A stretch of DNA of 64,000 nt from positions 62,001-126,000 of the forward strand of contig NZ_QXTF01000004.1 in NCBI RefSeq assembly GCF_003583725.1, written 5' to 3'. Numbering within the stretch: the stretch's first letter is position 1; each line of letters starts with the position of its first letter. Source of the DNA: Sphingomonas edaphi (GTDB lineage: Bacteria > Pseudomonadota > Alphaproteobacteria > Sphingomonadales > Sphingomonadaceae). Positions 1 through 64,000 of the stretch are shown here, in pieces. Both the position numbers and the translations under genes were made by a program. The notes under the pieces were generated by a model that saw only the letters and a list, made by a program, of their open reading frames with translations, was not told the origin of the DNA and made no database searches.

Positions 1-365
1 TACGCCCTTCCGTGCACGACGGCGATACGTCCGCGCTGCCGTGTTACAAAAGCTGAAATCGAACCAATCAACAGAGCTTTCGGAGTAGAATAGACTACAG
101 CATCGAAACGATAGATCAAAAAAATTAGAGACAGCCAAATCAGCGAAACAAGGTCTGATACCGGGTGGGGCTTCCTCCGCATCGGCACATAAAAAACTCG
201 CCCAACATTGCGGGCCCTTAACTGATTACGGTCGTGGGCAGACCCTCCGCAGAAAAGCGACAGGCGCACACCGCTGTCTCTCAGATACTCAAGCTGCCCC
301 TGATACAAAACATTGAACGAAACTGCGTCCGTTGCGACCATCGCTAAACGGTTGTGCTCGGTCAT
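1..365 (-). CDS. Glycosyltransferase family 4, N-terminal part (cut by window edge)
   Basis: The N-terminal 121 codons of a glycosyltransferase probably adding a sugar to an undecaprenyl-linked exopolysaccharide unit at the inner membrane. The ATG overlaps the stop of the upstream acyltransferase as ATGA, so the two are translationally coupled. The translation begins MTEHNRLAMVATDAVSFNVL, then has GQLEYLRDSG and, near the cut end, the run YSTPKALLIGSISAF followed by RQRGRIAVVHGRA. These match the Rossmann-like acceptor domain of PglA/CapM-type GT4 enzymes. The nucleotide-sugar-binding half lies outside the window, so donor and acceptor cannot be assigned. It is the last visible gene of the minus-strand exopolysaccharide operon. 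Confidence 0.8.
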   Translation of the reverse strand, partial: MTEHNRLAMVATDAVSFNVLYQGQLEYLRDSGVRLSLFCGGSAHDRNQLRARNVGRVFYVPMRRKPHPVSDLVSLIWLSLIFLIYRFDAVVYSTPKALLIGSISAFVTRQRGRIAVVHGRA

Positions 366-1363
366 GCGATGCTTGTCGGCCGTGGAGCGGCGCGATTTAG
401 CGCATTAAGCCGTTCCCGTGCCCATCGAGTGATAGGAATCTCAATGTAGCGCCAAGCTAGCACTCCCGCGAAACAAGAAACGACAACGGTAACGAACACC
501 GCGGCGTCACCATTAATAATTGGGAAAAATCGCTCAAAAAATGTGAACCAAAAACCAAGCACAAATAAATGGGTTAAATAAATGCTATAAGACGCGTCAC
601 CAATCATTATTATCGTCTTATTCGAGTTTTGCGCGATAAAGAGAGAGGATAAAAGAATAATTGTAGCTGGCAAGCCCCAGACTATAGCACGATGAACTTG
701 GAAATCGACTATTGCTGACAGCAGGAGGAGTATCCAGCCTGAAATATGAATCAGGAGCCAGTGGCGAAAATTTCTTTTGGAACCCAATCTGTAAATAAGA
801 TAGCAGCCGACACCCATGCAGAATTCGACGGCTATCCAGTCCAAAGCGCCCATCATGGCTAGCGCCGCTAAGGCTGCTGATGAAAAGAGCATGGCTCCGC
901 GCTGTCGGCCGAGCAACAGCCCTGCAGCAAACAATATGTAAAACAGCATCTCGTACTCTAGGGTCCAACCAACGGATAAAAGAGGATATTGATATCCGAC
1001 CGACATGGACGTGAATGCATACGAAGAGATCACATATTCCGTCGAAAGGTGCAAATCTGCGAAAAGTCTTGGCATAGCAATCGCCAAGCCTAATGTAATG
1101 GTTGTGATCAACCAATAAAACGGGACAACACGGACTAGCCTACTCGTGATAAAGTCACGAGCCGTTTTTTGCCTCTCGTGTACCGTATACGCCATAATAA
1201 AACCGGATATGACGAAGAAAACGTCCACACCGTTGGCACCCCACCCTTCAAAGGTGGCCAAAGCAGTAACGTTCATTTTCTTGGCCAAAGCCATTCCAAG
1301 TGCATGGAAGAAAACCACGTTCATTGCCGCGAATGCGCGCATGAACTGAATGTTAGAAATCAT
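362..1363 (-). CDS. Membrane acyltransferase (acyltransferase family 3)
   Basis: A 333-residue multi-pass membrane protein of acyltransferase family 3 (OatA/ExoZ type), which transfers acetyl or similar groups to extracytoplasmic polysaccharide sugars. Family marks are the N-terminal IQFMRAFAAMNVVFFH with the expected histidine, then GVDVFFVISGFIMAY around residues 45-60, LVRVVPFYWL, and SVGWTLEYEMLFY around residue 130. About ten hydrophobic segments follow. It starts 32 bases after the upstream GT2 gene and its stop overlaps the next glycosyltransferase start, so it belongs to the exopolysaccharide operon. It is clearly paralogous to the acyltransferase at 9751-10755. The acceptor sugar is unknown. 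Confidence 0.9.
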   Translation of the reverse strand: MISNIQFMRAFAAMNVVFFHALGMALAKKMNVTALATFEGWGANGVDVFFVISGFIMAYTVHERQKTARDFITSRLVRVVPFYWLITTITLGLAIAMPRLFADLHLSTEYVISSYAFTSMSVGYQYPLLSVGWTLEYEMLFYILFAAGLLLGRQRGAMLFSSAALAALAMMGALDWIAVEFCMGVGCYLIYRLGSKRNFRHWLLIHISGWILLLLSAIVDFQVHRAIVWGLPATIILLSSLFIAQNSNKTIIMIGDASYSIYLTHLFVLGFWFTFFERFFPIINGDAAVFVTVVVSCFAGVLAWRYIEIPITRWARERLNALNRAAPRPTSIA

Positions 1364-1395
1364 GTAAGATGATCCGTACGAACGCTAAATGATGA

Positions 1396-2292
1396 TCAAT
1401 TAACGGATTTGTTCAACGGTATGGGAGTAAATTTGATCGTTTCCATTGCCTCAAAAAACCGTTCTGCCATGCACGAGGTCACCGGCGTTGGATTTCGCCG
1501 CTGAAGCAATTGTCGCTGCAACCACGGACCAAAAAACAATATAACCACCAATCTTTTGGCAATATTGCGAAGAAAGTGTTTCGCCAAAGAAAGCGGGCTG
1601 CGAACATGGCGGCGAATACAAGCGAGTTCCGTCGAATAGGCAGCTAACAGCTTTTCACGGGTGACGTTGAGATCCTCGCGATAGATGTATAATGGTTCGG
1701 CGATCGTGATTGAGTTAAGGTCGCGCCGAGCTGCTGCCCGCGCCCACAGATCGATGTCTTCCGAACGCCGTATCGACGGGTCGTACGGGTTCCGTAACGC
1801 CCATCGCTTTCGATAGATCACCGAAGCGTGGATGAGGCCTGCATTCCCGGTAACCGCGTCCTCCAAGCTAGGAAACGCTTTGTCCGGCACGCGGACGCCG
1901 ATCAATGATCCGTCGCGCTTTACTGAAAAAGTACCAGTGCCCACTATATCGGCGTCGGGGTTTGCTGAAAGCAATGCAATCTGAAGCCTTAAGCGGTCCG
2001 GATGCATTAAGTCGTCGGCGTCCATGCGCGCAACCAGGTCGTGCCCCGCCAACTGAGCGATCTGGTTTAGCCGCGCGGCAAGTCCAAGGTTTTGCCCATC
2101 GCTGACAACTCGCACGCGCGGGTCCGCAATCGACAGCGCAATCTCGAGAGAGCCGTCGGTCGACCCGTCGTCGACCAAAATCAGTTCCCAATCCTGGTGC
2201 GTCTGCGCGAGCACCGATCGTATAGCATCCTCTAGATAAGGAGCGCAGTTGTAAATCGGAATACCAATTGAGACTGGAGGGAGGCTCGTCAT
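1396..2292 (-). CDS. Glycosyltransferase family 2
   Basis: A 298-residue GT-A fold glycosyltransferase of family 2, expected to add one sugar of the repeat unit on the cytoplasmic face. The N-terminus has the typical SIGIPIYNCAPYLEDAI, followed by LVDDGSTDGSLEIA near residue 40. The metal and nucleotide-binding DXD-type motif is seen as RMDADDLMHPDRL near residue 90, and a catalytic-base-like acidic pair sits in RRSEDIDLWARAA. A C-terminal hydrophobic stretch may touch the membrane. The start overlaps the stop of the polymerase gene upstream by ATGA. Sugar specificity cannot be read from sequence. Confidence 0.9.
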   Translation of the reverse strand: MTSLPPVSIGIPIYNCAPYLEDAIRSVLAQTHQDWELILVDDGSTDGSLEIALSIADPRVRVVSDGQNLGLAARLNQIAQLAGHDLVARMDADDLMHPDRLRLQIALLSANPDADIVGTGTFSVKRDGSLIGVRVPDKAFPSLEDAVTGNAGLIHASVIYRKRWALRNPYDPSIRRSEDIDLWARAAARRDLNSITIAEPLYIYREDLNVTREKLLAAYSTELACIRRHVRSPLSLAKHFLRNIAKRLVVILFFGPWLQRQLLQRRNPTPVTSCMAERFFEAMETIKFTPIPLNKSVN

Positions 2293-3338
2293 TCTACAAC
2301 TGCAAAGAAAATTGCCGCGTTGGCGAGAATAAGCGCAATCACCGGTAGAAAGGACTCACGGGTTAGCCTCTGTCGGAGCAATGGAAACAACACCACGATC
2401 TCCAACAAGAACCATGAAAGATAAGCAAAGCGATTAGAATAGCTCACTTGGTTGATCAACACCCAGAATCCATTAGCAATCAGATATGTCGATGCTAGCC
2501 TGTCAAATTCTGGGTCCACTACACGGCGTACAAATTTCCAATAAGCTATCGCAGCAACACCAACCCCGCTATAAACTATGAAGTCCCACCGGAAGGTTCC
2601 GCCAACAGCACCGACCGTATCGAAATACGCTGTGCGACGGTCGAAATTTAATTCGATTATGCGAGAAAATAGTGCGGAGGGAGTCACTAGCGAAAGTGGG
2701 ATCATCGCGAACCAGAATAACATCCAGCCTCGTACTGAGTTGAAGCGAGCTGTGATGGCATAAGATACCAAGGTTAAACCGGTAGATATGTGGGTGAGCA
2801 CGGCCGCCGTCCCAAACAAGAGTCTTTGAGAAAGCTTCGGTGAAGCCAATGCTAGAAGACAAATCGACGCAGCAATCCCATTGCGAATACCATTCACGCC
2901 AAATCCATAGAAGGAGAACGACGTTGCCATCGCGGCCATAGCGATGGGCCACCGGGGTCCAAACCACAGTCGTGCGGCCCAAGCTTTCGGGATGACGTAA
3001 AGAACCGCACAGATGAAGAAATAAGTTTCGACCGAGACGACGGTAGAACTGAAGTTAGTGAACAGGTCGAACAGCGGGTCCCCCAGCGACACCTTTGCTA
3101 TATCCCATTTCGCCCACTCGAAAGCGGTCGCGTATGTCGTCATGTCGACATACAGGCCGGAAATGGGCCGAAGCCCAATTAGCAGGATAAGGAACACGAC
3201 GAGCGATAATCCGCCCCACGCTCGCCCCATCACCGCTCGATCGCTGCCGAGCACCAAATGGCCAAGCGCGAACAGAGCGCCCAACGTAACAAGAGCTGAC
3301 GGCAAATACCCCGATAAGTAGAAGTCGCGCATCAGCAT
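2289..3338 (-). CDS. EpsG/Wzy-like polysaccharide polymerase
   Basis: A 349-residue integral membrane protein with about ten hydrophobic segments. It resembles the EpsG family of exopolysaccharide polymerases: after the first helices comes GLRPISGLYVDMTTYATAFE, like the conserved R..G.D...Y of the family, and later GVNGIRNGIAASICLLAL, like the conserved R...A. The role inferred is periplasmic polymerisation of flipped repeat units (Wzy function). It lies between GT4 and GT2 genes and overlaps both (TAATG upstream, ATGA downstream). It is the only polymerase candidate in the visible operon, which supports the call. Sequence similarity in this family is low. Confidence 0.75.
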   Translation of the reverse strand: MLMRDFYLSGYLPSALVTLGALFALGHLVLGSDRAVMGRAWGGLSLVVFLILLIGLRPISGLYVDMTTYATAFEWAKWDIAKVSLGDPLFDLFTNFSSTVVSVETYFFICAVLYVIPKAWAARLWFGPRWPIAMAAMATSFSFYGFGVNGIRNGIAASICLLALASPKLSQRLLFGTAAVLTHISTGLTLVSYAITARFNSVRGWMLFWFAMIPLSLVTPSALFSRIIELNFDRRTAYFDTVGAVGGTFRWDFIVYSGVGVAAIAYWKFVRRVVDPEFDRLASTYLIANGFWVLINQVSYSNRFAYLSWFLLEIVVLFPLLRQRLTRESFLPVIALILANAAIFFAVVE

Positions 3339-4426
3339 TACTCTAAAAGCAGGTTTTCGTAGCGCCGAGCGGCTTCCCCGGAGTCAAAGTTTAGCGACGC
3401 GAGCCGGGTACGCCGGCTTTCAAATGGAGGCACCTTGGGTAGGTCTTCCACCAGCGCTGCTGTCCACTCTGTCAGATGCCCGGTGTCCAAGAAACGGACT
3501 AAACCTAGCCCACAATCCACCCCAGGATCGATCGCCTTACCAAAAACACAATGAAGCCCCGCAGCCTGCGACTCCACAGCGACAACCGGAAATCCTTCAT
3601 GGTGCGATGGTAAAATCATGACGTCGGCCGCCGCCAGTATTTGCGGAACATCGCCACGCAAACCAGCGTGAGTGAGGCGACAGGACAGCCCTCTGCGGTC
3701 AATCTCCTTACGAAACCATTTTTCGCGGCTTCCGGTGCCGACCGTAATGAATTTCACGCGATCATCGTTCCGGAGCTGCTCGGCTAACTTCAAGATCATC
3801 TCGTGATTTTTTACAGGCTCCAAACGAGCTAAATGCAGAATTATTCGCTGCGTATCTGCAACTCGAAACTCAGCTCTTATCTTACGCCGAGCGGTTGGGT
3901 CAGGTGCAAATGCATCCAGCTCCACACAATTCGGGAACATAATTACGTCAGAAGACGTGCCGTGAAGTTCCACACGCGCAAGTTCCCCACACGTTAGTCG
4001 CCGGGTCTGGGCCCAATGGCCAAGGAGACGAGAAATAATGCCATACGGCCGGGCAAGTAAGCCCGATCGTAGCGTGGCATTGTGGCTATGCAAAAAGCGT
4101 TTACGAACACCTGCAAGCCGGGCCGCAGCAATAAACCAGGCGGAGCTGAACCCGCTATGCCCATGAACAACGCTATACGCCTGACGACGCAAGTAGCGCC
4201 ACATGTTAAGCGCACGCATGAAAATATTACCACCCTTTATTTCAATAATTCTTCCACCCAGGCTCATGATTTCGGCATCATAGTCCCCTGCCCCTGATCC
4301 GAACCGGACAAAGTCAAACTGGAAACGCTGACGATCGATTTGCCGATACAGGTTCATGAGAAAGGTTTCAGCGCCGGCCCTATTCATAGTGCCGATTATC
4401 TGAAGTACGCGTTCCGGTCCGTTCAT
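3338..4426 (-). CDS. Glycosyltransferase family 4
   Basis: A 362-residue GT-B fold retaining glycosyltransferase. The N-terminal acceptor domain opens with LQIIGTMNRAGAETFLMNLY, the classic glycine-rich GT4 start, and has HGHSGFSSAWF near residue 93. The donor-binding C-terminal half has LHLARLEPVKNHEMILKLAE and the E-x7-E type motif within PSHHEGFPVVAVESQAAGL around residue 275-293. Domain order and length are normal for the family. Its stop shares a base with the start of the polymerase gene and its ATG overlaps the stop of the GT2 gene upstream. It probably extends the lipid-linked repeat unit; the sugar is unknown. Confidence 0.9.
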   Translation of the reverse strand: MNGPERVLQIIGTMNRAGAETFLMNLYRQIDRQRFQFDFVRFGSGAGDYDAEIMSLGGRIIEIKGGNIFMRALNMWRYLRRQAYSVVHGHSGFSSAWFIAAARLAGVRKRFLHSHNATLRSGLLARPYGIISRLLGHWAQTRRLTCGELARVELHGTSSDVIMFPNCVELDAFAPDPTARRKIRAEFRVADTQRIILHLARLEPVKNHEMILKLAEQLRNDDRVKFITVGTGSREKWFRKEIDRRGLSCRLTHAGLRGDVPQILAAADVMILPSHHEGFPVVAVESQAAGLHCVFGKAIDPGVDCGLGLVRFLDTGHLTEWTAALVEDLPKVPPFESRRTRLASLNFDSGEAARRYENLLLE

Positions 4427-5400
4427 TTCGCCGAGACCCTATCTAATCTCCGGATCGATCTTCCCAGCCATACTCCCAAGAACAATGCAGTCCGAGTATA
4501 ACGGTTGTTATGACGGCCAATCGAAAACAGGACACGTTCACGTAGTCCCTCAGGTCGCCAGTGAGGGCGTCTACGCCCAATTCGCGCACAATAATCGCTT
4601 ACCGTATTCACGGCATTCCGCAGGGTGCCAGAAGAACACGTCGCGAGGACATTGATGCCTCCTTGAATGATTGTTCGCTCGCCAACTTCCCGAGCGTTCT
4701 CATCGATACGCGCGTCCTTACTCGTCACTAGTTCGTCCAAAATTGCCAATCGGATCGCTGCCTTGTTTGGATCGGCGGTGATCGAATTTGGGCGAATGCG
4801 ATAGCCGTAGAGCTTGCTTGTCAGATAAGCGATGGGCGCGTCCGTTGCTGCGATCAACCAGTGGAACCGATGATCTTCGTAGAGCTCGCCTTCTCTAAAC
4901 TTGATCGACTCGCGCTCCATCCAACATCGATCGATCATTTTCAGCCACGCAAAAAACGGGGGAGCAAAACGCGTTGCATCGCCGGGCTCGACGAGACGCC
5001 AATCTATTTCCTTATCATTAAATGAAGGCACCCGATCCCTAAATGGACAGAAGTCGAACGTTACGATGTTTGCGCCGCTATACTTTTGAACAAGTAAGCA
5101 TGTTGCGACCAATCCGGGAGACAGTACATCATCCGAATCTACGAAGATAACATACTTTCCTGATGATACATTAAAGCCAGTGTTACGGGCTGCCGACAGT
5201 CCTAGGTTTCGCTCATGCTTGACCAGCTTCATACGCGGATCTGACAAATACGGCCGCAGAGCTTGTAATGACCCATCCGTAGAAGCGTCGTCGACTAAAA
5301 TCACCTCTAGATCATTGTGAGTCTGATTTATCACGCTGTCCATGCATTCGACGACGTACGCTTCAACGTTGTATATCGGTATTATTAGCGACACCTTCAT
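4423..5400 (-). CDS. Glycosyltransferase family 2
   Basis: A 325-residue family 2 glycosyltransferase. The sequence shows the GT-A start VSLIIPIYNVEAYVVECMDS, the nucleotide-binding LVDDASTDGSLQAL near residue 35, NLGLSAARNTG near residue 66 and the DXD-type motif VIFVDSDDVLSPG near residue 90. The acidic motif GELYEDHRFHW near residue 170 fits the catalytic base region. It overlaps both neighbours by ATGA, so it is co-translated with the GT4 gene and the pyruvyl transferase gene. The general class is firm; the donor sugar is not known. Confidence 0.9.
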   Translation of the reverse strand: MKVSLIIPIYNVEAYVVECMDSVINQTHNDLEVILVDDASTDGSLQALRPYLSDPRMKLVKHERNLGLSAARNTGFNVSSGKYVIFVDSDDVLSPGLVATCLLVQKYSGANIVTFDFCPFRDRVPSFNDKEIDWRLVEPGDATRFAPPFFAWLKMIDRCWMERESIKFREGELYEDHRFHWLIAATDAPIAYLTSKLYGYRIRPNSITADPNKAAIRLAILDELVTSKDARIDENAREVGERTIIQGGINVLATCSSGTLRNAVNTVSDYCARIGRRRPHWRPEGLRERVLFSIGRHNNRYTRTALFLGVWLGRSIRRLDRVSAK

Positions 5401-6443
5401 GCAGCGGCCTTCACAATTGCGCGCGACAGTGACGCGAAAGCGGGATGGTCCGCATCAAGCGTTGTCGCCGGGGAGGGCGCCGCAAGGATGCAGTCAATCG
5501 CCGCACCGATGTCAGACTTCTCGTCCAGCATTCCGACTTGGGGGTTATCAGCCAACCAGTCGACATAGGTCGCGCTTATTTTCCTGTTGCTGTTATCAAA
5601 GCAGAGCACTGGCGTACCGGTTCGCTCGGCCAAAATCATGCCGTGCAACCGGTCGGTTATGACTAGCTCCGCCTTCCTATAAGCATCGAGGTGCGCGTGA
5701 AGGGCGTCTTCTGCAGATTCCCATGACTCGAACCTACATCCCAACTCGGTGTCACGCCGCGTAATCACCTGGAATCGCGACGAGATTGCCGAGGTTATCG
5801 CGTCGTCAACTTCGCGACCCCGATCGCGCTCCCGATCAGAGCGCATCGATAAAACCACTCCTCGACGTTGAAAATCTTTGCTCACAAAATTCTGAGAAAG
5901 CACGATATCTGGCGCGAATATCAATCGAGAAGGATCGGGCCAAATTTCGTTCACCAGATCAAAGGATCTTTGCTCTCGGAGCGACAATGACAATTGAGGG
6001 TGCTTCAAATACGGACGAAAAAAATGCGCTTTGCTCTTTTGATCACGCCTAGTCGCCAAGTCCACTGATTGCGGGAAGGCGATAATTGGCAAATCAGAAA
6101 ACCGAGAAATGATGCGTCTTCGAAGCCATTCGATGTCTGAATAGATTTCCCCAGTGTTACCGCCACCTACCAGTGCGATAATGTCGCTACTACATGCCGA
6201 GGCGCGGACCGCAGCAAGCGAAGATAAAGTTTTGCTGATAGGAATGGTGACTAGCGCATGCTCTGGAAGCGTGTCCGCGAGAAACGTACGCTGCGCGAAG
6301 GTTATCGCAATATCTCCCAAGTTGCCATAGTCCGCCGCCAGGAAGAAGAAAACTCGCGGCGTCTCGGGCAGCGTTAGTGCGACATTTCTCTGCCGATACT
6401 CGTTTAACCGCAGCGATAGGGGAAGAAGAGCATTTCGTATCAT
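5397..6443 (-). CDS. Polysaccharide pyruvyl transferase family protein
   Basis: A 348-residue cytoplasmic protein of the CsaB/ExoV polysaccharide pyruvyl transferase family, which forms ketal-pyruvate on sugars from phosphoenolpyruvate and so gives the polymer negative charge. Family signatures seen are FFLAADYGNLGDIAITFA near residue 33, IIALVGGGNTGEIYSD near residue 90, IIAFPQSVD near residue 118 and, close to the C-terminus, ITDRLHGMILAERTGTPVL plus DNSNRKISATY. Length is normal. It overlaps the flippase gene upstream and the GT2 downstream by ATGA. A minority of family members may carry out other transfers, so pyruvylation is inferred. Confidence 0.88.
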   Translation of the reverse strand: MIRNALLPLSLRLNEYRQRNVALTLPETPRVFFFLAADYGNLGDIAITFAQRTFLADTLPEHALVTIPISKTLSSLAAVRASACSSDIIALVGGGNTGEIYSDIEWLRRRIISRFSDLPIIAFPQSVDLATRRDQKSKAHFFRPYLKHPQLSLSLREQRSFDLVNEIWPDPSRLIFAPDIVLSQNFVSKDFQRRGVVLSMRSDRERDRGREVDDAITSAISSRFQVITRRDTELGCRFESWESAEDALHAHLDAYRKAELVITDRLHGMILAERTGTPVLCFDNSNRKISATYVDWLADNPQVGMLDEKSDIGAAIDCILAAPSPATTLDADHPAFASLSRAIVKAAA

Positions 6444-7786
6444 GAAGCAGCTCGATCCTTACGGTATATAGTTCTGTCACCAAGCATCGACAGTCGGTCA
6501 AATACCTTGAAACTCATGGTGATTGACTGCAAAAGCCCAAGAACAGAGAAAACGATTATTGCAAGCAACGGGCTATTAAAGAATAGTAGTGCCACTGTAA
6601 AAAACACAATCCTGAGAACGGCAGTGATTATCTCAACACGTAGTAAAGCTTGTTGAAGACCCACGACAGGGATTAGGCACATTAGCGGGCGTGAAGCCAG
6701 CATTGCACCACCCCAGAGGGCCAACCACTTTGCGAACTGAGCTGCGTCACTCCATGCAGGTCCGAAAACCGTGCTAAAAAGGAAACTCGATGCCGCCCAA
6801 AGTAACAATACTGGTATCGCCGCAAGGATTGACGCTTGCACTGTCAGTCGACGGACTGCGGCAACTGCTGTCGCTTGATCCTTATCTAATGCTTGCGCAA
6901 ATGGCCGCGTGACTGCGTCTCCCAGTGCGTCTGCGATCATCAGGATGGGACCGCTGATCACGCTTGCTGCCAAGGTATATTGCCCAGCAACATGTTCGTC
7001 AGCAAGCCATCCCAAGGCTAGGGGTGGATAGGCCAAGATGCCGTAGCGCAACAGCGAGTGTGGCGCGGTGTAGTAAGGAAAATCTTGATAACGTCGAGCC
7101 GTCCGAAAAAGCGAACGGCGACGTACACCTCGAAGAAAACGCCCAGCCAAAATACCCGGATAACGCGAAGCCATTATAAAACCGGCTGATACATTCCCCA
7201 CAACAACGGCGCCGATCAACATTATTCCCGAAGGACTTGCTATGCCACCAATGATCCTCAGCCCTGCAACCGTTAGTGCGCTTCCAATTAACGCCACTGA
7301 ACGCAGCCTGATAAAACGTTTCCGAAATGTAGTCTGAGTAATTATACCAAGAGTGGCAGTGCTGAAAAGCAAGAGCGTGCCCATAACCGCATTGATCCAT
7401 CCATCAATGCCATTAATGAAGAATAAGAAAGAAGTGACTATCCCGATCACCGTTACCGTTAATGTGCCAATAAAGGCGAGGCGTGCTAGATTTAGGGAGT
7501 CAGCCTCGTTGCGTGCGACACATATAGCGTTTGCATAGGTCATTGTGGCGATCGGTGACAGAATTGCGACCGCACCAACCGTCATACCGAGAACGCCTAA
7601 GTCAGACGGCGAGTACCACCTACCAACAAACGCCATTGAAACTAAAGAAATCGCTTGAGCGATAACGACGCCAAAGCCGTTTGCGGCAATTGACATCAGA
7701 AGTGTCGAACCGGAGCGGCGTCTCCGTTCCGGCTGCCGTGTGCGGATGCTGTTCATGATCACGATTTCGCTACGCGATGTCTGCAT
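6440..7786 (-). CDS. Wzx-like oligosaccharide flippase
   Basis: A 448-residue polytopic membrane protein with 12 or so hydrophobic segments, matching the MOP-superfamily polysaccharide flippases (Wzx) that move lipid-linked repeat units across the inner membrane. The first helix, GFGVVIAQAISLVSMAFVG, is followed by RWYSPSDLGVLGM, the usual loop of this family. It heads the tightly overlapping run of exopolysaccharide genes. No clear ribosome-binding site marks the start; an internal ATG at 7756 (MNSIRTRQPERRRR) is as likely and would give 438 residues. With the polymerase and glycosyltransferases it makes a Wzx/Wzy-type pathway the best model. Confidence 0.87.
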   Translation of the reverse strand: MQTSRSEIVIMNSIRTRQPERRRRSGSTLLMSIAANGFGVVIAQAISLVSMAFVGRWYSPSDLGVLGMTVGAVAILSPIATMTYANAICVARNEADSLNLARLAFIGTLTVTVIGIVTSFLFFINGIDGWINAVMGTLLLFSTATLGIITQTTFRKRFIRLRSVALIGSALTVAGLRIIGGIASPSGIMLIGAVVVGNVSAGFIMASRYPGILAGRFLRGVRRRSLFRTARRYQDFPYYTAPHSLLRYGILAYPPLALGWLADEHVAGQYTLAASVISGPILMIADALGDAVTRPFAQALDKDQATAVAAVRRLTVQASILAAIPVLLLWAASSFLFSTVFGPAWSDAAQFAKWLALWGGAMLASRPLMCLIPVVGLQQALLRVEIITAVLRIVFFTVALLFFNSPLLAIIVFSVLGLLQSITMSFKVFDRLSMLGDRTIYRKDRAAS

Positions 7787-7847
7787 CCAGGGCGAAGCAT
7801 CGCGCCGAAGAAATGAATTTTCGTGATGATGCCTGTTCGAATCATAA

Positions 7848-8045
7848 TTACTCGGCCGTGACTCTCGTCGGCAGCGAGAGTTTTATTTTGTCGCGGTCGC
7901 GATCGGCGCTGCTGAGCTGAAGGCCACCACGCAGCATCATGCAGTCGCTCGCGCTTCCGTCGCCGCAATATTCCAGCCGCCTCAGACCGTCGAAGATCCT
8001 TCCGGCAACTGTTTCACTACCGATAATTCCAAACATTTCGCACAT
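7848..8045 (-). pseudogene. glmS: Decayed glmS N-terminal remnant
   Basis: The reading frame from an ATG at 8045 gives MCEMFGIIGSETVAGRIFDG then LRRLEYCGDGSAS, a recognisable but altered version of the start of glucosamine-6-phosphate synthase (MCGIxGIIG..., LRRLEYRGYDSAG). The N-terminal cysteine remains, but the conserved RGYDSAG is changed to CGDGSAS, and the frame ends after 65 codons where the real enzyme has about 600. There is no good ribosome-binding site, although the frame stays open upstream to 8126. I read it as a truncated and decaying copy of glmS left between galE and the flippase gene, consistent with recombination in the polysaccharide locus. A short expressed protein cannot be excluded. 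Confidence 0.7.
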
Positions 8046-8198
8046 AAAAGCTGCTGCAACTCTACTGGGAACATCCTCTGGAACGTGCTCCGAATTGGCC
8101 CGATGATTGAGGGGCACAGGCCCCATAGGCCGTAGCGCGAGAAAGACAACCTCTAAGCTGCTCTACCTAAGACCATTTTACGGATGTTTTACAGTGCC

Positions 8199-9230
8199 CT
8201 AGACCGGCAGGGCCCCTCCCAAATCAGAATGTGACTTTGTAGCAAAGAGCCAGCTGTCTAGGCACATTTCCTCGATTCCCCGCTGTGCACGCCAGCCCAG
8301 CTCGCGCTGAGCCTTGTCTACAGAGGCGAACATCGCAGCAACGTCACCGTCGCGCCGCGGCGCCGACACATGCGGAACAGCGACATTATTAGCTTTCTCA
8401 AAAGCGGCCAACAGCTCAAGCACGCTAGTGCCTCGGCCTGTCCCCAGGTTATAAATCTGAAGCGCATCACCCGTTGCCAGTCGATCTAATGCCGCAACAT
8501 GGCCTTCTGCCAAGTCAACAACATGCACGTAATCGCGTACCGCCGAACCGTCGGTGGTCGGATAATCGGTGCCAAATACGGAAAGATGCGCTCCACTGCC
8601 CGTCTTTTGGGCGGCCCTAACAAGCAAAGGCATGAGATTATTAGGCTTCCCTAATGGACTCTCTCCGATCAAACCCGAGGGATGACCCCCAACCGGATTG
8701 AAGTATCGCAGTAGCGATACGCGCCATTCGCCACTGCCACGCGTCAAATCCGAAAGTATCTGCTCACAAATCAGTTTGGTTCGACCGTAAGGGTTTACTG
8801 CCGACGTCGGATGATTCTCGTCTATAGGGAGTTCGTGCGGTTCACCGTATACCGTCGCACTGCTGCTGAACACGATGTCTCGTACACCGACATCGTCCAT
8901 TGCTTCGAGCAGGCTGAGCAAGCCACCAACGTTATTAGCGTGGTAAGACAGCGGGCTCGACACCGATTCAGCGACGGCTTTCAGCGCCGCGAAATGAACG
9001 ACCGCCTCAACCCGCTCGTCATCCATCGCTTTCCGTACGGCGGACGCATCGCGAACGTCAGCGATGACACACGAAACAGATCGGCCGGTGATTTGGCTTA
9101 CCCGTTTAACCACGGTGGGCGAGCTATTGCTGAGATTGTCAAAAAGTACAGGTTCATGCCCAGCAGCGGCCAGTGCCACTGCCGTGTGCGAGCCAATAAA
9201 ACCCAGACCGCCTGTAAGCAGGACTTTCAT
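8199..9230 (-). CDS. galE: UDP-glucose 4-epimerase
   Basis: A 343-residue short-chain dehydrogenase/reductase that interconverts UDP-glucose and UDP-galactose in the cytoplasm, supplying galactosyl donor for the adjacent polysaccharide genes. The NAD-binding GGLGFIGSHT sits at the N-terminus, then VVHFAALKAV near residue 80, SSSATVYG near residue 123 and the catalytic YGRTK near residue 147. Later FNPVGGHPSG, DYVHVVDLA and IYNLGTGRG are typical GalE sequence. Length matches the family. It lies about 410 bases upstream of the flippase and separated from it by the glmS remnant, so it may have its own promoter. Confidence 0.95.
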   Translation of the reverse strand: MKVLLTGGLGFIGSHTAVALAAAGHEPVLFDNLSNSSPTVVKRVSQITGRSVSCVIADVRDASAVRKAMDDERVEAVVHFAALKAVAESVSSPLSYHANNVGGLLSLLEAMDDVGVRDIVFSSSATVYGEPHELPIDENHPTSAVNPYGRTKLICEQILSDLTRGSGEWRVSLLRYFNPVGGHPSGLIGESPLGKPNNLMPLLVRAAQKTGSGAHLSVFGTDYPTTDGSAVRDYVHVVDLAEGHVAALDRLATGDALQIYNLGTGRGTSVLELLAAFEKANNVAVPHVSAPRRDGDVAAMFASVDKAQRELGWRAQRGIEEMCLDSWLFATKSHSDLGGALPV

Positions 9231-9261
9231 GCTACTAATTTCCCCATCCCATGTTAGCTAG

Positions 9262-9459
9262 CTATTGATATGAATGAGGACGAACCCATGAGTTGCCCTT
9301 GTTCCAAAAGTGCTCACCCCCGCACGACGCGCACCGAAAGAAAGCGCCGTAGAGGACGCTTTTCTCAAAGACATCAGGCGCAATTTGCTTTCCCACTTCC
9401 ACCGTGTCACCGGTAGAGGGACATTTAGTGACGACGTCATAGCGCCCGGTCTCACGCAT
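9262..9459 (-). CDS. Small zinc-ribbon-like protein
   Basis: A 65-residue protein with two cysteine-containing segments, VVTKCPSTGD near the N-terminus and FRCASCGGEHFW near the C-terminus, fitting a small metal-binding ribbon seen in uncharacterised alphaproteobacterial proteins. I chose the ATG at 9459 because a GGGAG lies about ten bases upstream; an upstream ATG at 9483 would add eight residues. It ends 31 bases before the galE start and may be cotranscribed with it. No function is known to me, and the family resemblance is from memory of similar small proteins. Confidence 0.55.
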   Translation of the reverse strand: MRETGRYDVVTKCPSTGDTVEVGKQIAPDVFEKSVLYGAFFRCASCGGEHFWNKGNSWVRPHSYQ

Positions 9460-9750
9460 CGCTATCAGACTCCCAAGGCTCATCTATGCACAAATAGGCA
9501 ATCTCTCAGGCCTAGAAGAGCGTGCCCGCCACTCGCATTAGTCTGTCCTACTACGGCAGAGGCCTGTGTACAAAACACCGGCTTAGGAGCGGACCTTACC
9601 GTCTTTGAGACGCATAGCGGACTCGATTAGATGAGAACGTCGCATTATACCGCCGCAACAATACGCAAAACGGCGCACCCCGTCAGTCCGAAGATCAGGG
9701 CGACATCGCTCGAAGTCCGAACACCCTCTGCGCTTGGGAACCGCGAAACA
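9460..9750. other. Gap without recognised gene
   Basis: Short open frames exist on both strands, but none has a credible ribosome-binding site or a recognisable product. The stretch probably holds the promoter of the small zinc-ribbon-like gene and galE. I see no repeat or hairpin of note. Confidence 0.4.
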
Positions 9751-10755
9751 TTACACAACAGCGGTTCGGCGATTGAGGCTGTCAATCCAAGTGACACCTC
9801 GTCGAACAAGCTGCGTTAGCGGCTGTTCGAAATACCTATGCACAAGGATCCCGACTAAGATTGCGACGCCACAAACCACGGCTGCCCATACGTCGCCTTC
9901 AATCACGACAGGAATTAGCGAGTAGACCTTCATTAATGCTGAGATCACGAACACGTGGGTTAGGTAAAGGCTGAAACTGGCGTCCCCAAGACGCGTAACA
10001 AGTCCATTGGAGATCTGCGGGACGATGGTGCAGCCCATTAAAAAGATTGCCGCTGGCAATCCCCAGAATATCCAGCGCGCTTCGATCGCAATATCATGAC
10101 CGATGGTTAGCGCTAGCAGAACCCCTCCCCCGACCATAAATAACCAGCCGGTGCGAAGGCCGATCAAATGTCGTACTCTTGCTATTGCGGCACCGTATAG
10201 GAACTCGAGAACGATGGGAGGTGCCAATCCGGTCAACACGAGGAGAATTAACGCACTGGACAGGATTAAAAGTAGTTTTTGCCCGCCGGAACATGGCTTC
10301 GACAAGACGATGGAGAGGGCAAAGATAAGATAAAATAGCGCTTCGTATTCTAAGGTCCAACCAACATAAAGGACAGGGTCGAGCCCGTAGATTGCTTTTG
10401 AAAGAAACAGAAACGACGCTGTTAAGTGTCCCATTTCAGGCGCTGGTGACCGCACAACACTTTGGGCAACAATCAGCAATCCGAAGAGAGCTAGCGTCAT
10501 AACCGAGTACAGAGGAACAATGCGAACCGCTCGATCAACTAGGAAACGCCCAGGAGAGCGTGGGCTGCGATCTTGCACGTAGACCATTATGAAGCCCGAA
10601 ATAACAAAGAACAGGTCTACGCCGCTGTTGCCCCAGTTACCTAGGCTGGAAAATAAGGGTGTGTTAACAGAATGATCGCGCGCGCTCGCTCCAACATGAA
10701 GCAGAACCACACTAATGGCCGCAAGCGCTCTCGCGCCCTGCAAGTTATTCAACAT
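9751..10755 (-). CDS. Membrane acyltransferase (acyltransferase family 3)
   Basis: A 334-residue multi-pass protein of acyltransferase family 3. It shows LQGARALAAISVVLLH at the N-terminus, GVDLFFVISGFIMVY near residue 45, RAVRIVPLYSVMTL and VGWTLEYEALFYLIF near residue 125, then a series of hydrophobic helices and DASFSLYLTHVFV near residue 255. These positions correspond to those of the acyltransferase at 362-1363, so the two are paralogues. It probably acetylates or acylates the exopolysaccharide. It is separate from the coupled operon and has its own start facing the divergent VanZ-like gene, so it is likely expressed from the 10756-10901 gap. Confidence 0.88.
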   Translation of the reverse strand: MLNNLQGARALAAISVVLLHVGASARDHSVNTPLFSSLGNWGNSGVDLFFVISGFIMVYVQDRSPRSPGRFLVDRAVRIVPLYSVMTLALFGLLIVAQSVVRSPAPEMGHLTASFLFLSKAIYGLDPVLYVGWTLEYEALFYLIFALSIVLSKPCSGGQKLLLILSSALILLVLTGLAPPIVLEFLYGAAIARVRHLIGLRTGWLFMVGGGVLLALTIGHDIAIEARWIFWGLPAAIFLMGCTIVPQISNGLVTRLGDASFSLYLTHVFVISALMKVYSLIPVVIEGDVWAAVVCGVAILVGILVHRYFEQPLTQLVRRGVTWIDSLNRRTAVV

Positions 10756-10901
10756 TTACGCTGTACTCTCGACCCTCGTCGGCATTACCCCGCGCCTTTA
10801 AAGCCCATCGCACGAACTTCAACCCCGGTCTTTTCCCGGCGTTGACGTCACGCTATCAGGCGGCCACTCGCGCCAAATTCGCGCCTTAGAACAAGTGTTT
10901 G

Positions 10902-11282
10902 ATGAAAATCCTATTCCGCCTGCTCTTGTTGGCCGCGATTGCGGGGACCCTGGTTCTCGCACTCATGCCATCACCTCCTCCGTTGCTCGGTCCTGATACG
11001 GACCCAACCAAACACGCGATTGGAATGCTTGCGGTAATGATGCTCGCAGGCTTCGCGTTTCCACAGACCTCACTATTGATGATCTTGGCCAGCGTTGCAG
11101 TCGGCAGTGGCGTCTTGGAGTTTGTGCAAGGCACGCCGCCGTTCATGCGCGATCCTGACCCTTACGACTGGATTGCCGGGATGATCGGTGCCGGCGCGGG
11201 ATTCATACTGCTCTTGATCGTGCGCCTGCTCATCCAGCTGAGCAACCGCATCGTTTCCAAGAGGAACACTCTCGGTTCGTAG
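10902..11282 (+). CDS. VanZ-like membrane protein
   Basis: A 126-residue protein with four hydrophobic segments and short loops. The sequence MPSPPPLLGPDTDPTKHAIG after the first helix and a late GSGVLEFVQGTPPFMRDPDPYDW followed by a terminal helix match the VanZ-like family, which has the pattern of a lysine/histidine in loop one and E-Q plus a D-x-x-D-W/N in loop three. I chose the ATG at 10902; a TTG directly before it is possible. The biological role of VanZ-like proteins outside glycopeptide resistance is not known. It is a single gene with no obvious partner, transcribed divergently from the acyltransferase. Confidence 0.75.
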   Translation: MKILFRLLLLAAIAGTLVLALMPSPPPLLGPDTDPTKHAIGMLAVMMLAGFAFPQTSLLMILASVAVGSGVLEFVQGTPPFMRDPDPYDWIAGMIGAGAGFILLLIVRLLIQLSNRIVSKRNTLGS

Positions 11283-11323
11283 GCACAGAAGTCCGGCTAT
11301 TCTGAACGCAGTTTAAGCAAAAT

Positions 11324-11349
11324 GGGCGGCCCCCGATAAGCGGCCGCCC
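11324..11349 (-). terminator. Rho-independent terminator of the autotransporter gene
   Basis: An 8-bp perfect stem (GGGCGGCC at 11324-11331 pairing with GGCCGCCC at 11342-11349) with a 10-base loop, 17 bases past the autotransporter stop. Read on the minus strand it is followed by ATTTTGCTT. It may also end transcripts from the VanZ-like gene, but there is no T-run on that side. Confidence 0.65.
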
Positions 11350-11366
11350 GTAACTCTTGCCCAGCG

Positions 11367-14300
11367 TTAGAAGCTGATCCCGAGATTGAGATTGACGCTC
11401 TGCCGGTCGTCACCGCCGGCAAGGCGAGCATCGTAACCGATGCCGATCCGGACATTGCCGAATGCACCGTCAATGCCAGCGCTGACCCTCGCGGCATCCG
11501 CTGAACGAGCCACGCCATCAATCTGGAAGCGGGCACTGCCATCAAGGGATGCGGTCATCACGCCCTTGCGGTTGCCCATCAGATGCTCCCAGCCAAACGA
11601 CATGCGCGGGGTGATCACCCCTCCCCAGCCACTAATGTCCTTGTGCATACGGGCGCCCACCAGCGTGCGAGTGCTCCGGAAACGCTCGGCGTCGATCGAC
11701 AGTGCGGCCTCGTTGCCGTGCTCCAATGTGGCGTCCAGTTTGATCCGCTGGTGGCTCAGTTCCGCGAACGGAGCGACGTTGACGCCGTAGGCCGACATCG
11801 GCAGCGCGGCAAACAGATCCACCTGCGTGATGCGAGCATCACGCGACGAGGTCAGCTCACCATCGATGCCAGGCAAACCAACGAACCTGGTCGTGTCGAT
11901 GTCGTGCCAGCTGTGGGTGATACCGCCACCGACCTCGAGGCCAACGCCAGTGTAGGAAACGTCAGCGCCGAGCAGCTTGGAGTCCACGTCAGCCTTGCTC
12001 GCTCGAGCGTCTACGTTGATGTCGCTGTTCGCCACGCCGCCGCCTGCGCTGACGGTGAAGCCATTCGCCGCGTAGCCGAGGCCGCCGAGCAGCATGTTGT
12101 CGTCGTCGCGGGCCGTAGCTGCTCCAACGCCACTCCGCCCAACATGATTGGCCCCCGAACGGCTCGCGTCTGCCCAAAGGTACAAGGCGCCTTCCCGGCG
12201 ACGATCAGCCTTACGCATCGCCTGGACGAGGCGATTGTTCTTGTCGGCGATGGCCATCGGCGTGCTGGCGTAGATTTCGCCGGACAGCGCATCGAAGATC
12301 TGCCGGGCGCCGGAAGCGGATTGAACGATCAGCGCATCGAAGATCGCACCGCTGTCTAGGTCCTCCAAGCCTTCCGCTACGGCAAACTGGTTGTCCGTCC
12401 GCGCAGCTTCCGCAAAGTCGATGTCGTTACGCCGCAAGGTTAAGCGGACCTGGGTTGCGCTGTAGCTCAACGTCGGGTCGAGGAACGCGAGGTTGCTCGT
12501 GACGCCGTTAAACGTCCCGGTGACCGTGCCTCCCGCCTGGATGATCACATAATTGGTGATCGGCGAGTAATTGATGCCGCCCGCAAGAACCTGCACGGTT
12601 CCACCATTGATGGTGACGTTGCCGGTTGCGCTGACGAGGTCTGCCGCCGTTGGCGTCGTTTCGACCTGGTAGATGGACCCTGCCGCAAAGCTCAGGTTGC
12701 CCGCGACCTGCAGGTGACCGATCGAATTACCCGGCGCCAGAATGCCTCCGGAATTCACGACCAGACCACCGACCGTGCCATTGCCGCCGAGAATGCCGCC
12801 GTTGCCGACGGTCACGACGGAAGCAAGCGAGCCGTTCACCAGCAGCAAGCCGCCCGTTACGTCCGTGGATCCGCTGTAGGTGTTTGCACCAGTCAGTAGC
12901 AGGATGCCCGTGCCCGATTTCGTCAGGTTGCCGGTGCCAGAGATGACTCCGTCAAACTGGCTATTGAGCGCCGAAGAGACGATCAAACGGCCATCATCAA
13001 GGGTAACGCTGCCGTCGCCAACCAAGCCACCGATGGTTTCGGTGTAGCCAGCGAGGTCGAACGTTGCGCCTTCGTCGATCTCGACCAGAAGACCATCGGC
13101 CAAGCGCTCGGAAGCTCCAAGCTTCACGCTACCGCCTGCAATGAGCAAGCCGCCCGTGAATGTGTTCTGCCCAAGCAGCTCAAGCGTGCCCGAGCCATCC
13201 TTCAGGAGTCCGCCGGAACCGCTCATCACGCCGCTGAAGCTGCTGTTGTCATCCCCAACGAGGGCGAGGACATTGGCACCGAGCGTGACCGAACCGCTGC
13301 CCGACAACGTCCGGATGGCTTCGCTGCTATCCAACTGCAGCGTCGTGCCACCCGCAAGGATGACCGCTGCCGCGTTATTGATGGCTGACCCGCCCGAAAG
13401 AACCAACGTTCCGCCATTCACCGCGAAATCCGCCGTCAGGCTGTCGGTCCCGGTCAGGCTGAGCGTACCGAGGCCCGCCTTGGTGCGGCTTTCGAAGTCG
13501 ACGAACTTGGCAGCATCGTAGCTGGTCGTGCCCGAAGCGATATCGAACGTCAGGGAGTCCGAGCCAGCACCGCCTGAAGCAATCCCTCCAAGGCCGCTCC
13601 CGTTCAGCGTCAGAGCGTCGTTACCGCCACCGAGAAGTGCATTGGCCACGGTTCCACCCGCGGCCAAAGTGAGACCGTCGGACCCGGTACCTGCCGACGC
13701 ATCGTAGGAGCCATTTACAGTCCCAGCGATGTTGGTCGTGACCGCGCCAGCGCCGCTGACGAGGATCGTGCCATTCACGGTCGAGCCCTGCTGAAGATCC
13801 AGCACAGACGCGCCGCGTAGATCGATGGCAAATCCGTCGGCCCCGCCGCTGATCACACCGCCAGCAAGGTTTGTGATCGACCCACCCTGGTCGAGCCGGA
13901 TACCGTTGCCGGTGGCGAGCGTCGATTCAATCGTTCCACTGTTGGTGATGCTGGCACCGGCCGCAGAGGAATAGATCGCGCTGACGACGCTGTTATCAGA
14001 ACCGCCGACGACCTGGATCAGTCCAGCATTATTGACGATGAGACCCGTGCCGTCGCTGTAGATCGCCGCATTGCCGCCAATGAGCGTTCCGCCAGCGAGG
14101 TTTGTGATCTGGTTGCCGTCGGCCGCACCTGCGTACACCGCATTATAGATGTTGCCTGTGATCGAGCCCGCGTTGGTCAGGACCAGTTGGTCGCTCGACG
14201 CGTGCGCCACGCCCCAGCCATTGCCGCTGATGGTGCCACCTGCGAGATTGTCGATCGTGGCGCTACCGCTTGTCATCCATACGCCGGCGGTGTTGCCGGT

Positions 14301-17300
14301 CACGCCACCTTCGATCGAACCGGCATTGCTAAGGCCCAGCGGACCATTCGCAAGAACGCCCGCAGAATTGCCGCGGATCTGACCCGTGGCGGTATTTGTG
14401 ACGGTACCGCCCGATAGCAGCGAGACCGCTTCATTGCCGCTGACCGTGAGTGTTTCGCCGTCGGTCGTTCCCGACGCGATCAGGCCACTATTAATGATGA
14501 CGTCATCGCTATTGCGACCGACAACGCCCCAGCCCGATCCGACAATAGTGCCAGCGTTGTCGAGGTTGAGCGAACCGCCATTCACCAAGTCAATCGCCGA
14601 GCCGAATGCCTCGCGGATGATTGACCCACTGGCTTCGTTGACGATCGCCAAATCGCCGCCCTGGGTCGAATAGATTCCACCCAGCATGTCGCCGGCATTG
14701 AAGATCGAGACAGTGCTCGTCCCGAGCGAATGCACCGCTCCGTTGGCGCCCTCGATCAGCGCACCTTCGTCATTCGTAATAGTCGCCGAGCCAAAGGCTA
14801 AGATCGCGCGGTCGGTGCCAGTGATCTCGCCACCGGCAAGGTTCTCGAGGATGAGACCCGCTTCGCTGTAAATGCCGTAGCTGTTCCCGTGGATCAGCCC
14901 CGCGTTGGTGACATCAAGCAATCCGCCCGCATGATAGATCCCGCTGACCGATCCAAGGATCTGGCCTTCGGACTGGTTATCGATCGTGCCACCGGCATAA
15001 GTCTGGACGCCGTCATTGCCATCGGAATAGCTGAACGTGGTTCCCGACAGCGACCCAGATCCAATGAGGCCGCTGTTCGTGAGATCCAGAGTGCCGCCAG
15101 CGGAAATACCCGCGTGACGCCCCACGACCTGTCCGAAGTTTGTCAGGGTCAGATTACCAGAGGTCTGAATGCCCGCTCCGTAGCTGGTGGCATACTGTCC
15201 GTTACCGATGATCTGGCCGGTGGCTTGGTTGACGACGTTGAGCGAGCCTCCATCAAGGCCATTGAACAGCCAGCCTTGGATCACACCCGAGTTGTCGACC
15301 ACGGTGGAAGCACCGTTTGAACTACCCGTATAATAACCGCTGATCGTGCCGCCTTCGCGGTTCACGAGGTTGCTCGAAGCTCCATCCAGTCGGACACCGA
15401 CGAAAGTCGTGCTCTCGATCAAGCCCGCATTGTCGACCGTGGACGAGCCCGAAGCGCCATAGACGGCATAGTTCGCACTGGTGACCAGGCTGCCATCAGC
15501 GCCAACAACGATCTCACCATCGTTGCCTGTAACCGTGACCGAGCCGATCGAATTGTCAGCCGCGAAGATGACGCTGCTGTTGTTCACATTGGCGGTACCG
15601 GTGAAGGTAAGGCTTTCTGCAAACGTCAGCGACGCGTCGGACGCGAGGCCAGTTACGTTAAGCGAACCCGCTCCGGAAATTGCCTGGGACACGGTCCCGC
15701 TCGACGCTTGGTCGTACGTCAGAAGCCCATCGACGACGATGTTGCTGCCGGAAATCGAGCTGCTTGTGCCAACGAGCGAAGCCCCTGCTTCAATCGTTGT
15801 CGTGCCCAACCAGCTGTTGGAAGCATTGGTCAGGACGATCGTGCCGTTTCCGCCGATCGTGACATATTGCGTTGGATCGGTCGTCGCTGTCGTGCCGGTG
15901 GTGATTGCCCCGGTCAGCGTCGCGACAGAACCATTGATCGCTTCAAGCCGCGTCGGGTCAGAGCTTGCCGGTGCCGCGACTTCCAGGAGAATGTCGTTGG
16001 CGTAGGTTCCGCTGGCACCGAATTGAACCGTCGGATCGATCATGTGAATGGTGGCCGTGCCAAACGCACCGGCCGTGTCGGCGCGCAAAATCGCGCCATT
16101 CACATAGATGTCACCGGTCAGGCCCGCAGTGTTGCTGAAAGCCAGGATGCCGTCGTCATCGCCGCCATTTCCGGCGAAGAACTGTGTGAATCCGGCAGGC
16201 ACGCTGTCGACCGTCAGAGTGCCTGCACCTACTTTCCCGAGCCCTTCAAAGCCCGTGATGCTTCCAAGGCCTGCAGTTGACGTGGTCAAGTAGCCGTCAA
16301 GGAACAGCGCGTCGCTTCCCGTCCCGCCATCAATGCCCGCATGTGCAGCGCCGTTCACCAGAACGAGCAGGTCGTCCCCGCCGCCGAGAGACGAGATCGC
16401 ATTCACGGTGCCAGTCGCACCGATAAGAAGAGCGTCCGAGCCATCGCCGCCCTGGAATGCGCCGTTGAGCAGGCCGTCGAGCCGCACGGTGGCCGACGCC
16501 GTCGCGGCCACGACGATATCGCCGTTTACCGTGGATGCCGCGTTAAGGCCGATGTTCGCATGTGCGGTTCCATCGACGAGGATTGCCGTGCCGACGCCCG
16601 AAATCGTCCCACCGGTCTCGTTGATGATCGTACCGTCCGCCGAAACACGAACCGCGCCGTCGCCGCCATTGACCGTTCCAGCATTAGAGAAGACGCTACC
16701 GCTTCCGACCATCTGAACAGCCGTGCCCGGCGCGCCAATAACGCCGCTGCTGCCGACTGCGAGATTGGAATTGCTTCCAACGGTGAAGCCGCCTGCAATG
16801 CTGCTCTGGCCGTCCAGCTGAACGGTACCCCCGCCCTGGACAGCGATCATGGCGCCGGAGCCTGTGCCATTCATCAACGCCGAGGCGCTGTCGTCGGCGA
16901 TAGTTCCGGTCAGCGTAATCGTGTTGCCAGCACCGGGAGCAAGCGTAGTCGTCCCCGACATCAGGAACAGGTCGCTGCCGGCGCCCGTGCCGCCCGTTGC
17001 TTGGGTACCGCCGCCAAAACCGCCTTGTACCTGGCTGTCAGCGAATTGAACGTTGCCGCCAATAGTGATCGTTGCGCCAGCATTGACGAAGACCGCGCCG
17101 CCCAGGCCAGCGCCGCCACCGCCACCAGCCAGCGCAGGATCTGACGTCCCGGCACTACCGCTACCTGCGCCCGCTCCACCGCCTACGATCGTGCTGGTGA
17201 AAACCGATCCGCCACTACCGCCGCCGAAGCCGCCGGCGCCGCCAACGGCATAGGAGCCGCCGCCGCCGCCACCAAAGCCACCAGCCCCAGCTTCGCCATA

Positions 17301-18434
17301 AAGCGAGCCGCCGCCGCCACCGAAGGTTCCCCCGGCACCGCCCAGCGCTGCCGACGAGTCCCCGCCTGCACCGCCACCGCCAGCGCCGAAGCCGCCGTCA
17401 GCCCCGCTTCCGGAAGTACCACCGGCGCCGCCTTCACCAGTCAGGCCGCCGCCGCCACCGCCGCCGCCGCCAACCGCATAGGTGCCACTGACGTAGCCGC
17501 TGCCGCCGTCGCCGCCGCCGGGACCAGCGCCGCCACCGCCGCCACCACCGGTAGTGGAGCCGGTGACTACATAAGAAGCGGGAACATAGTAGGAGTAACA
17601 GTAGCCGCCGCCCCAGAAACTGTAATAGCAGCCGCCGCCGCTATAGGCGGGCGAGTAATAGCCGGTTGTCGCAGTCTGGGATGAACCACCGAGTCCAGCG
17701 TCGCTGCCAAAGCCCCCACTACCTGCTGCAGTCGAGGATCCCGATCCGCCGCCGTCGGTGGAAGAACCGGCATTAAGGCCACCAGCGCCGGCGGGTTGTG
17801 TCGTCGTCGTACCGTAATAGGTTGTCGAGGTACCGCCGGCTCCGCCGCCGCCGCCGCTGTAGCCACCGCCGCCGCCGCCAGCCGTGCCGCTGCCGCTGCC
17901 GCCACTGCCACCAAGGCCGCCGCCACCGCCTGCCACGTCGCCATCGGCAAGGCTGCCGCCATCGCCGCCGATAGCGCCGTTCTGCGAGAACGTAACATTA
18001 GCGACTGAGACATTACCGGCATTGACGAAGATCGCGCCACCCGCACCAAGGCCGCCACCACCAAGCCCCGCGCCGTCGCCGCCCGTTGCGACGCCATTGG
18101 TCAGCGCCGCGAAATTGATGATGCTGACGTTGGAGTCGGGCGCATCAATGAAAAAGATCCGGTTGGACGCGCCGTCGAGCGTGAACCCTGCGCCGTCAAT
18201 CGTGAGGTTGCCCGTGATCGCGGGAAGTTCGAAGGCCACGATATCATTCGCGAGAACGATCGTGTCTTCTTCTTCGCTGGCGTTTGCAGCATTGATCGCC
18301 GCAGTCAGGCTGCTGGCATCCGTCACCACATAATTTGCGGCTTGGGCCGGGAATGCGATGAGGGCCGATGAGCTTAGGATAAAGCTACGCAAAGAACCGC
18401 GCTTCGCGCGGTAACCCGACTTCACAACAGTCAT
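11367..18434 (-). CDS. Giant autotransporter (type Va) with glycine-rich passenger
   Basis: About 2355 residues. The ATG at 18434 follows GGGGA by six bases and gives a signal peptide ending near LIAFPAQA. Residues about 115-458 are a block very rich in glycine, with a tyrosine/cysteine-rich insert near residues 250-290 (CYYSFWGGGYCYSYY). A long passenger follows, made of beta-helix-type repeats of short Asn/Gly/Ile-rich strands with inserts such as LTKSGTGILLLTGANTYSG, the passenger-associated repeat typical of autotransporters. The last 275 or so residues, from GALYLWADASRSG, form the outer-membrane barrel and end in the aromatic LNLGISF. It should reach the surface through its own barrel and act in adhesion or aggregation; no protease motif is visible. 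It is divergent from the halogenase gene. Confidence 0.92.
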   Translation of the reverse strand: MTVVKSGYRAKRGSLRSFILSSSALIAFPAQAANYVVTDASSLTAAINAANASEEEDTIVLANDIVAFELPAITGNLTIDGAGFTLDGASNRIFFIDAPDSNVSIINFAALTNGVATGGDGAGLGGGGLGAGGAIFVNAGNVSVANVTFSQNGAIGGDGGSLADGDVAGGGGGLGGSGGSGSGTAGGGGGGYSGGGGGAGGTSTTYYGTTTTQPAGAGGLNAGSSTDGGGSGSSTAAGSGGFGSDAGLGGSSQTATTGYYSPAYSGGGCYYSFWGGGYCYSYYVPASYVVTGSTTGGGGGGGAGPGGGDGGSGYVSGTYAVGGGGGGGGGLTGEGGAGGTSGSGADGGFGAGGGGAGGDSSAALGGAGGTFGGGGGSLYGEAGAGGFGGGGGGSYAVGGAGGFGGGSGGSVFTSTIVGGGAGAGSGSAGTSDPALAGGGGGAGLGGAVFVNAGATITIGGNVQFADSQVQGGFGGGTQATGGTGAGSDLFLMSGTTTLAPGAGNTITLTGTIADDSASALMNGTGSGAMIAVQGGGTVQLDGQSSIAGGFTVGSNSNLAVGSSGVIGAPGTAVQMVGSGSVFSNAGTVNGGDGAVRVSADGTIINETGGTISGVGTAILVDGTAHANIGLNAASTVNGDIVVAATASATVRLDGLLNGAFQGGDGSDALLIGATGTVNAISSLGGGDDLLVLVNGAAHAGIDGGTGSDALFLDGYLTTSTAGLGSITGFEGLGKVGAGTLTVDSVPAGFTQFFAGNGGDDDGILAFSNTAGLTGDIYVNGAILRADTAGAFGTATIHMIDPTVQFGASGTYANDILLEVAAPASSDPTRLEAINGSVATLTGAITTGTTATTDPTQYVTIGGNGTIVLTNASNSWLGTTTIEAGASLVGTSSSISGSNIVVDGLLTYDQASSGTVSQAISGAGSLNVTGLASDASLTFAESLTFTGTANVNNSSVIFAADNSIGSVTVTGNDGEIVVGADGSLVTSANYAVYGASGSSTVDNAGLIESTTFVGVRLDGASSNLVNREGGTISGYYTGSSNGASTVVDNSGVIQGWLFNGLDGGSLNVVNQATGQIIGNGQYATSYGAGIQTSGNLTLTNFGQVVGRHAGISAGGTLDLTNSGLIGSGSLSGTTFSYSDGNDGVQTYAGGTIDNQSEGQILGSVSGIYHAGGLLDVTNAGLIHGNSYGIYSEAGLILENLAGGEITGTDRAILAFGSATITNDEGALIEGANGAVHSLGTSTVSIFNAGDMLGGIYSTQGGDLAIVNEASGSIIREAFGSAIDLVNGGSLNLDNAGTIVGSGWGVVGRNSDDVIINSGLIASGTTDGETLTVSGNEAVSLLSGGTVTNTATGQIRGNSAGVLANGPLGLSNAGSIEGGVTGNTAGVWMTSGSATIDNLAGGTISGNGWGVAHASSDQLVLTNAGSITGNIYNAVYAGAADGNQITNLAGGTLIGGNAAIYSDGTGLIVNNAGLIQVVGGSDNSVVSAIYSSAAGASITNSGTIESTLATGNGIRLDQGGSITNLAGGVISGGADGFAIDLRGASVLDLQQGSTVNGTILVSGAGAVTTNIAGTVNGSYDASAGTGSDGLTLAAGGTVANALLGGGNDALTLNGSGLGGIASGGAGSDSLTFDIASGTTSYDAAKFVDFESRTKAGLGTLSLTGTDSLTADFAVNGGTLVLSGGSAINNAAAVILAGGTTLQLDSSEAIRTLSGSGSVTLGANVLALVGDDNSSFSGVMSGSGGLLKDGSGTLELLGQNTFTGGLLIAGGSVKLGASERLADGLLVEIDEGATFDLAGYTETIGGLVGDGSVTLDDGRLIVSSALNSQFDGVISGTGNLTKSGTGILLLTGANTYSGSTDVTGGLLLVNGSLASVVTVGNGGILGGNGTVGGLVVNSGGILAPGNSIGHLQVAGNLSFAAGSIYQVETTPTAADLVSATGNVTINGGTVQVLAGGINYSPITNYVIIQAGGTVTGTFNGVTSNLAFLDPTLSYSATQVRLTLRRNDIDFAEAARTDNQFAVAEGLEDLDSGAIFDALIVQSASGARQIFDALSGEIYASTPMAIADKNNRLVQAMRKADRRREGALYLWADASRSGANHVGRSGVGAATARDDDNMLLGGLGYAANGFTVSAGGGVANSDINVDARASKADVDSKLLGADVSYTGVGLEVGGGITHSWHDIDTTRFVGLPGIDGELTSSRDARITQVDLFAALPMSAYGVNVAPFAELSHQRIKLDATLEHGNEAALSIDAERFRSTRTLVGARMHKDISGWGGVITPRMSFGWEHLMGNRKGVMTASLDGSARFQIDGVARSADAARVSAGIDGAFGNVRIGIGYDARLAGGDDRQSVNLNLGISF
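17060..18090 (-). repeat. Low-complexity glycine-codon tract inside the autotransporter
   Basis: On the plus strand this stretch is dominated by imperfect runs of CCGCCGCC and CCACCGCC, the complement of glycine codons, encoding stretches of up to nine glycines broken by Ser, Ala, Tyr and Thr. The longest homogeneous part lies around 17440-17550. Such tracts are prone to slippage and length variation. They are coding repeats, not a CRISPR array: there are no constant-length spacers. Confidence 0.8.
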
Positions 18435-18602
18435 GTAAATCCCCACCCCGAAATACGCCAGGCAGGTACAGGAAACAGTTCCGTTACCGTCCGGACATAA
18501 CAGAATTTCTACAAGGCAGAATTCCAGCGATCCATCAAGCCCCCCTTGCAGCCCTTCCCGGACCTCGCCCATAGGAACGCAGCTTATTTAAAAGGAAGTT
18601 TG
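18435..18602. promoter_or_regulatory. Divergent control region, autotransporter / halogenase
   Basis: A 168-base gap holding the outward-facing starts of both genes. Ribosome-binding sites are clear on each side (GGGGA on the minus strand, AAGGAAG just before the ATG at 18603). A direct repeat, CAGAATTTC at 18501-18509 and CAGAATTCC at 18517-18525, is spaced 16 bases apart and could be a regulator site; this is a weak inference. Confidence 0.4.
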
Positions 18603-20153
18603 ATGTCGGTTGATGTTTTTCCGCAACATCTAGTCATTCTAGGCGGGGGCTCGGCGGGCTGGATGGCAGCCGCTTACCTCGATCGCACCTTCAATCTTCC
18701 CGGACGCCGGCGCCTTCCAATCATCGTGGTGGAGAGCCCCGCGATTGGACGAGTCGGAGTTGGTGAAGCCACCATCCCCACTCTCCTGCGGTTCGCGCAA
18801 TTCCTGGGAATTGACGAAGCGACGTTGATGAAGCGCACGTTCGCGACCTTCAAACATGGCGTCCGGTTCCTTGACTGGAACGGCCCGGGAACCGACTATT
18901 TCCACCCGTTTGAAGCGCTGGACGCGTCGTCCAACTTCAACCCGGGTCCGAGTTGGCTCGCCAGGCGCGCTGCAGGCGTCGCGGCACCGTTCGATCTCGA
19001 AAGCGGCATTCAGCGCCGCGTTGCCCTGGCGGGCCGGGCTCCCAAGCGGATGACGGATCCTGACTACGCCGGGCTGATGCCCTACGCCTACCACCTCGAT
19101 GCCGAAGAGTTCGGCGACCTTCTCGCCGATGTCGCCCGCGATCGCGGAGTGTCGCACGTCAGTGGACGCGTGGCCGAGGTGGAAAAGTCTGAAACTGGCG
19201 ACGTACAGGCGCTGGTTCTGGATGACGGCCGCCGCATCGATGGCGACTTCTTCATCGACTGCTCTGGCTTCGCATCTGTCCTGCTTGAAAAGGCAATGGG
19301 CGTCCCGTTCGAGAGTTTCTCCGACTATCTGCTCTGCGATCGAGCCGTTGCCATGCCCAAGCCCTATGCCGACGGTGAACAGGCGCGCCCCTACACTACG
19401 GCTATCGCAATGGACCACGGTTGGTCCTGGCGTATCGGTCTGCAGCACCGCGAGGGCACGGGCTATGTATACTCAAGCAAGTTTTGCGATCAGGAAGACG
19501 CCGAACGCGCCCTCAGGATAGCGACCGGGGCCGGCGAGGAAGTGGCCGCACGCCACCTTAAGATGCGGGTTGGAATGCCGTCCGAGACCTGGCGCGGCAA
19601 TGTCGTTGCCCTTGGATTAGCCGGCGGTTTCATTGAGCCCTTGGAATCCACCGGGCTGCATATGGTTGAATTGGGCCTTGAGTATCTGGTGCGATATTTC
19701 CCGCTTTCGGGCGTCAATCCAGCGGCGCGGAGCAGGTTTAATCACCTAATGCGCAGCCGCTACCAGGAATTGCGTGATTTCGTCGTTGCCCATTATTGCC
19801 TGACGAAGCGCGCAGACACTCCGTTCTGGCAAGCGGTGCGCGACCCTGCCCAAATTCCGACCGGCGTGGCAGAAAAAACTGAACTGTGGAGCGATCGGCA
19901 TCCCGCCGCAGAAGACAATGAGTACAGCCGCCTGCTGTTCGCTCACAGCAACTGGGCCGCTGTTCTTTATGGAATGGAAGCAGTTGGAGAACTCGCCATG
20001 GCCAACTCGGCGCGCTGGTGCCCCAATCCCGGCGCCCATCTACCCGAGCTGAACGCAGCAGCCGACCGGCTCATCAATGGATTGCCCGAGCAGTCGATTT
20101 GGCTCGAGGGTCTGAAGACGATCCCGGTACGCGACCAGAGTTGGGCAGCCTAA
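18603..20153 (+). CDS. Flavin-dependent tryptophan halogenase-like protein
   Basis: A 516-residue cytoplasmic FAD-dependent halogenase that would use FADH2, oxygen and halide to halogenate tryptophan or another indole. The ATG at 18603 has AAGGAAG close upstream. The FAD motif is LGGGSAGWMAAAYL; the key lysine lies in ATFKHGVRFLDW near residue 80; the active-site glutamate and serine are in EPLESTGLHMVE near residue 345. The family motif WxWxIP reads WSWRIG here, with glycine for proline. Such genes occur in many sphingomonads and Caulobacter beside DUF6445/cupin-like genes and TonB receptors. It converges with the DUF6445-like gene, overlapping by four bases. The substrate is unknown and no flavin reductase is nearby. 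Confidence 0.9.
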   Translation: MSVDVFPQHLVILGGGSAGWMAAAYLDRTFNLPGRRRLPIIVVESPAIGRVGVGEATIPTLLRFAQFLGIDEATLMKRTFATFKHGVRFLDWNGPGTDYFHPFEALDASSNFNPGPSWLARRAAGVAAPFDLESGIQRRVALAGRAPKRMTDPDYAGLMPYAYHLDAEEFGDLLADVARDRGVSHVSGRVAEVEKSETGDVQALVLDDGRRIDGDFFIDCSGFASVLLEKAMGVPFESFSDYLLCDRAVAMPKPYADGEQARPYTTAIAMDHGWSWRIGLQHREGTGYVYSSKFCDQEDAERALRIATGAGEEVAARHLKMRVGMPSETWRGNVVALGLAGGFIEPLESTGLHMVELGLEYLVRYFPLSGVNPAARSRFNHLMRSRYQELRDFVVAHYCLTKRADTPFWQAVRDPAQIPTGVAEKTELWSDRHPAAEDNEYSRLLFAHSNWAAVLYGMEAVGELAMANSARWCPNPGAHLPELNAAADRLINGLPEQSIWLEGLKTIPVRDQSWAA

Positions 20154-20857
20154 TCGTCCAGTGCAAAGAGGAAGGACGTCATGGTCAGCCGCCCTTCCCG
20201 AGGATTTGAGCTGTAGTGAGCGTTAAGCGGGATCGCGGGAGAATGCAGGGTTGAAGCGCGATATATGATCAGGCGGTTGAATACCGCTTCGACGGTCGCC
20301 ACGCGCTCGAACAGCGGGTGCTCTTCGTCCGGGAAACCAGCGGGGAGGATTTGCTGGTTGAGTTCCTGGTTGAGGCTCTCGTTGTAACCCAGTTCTCGCT
20401 CAGCCGATATGCGCTGGTATCCGGTACTCCGATGTCTGAAGAAATGCGTACCGCCAAACTCCGGGCCGCATAGGTAGTGAACCATCGCAAGGTCATAAGG
20501 ACCGTGCTTATCGACGTGAGGCACCCGCTGATAATGTCGCAAGTTGGCGGGAGGCTGGTTGACCATCGAAAACGAAGAATCCAGCCGAAATCGTTGTTCA
20601 GCAGGGATAGCAAAAGTGCTTTTTAGGAGGGGCGAAAGCGCCTCGTAGACTGTGTCGAGATACTGTTGAGGTGCCGGCCTGCGGATACCCGGATAGGCAG
20701 CGCCGGCGGGGCCATAGACCCCGTCACTGGCCGCATAATCAACGATCGATGCTGGGTCAGCGAGCGCATTGTCTATGAGCAGCAGGGGCTCTGCCTCGGG
20801 GCCAAGTGCGTAATGCTGATATTGGGCTGCGTTATTCAGAGCGAACGACACTGTCAT
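20150..20857 (-). CDS. DUF6445 family protein, 2OG-oxygenase-like
   Basis: A 235-residue protein resembling DUF6445, often found with tryptophan halogenase genes in sphingomonads. It shows PHVDKHGPYDLAMVHYL near residue 112 (an HxD-type metal pair), then FGGTHFFRHRSTG and, near the C-terminus, a histidine in ASTLHSPA and an arginine in REGRLTMTSFLF. That order, H-x-D then H then R, is what an Fe(II)/2-oxoglutarate oxygenase would need, but enzyme activity is inferred. It converges on the halogenase and overlaps its stop. Its promoter must lie right of 20857, within the gap shared with the pilus operon. Confidence 0.75.
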   Translation of the reverse strand: MTVSFALNNAAQYQHYALGPEAEPLLLIDNALADPASIVDYAASDGVYGPAGAAYPGIRRPAPQQYLDTVYEALSPLLKSTFAIPAEQRFRLDSSFSMVNQPPANLRHYQRVPHVDKHGPYDLAMVHYLCGPEFGGTHFFRHRSTGYQRISAERELGYNESLNQELNQQILPAGFPDEEHPLFERVATVEAVFNRLIIYRASTLHSPAIPLNAHYSSNPREGRLTMTSFLFALDD

Positions 20858-21175
20858 GTCACTGCTCCTAGCCCGAAAGCCTTCGATTGGCAGTAGGCAA
20901 CATGAAAGCTGTGAAAACCGAGGTTACCGCATCGCCTGCCCCTTGCGCGGTCCTGACCGCTATTGACGCCGCGTTGAAGTAACGCCGCCGATCGTAAGCC
21001 GATATTTGTCCCATAATGGGAACGGCCGAAGGAGCGCCGACCTACCGTAAAACTACCGTAAACTGTCTTGTGTTATATTTTCGTTAAACTAGGAGGGTAA
21101 ACGAAAGTTAGTACTCGAGTCGTGGCGGGCCGTGCGCGTGCTGCCATTGCTCAGCGGGGGGTTCCGGTGGCCTGT
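20858..21175. promoter_or_regulatory. Upstream region of pilus operon 1, with paired TACCGTA boxes
   Basis: No gene is seen here. TACCGTA occurs twice in the same direction, at 21043-21049 and 21054-21060, 11 bases apart, which places them on one face of the helix. A TATATT-like sequence follows at about 21074, and a start-proximal GGTGG precedes the ATG at 21176. The gap also holds the promoter of the DUF6445-like gene on the other strand. The boxes look like an activator or repressor site for the pilus operon. Confidence 0.5.
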
Positions 21176-21748
21176 ATGAGCGTTTCGCGAGCAGTTCTCG
21201 CAGCCATTGCGCTAACCCTGAGCGCAACCGCGGCCCACTCGGCTACCATTCCTGACAATCTCGCCAGCAGCCTTCGGTATCGCGTGACCGGCACGATCCC
21301 AACTTCCTGCTCGCTGTCTCAACCTGTTTCCGCCGTTGAAGTCATCGGGCTTCAGAATTCCGCGACCGATACCGTCAACGCGACGCAGACCGACCTGCCC
21401 TTCACGATTAGCTGCACCACTGCCGTCCAGGTGAGCATGTCCTCGCTCAATGGTGGCCTTCAAACCGACAGAACAACGAGCGACGCGGACTTCGCATCCC
21501 GCGTTGAATATCGCGCAACGCTGGATCTGCCCGGCAACAGCAGCGTCCTTGAATGCCGGAGCAACGTGATGAACGCGGGCGGTTGCCGCCGGACGCTCGT
21601 CAATGAAGCGCTCGAGGGCAACGGGCGCATCCGCCTCAATACACAGACCTCGGACGACCTGCTTCTTGCGGGCACTTACGCCGATACGGTCACTCTCACC
21701 ATTTCACCGCGCCTCGATGGCGGCAACGCAAGCGCGGTCACCCAATGA
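21176..21748 (+). CDS. Pilin-like subunit of chaperone-usher operon 1
   Basis: A 190-residue exported protein. The signal peptide runs to about AATAAHSA, then the mature part starts TIPDNLASSLRYRVTGTIP. Four cysteines are seen (TSCSL, ISCTT, LECRS, GGCRR), which can form two disulfides, and the C-terminus ends with alternating hydrophobic residues (YADTVTLTISPRL) like a strand that docks with a chaperone. It is the first gene of an operon with a second pilin, PapD-like chaperone, usher and tip-like protein. The ATG at 21176 is preferred over a GTG at 21122 because it places the signal peptide at the N-terminus. Confidence 0.75.
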   Translation: MSVSRAVLAAIALTLSATAAHSATIPDNLASSLRYRVTGTIPTSCSLSQPVSAVEVIGLQNSATDTVNATQTDLPFTISCTTAVQVSMSSLNGGLQTDRTTSDADFASRVEYRATLDLPGNSSVLECRSNVMNAGGCRRTLVNEALEGNGRIRLNTQTSDDLLLAGTYADTVTLTISPRLDGGNASAVTQ

Positions 21749-21840
21749 TCGGGGCCTCCAGCTCCATCTACAGCCCACCGGATGTCGGCGGGCGCCAGTC
21801 GCTGAACTTGCGACCCGTACACACCAAGAGGAGACGCGTA

Positions 21841-22446
21841 ATGAAGAAGTTTATCTTTGCTGCCCTTGCAGCCTCGACCATTGCAACGCCTGCACTGGCC
21901 CAGGATTGGAAGGGCAAGACCTATGGCCAGGACGCCTGGGGCATCTACCAGGTGTCGGCTACCGTCGACAGCTTCTGCAAGTTCGGCACTGCCAACACCG
22001 GCCAGAACGGTGGCAACGGCACTGCGGACACCAACTATCTTGGTGGAGCCAATGAAGCGGACGGTCGCTTCCTCCTCGACATCCAGGACAACTCGGACAA
22101 CACCGTCCAGGCGGCTCGCGCGCAGTACAACATCGGCTACGCGGTCTGCAATTCGCCCTTCAACATGCAGCTTGCGTCGGACAACGGCGGCCTGAAGTCG
22201 GACGCATCCACGAGCGACCCTGCGTTCATCGAGAACGTCCCTTACGACGTCAATTTCGCGTTCGACGGCAACACCGCCAACAAGCGCAGCGATCAGCTGA
22301 GCGTTGGCTTCAGCACGATCACTTCGGTCAACGAAGCTCGCGCCGGCGCCGCTCACGTTCGCGTTTCGGTCGCGGCTGCTGACCAGCTGCTGCTCGAAGG
22401 CACCTACAGCGACCGCCTGCAGGCTCGCCTGTCGCCGGTCCTCTAA
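21841..22446 (+). CDS. Probable major pilin of chaperone-usher operon 1
   Basis: A 201-residue exported protein. AGGAG lies eight bases before the ATG; the signal peptide ends at ATPALAQ. Two cysteines (SFCKFG and YAVCNSP) could form the disulfide typical of pilins, and the C-terminus LEGTYSDRLQARLSPVL resembles that of the preceding pilin (LAGTYADTVTLTISPRL), so the two are distant paralogues. The gene ends just before a perfect 13-bp hairpin, as seen in pilus operons where the pilin is made in excess over assembly proteins. The polymer is probably a surface fibre assembled by the adjacent chaperone and usher. Confidence 0.78.
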   Translation: MKKFIFAALAASTIATPALAQDWKGKTYGQDAWGIYQVSATVDSFCKFGTANTGQNGGNGTADTNYLGGANEADGRFLLDIQDNSDNTVQAARAQYNIGYAVCNSPFNMQLASDNGGLKSDASTSDPAFIENVPYDVNFAFDGNTANKRSDQLSVGFSTITSVNEARAGAAHVRVSVAAADQLLLEGTYSDRLQARLSPVL

Positions 22447-22455
22447 CTTTTTAAG

Positions 22456-22485
22456 GCAAAGGGGAGAGTAACCTCTCCCCTTTGC
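22456..22485 (+). terminator. Strong hairpin between pilin and chaperone genes
   Basis: A perfect 13-bp stem (22456-22468 pairing with 22473-22485) with the four-base loop TAAC, ten bases past the pilin stop. It is followed by TATTCTTG, a poor T-run, so it is probably a partial terminator or an mRNA-stabilising end that lowers expression of the downstream assembly genes. Confidence 0.75.
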
Positions 22486-22547
22486 TATTCTTGTAGAACT
22501 TGCGCTCCACATAGGGCGGAAAATTTATCGGCGGGGATGTCAGCGTA

Positions 22548-23297
22548 ATGTGGCGTAATTGGTTTTCGGCTGCGGTGCTGTCATCGCTGCTGGGCGCGTT
22601 CTTGATGGTCGCAGCGCCCGCCATCGCTCTCCTTGTCCGACCTGTCGTTATCGAGCTCGACGCAACCGGCGGCGGCTCCAGTTCCTCCCTCGAAGTCGTT
22701 AACGACCGCAATGTCGCTATGACCGTGGAAGTCAAAGTCTCGGACCTCTCGCTCCCCGAGAAGGGCGCGCCCGTCCTGACTGCCAGCGATGGCAAGGACT
22801 TCCTTATCTTCCCGACGATCGCAAAGGTGCAGCCCGGTGGCCGGCAGGTCTTCCGCGTGCGCTACATCGGCGATCCGAGGCTTGCTAAGAGCAAGCTCTT
22901 CATGTTCTCGACCTCCGAGTTGCCGCTCGAGAACGACAAGACGGAAAAGCAGGCACAGCTCCAGGTCCTCTATTCCATCAATTCGGTGGTTGCGGTCCGG
23001 CCGTCAAAGGCGACCGCCGACATCCGCGTTGTCGATGCCAAGCGCGCTACTAACGACAAGGGCGAAGCTGGCCTTGAACTCACCTTCACCAATGATGGCG
23101 CCGCCCATGGGTTCATCGGCATGGCAAACATGTCCCTGCAGGCCGGAGCATGGTCCAAGAACCTGGATCGCAACGAGATGGGCAAGGCCTTCGGTCTCGG
23201 TCTCATTCCGGCCCAGTCACGCCGTATCATGTTCGTGGCGCTGGCGGACTTACCTGCGTCGGGTTCGATCGACGCAACTGTCAAACCCGGCGCCTGA
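22548..23297 (+). CDS. Periplasmic pilus chaperone (PapD-like)
   Basis: A 249-residue periplasmic chaperone that would fold pilins by donor-strand complementation and hand them to the usher. A hydrophobic signal segment occupies residues 8-30. The first domain has LVRPVVIELDATGG and SLEVVNDRNVAMTVEVKV, then IFPTIAKVQPGGRQVFRVRY near residue 90, the usual start of the FGS-loop region of the family. The second domain carries LELTFTNDGAAHGFIGM. Length is typical. It lies between the hairpin after the major pilin and the usher gene, which begins 14 bases after its stop. Confidence 0.85.
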   Translation: MWRNWFSAAVLSSLLGAFLMVAAPAIALLVRPVVIELDATGGGSSSSLEVVNDRNVAMTVEVKVSDLSLPEKGAPVLTASDGKDFLIFPTIAKVQPGGRQVFRVRYIGDPRLAKSKLFMFSTSELPLENDKTEKQAQLQVLYSINSVVAVRPSKATADIRVVDAKRATNDKGEAGLELTFTNDGAAHGFIGMANMSLQAGAWSKNLDRNEMGKAFGLGLIPAQSRRIMFVALADLPASGSIDATVKPGA

Positions 23298-23311
23298 AGC
23301 CCGGGACCCAC

Positions 23312-25822
23312 ATGAACACGCTGACACCCCGCCGCGGCTTAATGAGCCTGCTCGCATCCGTCGGCATTTCAGCTTTCATTCTTCCCTGCTCTTCATGGGC
23401 AAACCAAACCTCACGAGATCCCGCCCCTACCGCTGCGCAAACTACAGCCCAGCCAACCAACGTTCCTGCGGTCCTCAACTCAACCGGTAGCCCGATCGAA
23501 CTCATCGTGCCGCTGCGAGAGCGGGTTCCCCTAGGCCAGGTCCGCATCCGGATCTTGCCCGACGATACCGTCGAGGTCTCCAAGGCGGACCTCGTCAATG
23601 CGGTTCGGCGCGGCGTTACGCCGCAATTCGTCGCGCACCTCGAAGGTACGGCAACTCCGAGCGGCTTCATCGACATCAAGGCGCTAGCTGCCCAAGGGCT
23701 TACGCTCCGTTTCGACACTGCTGAGCTTGAACTGCTGGCGACGTTCGACGCTTCCGCGTTCCCCGAACGGCGAATTGGACTTGGCTTTGATACGGTTTCC
23801 AGTGGCGCTGAGCCGGACGCATCCGCCTCCGTTGCGGCCTTTCTATCCTATCAAGGCAGCTGGGACTGGGTTCACAGCGGTTTCGACACCGGACTTCGTG
23901 AACCCCGGGTCAATTTCCAGTTCAACGGTCGACTTCTCCGGACCTTCGCCTTTGAGAACGAGTTCACCTACAACGGCAACGAACGGCGCGAGTTCACGCG
24001 TTTTGGATCTCGTGCCTTCCACGACATCCCGAGCAGCGCACTCCGCATTGGTCTTGGCGACCTCATCCCGATTACGACGGCGCTCCAGGAGCAGAGCGAC
24101 ATAGGCGGCATTGGCATTTCCAAGCTGCTCTCGACATTCCAGTCCGACCGCGTGTTCACCGCTTCAGCCGGTCGAAAGCTGACACTTCGCGAGCCAGCCA
24201 CGGTCACCATCATCATCAATGGCGCACCGTCCCGGACCCTGCGCCTGATGCCGGGCAGCTACGACATTCAGGACCTGCCGCTGACCGGTGGCGCAAACCA
24301 GGTCGAACTACTGATCGAGGACGATGCTGGCGGCCGCCGGCTTGTCTCGTTCGATTTCTTCGAAGACGTTCTCCTGCTCGCGCCGGGTGTCGACGAATAT
24401 GACGCGAAGATCGGCGTGCGCAGCGACGTCGACGAGCGCGGCCGCTACTATTTTGAGAATGAGCCGGTTTTCTCTGGCTTCTATCGGCGCGGAATTACGG
24501 ACCAATTGACGATCGGTGGTAATGCCCAGACCAGCCGGGATGCGGTCCAGGTCGGCGGCGAAGTCACCTACGGGTCCCGCCTTGGCCTCGTAACCTTGGA
24601 AGCGAGCGCCAGCCGCCTTGACGATTACGGTACCGGTACGGCGATGCGCCTGCAGTATCGCTACTCAGCGCCCATGAAGACGCTGACGGGCAGCCGTCGC
24701 TTCGACTTGCTGACGCTCTACCGAAGCAAAGACTTCGGCGGCATCGAAGGCGCACCGAATAATCCTTACTCGGTCAGTGTCTCGGCCCGCTACAGCCAGC
24801 CTGTTTCAGAGCGACTGTCAGGCGGAGTTGGCGCGGACTATCGCCGCGGCCGCGACGGCGTGCGCGATTTCAAGGCGATACGCGCCGACGCCAATTATCG
24901 GCTGCGCAACAACATGAATCTCACGGGCTCGGTCGGTTACGAGAACCGTAGTGGCCTTGTCTTCGGCGCCTCGCTCTTCTGGCGCCTGGGCCGAGAGGCC
25001 TTGGCGACCGCGCGCTATGACAGCCGCAACGATGCTGCCAGCGTTGCCTATTTCCATACGCCAGAGCGCCTGCTCGACACCGTTGCCTGGGGAGTGGAAG
25101 GTACGCATTCTGAAGGCGGACGATGGGGCGCCAACGCAACCGCGATCTACCGAGGCAATCGCGGTGACTTCGAACTTGCTCATCGCACTACGTTCGGGAC
25201 CGAGGGCCAGCCGCGCGACCAGGCATCCTCGCTTCGCGCCCGAGGAACCATTGCTTTTGCAGATGGCCAGCTCGCCCTCGGCCGCTATCTCACCAGCAGC
25301 TTTGCGATCGTCGAACCTCACGAAAGCCTGGGCGACGCACAGGTCTACATCGGCAACCGCGTTGCCGCCGATGCCGAAGCTCGCTCTGGCGCGCTTGGTC
25401 CCGCCCTTGTCAGCCTTGGCTCCTACTCCAAGCGTTCGCTCTACTACAGCGTGCCCGATGCCCCGATCGGCTATGACTTTGGGTCAGGAACCTTGGACCT
25501 TTATGCGTGGGAGCATGCAGGCTTCAGCCGAACTATCGGTTCTGAGTTCAACGTCTCGATCACCGGACGACTGGTCGATCCCAATGGCCAGCCTCTTGCC
25601 CTTGCGATCGGTACCGCAAAGCGGCTGAACGACCCGTCCTCACCTACGGTCGAAATCTACACCAACCGCGATGGACGCCTTGGCGCGTCGGGCTTGGCAC
25701 CCGGGTACTGGCTCATCGACGCCGGCGGATATCAATATCCTCTGACCATTCGTGCCGAGGACGGCGCGTTGCTGAACGTGGAAGAACTGCGCCCCAACTC
25801 CAAGGGAGAGAATTCGCGATGA
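23312..25822 (+). CDS. Outer-membrane usher of chaperone-usher operon 1
   Basis: An 836-residue outer-membrane protein that recruits chaperone-subunit complexes and threads the pilus through its barrel. The ATG at 23312 gives a signal peptide ending near CSSWANQ. The N-terminal domain region precedes a barrel with strands such as NGRLLRTFAFENEFTYNG, and a plug/linker-like region VTIIINGAPSRTLRLMPGSY near residue 300, followed by FDFFEDVLLLAPGVDEYDAKIG. A C-terminal carboxypeptidase-like fold begins around VSITGRLVDPNGQPLALA. Length matches ushers. The last codons overlap the start of the tip-like gene by ATGA. Upstream in-frame starts overlap the chaperone gene and are less likely. Confidence 0.88.
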   Translation: MNTLTPRRGLMSLLASVGISAFILPCSSWANQTSRDPAPTAAQTTAQPTNVPAVLNSTGSPIELIVPLRERVPLGQVRIRILPDDTVEVSKADLVNAVRRGVTPQFVAHLEGTATPSGFIDIKALAAQGLTLRFDTAELELLATFDASAFPERRIGLGFDTVSSGAEPDASASVAAFLSYQGSWDWVHSGFDTGLREPRVNFQFNGRLLRTFAFENEFTYNGNERREFTRFGSRAFHDIPSSALRIGLGDLIPITTALQEQSDIGGIGISKLLSTFQSDRVFTASAGRKLTLREPATVTIIINGAPSRTLRLMPGSYDIQDLPLTGGANQVELLIEDDAGGRRLVSFDFFEDVLLLAPGVDEYDAKIGVRSDVDERGRYYFENEPVFSGFYRRGITDQLTIGGNAQTSRDAVQVGGEVTYGSRLGLVTLEASASRLDDYGTGTAMRLQYRYSAPMKTLTGSRRFDLLTLYRSKDFGGIEGAPNNPYSVSVSARYSQPVSERLSGGVGADYRRGRDGVRDFKAIRADANYRLRNNMNLTGSVGYENRSGLVFGASLFWRLGREALATARYDSRNDAASVAYFHTPERLLDTVAWGVEGTHSEGGRWGANATAIYRGNRGDFELAHRTTFGTEGQPRDQASSLRARGTIAFADGQLALGRYLTSSFAIVEPHESLGDAQVYIGNRVAADAEARSGALGPALVSLGSYSKRSLYYSVPDAPIGYDFGSGTLDLYAWEHAGFSRTIGSEFNVSITGRLVDPNGQPLALAIGTAKRLNDPSSPTVEIYTNRDGRLGASGLAPGYWLIDAGGYQYPLTIRAEDGALLNVEELRPNSKGENSR

Positions 25823-26694
25823 AACTGGCTCATCTTCTTCTCCTCGCAACTGCCGCGGCGATCCCCACGGCTGCCAGCGCGGCCGCGAAAGACTGCCGTG
25901 TTTTGCCGACACGGATCGATCCCACCCCCATCACGGTCAACTACGACCCCTTCGAGGTCGCGCCGGTCAACGAGGCCTTCAACGTAGAGGTGAGGACCGA
26001 AGACTGCCCGGATCCGCGCAATATCTTCCTCGAAGTCAGCTCCGACGATCCAACAGCAATTGATGGCCGCACCGTGTCCGCGCGGGGGCCTGGAGGACAG
26101 ATCGTCCGGGCGATCCTCTCAGACAGGACCACCAGCAACGGGCGTGACAAGTTCTTCAACGTTAAGCTCGGCATCCAGGAGTTCTACGTTCTTATTGACC
26201 GGGGCCAGGTCGTTCCGCCCGGCGTTTACCGCGCGCCCCTGATTGCCAAGACGGTCCTTAATCAGGGCAACAACACGCCTGAGGCGCTTACCTCGTTCGA
26301 ACTCGTGATCGTCGTCGGAGCAGCAGTTGGCCTGGCGCCGGCATCCTCGATGGAAATCAGTCTCGGCACCCTGGAGAATAACGACACGGCCATGGCGCCA
26401 GCGTCCTTCGATGCCTATGCCAACATCGATTACGAACTCGAAATCCTGTCGGACAATGGTTTTCGCCTAGTCCGGGACGGTCTTCCCGGACAGGCAGCAG
26501 TTGCGTTCGTCCCCGTACTCGATGCGCAGCTGCTGCCACCTTTTTCAGCGCGAGCGACCTTTGCTCGTCCGCTAGGTGCAGACAGCCGTCGTCGCCACCA
26601 ACTGAACGCGAAGGTGCCGTCGATCGCCGGCGCACCGGCGGGCGATTATGAGGACGTGGTGACCGTCCAGATCAGCGCGAAGCTCGGGGGTTAG
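25819..26694 (+). CDS. Tip adhesin-like protein of chaperone-usher operon 1
   Basis: A 291-residue exported protein, signal peptide ending at PTAASAAA. Two cysteines lie near the mature N-terminus (KDCRVLP and EDCPDPRN). The rest is beta-rich, and the C-terminus ends YEDVVTVQISAKLGG, like the terminal strand of pilin domains. Being last in the operon, longer than the two pilins and with two domains, it probably forms the fibre tip and binds a receptor. It overlaps the usher by ATGA and converges on the minus-strand pilin-like gene with a four-base overlap. I do not recognise a named family. Confidence 0.65.
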   Translation: MKLAHLLLLATAAAIPTAASAAAKDCRVLPTRIDPTPITVNYDPFEVAPVNEAFNVEVRTEDCPDPRNIFLEVSSDDPTAIDGRTVSARGPGGQIVRAILSDRTTSNGRDKFFNVKLGIQEFYVLIDRGQVVPPGVYRAPLIAKTVLNQGNNTPEALTSFELVIVVGAAVGLAPASSMEISLGTLENNDTAMAPASFDAYANIDYELEILSDNGFRLVRDGLPGQAAVAFVPVLDAQLLPPFSARATFARPLGADSRRRHQLNAKVPSIAGAPAGDYEDVVTVQISAKLGG

Positions 26695-27104
26695 ATCGGG
26701 CTGACGGTAAAGTGGACGGTGACCGCAGCATTAGCGTTGCGGCGAACGAGGTCCTGAACCCTCCAGTTCTGTGCGAGCTTTCGGGCGGAATCCCGGACCA
26801 GCACGGCATTACCGTCAACGATCGAAGCGTCTTCATGAGCGGCGCGGACAGTTCCGCCAAGCACGTTTGTCAGCCGAACCTCGACGCGATAGCCGGTCCG
26901 CGCGTTACAGACTTCCGTCACGGTTCCAAGATTCGCGAAGCTACCGTCAACGCTAGCGACGTGCTGATCCTGGGATATCTTGCAGAAGGGCAGCACCTGC
27001 GCCGCCAACACCATGGACTGGGTATCGCCCTGCGAGGCCGCTGAAGCTGGAGTAGCTCCAACGACAGATACGGCGGCGAACAACATTGCCCGAATTCGAT
27101 ACAT
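26691..27104 (-). CDS. Exported pilin-like protein, single gene
   Basis: A 137-residue secreted protein. I chose the ATG at 27104 because AGGAGG lies eight bases upstream; the signal peptide ends near ATPASAASQ. Two cysteines (PFCKISQ and EVCNARTG) and a beta-strand-like C-terminus (AAVTVHFTVSPI) recall pilin or spore-coat-U-like domains. It is transcribed toward pilus operon 1 and overlaps the tip gene by four bases, so it is not in that operon and may be a subunit made on its own schedule. The function is inferred from context. Confidence 0.6.
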   Translation of the reverse strand: MYRIRAMLFAAVSVVGATPASAASQGDTQSMVLAAQVLPFCKISQDQHVASVDGSFANLGTVTEVCNARTGYRVEVRLTNVLGGTVRAAHEDASIVDGNAVLVRDSARKLAQNWRVQDLVRRNANAAVTVHFTVSPI

Positions 27105-27215
27105 GAGACGGCCTCCTGGAGCCGCCGTCATGACAAGAAAAAGCTGCCACCTCGTTAATGACCCGGTGCGCTTAAGGGCGGTGTTCCCCTGATGGTAGCG
27201 CCCTCCCCTGGGAAA

Positions 27216-27890
27216 TTACTGTGATCGAGCGCGCCGATATCCCGCTGCCCGCGCCTCAGCCTCGCTACAGAACATCGCTTCGGCCCGGGTCTGATTATAA
27301 TATTTCATGCCCGGCAGATGATAGATGAACTCACCTCTTCGGGAATGATTTCCCTTGATGTTGCAGGAGCTCACCGCACCAAAGGCATATTGAGGCCTGG
27401 TGCTACGAGACTTGGCACTTGGCTTGGTCGGCCGCCCCGTTCCGCGCTCGGCTCTCACCTCGGATGGCATTTGAAACGACCCCGCCCAAATGCCCCTGCG
27501 GGACGCCTTGGCGCTCTCTTCGGCCGACACATAGTCGGCAGAGTAGCGCCGGAACGCCACTGCATAGCCGGTTGCGACCATGGTTCGGTTGACGTCCACC
27601 TGGCCGACCGAGCAACGCGCAAGCGTTCTGCCGTGGACATCCTCTCCCATGGCCACGCACCTGACTTCTCGCCCGGTGACGAGTCTTGAGAGACGATCTG
27701 CCGATTCCTGCCCGCACGCCCAACGTTGACCAGCCTTGGTGCATTGCTGATCGAATTCCGGCGCATCGATACCGAAAAGCCGGATCCGCTGGTCACCAAT
27801 CCGCAATGAATCGCCGTCGCCCGCAACGGCAACTCCGTAAATAGGAGAAGATGACGAAAGGGCGAGCGCTGCGATCAGATAAGCGAACAT
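27216..27890 (-). CDS. Secreted thermonuclease-like protein
   Basis: A 224-residue staphylococcal-nuclease-like protein with a short N-terminal signal segment. The SNase fold shows DGDSLRIGDQRIRLFGIDAP followed by E, giving the equivalents of the catalytic Arg and Glu, then HGRTLARC with the second catalytic Arg and NRTMVATGYAVAF. It should cleave DNA and RNA with calcium in the periplasm or outside. A basic linker (about residues 145-168) leads to a C-terminal 45-residue unit, CNIKGNHSRRGEFIYHLPG then YYNQT and FCSEAEARAAGYRRA, found attached to many such nucleases. A single gene. Confidence 0.88.
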   Translation of the reverse strand: MFAYLIAALALSSSSPIYGVAVAGDGDSLRIGDQRIRLFGIDAPEFDQQCTKAGQRWACGQESADRLSRLVTGREVRCVAMGEDVHGRTLARCSVGQVDVNRTMVATGYAVAFRRYSADYVSAEESAKASRRGIWAGSFQMPSEVRAERGTGRPTKPSAKSRSTRPQYAFGAVSSCNIKGNHSRRGEFIYHLPGMKYYNQTRAEAMFCSEAEARAAGYRRARSQ

Positions 27891-27937
27891 GACTTACGCT
27901 TATCGTGGCGTGTGTTCGATCAGGTAAAGGAAAAAGG

Positions 27938-28120
27938 TTATGCCCTGCGACGAATGCTAGGATCTTCCAACGCAGAGATTTCACGCCAGACGCCTCTTTG
28001 AAGGCGAATAAGCTCAGCGCCGCAAATACGGCATTCGCTCTCCCAACCATAGGGCGTCCGCTTGGCCTTGCGCTTGGAGCGCATGTGGCCTGTTACAGAG
28101 CGGCAAATCCGCTGAAGCAT
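27938..28120 (-). CDS. Small basic protein with CxxC
   Basis: A 60-residue basic protein starting MLQRICRSVTGHMRSKRKAK with ESECRICGAEL in the middle, so one CxxC pair. Similar small proteins occur in sphingomonads, as I recall, but no function is known to me. The start has no strong ribosome-binding site (GGGGGAC precedes it). It lies 47 bases upstream of the nuclease gene on the same strand, so the two may share a transcript. Confidence 0.5.
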   Translation of the reverse strand: MLQRICRSVTGHMRSKRKAKRTPYGWESECRICGAELIRLQRGVWREISALEDPSIRRRA

Positions 28121-28178
28121 GTTGTCCCCCCGGACGTTTAATTGTGATTCCCGTCGGGGTTCTTAACCTAGGTTTATT

Positions 28179-28210
28179 GTTAATGCACCCGGGAAAAACC
28201 CGGAATTAAC
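28179..28210. other. Imperfect hairpin
   Basis: GTTAAT (28179-28184) pairs with ATTAAC (28205-28210) and, inside, CCGGG (28189-28193) pairs with CCCGG (28199-28203) around an AAAAA loop. Neither side has a convincing T-run. It lies in the 187-base gap between two groups of small genes and may end minus-strand transcription from the upstream pair. Confidence 0.35.
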
Positions 28211-28307
28211 GCGCGACATTATTATTTTCCGGTTGGCTCAAGCCGCTTTCGCTGTTCGGAGGACAAGCTCATCCGGAGGCGACGGATCACTCGGCGGCCA
28301 GGGCGCG

Positions 28308-28496
28308 TCATCGAGATGGGGGGGACAAAGCCTCGAGCCGGAGCGCCTCAAGTTCCGCGGCCATTGCCAGCTGCCGCTCTTTCTCCGATGGGAGGTGCGC
28401 ATTGAGCGCAACGATACGTTCCGCTTCAGCACGGAGCCGATAATAATCGGCGGTCAGTTCCCGCAACGATAAAATGGGGTCACGCCGCGCACTCAA
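28308..28496 (-). CDS. Small helical protein, paralogue of the next gene
   Basis: The C-terminal part of a longer open frame reads LRELTADYYRLRAEAERIVA then a charged helix ELEALRLEAL, typical of very small helical proteins common in sphingomonads. The best start is a TTG at 28496, nine bases after GGAG, giving 62 residues. The sequence Y-Y-x-L-R-A is shared with the protein at 28568-28741, so the two are tandem paralogues. No function is known; the start is uncertain. Confidence 0.45.
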   Translation of the reverse strand: MSARRDPILSLRELTADYYRLRAEAERIVALNAHLPSEKERQLAMAAELEALRLEALSPPSR

Positions 28497-28567
28497 AGGG
28501 TATTCACTCCAATTCCCGCACTCCAACCAGCTGGATGGCGTCGGGTCGTGGGCGGTCCACAGTCGAA

Positions 28568-28741
28568 CTAGCCCTTTTGCATTCCCCGCTTGGCTGCCTT
28601 GGCGAGCAACTGATATTTCTCGGCCTCGAAGCGATGTGCGTCCCTCGCCACGCTTTCCGATGCACGATCGGCCAAGTCCCACTCAAGCATCGCCCGCAGC
28701 TGATAATACTCGTAATGCGTGTGACTTTGCGGACTTCCCAT
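28568..28741 (-). CDS. Small helical protein
   Basis: A 57-residue protein from the ATG at 28741, with a GGGAGAG about eight bases upstream. It reads MGSPQSHTHYEYYQLRAMLE, then ARDAHRFEAEKYQLLAKAAK, a single amphipathic helix-rich protein without a signal peptide. It resembles the small YxxRAxxE-type proteins of alphaproteobacteria. A paralogue follows 71 bases downstream on the same strand. The function is unknown. Confidence 0.5.
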   Translation of the reverse strand: MGSPQSHTHYEYYQLRAMLEWDLADRASESVARDAHRFEAEKYQLLAKAAKRGMQKG

Positions 28742-29090
28742 CGTCAGCTCTCCCTCACCCTCCCCCCGGCTTCGGCTCGAACAGCCCTTGATGGGCCTCG
28801 GGCGTGAACGCTCCCGAGGCCCAAGGGGGGACGCCAGAACGGCGGACCAGAGGGAAGCCTGCAATGAAGTGCCTTGAGTTCAGGAAAGGTTGTCGATCGA
28901 TCCAGTTCGGAGCGTTTTAGTTTGACGCGTCAGCCTGACTCGACGCCCCCGCCCCCTAGTGTCGACAAGCAATGCTGCGCCAATAACGTGAAGGCCAGTC
29001 GGAAACGGCCAGCATGACTACCCGCATTGCTGGAGAAATCCGTTAAATCTGTGCTAATGACCTTAAGCACTAGTCGATCTGGGGGCGACA
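28742..29090. promoter_or_regulatory. Divergent gap with strong hairpin at 28793-28822
   Basis: No gene is seen in this 349-base stretch. GGGCCTCGGG (28793-28802) and CCCGAGGCCC (28813-28822) form a perfect 10-bp stem with a 10-base loop. On the minus strand this would lie in the leader of the small-protein genes, about 50 bases before the ATG; there is no T-run. The right part must hold the promoter of the TIR-TPR gene. Confidence 0.45.
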
Positions 29091-31352
29091 TTGGCGCAGG
29101 TTTTCATCAGCTATGCCCGCTCCGAAGAAAAGGTCGCTCGCCGCGTCGCAGCCAAGCTGAAAGAAGCCGACTTTGACGTATGGTGGGACGCTGACCTTCC
29201 AGCCCACCGCTCCTATTCCGAGGTCATTGAAAAGCACCTCAAAGATGCACCAGCGGTTGTCGTTCTTTGGTCGAAGTCCGCTGCAAAGTCGCAATGGGTT
29301 CGAGCGGAAGCCGATTATGCGCGATCCGAAGGCAAGCTCGTCCAGGCACAACTCGATGCGCAGCTCCCGCCAATGCCTTTCAACCAAATCCAGTGCGCCA
29401 ATCTCGCAGGCTGGAGAGGCAGTGACCGACACCCGGGCTGGTCCAAGCTTAGAGACAGCGTTGCAGCGTTGGTGGCAGGCGAGGATTTGCCGGCTTCTCC
29501 AACTGAGCCCTCCGCAAAATGGTGGCAAGTACGCCGGTATCAGTGGATCGGAGCCGGCGCAGTTCTCCTATTGTTGGCCGCTGCTTGGCTACTTCCAGCC
29601 TGGATGACATCCAACGGAGGCGAACGGCCAGTCGTAGCGGTGTTGCCGTTTGAAAGTCTCGATGAGCGAGATTCCAGCCTGGTCCTCGGCATCTGGGAAG
29701 ACACCCGCAACGCATTATCGCGAAACCCCCAACTCCTCGTGCTCGGTCCCAATACCTCTGAAGAACTGGCAAAGAAGGACACGAAGGCGGTGCGCAACGC
29801 AGCTGACTATGTGGTTCGCGCCAACGTCCGCTCGGTCGGTAATCGGATCAGGGTCAGTGCAAATCTCGTTCGAACCAAGGACGATGCCCAGGTCTGGAGC
29901 GAACGATTTGATCGCAAGCTCGATGACGTGTTTGCACTTCAAGGCGAGATTGCGCGCGACATCGAAGGACGCATCCGGGGGCGCCTCGCGAAAAAGGGCG
30001 GCATCATGCCGGAGAACATCGCGACAACGGGCGAAGTTTACGCGCTCTACAGCGATGCGCGTGCGAAAATTCGAAAGCGGCAGCTTCATCTATTTGAAGA
30101 GGCAGAACGACAGCTCGAACAGGTCGTCGAAAAGGATCCGAATTTTGCGCCCGGATGGGCAACGCTTGCTGTCGTGCGCAAAATGGCAGGATTAGCACCT
30201 TCAAGCGGTCGGCCTGAACAGCTCGCTCGCCGGGCAATCACGCTCGCACCAAACCTCGCTGCGGGCCATGCGGCACTGGGCTTCACGTTGGAAAGCGGGC
30301 CCACCGCTCAGGCGGCGTTGAGAAAAGCCCTAGCGATAGATCCCAATGACATTGAAGCGATGAACTGGCTGGCCAACAGTCTTGACCGCAGCAAAACAGA
30401 CGAACGGCTTCAGCTCTATTCGAGGATCGTTGAGCTGGAACCACTGTGGTGGCCGGCAATATTGAACAAGCTTGGCCTTCTGACCGAGAAAGGCGATCGG
30501 GCCGCTGCACAGGCTGAACTTCAGCGCGTCGAGCGCATTGGCGACAATTCGATAGCCGCGCTGATCAAAATTCACCTCGCGACCAGGTCAGGTGACCTCT
30601 CGAGCGCCGTGAACATCGGGCTCGCCGAGTACGCAAGGTCAGCCGGCTTCCAGCAGTCCGAGAACCGCAACCTGATGAACCTGATGTTGTGGGAGCCGCT
30701 GATGCAGCTCGGCTATTTCGCCGAGGCCGATCAGATCTTCCCGCCCCCGCCGCCCTCTAGAGCTTATATTCCCCTCATCCGGGAGAACGACCCGCGCGCT
30801 CTCGACATCGTTGAAGCACGCATGAAGCCGAGACAATTTTGGGAATTCGGACCTTTGCCCATCGTCTTGGCCCGCGTTTACCTGCTGAACGGACAAGGCC
30901 CTCGCCTCGCTCAAAGGTATCGCGACGTAGCGAAATCTCCGGCTGAGTTTGAACAGGTTGTGGGGCCAGGCCGGCTCCCTGACATTGCCCCGTCTGTCGC
31001 GCTGGCGCTTAAAGGTGCCGGCGACCCAGACCAGGCGGCCGCTTTGCTGACCCTGGCAGAATCCCGGCTCCCGAAAGCCACGCTAGGAGCTAGCGAGAAA
31101 ATCCAGCTGGCGCGTATCTTTGCCGTTCAAGGGCGGACCGAAGAAGCGATGAGCTTGCTGAGCGACGCTATCAAGGATGGATGGTTGCCTCCCTATATGC
31201 CGGTCCACACTGACATCGCGCTGGATCCGCCGTTGGCCGAACTGAAAGTCGACCCGAGGTTCCAAAAGCTCAGACAGCAAATCCTCGGGCATCTCGAGAA
31301 AGAGCGCGCTGAGCTGGGCACTATCAATCTTCCAAAGGCAGCCATCTCTTAG
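29091..31352 (+). CDS. TIR-domain protein with membrane segment and TPR repeats
   Basis: A 753-residue protein. Residues 1-130 form a TIR_2 domain: MAQVFISYARSEEKVA, DVWWDADLPAHRSYSE and WSKSAAKSQWVRAEADYA, keeping the glutamate used by NAD-cleaving TIR domains. A single hydrophobic helix (IGAGAVLLLLAAAWLLPAW, about residue 153-172) follows, then a TolB/FlgO-like domain (VVAVLPFESLDERD) and TPR repeats to the C-terminus. The TIR part would be cytoplasmic and the TPR part periplasmic. The start is TTG after GGGGGCGACA; no ATG fits better. Such TIR-TPR proteins are common in sphingomonads and their role is unsettled. No Thoeris- or CBASS-type partner lies next to it. Confidence 0.85.
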   Translation: MAQVFISYARSEEKVARRVAAKLKEADFDVWWDADLPAHRSYSEVIEKHLKDAPAVVVLWSKSAAKSQWVRAEADYARSEGKLVQAQLDAQLPPMPFNQIQCANLAGWRGSDRHPGWSKLRDSVAALVAGEDLPASPTEPSAKWWQVRRYQWIGAGAVLLLLAAAWLLPAWMTSNGGERPVVAVLPFESLDERDSSLVLGIWEDTRNALSRNPQLLVLGPNTSEELAKKDTKAVRNAADYVVRANVRSVGNRIRVSANLVRTKDDAQVWSERFDRKLDDVFALQGEIARDIEGRIRGRLAKKGGIMPENIATTGEVYALYSDARAKIRKRQLHLFEEAERQLEQVVEKDPNFAPGWATLAVVRKMAGLAPSSGRPEQLARRAITLAPNLAAGHAALGFTLESGPTAQAALRKALAIDPNDIEAMNWLANSLDRSKTDERLQLYSRIVELEPLWWPAILNKLGLLTEKGDRAAAQAELQRVERIGDNSIAALIKIHLATRSGDLSSAVNIGLAEYARSAGFQQSENRNLMNLMLWEPLMQLGYFAEADQIFPPPPPSRAYIPLIRENDPRALDIVEARMKPRQFWEFGPLPIVLARVYLLNGQGPRLAQRYRDVAKSPAEFEQVVGPGRLPDIAPSVALALKGAGDPDQAAALLTLAESRLPKATLGASEKIQLARIFAVQGRTEEAMSLLSDAIKDGWLPPYMPVHTDIALDPPLAELKVDPRFQKLRQQILGHLEKERAELGTINLPKAAIS

Positions 31353-31384
31353 CGACACCGCTGGTCGGCCTTGAATGGTCGCGA

Positions 31385-34300
31385 TTAATCGGAACCGAGG
31401 CTCGCGCGCACGGACGCAAAGTATCGACGACCTAGCACGTCATAGAGCGACGGATCGGTATTCGCCTGGACCTGCTGAGACCCCACCAACGAGGGTTGAG
31501 TATCAAAAAGATTATTGACGCCAACGGTCAGCTGAAACCGCTTGGCGACATCGAACGTCACGCCGGCATCGAAGTAGTGGCGGGAGGCCAGCTTCACCGC
31601 GTTGGTCGGTATGGAAATTGGCGGCGGGCGGTTGATCGATTTGTTACCCGCCAGGCGGCCATCGACCGTCGAAGAGAAATAGCGGTGGCGAAGAGACAAA
31701 TTGACTGGCCCGACCGTCCAGTTGGCACGATTGAACAGTTTCCACTTGGGCGCGGCGGTGCCGAGGATGGTCGTACCGCAGGGCGAGCCAAAGCTTCCCG
31801 CGCACTCGACGGGGTCTAGCGCCGCATTGTTCTGGACGCTTAGCTCCAGCAGCCGGCTACCGGACAGGTTGATCTGCGCATTTCCTGACAACAACGGAAA
31901 TCTATAACTCAACTGCCAGTCGATGCCCCTTGCGCGCAGCCTTGCCAGGTTGGCGGTCGGAATGCGTAACTCCCGTACAAACCCATCGGGTCCGCGCGTG
32001 AAGGCCTGGCACAATGGATCGGCGGGATCCGCACCGCCCAGGATACACCCCGTGATCGCCCCCAGCGGGCCCTGCCCTCCACCGAAGACGCCGATCGCGT
32101 CCCGAATATTGATGTCGTAATAATCGATCGTTGCCATAAACGACCTGAAGGGCTGGGCGACCGCGCCGAGCGTGAAGGTACGAGCGGTTTCCGCCTTGAG
32201 ATCGGTCGAACCGCCCGTCGTGACCAACGTCTCGTAAAAATCGAGGGGTAATCCGGCCGCGCCGTTGCGGGCACAGGCCTCGATCAATTCTGGCGTCAGG
32301 ACAAACTGGTTGATGGGAGCACAAGGATCCGACGGCACTCCGAAATCGGTCAGCTCTTCCTCGTAGAGCTCACGAACATTAGGAGCCCTGATAGCCTGTT
32401 GGAACCCGGCCCGCAGCCGAAGCTCGCGAACGGGCGCCCAATTGCCCATGAGCTTCCAAGTCCAGACGCCGCCAACGCTATCATAGTCCGAGTAGCGAAT
32501 GCCCAGCTCAGCATTAAGGTCATAAGCCAAGGGCTTGTCTCGAACGATTGGCACCAGCGCCTCGCCAAACAATTCGAAAACGCGTGTGCTGCCAGCTGCC
32601 CCAATCGATTTCAGGAAACCTAGCGTATCGCCTTCTTCGAACGAGTTGTCGGGCCGAAACACGTATGAAGTTCGACGCCAGGCCGCGCCAAGCACGGCCT
32701 TCAGCGGGCCAGCTGGAAGTTCGAACAGGTCTCCCTTCATCGTTAACTCGGCGATTTGCTCTTTGACGCGCGTCCGCTCGACGGGATTGATCCTCAGGAA
32801 GTCCGCCGCTTCGGGGCTGATCGTCTGTTCCCCGAAAATGTTGATCGGGACACAGCCGTTGGTGGGATCAATGCAAACGATCTGGCCCGAGCCGTTGTCC
32901 CGAGCCAGCATCGCCTGCTGCAATCGCCTGGCCGAGGCGCTGTTGAAATGCCGAGTGTCGTGGGAGACGTGACTACGACTGTAGTAGCCCTCGTAAGACC
33001 AGCCCCGGCCCAGCTCCCCCCGAAGTCCGATGAGCCCTCGATAGGCGTCCCGTTGGTCATTGGATTGGCGGGGTCCCAACCCGGTCAGCCGCGACGATAT
33101 CCTACCCGGTGCAACGAGGCCGTCAGCGTCTCCAGTATAGGCCGGATTTAAAGTGAAGCCGGTCGAAGGATTGCCAAGAAACCCGCGCCTACCCTCCGCG
33201 TCACGTCCGAAGCTAATGTCCAGTAGTTGACGAGCCGATGATGACAGAAATGGGTTGTCGAGATTGATCAAAGCCGGAAACACGGAATCTGCGCCAGATC
33301 CGATTACTCCGGGCGCTGGCGCGAGCTGCTGCGGGGATCGGGTCCGGATATAACTAAATTCCACGAAGGGCTCGAATGCCTCGGATAGCTCAAGCGATGC
33401 GAGCAGGTTCGCGCTGATGCGCTTCAGCGGGACCTGCACGTAATTGTCCGGCGCAAAATTGTAGAGGTCCCCGGGTGGAAGAAACGGAACGATGTCGCCG
33501 CCTTCGGCGAAACGGGACCCCGGCAACCGGACGAGGCCGTCGCCTATTCCTGATGGAACCAGCAATCCAGGCTGCGGCCCGCCTTGAAATCTGCTCTCGG
33601 GAACTGTGGGACTGCCAGCTCGTACAAGCCCCCACTCCTCGTTGGCCGAGTTGCAGGACAGGCTGCCGGTTGCTTGGCCAAACCCCAGCTCATCGCGCGA
33701 ACCCCTAAGAATACAGCCGTCCGATGCTGCGAATTCACTGAACGAACGAGAGCCTTGGAGCGACGGGCGCTGCTTGAGCCACCCGAGGGAAGCAATGACA
33801 TTTCCCTTGTCGCCGAGAAAGCTCGAACCATAGGTCAGATCGGCACTGCTGACACTGGAATCGCCCACCTCTGTGATGTTTTGCCGGGCTTCGAGATGGA
33901 GGCCCCTGATGGTTGGCTTCAAAATGAAGTTGATGACGCCGGTTACGGCATCAGAGCCGTAAACCGCCGAAGCCCCGCCGGTAACGATGTCGACGCGATG
34001 GATCAGGGCTGACGGGATGGTGTTCACGTCGATTTCCGGGATCTGGCCTGCGTCATTCGCAATCCAGCGCCTGCCGTTGACCAGTATCAGCGTCCGGACG
34101 CTCCCGAGCCCGCGAAGGTCAAGCGTGGCCGCGCCAGTACCAGGATTATTCGAGGTGTTCGTGAAACCCGGTACCAGTTGAGGCAGTTGGTTCAGAGTCT
34201 GCTCGACATTGGGCACGCCCGTCAGAACAAAATCATCGGATCGAACGGACTGGACAGGACTGAAGCTCTGACGGTTCGGTGTCGCAATGCGTGTGCCGGT

Positions 34301-34438
34301 TACGACAATCGTTGCTGGCTCAGGTTCGCTAGGTTGCTCAATCGGCGCGGGCGACGGCTCGTCTTGGGTAGAGGCAGCGCGCAAGGCGGACGCAGCAGCT
34401 CCAGCGAGTAGCAGTGAACAGCTAACAAGCGCGGCCAT
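31385..34438 (-). CDS. TonB-dependent outer-membrane receptor
   Basis: A 1017-residue receptor importing an unknown nutrient with energy from TonB. The ATG at 34438 follows AGGGGG; a signal peptide ends around SALRAAS. A TonB-box-like segment and plug start at ATIVVTGTRIATPN, then VEQTLNQLPQLVPGF, LDLRGLGSVRTLILVNGRRW and TGGASAVYGSDAVTGVINFI, the hallmark plug sequence. The barrel ends GRRYFASVRASLGSD, with VNNLFDTQPSLVG near the C-terminus. It resembles the large sphingomonad and Caulobacter receptors for plant sugars or peptides. It converges with the TIR-TPR gene and has no hydrolase or transporter alongside to suggest a ligand. Confidence 0.93.
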   Translation of the reverse strand: MAALVSCSLLLAGAAASALRAASTQDEPSPAPIEQPSEPEPATIVVTGTRIATPNRQSFSPVQSVRSDDFVLTGVPNVEQTLNQLPQLVPGFTNTSNNPGTGAATLDLRGLGSVRTLILVNGRRWIANDAGQIPEIDVNTIPSALIHRVDIVTGGASAVYGSDAVTGVINFILKPTIRGLHLEARQNITEVGDSSVSSADLTYGSSFLGDKGNVIASLGWLKQRPSLQGSRSFSEFAASDGCILRGSRDELGFGQATGSLSCNSANEEWGLVRAGSPTVPESRFQGGPQPGLLVPSGIGDGLVRLPGSRFAEGGDIVPFLPPGDLYNFAPDNYVQVPLKRISANLLASLELSEAFEPFVEFSYIRTRSPQQLAPAPGVIGSGADSVFPALINLDNPFLSSSARQLLDISFGRDAEGRRGFLGNPSTGFTLNPAYTGDADGLVAPGRISSRLTGLGPRQSNDQRDAYRGLIGLRGELGRGWSYEGYYSRSHVSHDTRHFNSASARRLQQAMLARDNGSGQIVCIDPTNGCVPINIFGEQTISPEAADFLRINPVERTRVKEQIAELTMKGDLFELPAGPLKAVLGAAWRRTSYVFRPDNSFEEGDTLGFLKSIGAAGSTRVFELFGEALVPIVRDKPLAYDLNAELGIRYSDYDSVGGVWTWKLMGNWAPVRELRLRAGFQQAIRAPNVRELYEEELTDFGVPSDPCAPINQFVLTPELIEACARNGAAGLPLDFYETLVTTGGSTDLKAETARTFTLGAVAQPFRSFMATIDYYDINIRDAIGVFGGGQGPLGAITGCILGGADPADPLCQAFTRGPDGFVRELRIPTANLARLRARGIDWQLSYRFPLLSGNAQINLSGSRLLELSVQNNAALDPVECAGSFGSPCGTTILGTAAPKWKLFNRANWTVGPVNLSLRHRYFSSTVDGRLAGNKSINRPPPISIPTNAVKLASRHYFDAGVTFDVAKRFQLTVGVNNLFDTQPSLVGSQQVQANTDPSLYDVLGRRYFASVRASLGSD

Positions 34439-34652
34439 GGAAAAGCCCCCTTGAACGCCATTTAACTTTTTTTAAACGCGCCGATCAAGTAACCGTCGAA
34501 AGGGAGCACGGTGAGCGCTCCTTCCGCAACCGCGACTAGCGCAACGACAATTGCGAACAGCGCGATCCTCTACCGCCAATGCGCTGATCCAGACCAAGCT
34601 GCGGGCGGAGTCCTCTGGGCTTCGGCCGCGCATCAACTCGGGTGAAGGATCG

Positions 34653-36647
34653 TCAACTAGCCCGTAGCGCGGTCGCGAAGTCTTCGAGTGCGATGATCTT
34701 TGACTGGGCTATCTCCTTAGACCGCTCTGCTGAAACCGGCTCTGCCATTCCGAAGCCCTGCCCATAGCGGCAACCAAGCTGCCGCAGCAGCATCAACTGC
34801 GCCTCCGTTTCAATATGTTCCGCGATGCATTGCTGCCCCATGGCTTTGCACAAGGCGAGCACGCCGCGCAGCAGGGGCAAGCCCGAATGAGCCGAGTGGA
34901 CAGAGGAAACGAGCGAGCCATCAAGCTTCACGGTGTCAAAGTTGATTTCCCGAAGATAATTGATCGACGAATAACCCGCCCCGAAATCATCGAGTGCGAT
35001 CCGTGCGCCGGCCTGGCTGAGTTGGGCGAGATTCTTACGCGCTGTTTTAAAATCGCTGAATAGCGCTGTTTCGGTGACCTCTACCTGCAACCGCTGGGGT
35101 GACAGTCCGGCCTCCCTGATGATGCGCAACACGCGAGCGGCGTAGCCATCCGTACAAAGTTCAACCGGGCTTAGGTTGAAAGACAGCCGGATAGAAGCGG
35201 GCCATTGCAGAGCAACCTCAGCCGCCTTGCCCAGAAGCGTTTCGGTCAGTTGCTCAATGACGTTCAACTGCTCCGTTATCGGAATAAACTCGGCCGGCGA
35301 AATCCAGCCAAGCTCGGAATGCTTCCAGCGCGCCAGAGCTTCAAAAGCGCGGAGCTCCAACGTTTCCAGATGAAATATCGGCTGAAATGCCAGCTCGACG
35401 TCATTGACTGTCCCCGGCTGACGAAGCGCCTGCTCGATAGCAGTCCGCCTCTGGATGTCCTGCCGCATCGCTAATGAGAATGACTCGACGACGCCTCGGC
35501 CCATCCCTTTGGCAGTATAAAGTGCGATGTCCGCTTCGCGCATGACCTCGGTCAGGTCCTGCGATGAATCGCGAAACGATAAGCCCCCACACGCGGAAAC
35601 CATCATTTTCCGGCCGCCGAGTTCGTACGGTACGGAAACCAGTGCCACTGCACGTTGAACCATTTCAAACGCCTGATCGGCAGATTGCGTCTCGAACAGT
35701 ATGGCGAACTCGTCACCACCAAGCCGCGCTACCAGATCGGTCGGTGCAAAAACGGTGGAGAGGCGCTCCCCCACCTGCAGTAGCAACTGATCCCCCGTGG
35801 GATGGCCGAACGTGTCGTTGATGGGCTTGAAGCCGTCCAAGTCTAAAATTGCGACGGCTCGGCCGACATTGTTATATTGATCGCTCTCAATTGCGCGGAG
35901 GAACCCACGCCTGTTTGCAAGACCGGTCAGCTGGTCGGAGTGCGCAATAACGCCAACCCGCTCCTGCTCGGCGAGGGCCACGGTTTCAGCGGCAATTGCC
36001 CGGGTACGCTGCTCTTCGATGTCGTAGCGCGAGGATACGAGACGCAGGAATGCGCGGTCCTGGACCGTCAACATTCGCAAAATGAGCAGGGAAAGCAGGA
36101 TGAGGCACAAGCCCGCTCCCACCTGTATGGGATCTCCAGACACGATCAGCAGGGCGGCCATCGGCAGGTTAAGGATAAGGATGGCGGCCCGAGCTGATGC
36201 CGGAAAGCTGCTGAGGCCGTAGCAGGCGCCAATCGACGTCAGGCACGAGAACATGACTGCGGCCATCGGCCGCGTGTCGGCGCGGTATCCGTACAGCGTC
36301 ATAACCCACGCGCAGAAAGTCGCGCAGACGAGCAGCGTCACGAAAAAGCTGGCTCGCAGCTCCCGCTGGATCTTGGAATCCTCAATCCTTCGGTTGCCAT
36401 TCCTGAGCCAATAGATGGCGCGCGCTCCTATGAACGCCAGGAAGAATATCGTCGGATCATAGCCGCCGAACTGCTCTGGAATGACGGTAAAATGCAGCCC
36501 CATGAGATTGGCGACAAAGATGCCGTACACCCACGGGAACTGCTTCTTTAACGCAATAAAGCGCTGCCTAAGAATGGCGTTGTCGTGCGCCGTCTCCGCC
36601 GGAATGCCCAGTGCTCTGTCAATGGTCATCAGAAGACGCCAACTCAT
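34653..36647 (-). CDS. Membrane GGDEF-EAL c-di-GMP enzyme
   Basis: A 664-residue protein. About six hydrophobic segments in residues 35-195 form a membrane sensor. The diguanylate cyclase domain has ARLGGDEFAILF near residue 317 with intact GGDEF, but the RxxD inhibitory site is absent (APTD in that position). The EAL domain has FEALARWKH near residue 425 and ALDDFGAGYSSINYL near residue 550, so its metal-binding set looks complete. It could make and degrade c-di-GMP, with phosphodiesterase activity likely. It starts a run of minus-strand signalling genes; the winged-helix gene lies about 100 bases upstream. Confidence 0.93.
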   Translation of the reverse strand: MSWRLLMTIDRALGIPAETAHDNAILRQRFIALKKQFPWVYGIFVANLMGLHFTVIPEQFGGYDPTIFFLAFIGARAIYWLRNGNRRIEDSKIQRELRASFFVTLLVCATFCAWVMTLYGYRADTRPMAAVMFSCLTSIGACYGLSSFPASARAAILILNLPMAALLIVSGDPIQVGAGLCLILLSLLILRMLTVQDRAFLRLVSSRYDIEEQRTRAIAAETVALAEQERVGVIAHSDQLTGLANRRGFLRAIESDQYNNVGRAVAILDLDGFKPINDTFGHPTGDQLLLQVGERLSTVFAPTDLVARLGGDEFAILFETQSADQAFEMVQRAVALVSVPYELGGRKMMVSACGGLSFRDSSQDLTEVMREADIALYTAKGMGRGVVESFSLAMRQDIQRRTAIEQALRQPGTVNDVELAFQPIFHLETLELRAFEALARWKHSELGWISPAEFIPITEQLNVIEQLTETLLGKAAEVALQWPASIRLSFNLSPVELCTDGYAARVLRIIREAGLSPQRLQVEVTETALFSDFKTARKNLAQLSQAGARIALDDFGAGYSSINYLREINFDTVKLDGSLVSSVHSAHSGLPLLRGVLALCKAMGQQCIAEHIETEAQLMLLRQLGCRYGQGFGMAEPVSAERSKEIAQSKIIALEDFATALRAS

Positions 36648-36751
36648 GGTTCCGGTGATAACGGCGCCAGCCTAAGATTTCCTCAATCGGCGCAGGCGAA
36701 TGCCGGAGTTCAGGCCCCAAAAGGCATGCGCCGGCGTTTGACGTCTAGACA

Positions 36752-37255
36752 TTATAGAGAGGGTACAGCAACCGCTTGCCCGCGCTTAGCCGCCATCCTC
36801 GTTAGCAGCGCGGTCATTCGGGTGAGACCATCGTCGCTAAGCTCAATAAAGCTCGAACGGGAATCACGCGGATTGGGAACCTTGCGGCACAGCCCCTGAT
36901 CTAGGAGCGTCTTCATCCAGCGAAGCGCAGTCGTCGAGGGTACATTGCTCTCGAAAATGAGATCAGAAACCTTCAGGCGGTACTGCTCTGCATGCGAGAT
37001 AAACAGTGCCAGCATCATGTCCCAACCAGGTTCGCCGAATAGTTCAGGATCGAAAACCTGGGCTCGTAGCTCCCGTCCCTTCTTAATCTCCGTAGCAAGT
37101 TTACCGAGCGGAACAGATCCCGCCGGCATCGGCACGACTGCCGTTTCTTGAAGCATGCCGTTCAGGGACTGAAAAACGCGCCGCGCAGCGGCGACATCCG
37201 CATCCGAAAGCGGACCAAGATGGGCAAATTCGCGACTGTTAACTGGGAAGGTCAT
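36752..37255 (-). CDS. Winged-helix (MarR-like) regulator
   Basis: A 167-residue DNA-binding protein. The ATG at 37255 has GGAG six bases upstream; an upstream TTG at 37267 is less likely. The winged helix is in the second half: LKVSDLIFESNVPSTTALRW then MKTLLDQGLCRKVPNPRDSR, a helix-turn-helix followed by a wing. It is paralogous to the protein at 40865-41308, sharing VP-x-TTALRW-x-K and an ELFG/ELFA-x-P-x-WD segment before it. Target genes are unknown; the neighbouring GGDEF-EAL gene downstream on the same strand is a candidate. Confidence 0.8.
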   Translation of the reverse strand: MTFPVNSREFAHLGPLSDADVAAARRVFQSLNGMLQETAVVPMPAGSVPLGKLATEIKKGRELRAQVFDPELFGEPGWDMMLALFISHAEQYRLKVSDLIFESNVPSTTALRWMKTLLDQGLCRKVPNPRDSRSSFIELSDDGLTRMTALLTRMAAKRGQAVAVPSL

Positions 37256-37419
37256 TGCTAACTCCAACTGGTCACCCTTGCGGATGCATCTGGCACCGAG
37301 CTGGACCTAATTACGAAGTTGGGGATTAGCAGAACCTAGTCCGCTGGTCCGAAACGGACCAATCTCCGCCCGTTAAGGGCTGATCAACTGTGATCACCAT
37401 CAAATGCCAAACAAGCAAA

Positions 37420-37453
37420 CGGGGCGACCCTACCATTCGGTCTGGCCGCCCCG
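37420..37453 (-). terminator. Probable terminator of the 68-residue protein gene
   Basis: CGGGGCG (37420-37426) pairs with CGCCCCG (37447-37453), with two further G-C pairs inside. On the minus strand it is followed by TTTGCTTGTTTGG. It lies 91 bases past the stop of the small gene at 37544-37750. Confidence 0.5.
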
Positions 37454-37543
37454 ATGCATCAGATGGCACGCTGATTTGACGTTAAAAGAAAGATAGCATT
37501 CGCCCGAGCCAGCTCAACAGTGACCTGGTCCGAAGCGGTGCAA

Positions 37544-37750
37544 TTAGCTGAAATCTGGAAGTGGCGGCTCAATTCCACACTCGATGCACATTGAGTCGAT
37601 CGCTGCCTGCAGCCGTGCGCCAACGAGCCCAGATAAGCTAGTGTCGCGATCAAGCCATTCCAGCGCCTGGATCATGTGGGCCAAGGCAGCCTCCCGCATC
37701 TCGGCGGCTCCCATTTGTGCTGCCGGCTCAGGAATAAGATTCCCGGTCAT
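37544..37750 (-). CDS. Small hypothetical protein
   Basis: A 68-residue acidic, mostly helical protein: EMREAALAHMIQALEWLDRD followed by LVGARLQAAIDSMCIECG. There is no signal peptide or membrane segment. Similar short proteins are found in sphingomonads, but I cannot name the family or a function. It lies 96 bases downstream of the phosphatase-like gene on the same strand and may share its transcript. Confidence 0.5.
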   Translation of the reverse strand: MTGNLIPEPAAQMGAAEMREAALAHMIQALEWLDRDTSLSGLVGARLQAAIDSMCIECGIEPPLPDFS

Positions 37751-37846
37751 CGCCTGCTCCCCCGCCCCATTTCGCTCAATCCTGGTCCAGATGCCGGCGC
37801 TTCCACAATCCGGATTAATACCGGGCTGGCAACGCTGATCGGTTGC

Positions 37847-38602
37847 TTAGGCCCTTGCTATCAATCGCCCGCGCTCAGCACCTTCAAGCACGAGAGCTGC
37901 TAACTTACCGTTAATATAACAGCCGATGTCAACTCCGATACGATTGGATTTAACGTCGATTTCTTCCGAAATGGTATGGCCGTGGACCACTATGGACCCA
38001 TGATCGCTGGTGTCGGAGAGAAACTCTTCCCTGATCCAGCGGAGGTCCTTCGGCGCCTGCTGTTCGAACGATACGCCCGGCCTGACCCCGGCATGCACGA
38101 AGAGATAATCGCCGATCTGGACCTGATCCTCAAAGGTCCGAAGGAAGTTGATATGCTCGGGCGGAATGCGTGCCTGCATGAGTTCAGGCAGCAGCTCGGG
38201 CTGCGCGAATATCTCTGTCCGCGTCAGGCCGTAGCTCTCCAGCGTCTGCAGGCCACCGTACTGAAGCCAAGCACCGCATCTCTCGGCGTTGCCGTCGTAG
38301 CAATCCAGCATGACCTCTTCGTGATTACCGGCAAGGAAAGTCACGCTATTGGCCGGCAAGGTCCCCCGGAGACGCTCGATTACCCCTGCGCTGTCCGGGC
38401 CGCGATCGACCAGGTCGCCGAGGAAGACGATATGTACCGCCAGATCGTCTCGCGTCCGGTCAGTCTCAATCGCATCCAGCAAGCGATCGAGTTGGAGCTT
38501 GCAACCATGGACGTCGCCAACCGCGTAAACGCGCCACCCCTCAGGAACTGAAGGCGGTGTCGTGACAGGCTGACGTCGAAAACTGGGAAATGAGAATCGC
38601 AT
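37847..38602 (-). CDS. Metallophosphoesterase (serine/threonine phosphatase-like)
   Basis: A 251-residue cytoplasmic metal-dependent phosphatase. All family motifs are seen in order: VYAVGDVHGCKLQLDRLL near residue 25, FLGDLVDRGPDS near residue 60, LAGNHEEVMLD near residue 90, FVHAGVRPG near residue 170 and VVHGHTISEE near residue 208. The fold is that of PrpA/PrpE and ApaH-like enzymes, acting on phosphoproteins or dinucleoside polyphosphates; the choice cannot be made from sequence. It stands alone between signalling genes, 56 bases downstream of the histidine kinase gene's stop and on the same strand. Confidence 0.9.
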   Translation of the reverse strand: MRFSFPSFRRQPVTTPPSVPEGWRVYAVGDVHGCKLQLDRLLDAIETDRTRDDLAVHIVFLGDLVDRGPDSAGVIERLRGTLPANSVTFLAGNHEEVMLDCYDGNAERCGAWLQYGGLQTLESYGLTRTEIFAQPELLPELMQARIPPEHINFLRTFEDQVQIGDYLFVHAGVRPGVSFEQQAPKDLRWIREEFLSDTSDHGSIVVHGHTISEEIDVKSNRIGVDIGCYINGKLAALVLEGAERGRLIARA

Positions 38603-38658
38603 TGGACAGGAGTTCAGACCTAAATTGCGCCGCCACAGTACGGAGCGCGGATGGCTCC

Positions 38659-40710
38659 CTAGTGAACCGCCTGCGAAGGCACTAGCCCTTCCTCAGTCTG
38701 CGGAGGAATTTCGAACGCGACCACCGTTCCCTCCGGGCCAGTTTTCTCGATCCATATGCGCCCTCCGTGCGCTTCGACGATTGTACGCGCCAACGCTAGG
38801 CCGAGGCCAAGCCCGCCCTGTTTACTGGAAGACATGGCGGCAAAGGGATCGCCTACGCTGATCCCCGGGCCATTGTCGGTCACGGAGAACCTCGTGCCAC
38901 CCGCTTCGCCCCGCTCAACACCGAAAGACAGCTTGGGTTCCTCGTCTTCTGGCAGGGCTTCCAAGCCGTTCTTGCCGAGATTGAAGAGCACCTGCTTGAT
39001 CTGCGCTGAGTTACAGAAGACCAACTCTTCGCCCGGCGCGACGGTTACGTCGATCTGGGCTCGCCGACCCTTCCAAAGTGACCTCAGCAGCGGGACGACG
39101 GCGTCGAAGATGTCCTTAACCGGCATTTCCACCAGGTGGCTGCTCGAATGGGCGACAAGGTCTCGTGCCGCAGAAATTATTTGCGCAAGATGGAGGATCT
39201 GTTTGTGCCCCTCGGCGATCATCTCGGTAACCTTGCCGGGGTGCTCGATTTGGCGGGCATGGCGTGCAGCGGCAGAGAGATAATTTGATGCGATTGCGAG
39301 TGGCTGATTGAGCTCATGCGCCAGTGTGGCAGTAAGCGCGTTCATTGATTCAAGGCGCGCAAGCTCCTGCAATCGGGCCTCGGCCTCACGTAGTTGCGCA
39401 TCCTTCGTGATGTCCTGATCGGTGCCATGTGCTCCGATAATCTGCCCGCTCGCATCTCGTACGGGCGCCGCCACGATCCTCCGCATGCTTGTGCGCCCGT
39501 CGGGCATCCGCACTTCTATGTCGTAAGTCCGCGTCTCGCCTTGGAGAACGGCATCGATCTCGGCTGCTATCCGATCTGCGTCGCCAGGACTGAAGTATTG
39601 GGAGACGTCGGAAAGCTGCGACACTTCCTCATCATCTCGCCTTCCATACATCGCTCGAAGGTTATCAGACCATTTGAGGCGATCTTCGGCCGGAAAATAG
39701 TCCCAGTCGCCCATGCTACCAATCTTTTGCGCCTCGTTGAGCCTGATGTTAGCCGCCAGTACCTCACTCACTCGGTCTCTCCGACGCTGCGCGGCAACGA
39801 GGACTGCAGCACCAGTGGCGATAATGGCGCATATGGCCGCGGCAAGGATTCCGAGCAGAACAAAGCGTCGCGGCGCCAACTGTTTGTCCACCAGCTCGGT
39901 GGACATGCCGCTGGTTGCGAACAGACTGTATCGAGCCAGCCGCCGATGAGAAAAATACCGAGGCACCCCGTCAAGCACACTTGGTCCCAGGTAAGTGCCA
40001 TTGGGATTGGCCAACTGGCGCTTCATAACGAGCGTACCCCGCACATCCTCACCGCTACTCAGCATATTGCCGGTGCGCCGAGCGCGGGTGATGCCATCTA
40101 GCCCGATTAATGAGATCAGATCGTCGTCCTGAAACGAAACGTCGGTTGCGAAATCGGTGAAACGCTTTGGATCGAGCAAAACGGCGACCTTGCGCCGGCT
40201 ATCGCCATCCAGAGCACGGACAACCGCGATTAAATTGCGGCCATCCGAAAAAGTTAGTGGCGGCGTGACGGACAGTGAGTGATCGCCGGTGACGCGCACG
40301 CCATCTAATACCTCCTTGTCGACATCCGATAGGCGAAGACCAGCAGGTGAAACGAGCGTTTGCCCGGGTACGTGGATGATCACGCCCTCGAAAAGCGGCG
40401 ATCGGTCGAGCGAAGTACCTGAACCATCGGCCCTACCTAGCCCCGTTCCGTTACGGTGAATGTCCCGCTCGAGTTGCTGCGTCGCAAGGTCTGCGGCCTC
40501 GAGGGTCCTCAGAACATACTGCTCAAAACTGTAAGCGCGTGCCTGATTATCCCGAACAAGCGCTTCGGTCGCTTGGCGGCGCTCGAAGGCAAGCTGTTGG
40601 GCCGTCAGGAAACACGCCAGGACGATTGCTAGCCCCGACAGGACCAGAACGAACCATCGCCCACGCTCGGGCGTTCCCAGAAGGGTGCTCAGCCTGCTCT
40701 CACGGTCCAT
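38659..40710 (-). CDS. FixL-like membrane sensor histidine kinase
   Basis: A 683-residue kinase. The ATG at 40710 follows AGGGA; a GTG at 40737 is an alternative. A first membrane helix (FVLVLSGLAIVLACFL) and a second near residue 295 enclose a periplasmic sensing domain of about 240 residues. A PAS domain follows (IGSMGDWDYFPAEDRLKWSD), then the HisKA box TATLAHELNQPLAIASNYLS near residue 455 with the phospho-accepting His, and the ATP-binding domain with LFNLGKNGLEAL, DNGPGI and GLGLGLALA. The HELNQPL form is that of FixL/DctB-type kinases. The likely partner is the FixJ-like regulator at 41493-42092, about 800 bases upstream. The ligand is unknown. Confidence 0.88.
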   Translation of the reverse strand: MDRESRLSTLLGTPERGRWFVLVLSGLAIVLACFLTAQQLAFERRQATEALVRDNQARAYSFEQYVLRTLEAADLATQQLERDIHRNGTGLGRADGSGTSLDRSPLFEGVIIHVPGQTLVSPAGLRLSDVDKEVLDGVRVTGDHSLSVTPPLTFSDGRNLIAVVRALDGDSRRKVAVLLDPKRFTDFATDVSFQDDDLISLIGLDGITRARRTGNMLSSGEDVRGTLVMKRQLANPNGTYLGPSVLDGVPRYFSHRRLARYSLFATSGMSTELVDKQLAPRRFVLLGILAAAICAIIATGAAVLVAAQRRRDRVSEVLAANIRLNEAQKIGSMGDWDYFPAEDRLKWSDNLRAMYGRRDDEEVSQLSDVSQYFSPGDADRIAAEIDAVLQGETRTYDIEVRMPDGRTSMRRIVAAPVRDASGQIIGAHGTDQDITKDAQLREAEARLQELARLESMNALTATLAHELNQPLAIASNYLSAAARHARQIEHPGKVTEMIAEGHKQILHLAQIISAARDLVAHSSSHLVEMPVKDIFDAVVPLLRSLWKGRRAQIDVTVAPGEELVFCNSAQIKQVLFNLGKNGLEALPEDEEPKLSFGVERGEAGGTRFSVTDNGPGISVGDPFAAMSSSKQGGLGLGLALARTIVEAHGGRIWIEKTGPEGTVVAFEIPPQTEEGLVPSQAVH

Positions 40711-40770
40711 TGGGCCATTCCCTACAAGGCCAAGCACCTACACACTCCAACAACATCGGTTAATCCGGAA

Positions 40771-40788
40771 TACCGTACTACTACGGTA
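40771..40788. promoter_or_regulatory. TACCGTA inverted repeat, candidate operator
   Basis: TACCGTA (40771-40777), CTAC spacer, TACGGTA (40782-40788): a perfect 7-bp inverted repeat in the 154-base gap between the divergent kinase and winged-helix genes. The same heptamer is directly repeated upstream of pilus operon 1. Symmetry suggests a dimeric regulator controlling both divergent genes. Confidence 0.55.
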
Positions 40789-40864
40789 GTAAAACAACGA
40801 TATTTCTCAAAAGCTTGCGCCCGTCCATTTGCAGAGTGCCGAATCTGCCAGTGGAGTTAGTACC

Positions 40865-41308
40865 ATGGCGCGTTCTTTTGCTGATTTGCGGACGCATCTT
40901 TTGTCCGGCCAGTCCCCGCCCCATGCGGTGAATGGTAGTGTGTCGTATTTGAGTAGCAGGCCTCATCTCGAGCAGAAGGCGGCAGCGCTCATTGCTGAGC
41001 GCGACAGGCGAGCGCAGTTCTTCGCTGAAGAACTCTTCGCGGATCCGGCTTGGGACATTCTGCTCGATCTTACCTTGGCTGCCCTCCAACAGCGCCGGGT
41101 GACGGTATCGAACCTGTGCATCGGTGCGCATGTCCCGCAAACGACAGCGCTGCGCTGGATCAAGATGATGGCTGATGAAGGCCTGCTGGAGCGTCAGGAC
41201 GACCGGCTCGACGCGCGCCGCAAATTCGTGGCTCTGGCGCCTGCGACTTTGAAGAAAATGCTCGCCTATCTTGAGTCCATTGACCAGAAGACCGGTTGCG
41301 CTGGCTGA
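40865..41308 (+). CDS. Winged-helix (MarR-like) regulator, paralogue of 36752-37255
   Basis: A 147-residue DNA-binding protein starting MARSFADLRTHLLSG at 40865. The winged helix is VTVSNLCIGAHVPQTTALRW then IKMMADEGLLERQDDRLDAR, matching the same part of the regulator at 36752-37255. The preceding segment, FFAEELFADPAWDILLDLTL, is also shared. It is transcribed divergently from the FixL-like kinase, with a TACCGTA inverted repeat in the gap, so autoregulation and control of the kinase are plausible. The next frame begins four bases after its stop. Confidence 0.8.
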   Translation: MARSFADLRTHLLSGQSPPHAVNGSVSYLSSRPHLEQKAAALIAERDRRAQFFAEELFADPAWDILLDLTLAALQQRRVTVSNLCIGAHVPQTTALRWIKMMADEGLLERQDDRLDARRKFVALAPATLKKMLAYLESIDQKTGCAG

Positions 41309-41312
41309 TCCC

Positions 41313-41687
41313 ATGATCCCTGACGATTCATACTGGGCCGAGCGCCTCGCTGATGCGGTCTGCAAGATGACAGCTGCGCAGTCGCCGAACATTCGGCAGA
41401 TGCACGCCAAGTTGGCACAGCATTACCTTTCGATGGTTAGATGGAGTGAGGCACGGCGCCGGCAATTTATTCAGGAACTTGCCGAAGAGAGCCTACCCCT
41501 TGGGCTCATCGAGCACGGTTCGAAGCAAGTCAGCGAATGTACGGCAATTCAGCCTGTTCATTGCCCGCGCCCGGTGCATTTCGACAGTCCGCACGCTCAG
41601 GTCGAGCTCATGGGCAATAACCTTGTTCGGCTTGCCTTCGGCGAGAGCCATGACGACCTGACGCTCTCTCGGTGTCAGGTTGGCTAG
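41313..41687 (+). CDS. Small protein whose frame runs antisense into the FixJ-like gene
   Basis: An open frame of 124 codons from the ATG at 41313, four bases after the winged-helix stop. The first 55 or so residues (MIPDDSYWAERLADAVCKMT, then KLAQHYLSMVRWSEARRRQF) look like a normal small helical protein. From 41493 on the frame is exactly antisense to the last 65 codons of the FixJ-like gene, and the residues there look like shadow sequence. Either the protein has an unusual C-terminus encoded antisense, or its own stop has been lost. Only the first half is supported as protein-like. Confidence 0.4.
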   Translation: MIPDDSYWAERLADAVCKMTAAQSPNIRQMHAKLAQHYLSMVRWSEARRRQFIQELAEESLPLGLIEHGSKQVSECTAIQPVHCPRPVHFDSPHAQVELMGNNLVRLAFGESHDDLTLSRCQVG

Positions 41688-42092
41688 AGCCTCATTGGAG
41701 GCAGGAGTATTACCAGGCTGAGCTTGCGCAATATCTGCGAGCTCACGCTCGATAATCGTCAAAAGTTCTTCTTCAGCAAAGGGCTTTTGAATGAAGTCCT
41801 TGGCCCCTAGCTTGATCGCTTTCACGGCAACATCGATGCGCCCGTGACCCGTGATCACAACCGTAGGGAGCCCGGCAGAGCCGTCTTTCATCTCGTTTAA
41901 CACATCGAGACCGCTTCGCTCCGGCATCCGAAGGTCCAGCAGGACAACGCCTGGATCCAGTTCTGTTCTGGCGGCAAGAAAGACATCTGGATCGTTGAAG
42001 GACTTTACGCAGTAGCCGCATGCTTCGAGCATGATTTCCAGCGACCGGCACATTTCGACGTTGTCGTCGACGACAAAAACCCGGCCGCTCAA
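41493..42092 (-). CDS. FixJ-like response regulator
   Basis: A 199-residue regulator. The receiver has VFVVDDNVEMCRSLEIMLEA, the phospho-accepting Asp in VVLLDLRMPERSG near residue 52, TVVITGHGRIDVAVKAIKLG and the Lys in FIQKPF near residue 103. The C-terminal LuxR-type helix-turn-helix reads LTPRERQVVMALAEGKPNKV then IAHELDLSVRTVEMHRARAM. This domain pair and spacing match FixJ/TodT-family regulators; the FixL-like kinase downstream on the same strand is the expected partner. Target sites are unknown; the TACCGTA repeats nearby are candidates. Confidence 0.92.
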   Translation of the reverse strand: MSGRVFVVDDNVEMCRSLEIMLEACGYCVKSFNDPDVFLAARTELDPGVVLLDLRMPERSGLDVLNEMKDGSAGLPTVVITGHGRIDVAVKAIKLGAKDFIQKPFAEEELLTIIERELADIAQAQPGNTPASNEALANLTPRERQVVMALAEGKPNKVIAHELDLSVRTVEMHRARAMNRLNCRTFADLLRTVLDEPKG

Positions 42093-42293
42093 CGAAGAGC
42101 CTCCGGAACAGGCATTCGTTTCAAGGCTCTATAGGTTTCGCTCAAACTCCACCTGTTCAATTAGGGTCAACGCGAACGATTCACTTGGGTTTCACAATCC
42201 CAAGGCAGCGGGCCGAGCATGGCTATGGGTACCCCGGGAATTTCCCGGAGGCAATCGGAAGCGAAACAATTGGAACTCAGTGTTTGATGACGC

Positions 42294-44279
42294 CTATCGG
42301 CTGCAGGCAAAGCCGTAACGGTACGGGGCCGAAGGAAACAGCGGTTTATCCAATAATTCCATAATCTTGCCTGCCGACGTTGGCTTGGCAAAATAGTATC
42401 CCTGCATCAGCTTTGCTCCCAGATGCGAGGCGTGCAGGCTCTGGTCGAACGTCTCAATTCCCTCGACTACACAGTCGACCTTCATCTGCCGGCTGAGTTC
42501 GAGCACTGTTCCAATGGCAGCGCGGCAACGCACGTCCTGCGCGATATGCTCGATGAACGCCCCGTCGATCTTGATTACGTCGATCGGCAATCGGTGAACC
42601 CTGCTCAAACTCGACTGGCCCGAGCCAAAGTCGTCCAGTGCGAAGCGGAAGCCGGCGGCTTTCAGCCGGTTCATGCCCGCGATCCCGCTTTCGATATTCA
42701 CAAGAGCCGTTTCTGTAACTTCGAACACGATATGATCGGGCGGCGCTCCCGTGGACGTGGCTGCGATGGCCAGCTGGTCCAGGGCGTCCGGAATGATGAG
42801 GTCCCTTCCGCTGATATTGATGAACAGGGAGGCGCCCGATTCCCAGACCCGGCATTCCTTGACCGCCCGCTCTACGATGGCGTGAGTGACCGCATTGATG
42901 TGACCACAGTTCTCCGCCATCGAAATGAAGCTGCCGGCGCTGATGTTTTCGAGCCCCGGCGAATTCCACCGGGCAAGGGCTTCCACGCCGACGACCGCTT
43001 TCGTCCGCGTATCGATGATCGGTTGATAGGCAAGTCCGAGATATTGTTCGAAGCCCGGCCGGCTGACGGTGGAGATAAGCTGCTGCTTGTTTTGCAGCTC
43101 GCGGTCGAGCTTCTCGCCATAGACAACGACCGATGGTCCCTGCTCCGTCTTGGCCGAATACATCGCATGGTCCGCTCGCTCCAGGCAGTCCTTGACTGTC
43201 AAACCCTTGGACGGGGCATCGAGGAATCCCAGAGAAGCACTCACTCCAAAACGCAACTGCTCGTGCTCGATGGGCACACTCAGGCTCGTTGCCACCTCAA
43301 TTAATTTTGCACGTCCCACGGGGCGTTCGGGCGCGAAGATAACCGCGAATTCGTCGCCGCCGAGCCGGCCTATCACGGCATCGGGCAGCAACTCCCTGAG
43401 GCGTTTCGCCAAGGTGACCAGCAGCGCATCCCCAGCCCCATGACCCAGGGAATCATTGACGTCCTTGAATCCATCAAGGTCGATCATTGCCAGCTGCACA
43501 CTGGCGTGCGCTGGTCCGGGCAAAACCTCTTCAAGCTTCCTCAAAAATGCCCTGCGATTGAACAGACCGGTGAGCGGATCCTCGGAGGCAAGCAGGCTCG
43601 TGCGCTCCACCAGTCGTTCGGACTGCTCGTGCCGCTGTGCCAATCGCCGGCGAGCGTGCGACAGTGCGAGGAAGTTGCCCTGATAGGAAAAGGCGACGCG
43701 AACGACGACCGCGAACACAACCGACTGGAGGATGGCAATCGCGTTACCGTTAGGATGCGGCCACAGGAAGTAAGCAACCGTGGACGGGGCAATGACTGAG
43801 CAAGCCACCAGTGATGCTGCGAATGGCGTAGCACCGAGGCACAGGATCGCGACAACTCCACTAACAACGCTCAGCACATGGACCATGTCCTGCTGATTTG
43901 TATCGCCATACGGATAAAGCGAGAGTGCCCAAGTGACGATAGTCAGCCCAATGATAGGGCTGAAAAGCTGGAGCTGGCGGATGCCTGCCCGAACTTGCGC
44001 AACTGTTGCTGTCATCCTCCGCGTTGACCGCCAATACACCAGCCGAGCCGAGATGAGCGCGGTGAATACGCCCGGGGCGACCAGCGACAGAACCACCGGT
44101 GCCGACGAGTAAAATCTCAAGGCACAGATCCAGATGGCTGCAAGGACCACCAGGTAGAGGGGAACGAGGCGGCCGGTCAGAAGCAGGATGGCCTCGTCCG
44201 CGCATCCGTCATTCTCGCGAGGCGCCAGCCGATAATCGATGCGTGCAGCATCCCGCAGCCATCGCTTGAGCCGGTTCAC
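42294..44279 (-). CDS. Membrane GGDEF-EAL c-di-GMP enzyme
   Basis: About 661 residues from a GTG at 44279 (VNRLKRWLRDAARIDYRLAP). The frame stays open to a GTG at 44468, but those 63 extra residues look non-coding. Six hydrophobic segments cover about residues 35-205. The GGDEF domain has FNRRAFLRKLEEVLPG and GRLGGDEFAVIFAP with intact motif and no RxxD inhibitory site. The EAL domain has VGVEALARWNSPG and ALDDFGSGQSSLSRVHRL, with IDVIKIDGAF, so the phosphodiesterase set is complete. Its architecture parallels the protein at 34653-36647. The output in this cell is not predictable from sequence. Confidence 0.88.
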   Translation of the reverse strand: MNRLKRWLRDAARIDYRLAPRENDGCADEAILLLTGRLVPLYLVVLAAIWICALRFYSSAPVVLSLVAPGVFTALISARLVYWRSTRRMTATVAQVRAGIRQLQLFSPIIGLTIVTWALSLYPYGDTNQQDMVHVLSVVSGVVAILCLGATPFAASLVACSVIAPSTVAYFLWPHPNGNAIAILQSVVFAVVVRVAFSYQGNFLALSHARRRLAQRHEQSERLVERTSLLASEDPLTGLFNRRAFLRKLEEVLPGPAHASVQLAMIDLDGFKDVNDSLGHGAGDALLVTLAKRLRELLPDAVIGRLGGDEFAVIFAPERPVGRAKLIEVATSLSVPIEHEQLRFGVSASLGFLDAPSKGLTVKDCLERADHAMYSAKTEQGPSVVVYGEKLDRELQNKQQLISTVSRPGFEQYLGLAYQPIIDTRTKAVVGVEALARWNSPGLENISAGSFISMAENCGHINAVTHAIVERAVKECRVWESGASLFINISGRDLIIPDALDQLAIAATSTGAPPDHIVFEVTETALVNIESGIAGMNRLKAAGFRFALDDFGSGQSSLSRVHRLPIDVIKIDGAFIEHIAQDVRCRAAIGTVLELSRQMKVDCVVEGIETFDQSLHASHLGAKLMQGYYFAKPTSAGKIMELLDKPLFPSAPYRYGFACSR

Positions 44280-44616
44280 GTCCACAACTTGCTCGCTCGT
44301 TGAAAATCGGTGACGCAAGCTGGAGGCTCGCTGCCACCGATCGTGCCTTTCAGCAGCCAAGGGTTTTCTCTGGAACCAGGCGAGATTGCCCTGTGACCAG
44401 ATGGTACAATGCCGCTTAACAACGCCTTCGAAATCCAGCCATTTCGGACCAATTGGGACACGCAGCACCGGAAAATTGCCTTGGCACGGACGTGAGCTCT
44501 TCCCGAGCCGGTCAGCGGCGTTAGGATGCCTCCATAGCTGCGCTCACAAGCGGTGCGTCATGCTTGTCGAGAGGGGCGCCCGCTAAGATCGACAAGCCAG
44601 TTCGTCGGGGAGTTCT

Positions 44617-46554
44617 ATGAAAACGACATTAGCTTCTGCATTCTTGCTTACCGTTTCCTCTGTCGCGGTAGCTGCCGCCCCCTCGCCCGTCGTTCCTCGG
44701 CCTGACGCGATGAAAATGGAGGGTGTTCCTCAGGTCCCCCTCGCCCTTGCCGAAGCGACCCGCCCCTATCTCGAGTACAGGACAGCAAGCTTGGCTGGCT
44801 GGAACGCATCTGATCGTTCCATGCTCATCCAGACGCGCTTCGGGAACACGGCTCAGTTGCACGTCGTCAAAAGCGCCGGTGGCGCACGCCAGCAGATCAG
44901 CTTCGAGCAGGAGCCAGCTAACGGGAGCTGGTCACCTAACGGTGATGTTCTCCTCGTGAGCAAGGACGTCGGCGGAAGCGAATTCTACCAGCTGTATACG
45001 CTCAGTAATGGGCGGCTGCGCCTGCTGACTGACGGAAAAAGCCGCAACGAATTCGGGACCTGGAGCAAGGACGGCAGCCTGATCGGCTACTCGTCGACGC
45101 GCCGCAATGGCGCTGACAGCGACCTTTACGTGATGGATCCGCGCGACCCTTCGACCGATCGGCTCATGGCGTCGGTAAAGGGTGGCGGCTGGAACATCGA
45201 AAGCTTCACGCCCGACAAGAAGACCGCCATCGTCCGCCAAGGCATTTCAGCGACGAAGAGCAATCTTTGGCTGGTGGATGTCGCCACTGGCAAGCTCACG
45301 CCGCTGGGAAATCATTCCCGGGATATCGCGTTCGGGACGGTGAAGCTTGCCTCTGATGGTCGGGCATGGACCCTGAGCGATGAGCAGTCTGATACTCTGC
45401 GTCTAGGAACGATAGATCTGTCCTCCGGGAAGTTCGTCGCACGCAGCCCGTCCATGAAATGGGATATCGAAGAATTCGACATCAGCTCAGATGGCCGGAC
45501 ACTTGCCTTCCTCACGAACGAGGCCGGCGTAAGCCGGCTCTACCTGCTGGATACTGCCACAGGCTCTATCCGGCGCGTGGACGCTCTGCCTTCGGGTGTC
45601 GCGTCGAACCTCGAATTTGCTCCCTGGGGCGAGATTGGGCTGACCCTGTCTTCCGCCCGCATTCCGGCCGATGCCTTCGCCATCAATCCAACTACGCTCG
45701 CCGTCACCCGCTGGACGGAAAGCGAAACGGGCGGACTTGATGCCAAGCTAAACGTCGAGCCTGAACTCGTTTCTGCTCGGAGCTTCGACGGAGAGCCAAT
45801 TTCCGGTTTTCTCTATCGCCCCGACCCGGCGAAATTCCCCGGTAAACGGCCGCTGCTTATGTGGATCCACGGCGGCCCGGAAAGCCAGGCGCGCCCTTCC
45901 TTCCTCGGTCGCTACAACTACCTCATGAACGAGCTTGGCATCGCGATGTTTTACCCGAACGTTCGCGGGTCCTCTGGCTACGGAAAGCGGTTCATCAGCC
46001 TCGACAACGGTCCCTTCCTCCGAGAAAACTCGGTCAAGGACATCGGCGCGCTCCTAAGCGTACTAAAGAAAGACGAGAGCATTGACGCTTCGCGTATCGC
46101 CCAGACGGGGCGCTCCTATGGCGGCTATATGTGCTACGCCAGCGCGATCTTTTATCCGGCTGACTTCAAAAGTGCCAACTGCGTCGTCGCCATCTCCGAC
46201 TTCGTGACCTTCCTCAAGAACACGCAAAGCTACCGGCGGGATCTTCGCCGCGTTGAATATGGCGACGAGCGGGACCCCAAGCAGCTGGCTCAGTTCAAGA
46301 AGATCGCTCCCATGGCGCGCATCGGCGAGATCAAGATGCCGCTCTACATCGTCGCAGGTGAGAACGACCCACGTGTTCCTGCATCAGAGGCAAGGCAGGT
46401 GGCAGCTGCGGTGAAGCAAAGCGGCACGCCGGTCTGGGTCTCCATTGCTGCCAACGAGGGCCACCAATGGGGCAAGAAAGAGAATGTTGACTACCAGTTC
46501 TGGACCGACCTGCTCTTCTGGCAGCAAACTTTGCTGGGACAGCCCGCGAATTGA
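44617..46554 (+). CDS. S9 family (prolyl oligopeptidase-type) secreted peptidase
   Basis: A 645-residue serine peptidase. GGGAG lies just before the ATG; the signal peptide ends near SSVAVAAAPS. Residues about 60-370 form a beta-propeller with WSPNGDVLLVSKDVGG and WSKDGSLIGYSSTRRNG blades. The alpha/beta-hydrolase domain has LMWIHGGPESQARPSF, the catalytic serine in QTGRSYGGYMCYAS near residue 505, the Asp in VAGENDPRVPASEA and the His in NEGHQWGKKEN. It probably trims short peptides in the periplasm or outside the cell. It stands alone and converges on pilus operon 2 with a four-base gap. Confidence 0.93.
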   Translation: MKTTLASAFLLTVSSVAVAAAPSPVVPRPDAMKMEGVPQVPLALAEATRPYLEYRTASLAGWNASDRSMLIQTRFGNTAQLHVVKSAGGARQQISFEQEPANGSWSPNGDVLLVSKDVGGSEFYQLYTLSNGRLRLLTDGKSRNEFGTWSKDGSLIGYSSTRRNGADSDLYVMDPRDPSTDRLMASVKGGGWNIESFTPDKKTAIVRQGISATKSNLWLVDVATGKLTPLGNHSRDIAFGTVKLASDGRAWTLSDEQSDTLRLGTIDLSSGKFVARSPSMKWDIEEFDISSDGRTLAFLTNEAGVSRLYLLDTATGSIRRVDALPSGVASNLEFAPWGEIGLTLSSARIPADAFAINPTTLAVTRWTESETGGLDAKLNVEPELVSARSFDGEPISGFLYRPDPAKFPGKRPLLMWIHGGPESQARPSFLGRYNYLMNELGIAMFYPNVRGSSGYGKRFISLDNGPFLRENSVKDIGALLSVLKKDESIDASRIAQTGRSYGGYMCYASAIFYPADFKSANCVVAISDFVTFLKNTQSYRRDLRRVEYGDERDPKQLAQFKKIAPMARIGEIKMPLYIVAGENDPRVPASEARQVAAAVKQSGTPVWVSIAANEGHQWGKKENVDYQFWTDLLFWQQTLLGQPAN

Positions 46555-46558
46555 GAGT

Positions 46559-47245
46559 TTAAAACTGCACCTTCCTCGTGGAGGTGCGGCTCTTCACTGA
46601 CATCTCTACTGGCGCTTTTCGCGCAACCGGTACGCGCCATTCCGCGCCTGCGTAGAGCCGTTTGGCCGGCAGCGTTTCGCATTGCGTGGGAGCGCTGCAC
46701 TGCTTGCCTTCGATGAGCTCGACGCTCTCGTTGCCGTCGTTTTTGACGATCAGGGTCGATCCTTCCCAGCGGCCACTAACCTGCGACTGCGAGTTAGCGG
46801 GCCGGACGAGTGCGAGAACGTCGTAACCGACCAGAACCTTCAGGCCTGACTGGTCCTTGGCAAGTTCGCCGACGACCGGCTTCACCGTCACTCGATAGAC
46901 GCGTTCGCGCTCAAGGCTTTTCCCGAGGGCCGCAATCCTGATGAGCTTATGCTGTCCCGGCTCAAGAATAAGCCGGTTCGGAGATACCAGGAGACCCAGC
47001 TTTTCGGGATTGCTTTCTTCGCGGCGGTGCTCGGCGGCAAGACCTGCGCCGACAATTTCGGCTGGCGTTACGGAGACGAAGGCACGCTCCTCGCCGTTGT
47101 TCCAGATCTCGATGTCCTGTCGATGGGCCGCGCCCGACCCCAGGTCCACGATCAGCTGGCTCAGAACGATCTCTGCTTGCGCTGGTTGAGCTGACATCAA
47201 GGCCGGAACAGCAGCAGCGATCCAGACCCAGCGCTTCTTCATCAT
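46559..47245 (-). CDS. Pilus chaperone of operon 2
   Basis: A 228-residue periplasmic chaperone, start ATG at 47245 (or 47242) overlapping the usher stop. A signal peptide ends near SAQPAQAE. The first domain begins IVLSQLIVDLGSGAAHRQDI and has LLVSPNRLILEPGQHKLIRI near residue 85, the motif of the usher-pathway chaperones. The second domain carries SGRWEGSTLIVKNDGNESVE. It is last in the operon pilin-pilin-usher-chaperone, an order common in CS1/alpha-type systems. It shares no obvious close similarity with the chaperone at 22548-23297 beyond the fold. Confidence 0.85.
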   Translation of the reverse strand: MMKKRWVWIAAAVPALMSAQPAQAEIVLSQLIVDLGSGAAHRQDIEIWNNGEERAFVSVTPAEIVGAGLAAEHRREESNPEKLGLLVSPNRLILEPGQHKLIRIAALGKSLERERVYRVTVKPVVGELAKDQSGLKVLVGYDVLALVRPANSQSQVSGRWEGSTLIVKNDGNESVELIEGKQCSAPTQCETLPAKRLYAGAEWRVPVARKAPVEMSVKSRTSTRKVQF

Positions 47246-49698
47246 CGACACTGAATATCTCCTACCGCCTGATACGCCTCGGCGGTTAACTTTGGCATTG
47301 TGACGCGGCATTGACCGGAACCCTCTGATTGAAGCGTGATATCGTCGCCATCTCGGGTGTCGATTTGGAAATAGCCTTCGTCATTCGATTGTCCCACGCC
47401 GTATTTTCCCTGCAACAGAGCGTTACGAATGGGGCTGCCGTCGCGGTTCAGCAGACGGCCGTAAGTCGTCTGGACAGTCGCGGCATCCCAGTGGAGCTTG
47501 GCGACGGATCCTGGAAACAGGGTAACCCGGCGTGCCGAAGCATCGTAATTCGACGCCGTAGCTCCCGCCTGGCGAATGCGGACATCATAGCGCCGGTACG
47601 GCGTAAGAAAGAGCGCAGTCTTCTCCCCCGCCGCTACCTTCGCGACCGTCGCATCGTTGACTAAAACGTCGAACATTGCGTCTGAATCCTGGGCCGCGAC
47701 GCCTACAAGTACAGCGCTCTCGTTGATGTTCCGGCCACCGACCTCGAAGTCCGTGCCGCCAGCCACAGCGCCCGTGGTGATCGACAGGCCATACTGGGTC
47801 GAGCCCGAGAAATCGTGCAGGAGATCTGCGCGCCCTACGCCATAAGGTGTGTACAGCGATCCCGAGGCCCGGGCAGCCGTGGATTCCACCGTGCGGTCAA
47901 TTCCTGCCCCAAGGGTGTAGCGACCAAGAGCGCTGGCTTCCTCGGACCACTCGGCATCGATCGTGCCGACGGCGCGCGAGCGGGATTGCCCATTCTTAAA
48001 ATCCTGCCAGCGGTTGCCGGCGGCTCCAGTCACGGCAAGGCCTCCACCCGCCACCATGAAGCGAATGCCGACATAAGCAGAGGCCGCATGGCGCGTCTTC
48101 TGTGCGTCGCCTTCGAGGCGCATCTGAAGCCGCTTCTTCTGAAAGAAAAGCCAGTCGAAGCTCGGGCCGATGCTGAATTCGGACTTCGATCGGTCAGTAT
48201 CGTAGAATGACGCAAACAGTCGGAGATTAGCGGCGCCCAGCCTAACGCCTACAGTAGCATTCATCTGCAGATAGTCATTCCCCGGGCGGAAGATTCCGTC
48301 ATCGCCTCCGGCATCGAAGCCAGTGCCATCATAGGATCCCGGGATCAGCGCCCCCTTGCCAGCGCCCCACACCTTACGAAGGTCAAAGCTGAGATGGGCC
48401 GGACCAGTCCCGGTCGTGCTGACCTGGGCAAGGCCTCCAACATCTCCGGACGTCGATACAAGCCCACCCAAGCGAACCCGGGCATGCCGTGTCAGATAGT
48501 ATAGGCCAGCTTCGCCCAGCGCTTTCTTTTGGGTGCCAAGTACGGTCCCGTCGATCCCGAAATTCCTCGACAGCCTCCTCGCCAGCCCAGCCTGGTAATA
48601 GAAGGTATCCGTGACGTGGATCGGCTTGCTGCGCCGGGTTGGCGCCAGCATGCCGGCATATGCCTGGAACACGGTTTGCCCGACCGGAGCAATACGGGCG
48701 TCCTTGATGAAAAAGCGCTGCTCCTCGCGAACCCCTCGCCCCGGCTCACGAATTTTCAGCACGATCGGATAGGATCCCTCGGGTAGCGTCGAAGTATCGA
48801 GTAACTGGTTTCCGGCATCGAGAACCTGCGAACCAATAAGCCGCCCATCGATCAGAACATCGATCTGCGATGATTGCTGCAGGAAAAGTGCAATGGGCGT
48901 CCCAATGAGTTGATCGCGTTCCACTCGGGTATCAAACTGCGTCGCTGCGCCCATGCCCACGATCCGCGTCCGTCCGGTCAAGCCCGTGCCGGGCGCCCAG
49001 AACAATCCGCCGGAATATCGACGGTCAGGGCGATCCATCTCGACCAGCATGTCGTCGACCACGAGGCCGTACTCAGAAGAGTAGCTGTTATTCGTTTTGA
49101 AGCGGCTACTCCCGAGCCCAATCAAGGTTCGGCTCTGCAGGTTGTAGATCGGCTCGCCACCGAAGTTGCCGGAGACTGCTGCTCCAAAGGAGTTGACGAT
49201 ACCGACGCCATTGGACGTTGGTTCGAGATAGGCCGCTTTTGAGGAGCCAGCGGCCCGAAGAAGGCTCTGGTTGACGAAAATGTCCGCGCGGAACTGGTCC
49301 TCGCTGAAGATGACGCCGACGTCCTGGGGATGCAGAATTCCGCAGTTGCGGCTATTCATTTGCGAGCAGGCCACACTGCTGTTCGTGCGAAGGTCCTTTG
49401 CGAAAAAGGGGCTCAACGTATCTGGCTCGGCATAATCCTCGAGCAGCTTGGCCACGGCCACCGGATCCGCAAAACGCAGGTAACCGGGCTGAACATGGGC
49501 TCTGGCCTCTCCAAGCCGACGTCCACCGAAAAACACGTCTACGACGAGGTCGCGTGGTCCCTGGAGCTCCGAGAAACCGTCTGGTGCCGATGCGACAATT
49601 GAATATTCCGCACCTGCTTTTGCAGGCGCAGACGAAAGCGCGGCCAAGGCGACCGCGCACGAGAGGGTGATCCGTCGAGGCATCGCAGCTGCGATCAC
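47242..49698 (-). CDS. Outer-membrane usher of operon 2 (CS1/TcfC-like)
   Basis: An 818-residue usher. A GTG at 49698 overlaps the upstream pilin stop as GTGA, and an ATG at 49683 is the alternative. The signal peptide ends at SAPAKAG. The N-terminal domain has ELQGPRDLVVDVFFGGRRLG and a cysteine pair (SSVACSQMNSRNCG), followed by a barrel. The C-terminus has LFPGSVAKLHWDAATVQTTY then GRLLNRDGSPIRNA and GYFQIDTRDGDD, which matches the C-terminal domain of CS1-pilus ushers (CooC/TcfC). It assembles the pilins encoded upstream. It differs in domain makeup from the usher at 23312-25822. Confidence 0.85.
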   Translation of the reverse strand: MIAAAMPRRITLSCAVALAALSSAPAKAGAEYSIVASAPDGFSELQGPRDLVVDVFFGGRRLGEARAHVQPGYLRFADPVAVAKLLEDYAEPDTLSPFFAKDLRTNSSVACSQMNSRNCGILHPQDVGVIFSEDQFRADIFVNQSLLRAAGSSKAAYLEPTSNGVGIVNSFGAAVSGNFGGEPIYNLQSRTLIGLGSSRFKTNNSYSSEYGLVVDDMLVEMDRPDRRYSGGLFWAPGTGLTGRTRIVGMGAATQFDTRVERDQLIGTPIALFLQQSSQIDVLIDGRLIGSQVLDAGNQLLDTSTLPEGSYPIVLKIREPGRGVREEQRFFIKDARIAPVGQTVFQAYAGMLAPTRRSKPIHVTDTFYYQAGLARRLSRNFGIDGTVLGTQKKALGEAGLYYLTRHARVRLGGLVSTSGDVGGLAQVSTTGTGPAHLSFDLRKVWGAGKGALIPGSYDGTGFDAGGDDGIFRPGNDYLQMNATVGVRLGAANLRLFASFYDTDRSKSEFSIGPSFDWLFFQKKRLQMRLEGDAQKTRHAASAYVGIRFMVAGGGLAVTGAAGNRWQDFKNGQSRSRAVGTIDAEWSEEASALGRYTLGAGIDRTVESTAARASGSLYTPYGVGRADLLHDFSGSTQYGLSITTGAVAGGTDFEVGGRNINESAVLVGVAAQDSDAMFDVLVNDATVAKVAAGEKTALFLTPYRRYDVRIRQAGATASNYDASARRVTLFPGSVAKLHWDAATVQTTYGRLLNRDGSPIRNALLQGKYGVGQSNDEGYFQIDTRDGDDITLQSEGSGQCRVTMPKLTAEAYQAVGDIQCR

Positions 49699-50240
49699 TC
49701 GGGCGCCACGATCAGGGTCAGCGTGCCGCTGTAAGAGCCCGCAGTAGCGCTCGACAGCGAGGCGCTGGGCAGCACAACGATGAGACTGGCGGTCGTTGGC
49801 GGGCCATTACCGCACGTTTGGTTCTGAGCGTTCGTAACCTGATTGGTTATCGGCGTTCCAGCGCTCAGCAGGGTTCCGTTGGTCTGACCAGGCTGGCTGT
49901 TCCAGCGTACTTGGTACGGGAGTTGCCACGAGCCATTCATTAAGGAGAACGAGCCTCCCGGACCGGAACCGGTCGCAGTGATGCTGTAATCACTGCCGCT
50001 TCCGTTTGCCCACACGCAAACGCTTTGGCTATTAATCGCATCCGCCGCCAGATTGTTGATGGTGCCGAAGTTAACGTCGGTAAGGTTAGTAATGCGTACG
50101 CGTTGCGCTGATGCCATGGTTCCGCTGGCTAGGAGCACAGCCCCCAGTGCTACTTTGGCAATCCGATACACGCCCCGCTCGCCGCTGAAGCGAAGAGGGA
50201 CACGCGATGGCCGTGCCTTGCAAAGAAGACGATCGAACAC
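49695..50240 (-). CDS. Pilin subunit of operon 2
   Basis: A 181-residue exported pilin. The GTG at 50240 has AAGGGA six bases upstream and follows the first pilin's stop by 18 bases; it implies a long n-region before the hydrophobic VALGAVLLASGTMASAQ. A GTG at 50171 would shorten it. The mature part begins VRITNLTDVNFGTINNLAAD and has two cysteines (SVCVWANG and QTCGNGP), ending YSGTLTLIVAPE. Start, cysteines and end parallel the preceding pilin, so the two are paralogues. The fold recalls spore-coat-protein-U-like pilins. Confidence 0.78.
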   Translation of the reverse strand: MFDRLLCKARPSRVPLRFSGERGVYRIAKVALGAVLLASGTMASAQRVRITNLTDVNFGTINNLAADAINSQSVCVWANGSGSDYSITATGSGPGGSFSLMNGSWQLPYQVRWNSQPGQTNGTLLSAGTPITNQVTNAQNQTCGNGPPTTASLIVVLPSASLSSATAGSYSGTLTLIVAPE

Positions 50241-50258
50241 CCGCGTGTCCCTTTTCCA

Positions 50259-50804
50259 TTATTCCGGGGCGACCAGCAGGGTCAGCGTTCCGGAATAGTT
50301 GGTCGACGCTGTCATCGCCTGGAGGTCAGGGGCGCCAATACGAACGATCAGGCTCGCAGTGTCAGCCGGCCCGGGGGCGCAATTCGCGTTAGTGGCACTG
50401 GACGTCAGACCAGTAAGGGCAATCGTCGTTGCAAGAGCCGAACCGGATGTTTGCCCGGAGGTGCTGGCCCACTCGACTGAGTAAGGAACGACTGGCAGCG
50501 CACCGCTTGCAAGGGTGAAAGCACTGCCCGCCCCACTGCCCGTTGCCGTCAGGCGGTAACCGCGCGTGGCCGTGTTACTCCAGACGCAGACATTCTGCGC
50601 ATTGACCGCATCGACCGAAGGGTCGGAACCAGTCAGGTCGATGTCGGTAAGATTGGAGATGCGCACGCGAGGCGGAACGGACGCATTGATCGTCACGCTC
50701 CCTTGCGAGCTCGCCCCCATAGTTCCTTGCGTCGACGCCTGCGCTACTCCGGACGAACCCATGAGCAGAGCGGCAATCACGCACCTTTTAACGGTCGCCG
50801 GCAT
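50259..50804 (-). CDS. Pilin subunit of operon 2, first gene
   Basis: A 181-residue exported pilin, ATG at 50804 after GAGGAA. The signal peptide ends near SSGVAQAS. The mature sequence has PRVRISNLTDIDLTGSDPSV near residue 45, two cysteines (NVCVWSNT and ANCAPGPA), and the terminal NYSGTLTLLVAPE. It is paralogous to the pilin downstream and is probably the major or tip-proximal subunit of the fibre assembled by the adjacent usher. As first gene it faces a 231-base gap that must hold the operon promoter. Confidence 0.78.
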   Translation of the reverse strand: MPATVKRCVIAALLMGSSGVAQASTQGTMGASSQGSVTINASVPPRVRISNLTDIDLTGSDPSVDAVNAQNVCVWSNTATRGYRLTATGSGAGSAFTLASGALPVVPYSVEWASTSGQTSGSALATTIALTGLTSSATNANCAPGPADTASLIVRIGAPDLQAMTASTNYSGTLTLLVAPE

Positions 50805-50887
50805 GTGAAAATTCCTCTTCCTTGCGAAAAGGTCCAAAATGGACGAAACCGGGTTAAGCGAAGGCGGTTAAATTTCCGTCAACAGAC

Positions 50888-50907
50888 CTCGGTGGGACCG
50901 AGTTTTT
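50888..50907 (+). terminator. Terminator-like hairpin in the gap upstream of pilus operon 2
   Basis: CTCGGT (50888-50893), loop GGG, ACCGAG (50897-50902), followed on the plus strand by five T residues. There is no plus-strand gene directly upstream for it to end; on the minus strand it falls in the pilin mRNA leader, about 85 bases before the ATG. It may block antisense transcription or act in the leader. Confidence 0.4.
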
Positions 50908-51035
50908 AAAATGCGTTAACGTCGCGTTTTCCATGGTGATCGGAAGAGAAACGTCCGGAACGGATAGTTAGTTAATTCCGGCCTCACGCTAGCCGCTCAC
51001 TTCTGTTCGTTGAATCAGGCGGAGGGGAAGCGGCG

Positions 51036-51446
51036 ATGCTAGACCGCAAACGGCAAATCATCGGCCAGGTTGCCTTAGCGGTTACCATCGCTACCGTGCC
51101 GCTGGCACATGCTGACGCGAGGCAGACCGACCAAAACGTTGATGGCCTTGGCCCAACGTCATCGCAACAGGCGCGAATAACGCTCTCAGTAGCGCCGATC
51201 TTCAAACCACGCCTTCATGACAAGGAAGTTGGCAAAGCAAGCAACATCCTGTGCCTAAGCTCGAACGTCGACGCGCGAACCTTTGACCTGCTGATTGCGA
51301 CATCAGCGACAGCGGGGCACGCGCAGGTGGCTACAGCAGGCACCGTGTCGATCGATGGATCCGCAGCTTGCGTGAGCTTGGCCGATCTACCCCGCTCAAG
51401 CTCGGGCAATCTAACCCATCAAACGATCATAGTTTCGCCTCGCTAA
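51036..51446 (+). CDS. Exported two-cysteine protein next to pilus operon 2
   Basis: A 136-residue secreted protein with GGAGGGG before the ATG and a signal peptide ending near VPLAHADAR. Two cysteines (NILCLSSN and SAACVSLA) and a beta-rich, pilin-sized mature part (ITLSVAPIFKPRLH, TIIVSPR at the end) recall pilin or coat-protein domains. It is divergent from pilus operon 2. Size, cysteine count and orphan position resemble the protein at 26691-27104 beside operon 1. The function is inferred from context; I cannot name the family. Confidence 0.6.
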   Translation: MLDRKRQIIGQVALAVTIATVPLAHADARQTDQNVDGLGPTSSQQARITLSVAPIFKPRLHDKEVGKASNILCLSSNVDARTFDLLIATSATAGHAQVATAGTVSIDGSAACVSLADLPRSSSGNLTHQTIIVSPR

Positions 51447-51465
51447 TCGATGCGTACAAAGTACG

Positions 51466-51873
51466 TCAGGACAGCCCGGGCGTTAGCAAGGTGAACTTCG
51501 GGATCTGGACGTCGAGAAGTGCACCAGTTCCATCGACTAGGCGATAGCTCCCACTCATAGTGCCAGTCGGCGTGTCCAATGGGCAGCCAGAGACGTAGTC
51601 ATAGCTCTCTCCGGGCAGGATGACGGGCATATCGCCTACGACGCCTTGACCACGGACCTCGTGGGCGTTCCCCCGTCCGTCCAGTATACGCCAATGCCGC
51701 TCGAGCAGTTGCACGACCGCACTGCCATCGTTTTCAATGCGAACATGGTAAGACCAAAACCACCTGCCCTGCTCCGGCGACGATTGTTCGGCCAGATAAC
51801 TGACCGCAACTCTCACGGTGATGTCGCCAGTAACGGCGGAATAAGGGAAAAGTAGTGAGAGCGCTTCGGCCAT
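51466..51873 (-). CDS. apaG: ApaG protein
   Basis: A 135-residue cytoplasmic protein of the ApaG family (fibronectin-III-like fold), linked with Co/Mg resistance in enterobacteria; the molecular role is unsettled. The ATG at 51873 gives ITVRVAVSYLAEQSSPEQGR, then WSYHVRIENDGSAVVQLLER and the family signature HEVRGQGVVGDMPVILPGES, followed by YDYVSGCPLDTPTGTMSGSY. A TTG at 51921 overlapping the recO stop is possible but gives an N-terminal extension not found in the family. It is last in the run uvrC-recO-apaG. Confidence 0.93.
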   Translation of the reverse strand: MAEALSLLFPYSAVTGDITVRVAVSYLAEQSSPEQGRWFWSYHVRIENDGSAVVQLLERHWRILDGRGNAHEVRGQGVVGDMPVILPGESYDYVSGCPLDTPTGTMSGSYRLVDGTGALLDVQIPKFTLLTPGLS

Positions 51874-51917
51874 GGTTAACGCTTTGCGTGAAATCCCGGC
51901 GTGCGCAAGAGAGCGCC

Positions 51918-52652
51918 TCAATTGCCGGCGGCGCGTTTCATCCGGTCGACAAGCCGGGCGCGCGCCTCAGCGACCGTGACAGCGCGGTCTGTAATCACGT
52001 CCCGGAGAAGGAAATGCCCCGTGAGAGCCATGCCCTCCAGAATATCATGCCATGACGCCATCCCCCCCTCGAGGATGAAGCGAGGCATGGGGAGCAACTT
52101 GCCGGCATAGGGCGCGGCTTCGGCTCGAGAGACTGCCCTGCCCGACCTTGGACTGACTGCAACCAGGTCATCTGCATCGCCGGTTACAGCGCAACGAGCG
52201 ATATCGAGGCCAAAACCAAGTTCCGCGAGGAGGAGAAGTTCGTACCTCACCATTGCAGCTCCCCAACCGCTGGCTGATGGCGCGGCTTCGATGGCAGCGA
52301 GCAATCCTTCCAGTGCCTGAAAAATTCGAGGGTATGCCTGTCCCTCGGGAAGACCTGTTGCCGTAAGAGCGCAGGCCCAGTCGATAGCCGCGGCGGCGAG
52401 AGGCTCCTGGAGCAAGGGCGCTCGGCTGTGACTCAATTCTACGCTCGCCTGCGCGAGCTGCGCCTCCGTCCTGGATGAGAGCTCAGCGACAACCTGATTG
52501 CCGGCCAGGAGCACCGGTCGGAGATTGCGTCCCCTCGCTCCACGCACATAGCCTGCCTGTAGCCCCATCTCGGGCGTCATCATCCTGACAATCGCTCCAT
52601 GTTCGCCGTGCGGGCGGAGCGCCAGGATGATGCCATTCGTCGTCGTTCGCAT
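51918..52652 (-). CDS. recO: DNA repair protein RecO
   Basis: A 244-residue protein that, with RecF/RecR, loads RecA on SSB-coated DNA in gap repair. The N-terminal OB-fold region reads [20 protein letters not shown] then [19 protein letters not shown]; the helical C-terminal part has [20 protein letters not shown], with a single Cys where the zinc-binding set of other RecO proteins would be. Length is normal for alphaproteobacteria. Its ATG shares a base with the uvrC stop (TAATG), so it is coupled to uvrC. Confidence 0.92.
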
Positions 52653-54589
52653 TAACCCCTTGGATGGAAATAATCGTGGATCTGGCGCGCCATCGCCTTG
52701 CTGATGCCTGGCGCCCGCTCAAGATCTTCGAGAGCCGCGCCCTTGACGGCTCGCGCCGTGCCAAAATGCATCAGCAGCGCACGCTTCCTGTTGGGTCCAA
52801 TACCCGGAACCTCGTCCAGTGTCGAAGTGGTAAGGCTTTTCGCCCGCTTGGCGCGATGAGTACCGATTGCAAAGCGATGCGCCTCGTCGCGAAGCCGCTG
52901 CAGATAGAAGAGCAGCGGCGCATTGGGGAGAAACGTCACTTCTCGACCACCCGGAAGATGGAAGACTTCCCGCCCCGCATTGCGATCCGGCCCCTTGGCG
53001 ACGCCGACGACGGGCACATCCTGGATACCGGCATTCTCAAGGATTTCCCCGACCGCCGAAAGCTGTCCCTTCCCGCCATCAATCAGCAACAGGTCCGGCC
53101 ACTCACCACTCGAACGGTCCGGATCCTCCTTCTCAAGCCGGGCAAACCGCCTCTCCAGCACCTCTCGCATCATGCCGAAGTCGTCGCCCGGCGTGATCCC
53201 TGACTTGATGTTGAACTTGCGATAGCTGTTTTTACGGAAACCCTCCGGCCCCGCGACAATCATCGCACCGGTCGCGTTGGTCCCCATGATGTGGCTATTG
53301 TCATAGACTTCGATCCGCTTCGGGACGTCGGGCAGTTCGAACACTTCGGCCAGTTCCCGAAGCAGCTTTGCCTGCGTCGTTGACTCCGCCAGCCGTCGAT
53401 CGAGCGCTTCCTCGGCGTTGCGACGCGCCTGCTCGACCAGCTTCCGCCGGTCGCCGCGCTGCGGGCGCTGGAGCTCAACTCTGCGCTCGGCTCGCTCCGA
53501 AAGCGCCTCAGATACCAACTCGGCTTCAGGTAGTTCGCGGTCTAGCAGGATCCGTCTTGGCGGCGGCACGTCTTCGTAAAACTGCATGAGAAAGCCAGTC
53601 AGCACTTCGGCTTCCGGGACATCAGTCGTATGCGCCGGGAAGAAGCTGCGGTGTCCCCAATTCTGGCCGCCTCGAATGAAAAAGGCCTGTATGCACATCT
53701 GGCCGGCCTTGCAGGCCAGCGCGAATATGTCGCCGTCCCCCAAACCTTCGGCGTGAACCGTCTGGCTTCCTTGGATGTACGTAAGCGCTCGCAGGCGATC
53801 CCGATACACAGCGGCTAACTCGAAATCCTGCTTTTCGGCAGCCTCGGCCATCTGCTTTCCGAGGCGCGCCTGCACTCCGGTAGACTTCCCCGCGAGGAAC
53901 AGCTTGGCGTCCTCCACGAGCTCACCATAATCTTCTTCGTTGATGCGCCCGACGCAGGGCGCCGAGCAGCGGCGAATTTGATAAAGCAGACAAGGCCGGT
54001 CCCGGTTTGCGAAAAAGCTGTCAGAGCAACTTCTCAGCAAGAACAACTTTTGCAGGGCATTTAGAGTGCTGGTGACCGAACCTGCACTGGCAAACGGCCC
54101 GTAATATTGCCCCTTCGTCCGTCTCGCGCCACGATGCTTTCGCACCTGCGGGAAAGCATGATCCTCACGCAGGAGAATGAACGGAAAGCTCTTATCATCG
54201 CGAAGCAGCACATTGTACGGCGGGCGAAACCTTTTGATGAGCTGCGCTTCTAGCAGCAGCGCTTCTGCTTCAGTCCTCGTCGTAACGATGGTCATCGATC
54301 GCGTCTGACTGACCATTCTCTGCAGGCGCTTCGGCAGCTTGGTGACCTGGGTATAGTTGGTCACCCGGTTCTTAAGTGCCCTCGCCTTGCCAACGTAGAG
54401 CACGTCACCCTTGGCATCCTGCATCCGATATACGCCCGGACGAACCGGCAGCGTTTTGAGGACGTTTCTGATCGCTTTGACGCCAGCTTCCAGATCAGGC
54501 ACGTCGGAGCCGCGCACGGCAACGGTTGCGGCGTCTTCATTGAACCGCTCTTGGGAGCGGGGATGGTCTGGACGATCGGCCTTACTCAC
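52652..54589 (-). CDS. uvrC: Excinuclease ABC subunit C
   Basis: A 645-residue nuclease making both incisions in nucleotide excision repair with UvrA/UvrB. The GTG start at 54589 gives an N-terminal extension of about 50 residues before the GIY-YIG domain ([20 protein letters not shown]). A UVR motif ([20 protein letters not shown]), the RNase-H-like nuclease with [14 protein letters not shown], and the terminal helix-hairpin-helix pair ([33 protein letters not shown]) follow. Four cysteines around [17 protein letters not shown] fit the iron-sulfur site of UvrC. It is first in the uvrC-recO-apaG run. Confidence 0.97.
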
Positions 54590-54622
54590 GAAAGCCGACT
54601 TAAGGCGTCGATCCGCTACGCG

Positions 54623-55339
54623 CTAGGCCGCGGCGCGCGCCTCCTCGCTGTCGCCCAGCATCCACTCAACGGCCATTCGGCTATGAATTGCGGTAGTATC
54701 GTAAACCGGCAGCACGTTTGCGCGAACGTCCACGGCCAGGCCGAGCTCGGTGCAGCCCAGTACAACGGCCTGCACTTTCTGCTTGCCAAGCTCGGTGATC
54801 AGCGTCTTCAGCTTGCGCTGGCTTTCCCTCACCACTCGGCCTGCTGCGAGTTCATCATAGATGATGCGGTCGACTTCGGTGCGCCACATGGGCTGCAGCT
54901 CGACAAGCTGGATACCCTTCGCCTCGTAACGCTCCCGGATGAAGGGCTGGGTCATCACGAACCGGGTGCCGAGCAAGGCAACACGCGTCCGCCCGTCCGC
55001 GCTGACCCGGTCCGCCGTCGCGTCGCCGATATGAAGAATGGGAAGTCCGGTTGCTTCTCCGATTTCTTGCGAAACCTTGTGAAGCGTGTTGGATGCCAGC
55101 AGTAGCCCTTGAGCTCCGCTCGCTTTTAGACGTTGGCCCGCTTCAACGGCCGTCCGGGCGACGCCCTCCCAGTCCTCTGCCTGCTGCATGGCCGCGAAGG
55201 GGGCTAAATCGAGGCTTTCGATCGCCAGAACAGCACTGTGGAGGCCACCCAACCTCTGGGCAACGCCGCGATTGATCTGCTCATAATAGAGAGCGGTTGA
55301 GGTCCAGCTCGTGCCGCCGATGATCCCCAGTTTCTTCAA
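54623..55339 (-). CDS. Aspartate/glutamate racemase family protein
   Basis: A 238-residue racemase of the Asp/Glu/hydantoin family. KKLGIIGGTSWTSTALYYEQ opens the protein; the second catalytic Cys is in VVLGCTELGLAV near residue 193. At the first catalytic position the sequence is LLLASNTLHKVS, with Ser/Asn rather than Cys, recalling E. coli YgeA-type enzymes whose first residue is not Cys. It may interconvert D- and L-aspartate or glutamate, or another acid. It lies between uvrC and pntB on the same strand with no obvious pathway partner. Confidence 0.88.
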   Translation of the reverse strand: MKKLGIIGGTSWTSTALYYEQINRGVAQRLGGLHSAVLAIESLDLAPFAAMQQAEDWEGVARTAVEAGQRLKASGAQGLLLASNTLHKVSQEIGEATGLPILHIGDATADRVSADGRTRVALLGTRFVMTQPFIRERYEAKGIQLVELQPMWRTEVDRIIYDELAAGRVVRESQRKLKTLITELGKQKVQAVVLGCTELGLAVDVRANVLPVYDTTAIHSRMAVEWMLGDSEEARAAA

Positions 55340-55436
55340 TGTTCAGGCCCCTTCCCCGGGCGCACCCCTGCCGCCGACGGGCTGGGGGCTTCAACCCAGA
55401 AACGATTCAGGCCTGCAAAGTAAAAGGAAAGCGTGG

Positions 55437-56846
55437 TTAACCCAAGGCTTTAACGATCTCTTCGACCATCTTTTTCGCGTCGGCGAGCAGCATCATGGTG
55501 TTGTCGCGATAGAAGAGTTCATTGTCGACGCCGGCATAGCCCACACCACCCATTGATCGCTTCACAAAAAGGACGGTCCGCGCCTTTTCAACGTCGAGCA
55601 CGGGCATCCCGTAGATCGGCGATCCCTTGTCAGTTTTCGCAGCTGGGTTGGTGACGTCATTGGCGCCGATGACGAAGGCGACGTCGGCCTGCGCGAACTC
55701 GCTGTTGATGTCCTCGAGCTCATGCACCTCGTCGTAAGGAACATTGGCTTCGGCAAGCAGGACGTTCATATGCCCGGGCATCCGCCCCGCCACGGGGTGG
55801 ATCGCATAGTCGACCTCCACTCCCTCTTTCTTGAGCAGGTCGGCCATTTCCCGCAGGGCATGCTGGGCTTGGGCGACGGCCATTCCGTAGCCTGGAACGA
55901 TGATGACCTTATCGGCCTGCTTCATCAGGAATGCCGCGTCTTCAGCCGAGCCCCGCTTGTAGGGCCGATCAATAGCTTCTGCCGTTCCAGATGAAGCCAC
56001 AGCTCCGAACCCACCGGCGATAACGCTGATGAAACTCCGGTTCATTGCGCGGCACATGATGTAGCTGAGGATGGCGCCCGAGCTACCGACGAGCGCGCCG
56101 GTGATGATCATCGCGCTGTTATGAAGCGTGAAACCCATCGCAGCGGCTGCCCAGCCCGAATAGCTGTTCAGCATCGAGATCACGACAGGCATGTCCGCGC
56201 CGCCGATCGGGATGATCAGCAGGAAACCGATCAGGAAGCTGAGCGCAACGACCGTCCAGAATATCCACGGTGCCTGGTCCTGCGTGAAGTAGGCAATTAG
56301 CCCCAGGATCGCGATGAGGGTGCCAAGGTTAATGACGTGCCGCAGCGGCAGAAGGATGGGCGCACCGCTCATGTTCCCGTTGAGCTTGAGGTAGGCGATC
56401 ACGGATCCGGAAAAAGTGATTGCGCCGATGGCGACGCCAAGCCCCATCTCGACGCGGCTTACCTGCAAGATCGCGCCGGTTGCATCGACGATGCCGAATG
56501 CCTCCGGGTTCAGGAAAGCTGCCGCGCCAACCAATACAGCTGCCATGCCCACCAGCGAGTGAAACGCGGCCACGAGCTGCGGCATGGCTGTCATCTGGAT
56601 GCGTCGGGCAATTAGTAACCCGATCCCGCCGCCGACGAGAATTGCCGCACCGATCTCCCACAGCGAGGCTATCTCATGCGTCGCAAGCGTGGTCGCGACG
56701 GCGATGGCCATGCCAAGCATGCCGAAACGATTACCGCGCTGACTACTTACCGGGCTGGATAGCCCCCTGAGCGCTAGGATGAAGCAAACACCGGAAATCA
56801 GGTATGCGAGGAGGACCCAAGACGGGACGGCCGCGGCCTCATGCAT
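55437..56846 (-). CDS. pntB: NAD(P) transhydrogenase subunit beta
   Basis: A 469-residue membrane subunit of the proton-translocating transhydrogenase, which passes hydride between NADH and NADP+ driven by the proton gradient. The ATG at 56846 overlaps the pntAB stop. Eight or nine membrane helices come first, followed by the NADP-binding domain III from about residue 290 with VIIVPGYGMAVAQAQHALRE, HPVAGRMPGHMNVLLAEANV and VIGANDVTNPAAKTDKGSPI, all strongly conserved. Length is as in the split alphaproteobacterial form. pntAA is not adjacent: it lies beyond the CHASE2-EAL gene. Confidence 0.96.
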   Translation of the reverse strand: MHEAAAVPSWVLLAYLISGVCFILALRGLSSPVSSQRGNRFGMLGMAIAVATTLATHEIASLWEIGAAILVGGGIGLLIARRIQMTAMPQLVAAFHSLVGMAAVLVGAAAFLNPEAFGIVDATGAILQVSRVEMGLGVAIGAITFSGSVIAYLKLNGNMSGAPILLPLRHVINLGTLIAILGLIAYFTQDQAPWIFWTVVALSFLIGFLLIIPIGGADMPVVISMLNSYSGWAAAAMGFTLHNSAMIITGALVGSSGAILSYIMCRAMNRSFISVIAGGFGAVASSGTAEAIDRPYKRGSAEDAAFLMKQADKVIIVPGYGMAVAQAQHALREMADLLKKEGVEVDYAIHPVAGRMPGHMNVLLAEANVPYDEVHELEDINSEFAQADVAFVIGANDVTNPAAKTDKGSPIYGMPVLDVEKARTVLFVKRSMGGVGYAGVDNELFYRDNTMMLLADAKKMVEEIVKALG

Positions 56847-57129
56847 CGCGGCGCTCCTTCTTCTTGTACATGGCCAGCATGCGATGAGTGACGGCAAAGC
56901 CGCCAAAGATGTTCACCGACGCCAGCGCCACGGCGATGAGCCCAAGCCACTTTGCACCAAGGCTCCCGCCTGCTGCTGCCGCTATCAGGGCGCCGACGAT
57001 GATAACGGATGAAATCGCGTTGGTGACGGCCATCAAGGGCGTGTGCAACGCCGGCGTGACCGACCAGACGACGTAGTAGCCCACAAAGCAGGCGAGTACG
57101 AAGATCGACAGGATCGAGATGAAGTCCAA
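56839..57129 (-). CDS. pntAB: NAD(P) transhydrogenase subunit alpha, part 2
   Basis: A 96-residue protein with three or four membrane helices, corresponding to the C-terminal membrane part of PntA in the three-gene form (PntAB of Rhodospirillum). It reads FVGYYVVWSVTPALHTPLMA then VTNAISSVIIVGALIAA and a final basic YKKKERRDA; the HTPLMAVTNAISS segment is the family signature. Its stop overlaps the pntB start by eight bases. It has no upstream gene on this strand until pntAA at 59927, so this pair must have its own promoter in 57130-57296. Confidence 0.95.
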   Translation of the reverse strand: MDFISILSIFVLACFVGYYVVWSVTPALHTPLMAVTNAISSVIIVGALIAAAAGGSLGAKWLGLIAVALASVNIFGGFAVTHRMLAMYKKKERRDA

Positions 57130-57296
57130 GGCGCCCCTCCCCGTTCAGTTGCGGATGTTGTGGCAAGGGGCAGCGCCATTGTCGAGGGCGGCCGGGAATC
57201 CTTCCAAGCTGGGGCGTTAAACGCTTTGAGGTTTCCGATTTGATAACCTTTTGGTGCGCATTCCCCATGGCTAGCTACGAAGGGAATCGTCAGACC

Positions 57297-59588
57297 ATGG
57301 CATGGCTGCGCCGACGCGAAGGCAAGACCGGACCTGAGAGCCCGGCGAAGCTGCTCGCCTGGACCATTGGCCTTGGCTTGCTCTTTGGCGTCATCGGAGC
57401 GGGCGAATATGTGGAAGATCGCCTGCGGGTGGTGCGCAATCACATCAATGAACGGCCGGCAAGCGGCGAGATTGTCCTTGTCAGCATCAACGACAAGTCG
57501 CTTCGAGAGGTACATCGCTGGCCCTGGCCGCGCGACCAATATGCCCAGCTGATCACGCGCATTGACGCTGCCCAGCCCGCTATGCAGCTGCACGACATCA
57601 TCCTTCCGGACCGAACCGAGCTCAAGCGAGACCGGGTCCTTGTTGCGGCGGCAGCAGAAAGCAACCATGTTTACTTTGCCGCGCTCAACCGGGCGGGGGC
57701 GCGCGAAGGCACAATTGCAGACATCCGGCCGTTTCCCGAACTGGAAGCCGTTTCCAGGGTCGGTTCGATCCTGATCAACTACAACTACGCTAACGAAATC
57801 TGGCGCATTCCGTATCGCACAGCGCTCAGCGATAAGTCAGTGCCCTCTTTCGCGGCCATCCTGGCGGGCAAAGAAAAGCCGAGCGACGAATTCTTTCGGA
57901 TCGACTACACGTTCGACGTAAAATCGATACCGGTCGTAAGTGCCAGTGATGTTCTCGCAGGCCGCGTGCCTGCTTCATTCTTTAGAGGAAAGAAGGTCGT
58001 CGTCGGTACCGACGCAGAGCGGATCGGCGATCAATATCTAATACCAGGCCGCGGAAAATACGGCGGGGTCTACGTCCACATTTTTGCCGCGGAAACATTG
58101 CTCCGTGGATCGCCGATCGACCTCGGGTGGCTGCCCGGATTCATCCTCGCCGCTCTTCTCAGCGGTGCCGCCGTTTTCCTTAAAGGCCGCCGAGGCGCAG
58201 CTTGCCTTGCGACCGGGGTGCTGCTGCTCTTGGCTCTGCCGCTTATTGTTGAGCCGCAGCTTATATTCGTCGACGTGACCGCTGGCTTGTTTGTCGCGAT
58301 TTGGACCGCCGCCGGATTGGGGCTGCGTTACGTGCGAAGCCGCGGATTGACCAACCCCGTTAGCGGCCTGCCCAATCTCGTTGCACTGAGGCGCGCAAAG
58401 CACGAACGCGACCGCGCCATTATTGTCGCTCGCGTCGTAAACTATCCGCAGATTGTCTCGACGCTGTCGCTCGCTAACGAGCGGCATCTGGCTCAACAGA
58501 TCGTCTCGAGGCTTAACGTCGGGTCCGAAGTTGACCGGGTGTACCAAGGCGACGAAGGAATCTTCGCATGGACCGTGCCTGCAGGGACAGCAATCGGTCA
58601 TCACATCGAGGCACTTCACGCTCTATTTCGAAGCCCAGCAAAAATCGCCGGGAAGCCAATTGATGTCGCCGTTAGCTTTGGCGTCGAAATTGGAAGCGGC
58701 CGATCGATCGCTAATCGCTTGGGCAGCGCACTCGTCGCGGCAGACGAAGCGACGGCCGAGGGGCTGCGTTGGAAATATCATGATCCAGAGCGCCTCAAGG
58801 ACGCCGAATGGCGCCTCTCACTTCTCAGCCAGCTCGACCAGGCGATCGACGACGGTCAGGTTTGGGTCGCGTACCAACCGCAACTTGATCTTCGCACCAA
58901 CACAATACGCGGTGCTGAAGCACTGGCTCGCTGGACACACCCCGAGAAAGGCCCAATCAGCCCGACCGAGTTCATTGCAGCTGCTGAACAAAATGACCGG
59001 ATCGAAAAGCTAACTCTTTTTGTGCTGGACACCGCAGTGGCTGCGGCCGCGCGGCTCAACCAAGAACATTCGACATTCGACATGGCGGTCAATCTTTCTG
59101 CGCGAATGCTGACCGACAAGACCCTCCCATCGAAGGTGAAGGCAATTCTGGACCGGCACAAACTCGATCCGAAGCGGCTGACCCTAGAGCTCACGGAAAC
59201 CGCTACACTCGCAAGTGCTGGAGATCTTGCTTCCCTTTTCGGCCTTCGCGACCTGGGCGTGCGGATCTCGATCGACGATTACGGCACCGGCCTCTCAACA
59301 CTAGAGTATCTCAAGAAGATTCCGGCCGACGAGATCAAAATCGATCAGACCTTCGTGAAGTCGATGCGCGACCACCGGAGCGATCTGGTAATGGTTCAGT
59401 CCACGATTGTGCTCGCTCACTCCCTGGGCCGCACCGTGGTCGCGGAAGGCATCGAGACCCGTGAAATACTCGACATGCTCATCGCGATGAAATGCGAAGT
59501 GGGTCAAGGCTTTATCATTGGCCGCCCAAGCAGTCTTAACGATTTGATTAAACGGCTACTTGCTGAGCGAAAGCGACGCGCTGCATGA
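57297..59588 (+). CDS. CHASE2-EAL phosphodiesterase with degenerate GGDEF
   Basis: A 763-residue membrane protein. The ATG at 57297 has GAAGGGA about ten bases upstream; an ATG at 57267 and a TTG at 57240 are alternatives. A first helix (LAWTIGLGLLFGVIGAG) leads to a periplasmic CHASE2 sensor (GEIVLVSINDKSLREVHRW), then three helices near residues 285-350. The GGDEF region is degenerate (VYQGDEGIFAW in place of GGDEF), so no cyclase activity is expected. The EAL domain is complete: GAEALARWTHPE, SIDDYGTGLSTLEYLKKIP and DEIKIDQTFVKSM. It should hydrolyse c-di-GMP. It is divergent from pntAB-pntB and sits inside what is usually one operon. Confidence 0.9.
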   Translation: MAWLRRREGKTGPESPAKLLAWTIGLGLLFGVIGAGEYVEDRLRVVRNHINERPASGEIVLVSINDKSLREVHRWPWPRDQYAQLITRIDAAQPAMQLHDIILPDRTELKRDRVLVAAAAESNHVYFAALNRAGAREGTIADIRPFPELEAVSRVGSILINYNYANEIWRIPYRTALSDKSVPSFAAILAGKEKPSDEFFRIDYTFDVKSIPVVSASDVLAGRVPASFFRGKKVVVGTDAERIGDQYLIPGRGKYGGVYVHIFAAETLLRGSPIDLGWLPGFILAALLSGAAVFLKGRRGAACLATGVLLLLALPLIVEPQLIFVDVTAGLFVAIWTAAGLGLRYVRSRGLTNPVSGLPNLVALRRAKHERDRAIIVARVVNYPQIVSTLSLANERHLAQQIVSRLNVGSEVDRVYQGDEGIFAWTVPAGTAIGHHIEALHALFRSPAKIAGKPIDVAVSFGVEIGSGRSIANRLGSALVAADEATAEGLRWKYHDPERLKDAEWRLSLLSQLDQAIDDGQVWVAYQPQLDLRTNTIRGAEALARWTHPEKGPISPTEFIAAAEQNDRIEKLTLFVLDTAVAAAARLNQEHSTFDMAVNLSARMLTDKTLPSKVKAILDRHKLDPKRLTLELTETATLASAGDLASLFGLRDLGVRISIDDYGTGLSTLEYLKKIPADEIKIDQTFVKSMRDHRSDLVMVQSTIVLAHSLGRTVVAEGIETREILDMLIAMKCEVGQGFIIGRPSSLNDLIKRLLAERKRRAA

Positions 59589-59674
59589 TTTGGTAAATGC
59601 GTTGCTAACCATTTCGATTAAGGTTAACGTCCCCGTCATCGGTGCGAGTCGCCGTGTAACGACAGGGGACGACC

Positions 59675-59761
59675 ATGAAGTACAAGAAAGCGCGCCCGAC
59701 CCGTGGGCTCTGGAGCTGGCTTTTCGGTTCTGGCTGGGGCGGCGCCGGCAGCGGCGGCTAA
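59675..59761 (+). CDS. Possible 28-residue Trp/Gly-rich peptide
   Basis: A short frame with GGGGACG just before the ATG and two successive TAA stops. It encodes MKYKKARPTRGLWSW then a leucine-phenylalanine-glycine segment and a C-terminal run of Gly with Ser and Trp: a basic head, three tryptophans and a glycine-rich tail. It lies 86 bases after the CHASE2-EAL gene and directly before two hairpins that look like a terminator. A good start, double stop and terminator support a real gene, but without homologues it may be chance. Confidence 0.4.
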   Translation: MKYKKARPTRGLWSWLFGSGWGGAGSGG

Positions 59762-59769
59762 TAATTTTC

Positions 59770-59831
59770 GCTGAAAAGCGGTATTTTTCAGCTCTTTAGA
59801 CGATCTGCGACTCTGGCGCGGATCGTCTTTT
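59770..59831 (+). terminator. Two tandem hairpins, likely terminator
   Basis: First hairpin: GCTGAAAA (59770-59777) with TTTTCAGC (59785-59792), followed by TCTTT. Second: AGACGATC (59798-59805) with GATCGTCT (59821-59828) followed by further T residues. Together they should end plus-strand transcription from the CHASE2-EAL gene and the short peptide frame. They also lie about 100 bases past the pntAA stop and may serve both strands. Confidence 0.7.
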
Positions 59832-59926
59832 AGCGTGTACTAAGTTTGAGTTTGGCGCTGCTGGAATAGCGCATGCCCCCTGCTATCCAGGAGGCCATCA
59901 ATCATCGCGCAGCGTAATCGTTACTG

Positions 59927-61051
59927 CTAAGGTTTGATTCGGTCGTGAACGACCTGTCCGCCGTTCGTGAGGCGGATCGCCTTAACCAACTCGTCGTCAT
60001 CGGGCAGTTTAAGCGCGGACGCTTCCTTGTCCCAGAATGCTAGGAGGAAGTTCGCCAGATTTCGGGCGAACAATGCAGACGCATCGGCCGCAAGCGTGCG
60101 CGCCAATTGCACCGCGCCCACAATCTTGACGCCGTGACGGTCCACGACCTCGCCTGCAACGCACCCTTCGACATTGCCGCCCGCTTCGGCCGCAAGGTCT
60201 ACAATGATGCTGCCGGGCCGCATCGACGCAATCTGCGCATCGCTGATTAGCCGCGGCGCTGCCCGGCCCGGGATCAGGGCCGTCGTGATCACAATGTCCT
60301 GCTTGGCGATATGGCCAGAAACCAGTTCGGCTTGGGCCGCCTGATACTCAGGGCTGGTTTCACCGGCATAGCCGCCCTGCCCTTCACCCTCGATGCCTGC
60401 CACGCCTTCAACGAAGATCGGCTTGGCTCCAAGTGACTGGATCTGCTCCTTGGTCGCCGACCTCACGTCTGTCGCACTAACCTGCGCGCCAAGACGGCGT
60501 CCGGTCGCAATGGCCTGCAAGCCCGCAACGCCAACACCCATTACGAACAGCTTTGCCGGACTGACCGTCCCAGCTGCCGTCATCATCATCGGGAAAGCCC
60601 GGCCGTAAAGCGACGCTGCGTCCACGACGGCCTTGTACCCCGCAAGGTTGGACTGGGACGAAAGGATATCCATGGACTGCGCGCGAGTGATGCGGGGCAT
60701 CCACTCCATCGCTAGCGCCTGCAAACCGGCGGCCGCATAGGCTTTAACGTCGTCTGTCCGCCGCGTGGGATCGAGTGCACCGAGCAGGATTGCTCCCTGC
60801 TTGGCGCCCTGAAGCGATCCCGGCTCGGGCCCCATGATGCACAGGATCGCATCCGCATCTTTAAGCACGGCATCGCGGGCGCCAACGGTGGCACCTGCGG
60901 TATCATAATCGCTGTCGGCGATTGAGGCGCCCTCACCGGCGCCTTGTTCGATCGCGACCTCGATTCCCAGTGCGGTGAATTTCTTCACCGTCTCCGGGAT
61001 GGCGGCAACGCGGGTTTCCGCGCTGCCTTCCTTGAGGAACGCGATCTTCAA
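59927..61051 (-). CDS. pntAA: NAD(P) transhydrogenase subunit alpha, part 1
   Basis: A 374-residue soluble NAD-binding subunit of the transhydrogenase (alanine-dehydrogenase-like fold). It opens KIAFLKEGSAETRVAAIPET (TTG start at 61051) and has RITRAQSMDILSSQSNLAGY near residue 122, the NAD motif LFVMGVGVAGLQAIATGRRL near residue 168, VITTALIPGRAAPRLIS and IIVDLAAEAGGNVEGC near residue 280. Length fits the split form. The aa3 subunit IV gene ends nine bases upstream, so both probably share a transcript. The partner genes pntAB-pntB are 2.8 kb downstream, past an opposite-strand gene. Confidence 0.96.
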   Translation of the reverse strand: MKIAFLKEGSAETRVAAIPETVKKFTALGIEVAIEQGAGEGASIADSDYDTAGATVGARDAVLKDADAILCIMGPEPGSLQGAKQGAILLGALDPTRRTDDVKAYAAAGLQALAMEWMPRITRAQSMDILSSQSNLAGYKAVVDAASLYGRAFPMMMTAAGTVSPAKLFVMGVGVAGLQAIATGRRLGAQVSATDVRSATKEQIQSLGAKPIFVEGVAGIEGEGQGGYAGETSPEYQAAQAELVSGHIAKQDIVITTALIPGRAAPRLISDAQIASMRPGSIIVDLAAEAGGNVEGCVAGEVVDRHGVKIVGAVQLARTLAADASALFARNLANFLLAFWDKEASALKLPDDDELVKAIRLTNGGQVVHDRIKP

Positions 61052-61060
61052 CCGGGAACC

Positions 61061-61210
61061 CTAGTTCGCGATGACGTAGATGACGATCGCGGTGACGATC
61101 ACAGTCGCAATCGTTCCGTATTTCAGCAGCTTGATAAAGCCAGCATAGTTACGGTTGTGGGCCGGATAGTCCATCTCGGTTGCGGTCGGGTGGCCTTGAT
61201 CAGCGGCCAT
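61061..61210 (-). CDS. aa3-type cytochrome c oxidase subunit IV
   Basis: A 49-residue protein: MAADQGHPTATEMDYPAHNR then NYAGFIKLLKYGTIATVIVT and a single membrane helix ending VIYVIAN. The short acidic head with MDYPAHNRNYAGF before one helix is the signature of the bacterial aa3-type oxidase subunit IV family. An AGGGGATT precedes the ATG. It is co-directional with pntAA and ends nine bases before it, a common arrangement in alphaproteobacteria. It would be a small accessory subunit of the terminal oxidase in the inner membrane. Confidence 0.88.
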   Translation of the reverse strand: MAADQGHPTATEMDYPAHNRNYAGFIKLLKYGTIATVIVTAIVIYVIAN

Positions 61211-61329
61211 ACTGGAATCCCCTTGGTAAGAATTGTTGGCCGGGTCTTAACAAGACCGCCGCCGAGGCCCAAGCGCCTTTTTTCTTCGCGCTTAACATCA
61301 GCTTTACACCTTTGGGCTAAACCCTTGCC

Positions 61330-62766
61330 ATGCGCGAGGAAGTTCTCCGTTCGCTGTTGCTGGTTGATGCCGATGCCAATGAGCGCCGGCAACTCTCTGC
61401 ATTTGCGTCCCGGGCCGGCTGGACGATCGTCGGCGCCGCTTGCGCCGAGACCGCTGTCGGGCTCCTGCAAGGTCCTCACGGCCGCGAAGTGCGCGCAGCG
61501 TTGCTATCAAGCTGGAACGATCAACAAGGCCCTGCGCTGATCGCAGCCTTGCGACAGTGCCGTCCTGGCCTTCCCGTTATCGTCCTTGCCGAAGGCGGGT
61601 CAATTGCACTCGCCGTCGATGCCATGCGCGCTGGTGCGTCCGACTACCTTGCCAAGCCCATTGCGCCGGACCGGCTGCTTGACGCTCTCTCGTCGCACGC
61701 CGATCGCCGCCGCGCGGTCGGCGAACTGGCGCCTATCTCTGAAAAAATCGCACCGGACATCCCGCTCGATCAGCTGATCGGATCTGCCCCGGAATTCCGT
61801 GCTGCGCTGGCAGTGGCCGCTAAAGCCGCCCGCAACCGTCTTCCTATCTTGATCATTGGCGAAGCGGGTACTGGCAAGGAAACAATGGCCCGCGCCATCC
61901 ATCACGCCAGCCTTCGCTCGCGGGGGCCCGTAGTGCAAATCGACTGTAAGTCAGTCCCCGCGAACATCATCGACAGCGAGCTTATGGGGCACGTACCCGG
62001 AGCATTCCCGGGCGCATTTGCCGAGCGCGTCGGGCGCATCGTGGAGGCAGACGGCGGAACCCTGCTCCTTGACGAGATCGGAGCGCTTCCTAGAGAAACC
62101 CAGGCTCGTCTCGACCGCGTCCTCGCGACAGGCGAAGTCCGGCCAGTAGGCTGCAATGGTTCGCACTCCGTCGACATTCGATTGATTGCCACCTCCAGTC
62201 GGCCGCTTCCCGACGACTTCGATGCAAACCTTGCAGAGCGGATTGGAGCGACGACGGTGACTCTTCCCCCGCTTCGCGATCGAAGCGGAGATATCCCGGG
62301 TCTTGTTCGACACTTGCTCACGCGCTTTGCCGAGGAACCCGGCATGGGCTCGCTCTCGATCAGCAATGACGCGCTAGCAGTCCTAATGCGCTACGGCTGG
62401 CCTGGAAACGTCCGGCAACTCGCCGGCGTGCTGTTCCGGGCGGCCTTGCAGGCGAGCGGCAACTCGCTCACCGCCGAGGACTTCCCGCACATCGCGATCC
62501 AGTCGCGTTTCTCTGGTCGGCGAAGCGACGTTTCTCCGGACATCGGCAAGACTTCAACAGAAGCGGCGGTCTCCGGTGGGCAGGGCGTGACGCTCTATCG
62601 CCAGGACGGGCATCTGCGCACGCTTGAAGAGATTGAAGCCGATATCATCCGGTTGGCGATCGGCCACTATCGCGGCCGCATGACCGAAGTCGCGCGTCGT
62701 CTCGGGATTGGGCGCTCGACCCTTTACCGCAAACTGGGCGAACTCGGCATCGACACCGCGGCCTAA
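61330..62766 (+). CDS. NtrC-like regulator with degenerate receiver and GAFTGA loop
   Basis: A 478-residue protein of NtrC-type order: receiver (1-120), AAA+ domain (about 145-380), Fis-type helix-turn-helix at the C-terminus (GRMTEVARRLGIGRSTLYRK). In the receiver the phospho-accepting Asp is missing (ALLSSWNDQQG where LLD is expected) and the acidic pair reads VDAD; the Lys in LAKPI remains. The AAA+ domain has Walker A IGEAGTGKET and Walker B GGTLLLDEIG, but the sigma54-contact loop is GAFPGA rather than GAFTGA. It therefore may act without phosphorylation and without sigma54. The start has no strong ribosome-binding site. It converges on folP with a four-base overlap. Confidence 0.88.
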   Translation: MREEVLRSLLLVDADANERRQLSAFASRAGWTIVGAACAETAVGLLQGPHGREVRAALLSSWNDQQGPALIAALRQCRPGLPVIVLAEGGSIALAVDAMRAGASDYLAKPIAPDRLLDALSSHADRRRAVGELAPISEKIAPDIPLDQLIGSAPEFRAALAVAAKAARNRLPILIIGEAGTGKETMARAIHHASLRSRGPVVQIDCKSVPANIIDSELMGHVPGAFPGAFAERVGRIVEADGGTLLLDEIGALPRETQARLDRVLATGEVRPVGCNGSHSVDIRLIATSSRPLPDDFDANLAERIGATTVTLPPLRDRSGDIPGLVRHLLTRFAEEPGMGSLSISNDALAVLMRYGWPGNVRQLAGVLFRAALQASGNSLTAEDFPHIAIQSRFSGRRSDVSPDIGKTSTEAAVSGGQGVTLYRQDGHLRTLEEIEADIIRLAIGHYRGRMTEVARRLGIGRSTLYRKLGELGIDTAA

Positions 62767-63821
62767 CGGCGGGGCGTCAGCGCGGCGTCCCTAAGACCTC
62801 TCCAGACCTTCAGTGCCTGCACCGTCTCCGGTACGTCGTGCACCCGGACAATCTGCGCCCCCTGCTCGACCGCCTTCAAGGCGAGCGCGATACTGCCCGC
62901 CAGGCGCTGATCGGCTGGAGCCTCTCCTGAAAGTGCACCAATCATCCGCTTGCGGCTTGCGCCAAGGACGATTGGACAGCCGAGGCCATGAAAAAGAGCC
63001 AGGCCGTTCATAAGTTCGAGATTGTGAGCGACGGTCTTCCCAAAGCCAATGCCCGGATCCACGAGGATTTTGGTCCGCGAGATCCCGGCATTTTCAGCTA
63101 CAGTGATGCGCTCTTCGAGCCACTTGAATACCTCGACCAGTACGTCGTCATATCGGGGCGCATCCTGCATTGTCGTGGGATCGCCCTGATGATGCATAAG
63201 GACAACCGGGACACCGGACTTTGCGGCAACGTCAGCTGACTGCGGATCCCAGAGCAATGCTGACACGTCGTTGATGATGTGAGCACCTGCTCCAACGGCC
63301 GCGGACATGACGCCGGACTTGCGAGTATCGATGGAAACAGCGTTTCCGCCGGCCGCCAGTTGCTGAATTACCGGCAGGACGCGCTCTATTTCGTCGCCCT
63401 CCCAGAGTTCACTTGCACCTGGACGCGTGGATTCTCCGCCGACGTCGATAATCGCGGCGCCTTGTGACGCCATGACGGCGCCAGCCTCAGCCGCAGCGGA
63501 AGCATCGACATACGATCCGCCGTCCGAGAAGCTGTCAGGAGTGGCATTGATGATGCCCATGACCTGCGGCTGATCGAGCCTCACCGTCCGCTCACCCAAT
63601 TGCAGCGGAGTACGATTGGCCGTGATGCGCTGCCAATCCGTGTTCAGCGCATCATCGAAGCGACTTTCGATGCCCTCCACCGGCACCAATTCGCGCGAAC
63701 CGTCCGCATGGATCAGTTCAACTTGAGCAAACCAGTTCAGCCCCCCAGCGAGCCGGGCGACCTTTCCATCGTGGCCGAACGGGGAATCGACGAAGCCCGT
63801 AGGCCGGATAAGCGTGCGCAT
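62763..63821 (-). CDS. folP: Dihydropteroate synthase
   Basis: A 352-residue folate enzyme joining p-aminobenzoate to hydroxymethyl-dihydropterin diphosphate, the sulfonamide target. Conserved blocks are VMGIINATPDSFSDGGSYVD near residue 87, IDVGGESTRPGAS near residue 122, IINDVSAL near residue 183, VDPGIGFGKTVAHNLELMNG near residue 250, VLGASRKRMIG and VRVHDVPE at the C-terminus. An extension of about 80 residues before the barrel is longer than in E. coli but usual in sphingomonads as far as I recall. Its start is six bases from the ccrM stop, so it is probably cotranscribed with it. Confidence 0.96.
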   Translation of the reverse strand: MRTLIRPTGFVDSPFGHDGKVARLAGGLNWFAQVELIHADGSRELVPVEGIESRFDDALNTDWQRITANRTPLQLGERTVRLDQPQVMGIINATPDSFSDGGSYVDASAAAEAGAVMASQGAAIIDVGGESTRPGASELWEGDEIERVLPVIQQLAAGGNAVSIDTRKSGVMSAAVGAGAHIINDVSALLWDPQSADVAAKSGVPVVLMHHQGDPTTMQDAPRYDDVLVEVFKWLEERITVAENAGISRTKILVDPGIGFGKTVAHNLELMNGLALFHGLGCPIVLGASRKRMIGALSGEAPADQRLAGSIALALKAVEQGAQIVRVHDVPETVQALKVWRGLRDAALTPRR

Positions 63822-63827
63822 AGGTTG

Positions 63828-64000
63828 CTATAGCGCGGCGAGATGCTTTTGCCGCAACGCATCGATCGGCTGCAATTTGCCGGCTTCCTCGACATGCCAG
63901 AAGGTCCAGCCATTGCACGAGGGAGCTCCCTGCAACGCTGCACCGATCTTGTGAATTGACCCAGCCTGTCCATCGCAGCTGATCGAGCCGTCGGCATTCA
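63828..64000 (-). CDS. ccrM: CcrM-type DNA adenine methyltransferase, C-terminal end (cut by window edge)
   Basis: The last 56 codons of a gene running in from the right edge. They read [20 protein letters not shown] then [18 protein letters not shown] and end [13 protein letters not shown]. This is the conserved C-terminal module of CcrM, the cell-cycle methyltransferase that modifies GANTC sites in alphaproteobacteria. The catalytic DPPY part lies outside the window. It is followed after six bases by folP on the same strand. The identification rests on this tail alone but the match is strong. Confidence 0.85.

Follow-up and report, generated by a model that had tools for sequence, protein, structure and literature searches.

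The flavin-dependent halogenase (FDH), the DUF6445 protein and the autotransporter encoded side by side in the window (the whole 64,000-nt stretch of Sphingomonas edaphi DNA analysed here) form a partner-swapped variant of a recurrent arrangement of an FDH, a 2-oxoglutarate (2OG)-type oxygenase and an outer-membrane protein. The reading that we favour, tentatively and with less than even confidence, is that the three genes make up one module, in which the cytoplasmic FDH and DUF6445 protein would modify the autotransporter passenger at a cysteine-bracketed loop before export. Readings in which the enzymes act upon a small molecule, or in which the adjacency is simply inherited, rank close behind. 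The features are as follows, where G239 is the second genome of the genus in which the trio is found.

11367–18434, minus strand: autotransporter of 2355 aa (signal, PATR, barrel-region match, 69% identical ortholog in G239)
11370–12935, minus strand: C-terminal translocator region, approximate (NF051851 match, residues 1880–2399 of the long ORF)
17571–17660, minus strand: Tyr/Trp cluster round the loop, residues 259–288 (11 Y/W in 30 residues)
17598–17630, minus strand: passenger loop CYYSFWGGGYC, residues 269–279 (conserved in G239)
18435–18602, no strand: divergent intergenic region of 168 bp (alignment with G239)
18603–20153, plus strand: FDH of the Trp_halogenase family, 516 aa (PF04820, 482 bits)
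20150–20857, minus strand: DUF6445 protein, predicted Fe(II)/2OG oxygenase, 235 aa (PF20043, 255 bits)

The FDH and autotransporter genes diverge from the intergenic region, while the FDH and DUF6445 genes converge and their ends overlap by 4 bp (20150–20153). In G239 the two enzyme genes abut, with a gap of 2 bp instead of the overlap. This layout, confirmed in the window (part of a 2.37-Mb genome), is that described by the first-pass annotation, which was also right locally in seeing no flavin reductase; a single flavin reductase (PF01613) is encoded elsewhere in the genome (C5:36254). The FDH is likely to start at the ATG at 18603, judged by the Shine–Dalgarno-like AAAGGAAG upstream, and the TTG at 18546 given by the mechanical ORF call probably lies too far upstream. 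Aligned with its G239 counterpart, the divergent region has conserved stretches, such as CCCACCCCGAAATACGCC beside the start of the autotransporter. An inverted repeat within it, TCCG-N8-CGGA, is also kept in G239 and is a possible operator. No consensus sigma-70 promoter was found in the divergent region, and an Rfam search over 9–23 kb of the window gave no match.

The 516-aa protein is predicted to be a halogenating FDH on the basis of its FAD site, its catalytic lysine and glutamate and its PF04820 domain. The GxGxxG of the FAD site is present as GGGSAGW, and Lys84 (18852–18854) and Glu345 (19635–19637) are invariant in an alignment of 24 FDHs comprising the window protein and 23 relatives. 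Solved tryptophan halogenases match the sequence (best E = 1e-95), and the AF2 model (pLDDT 89.5) has PyrH as its best PDB match, with a TM score of 0.89. There is no evident signal peptide. The WxWxIP motif reads WSWRIG in the translation, so that both tryptophans and the isoleucine are kept and the proline is replaced by glycine, where most relatives have WxWRIP. The enzyme may for this reason be a monooxygenase, and the pair would then hydroxylate; this is very unlikely, as Lys84, Glu345 and the whole fold are retained and the Pro-to-Gly change alone is no proof of lost halogenation.

The 16-residue lid segment that serves free tryptophan in PyrH is absent from the window FDH, and YPYYHG of PyrH aligns with NEYSRL, whereby the tyrosine pair is lost. 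Having neither lid loop nor Tyr pair, the protein does not classify as a PyrH-type free-tryptophan halogenase. BrvH and Xcc4156 also have short lids, and their open sites have prompted the suggestion of peptide substrates (PMC5945002, PMC7336383), and indole is weakly brominated by BrvH (PMC5945002). By sequence the window FDH is an isolated lineage, the relatives beyond G239 being at most 45% identical. An exact-pattern scan of 84,980 species, which may leave out the genome itself, returned no FDH ortholog above 43% identity, and the plasmids searched held no close ortholog of either the FDH or the DUF6445 protein.

The DUF6445 protein is well supported as an Fe(II)/2OG oxygenase by its motif and modelled fold. 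The motif residues are H114, D116, H205 and R223; among 41 members the HxD is conserved in 39, and the distal histidine and arginine in all. The AF2 model (pLDDT 93) is a double-stranded beta-helix, and its PDB matches at E ≤ 0.001 are nearly all Fe/2OG oxygenases, with two uncharacterized proteins included. The small-molecule enzymes SnoN, HygX and PtlH match as well as protein hydroxylases do, and these matches do not discriminate between the substrate classes. A search of open-access papers turned up none on DUF6445. The nearest relatives of the protein lie in glycoside-hydrolase operons with no FDH within the stretches read, and at half of the DUF6445 loci read no FDH is within reach, both of which weaken the case for a dedicated module.

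DUF6445 proteins occur in other settings also. Viral contigs (IMG/VR, L162–L186) encode distant DUF6445-like proteins in which the Fe/2OG residues are present, and the phage relatives too retain the HxD...H...R motif; the label of the best PHROGs family, ‘minor coat protein’, was rejected given that motif and the fold. At L042:9548-12774, L052:9544-13760 and L048:6726-10270 a DUF6445 gene adjoins a YadA-type trimeric autotransporter, with no FDH in reach, and these YadA-type proteins carry two cysteines near the mature N-terminus. The association was dropped as main evidence, since the chromosomal setting of these DUF6445 genes (ThiC, S9 peptidase, AbgT) is shared by relatives without an adjacent YadA.

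Halogenases of this kind had been noted in the first-pass annotation as usual neighbours of TonB receptors, with the neighbour here being different, and both points hold. Among 80 named FDH loci a TonB receptor lies within 600 bp at 54 and within 5 kb at 63, and within the clade of the window FDH one is found within 4 kb at 27 of 31 loci. The clade loci lacking it comprise the pair with the trio plus two more, of which one is on a 3.9-kb contig. The autotransporter therefore stands where clade relatives normally have a TonB receptor, and is an unusual partner. Distant FDH–DUF6445 pairs are likewise accompanied by TonB receptors, not autotransporters, and the second FDH of the window genome (L034) adjoins a TonB receptor, a LacI-type regulator and alpha-amylases.

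A 2OG-type oxygenase is present at 26 of the 80 FDH loci (Cupin_8/JmjC-like at 15, AspH-like at 8 and DUF6445 at 4), and these families include protein hydroxylases. On a Sphingomonas sanguinis plasmid the genes for a TonB receptor, a DUF6445 protein and an FDH are consecutive, and the same three families occur together on a Catenovulum plasmid. This recurrent pairing of FDHs with 2OG-type oxygenases, together with the plasmid row, favours the proposal that the window enzymes work as a unit with an outer-membrane protein. SapC (PF07277) is another recurrent neighbour, located within 5 kb at 14 of the 80 loci (L101, L087 and L119 among them). In a coarse test the TonB receptors adjacent to FDHs had no excess of tryptophan and tyrosine relative to other TonB receptors, and there is thus no sign of a general rule that an FDH modifies its outer-membrane neighbour. 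A literature search for FDHs with TonB receptors or autotransporters found nothing relevant.

The FDH ortholog occurs in just one other of 71 congeneric genomes, G239, where the trio has identical orientation and the proteins are 77% (FDH), 77% (DUF6445) and 69% (autotransporter, 2356 aa) identical to those of the window. Across the order (299 genomes), neither the FDH ortholog nor the autotransporter is found outside these same two; the survey of relatives proposed in the first-pass annotation thus finds the autotransporter beside the sole other FDH–DUF6445 ortholog pair. In a clade otherwise linked to TonB receptors, this co-occurrence argues for a single module. As both genomes belong to one genus, the trio represents one evolutionary origin; a nominal chance figure calculated for the co-occurrence disregards this and is not to be taken as a probability.

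It may be that the autotransporter landed beside the FDH–DUF6445 pair before the two species split and has stayed there with no functional tie. The trio is indeed confined to one genus, which weakens the modular proposal because the adjacency could be inherited, and the window and G239 share their gene order between 36 and 64 kb, so that synteny is partly retained anyway. The left side is different. There the window has a chaperone–usher set, a TIR–TPR gene and a TonB receptor in place of the sensor kinase and response regulator of G239, neither the usher nor the acyltransferase of the window is matched in G239, and the GGDEF–EAL gene of 34653 has changed both place and orientation, while the trio is intact. 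Moreover the trio is better conserved than two genes nearby, those at 34653 and 27216, which are 45 and 65% identical between the genomes. Adjacency by inheritance alone is rather unlikely, and the conservation of content and orientation while neighbours were replaced or inverted favours the view that the three genes belong together.

The chaperone–usher type set (21122–26694) lies beside the trio and comprises a PapD-like chaperone, an usher and putative subunits. A TIR-domain protein with TPR repeats (PF13676; 29091–31352, plus strand) is without an equivalent in the corresponding part of G239 and is a possible signalling or defence gene. Between 36752 and 44468 lies a cluster of GGDEF–EAL, PAS sensor kinase and MarR-like genes that is collinear in G239, with identities of just 44–59%.

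The autotransporter, putatively of type Va, begins with a Sec signal (..SSSALIAFPAQA), and continues as a Gly-rich and then a repetitive passenger with PATR, before ending in the presumed barrel region. The latter is matched by the NCBIfam autotransporter protease model NF051851 alone, at 265 bits and thus below that model's cut-off of 1700, and there is no hit to PF03797. The passenger had been described in the first-pass annotation as rich in aromatic residues. Overall this is wrong, phenylalanine, tryptophan and tyrosine making up 5.5% of the whole protein; instead there is one Cys-bracketed cluster. Its core is CYYSFWGGGYC in the window and CYYSWWGGSYC in G239. The two cysteines of the loop are the only ones in the autotransporter in both species, and the loop tryptophan of the window protein is the only one in its first 870 residues. 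The highest number of Y/W per 30 residues is 11 in the window protein and 12 in that of G239, against maxima of 6 and 8 in shuffled sequences. Identity at non-Gly positions is 75% in the loop compared with 33–44% around it in the Gly-rich region, and W/Y/C positions are kept at 7 of 8 in the loop versus 9 of 23 outside it within the same region (Fisher p = 0.04), these statistics being derived from two sequences and from a loop picked before it was tested, which lessens their weight for the modular proposal. Among 399 genomes of the family, a sample with G239 outside it, the DNA pattern of the loop was found only as the window's own copy. The conservation of the loop and its sole cysteines, taken with an FDH that is devoid of the PyrH lid segment (lid loops being short in BrvH and Xcc4156 also), favours the passenger as candidate substrate.

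We infer that both enzymes are active and have a common substrate, that this is the passenger, and that the loop is its target. The FDH (using FADH2, O2 and halide) and the DUF6445 protein (using Fe(II), 2-oxoglutarate and O2) would act in the cytoplasm, most likely upon the unfolded passenger before Sec export. The single aromatic loop CYYS[FW]WGG[GS]YC would be modified, and then shown on the cell surface. The more specific proposition, that aromatic residues of the surface-displayed loop are both halogenated and hydroxylated by the two enzymes together, is unlikely.

The substrate of the enzymes could instead be a small molecule or a free peptide, such as an aromatic compound or a signal; the autotransporter would then be co-regulated, or bind or present it, and its passenger would stay unmodified. 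For most characterized FDHs of the same fold the substrates are small indoles (BrvH: PMC5945002), and carbohydrate-uptake loci house relatives of the FDH and DUF6445 proteins alongside LacI regulators, amylases and glycoside hydrolases. The sugars of these loci vary while the enzymes stay, however, suggesting that an imported sugar is unlikely to be the substrate, and the unit itself has no evident biosynthetic gene or product transporter. On balance a small-molecule substrate is somewhat unlikely.

Should the passenger loop indeed be halogenated and hydroxylated by the pair, a surface protein of a bacterium would be the target of a halogenating enzyme, which would hint that FDHs linked to TonB receptors likewise have outer-membrane proteins as substrates. 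We know of no natural substrate for the BrvH-like halogenases; the candidate here is one defined protein and one defined loop.

Among known systems, those of the TibC type have the genes of enzyme and autotransporter side by side, and the modification occurs before export. A TibC-type heptosyltransferase modifies an autotransporter passenger (PMC4358343), and its working with TibA and AIDA-I offers an analogy for the trio, where modification is a proposal; TibC glycosylates, and is unrelated in sequence to either enzyme of the trio. The peptide halogenase MibH is, like the window protein, an FDH, and acts on a peptide (PMC7336383). Its sequence (PDB 5uao, E = 3e-67) is more distant from the window FDH than are other solved FDHs, and its substrate is a short peptide, whereas a surface protein is the candidate here. 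The Fe(II)/2OG protein hydroxylases PHD2 and NO66 have the double-stranded beta-helix and the HxD...H...R residues in common with DUF6445, but with TM scores of just ~0.2–0.55. The FDH–TonB receptor loci of sphingomonads, Caulobacterales and Alteromonadales share with the window the FDH family (that of BrvH and Xcc4156) and its catalytic residues, an adjacent gene for an outer-membrane protein, and often a nearby 2OG-type oxygenase (including DUF6445) or SapC. The window differs from them in that an apparently classical autotransporter takes the place of the TonB receptor, and its FDH belongs to an isolated lineage.
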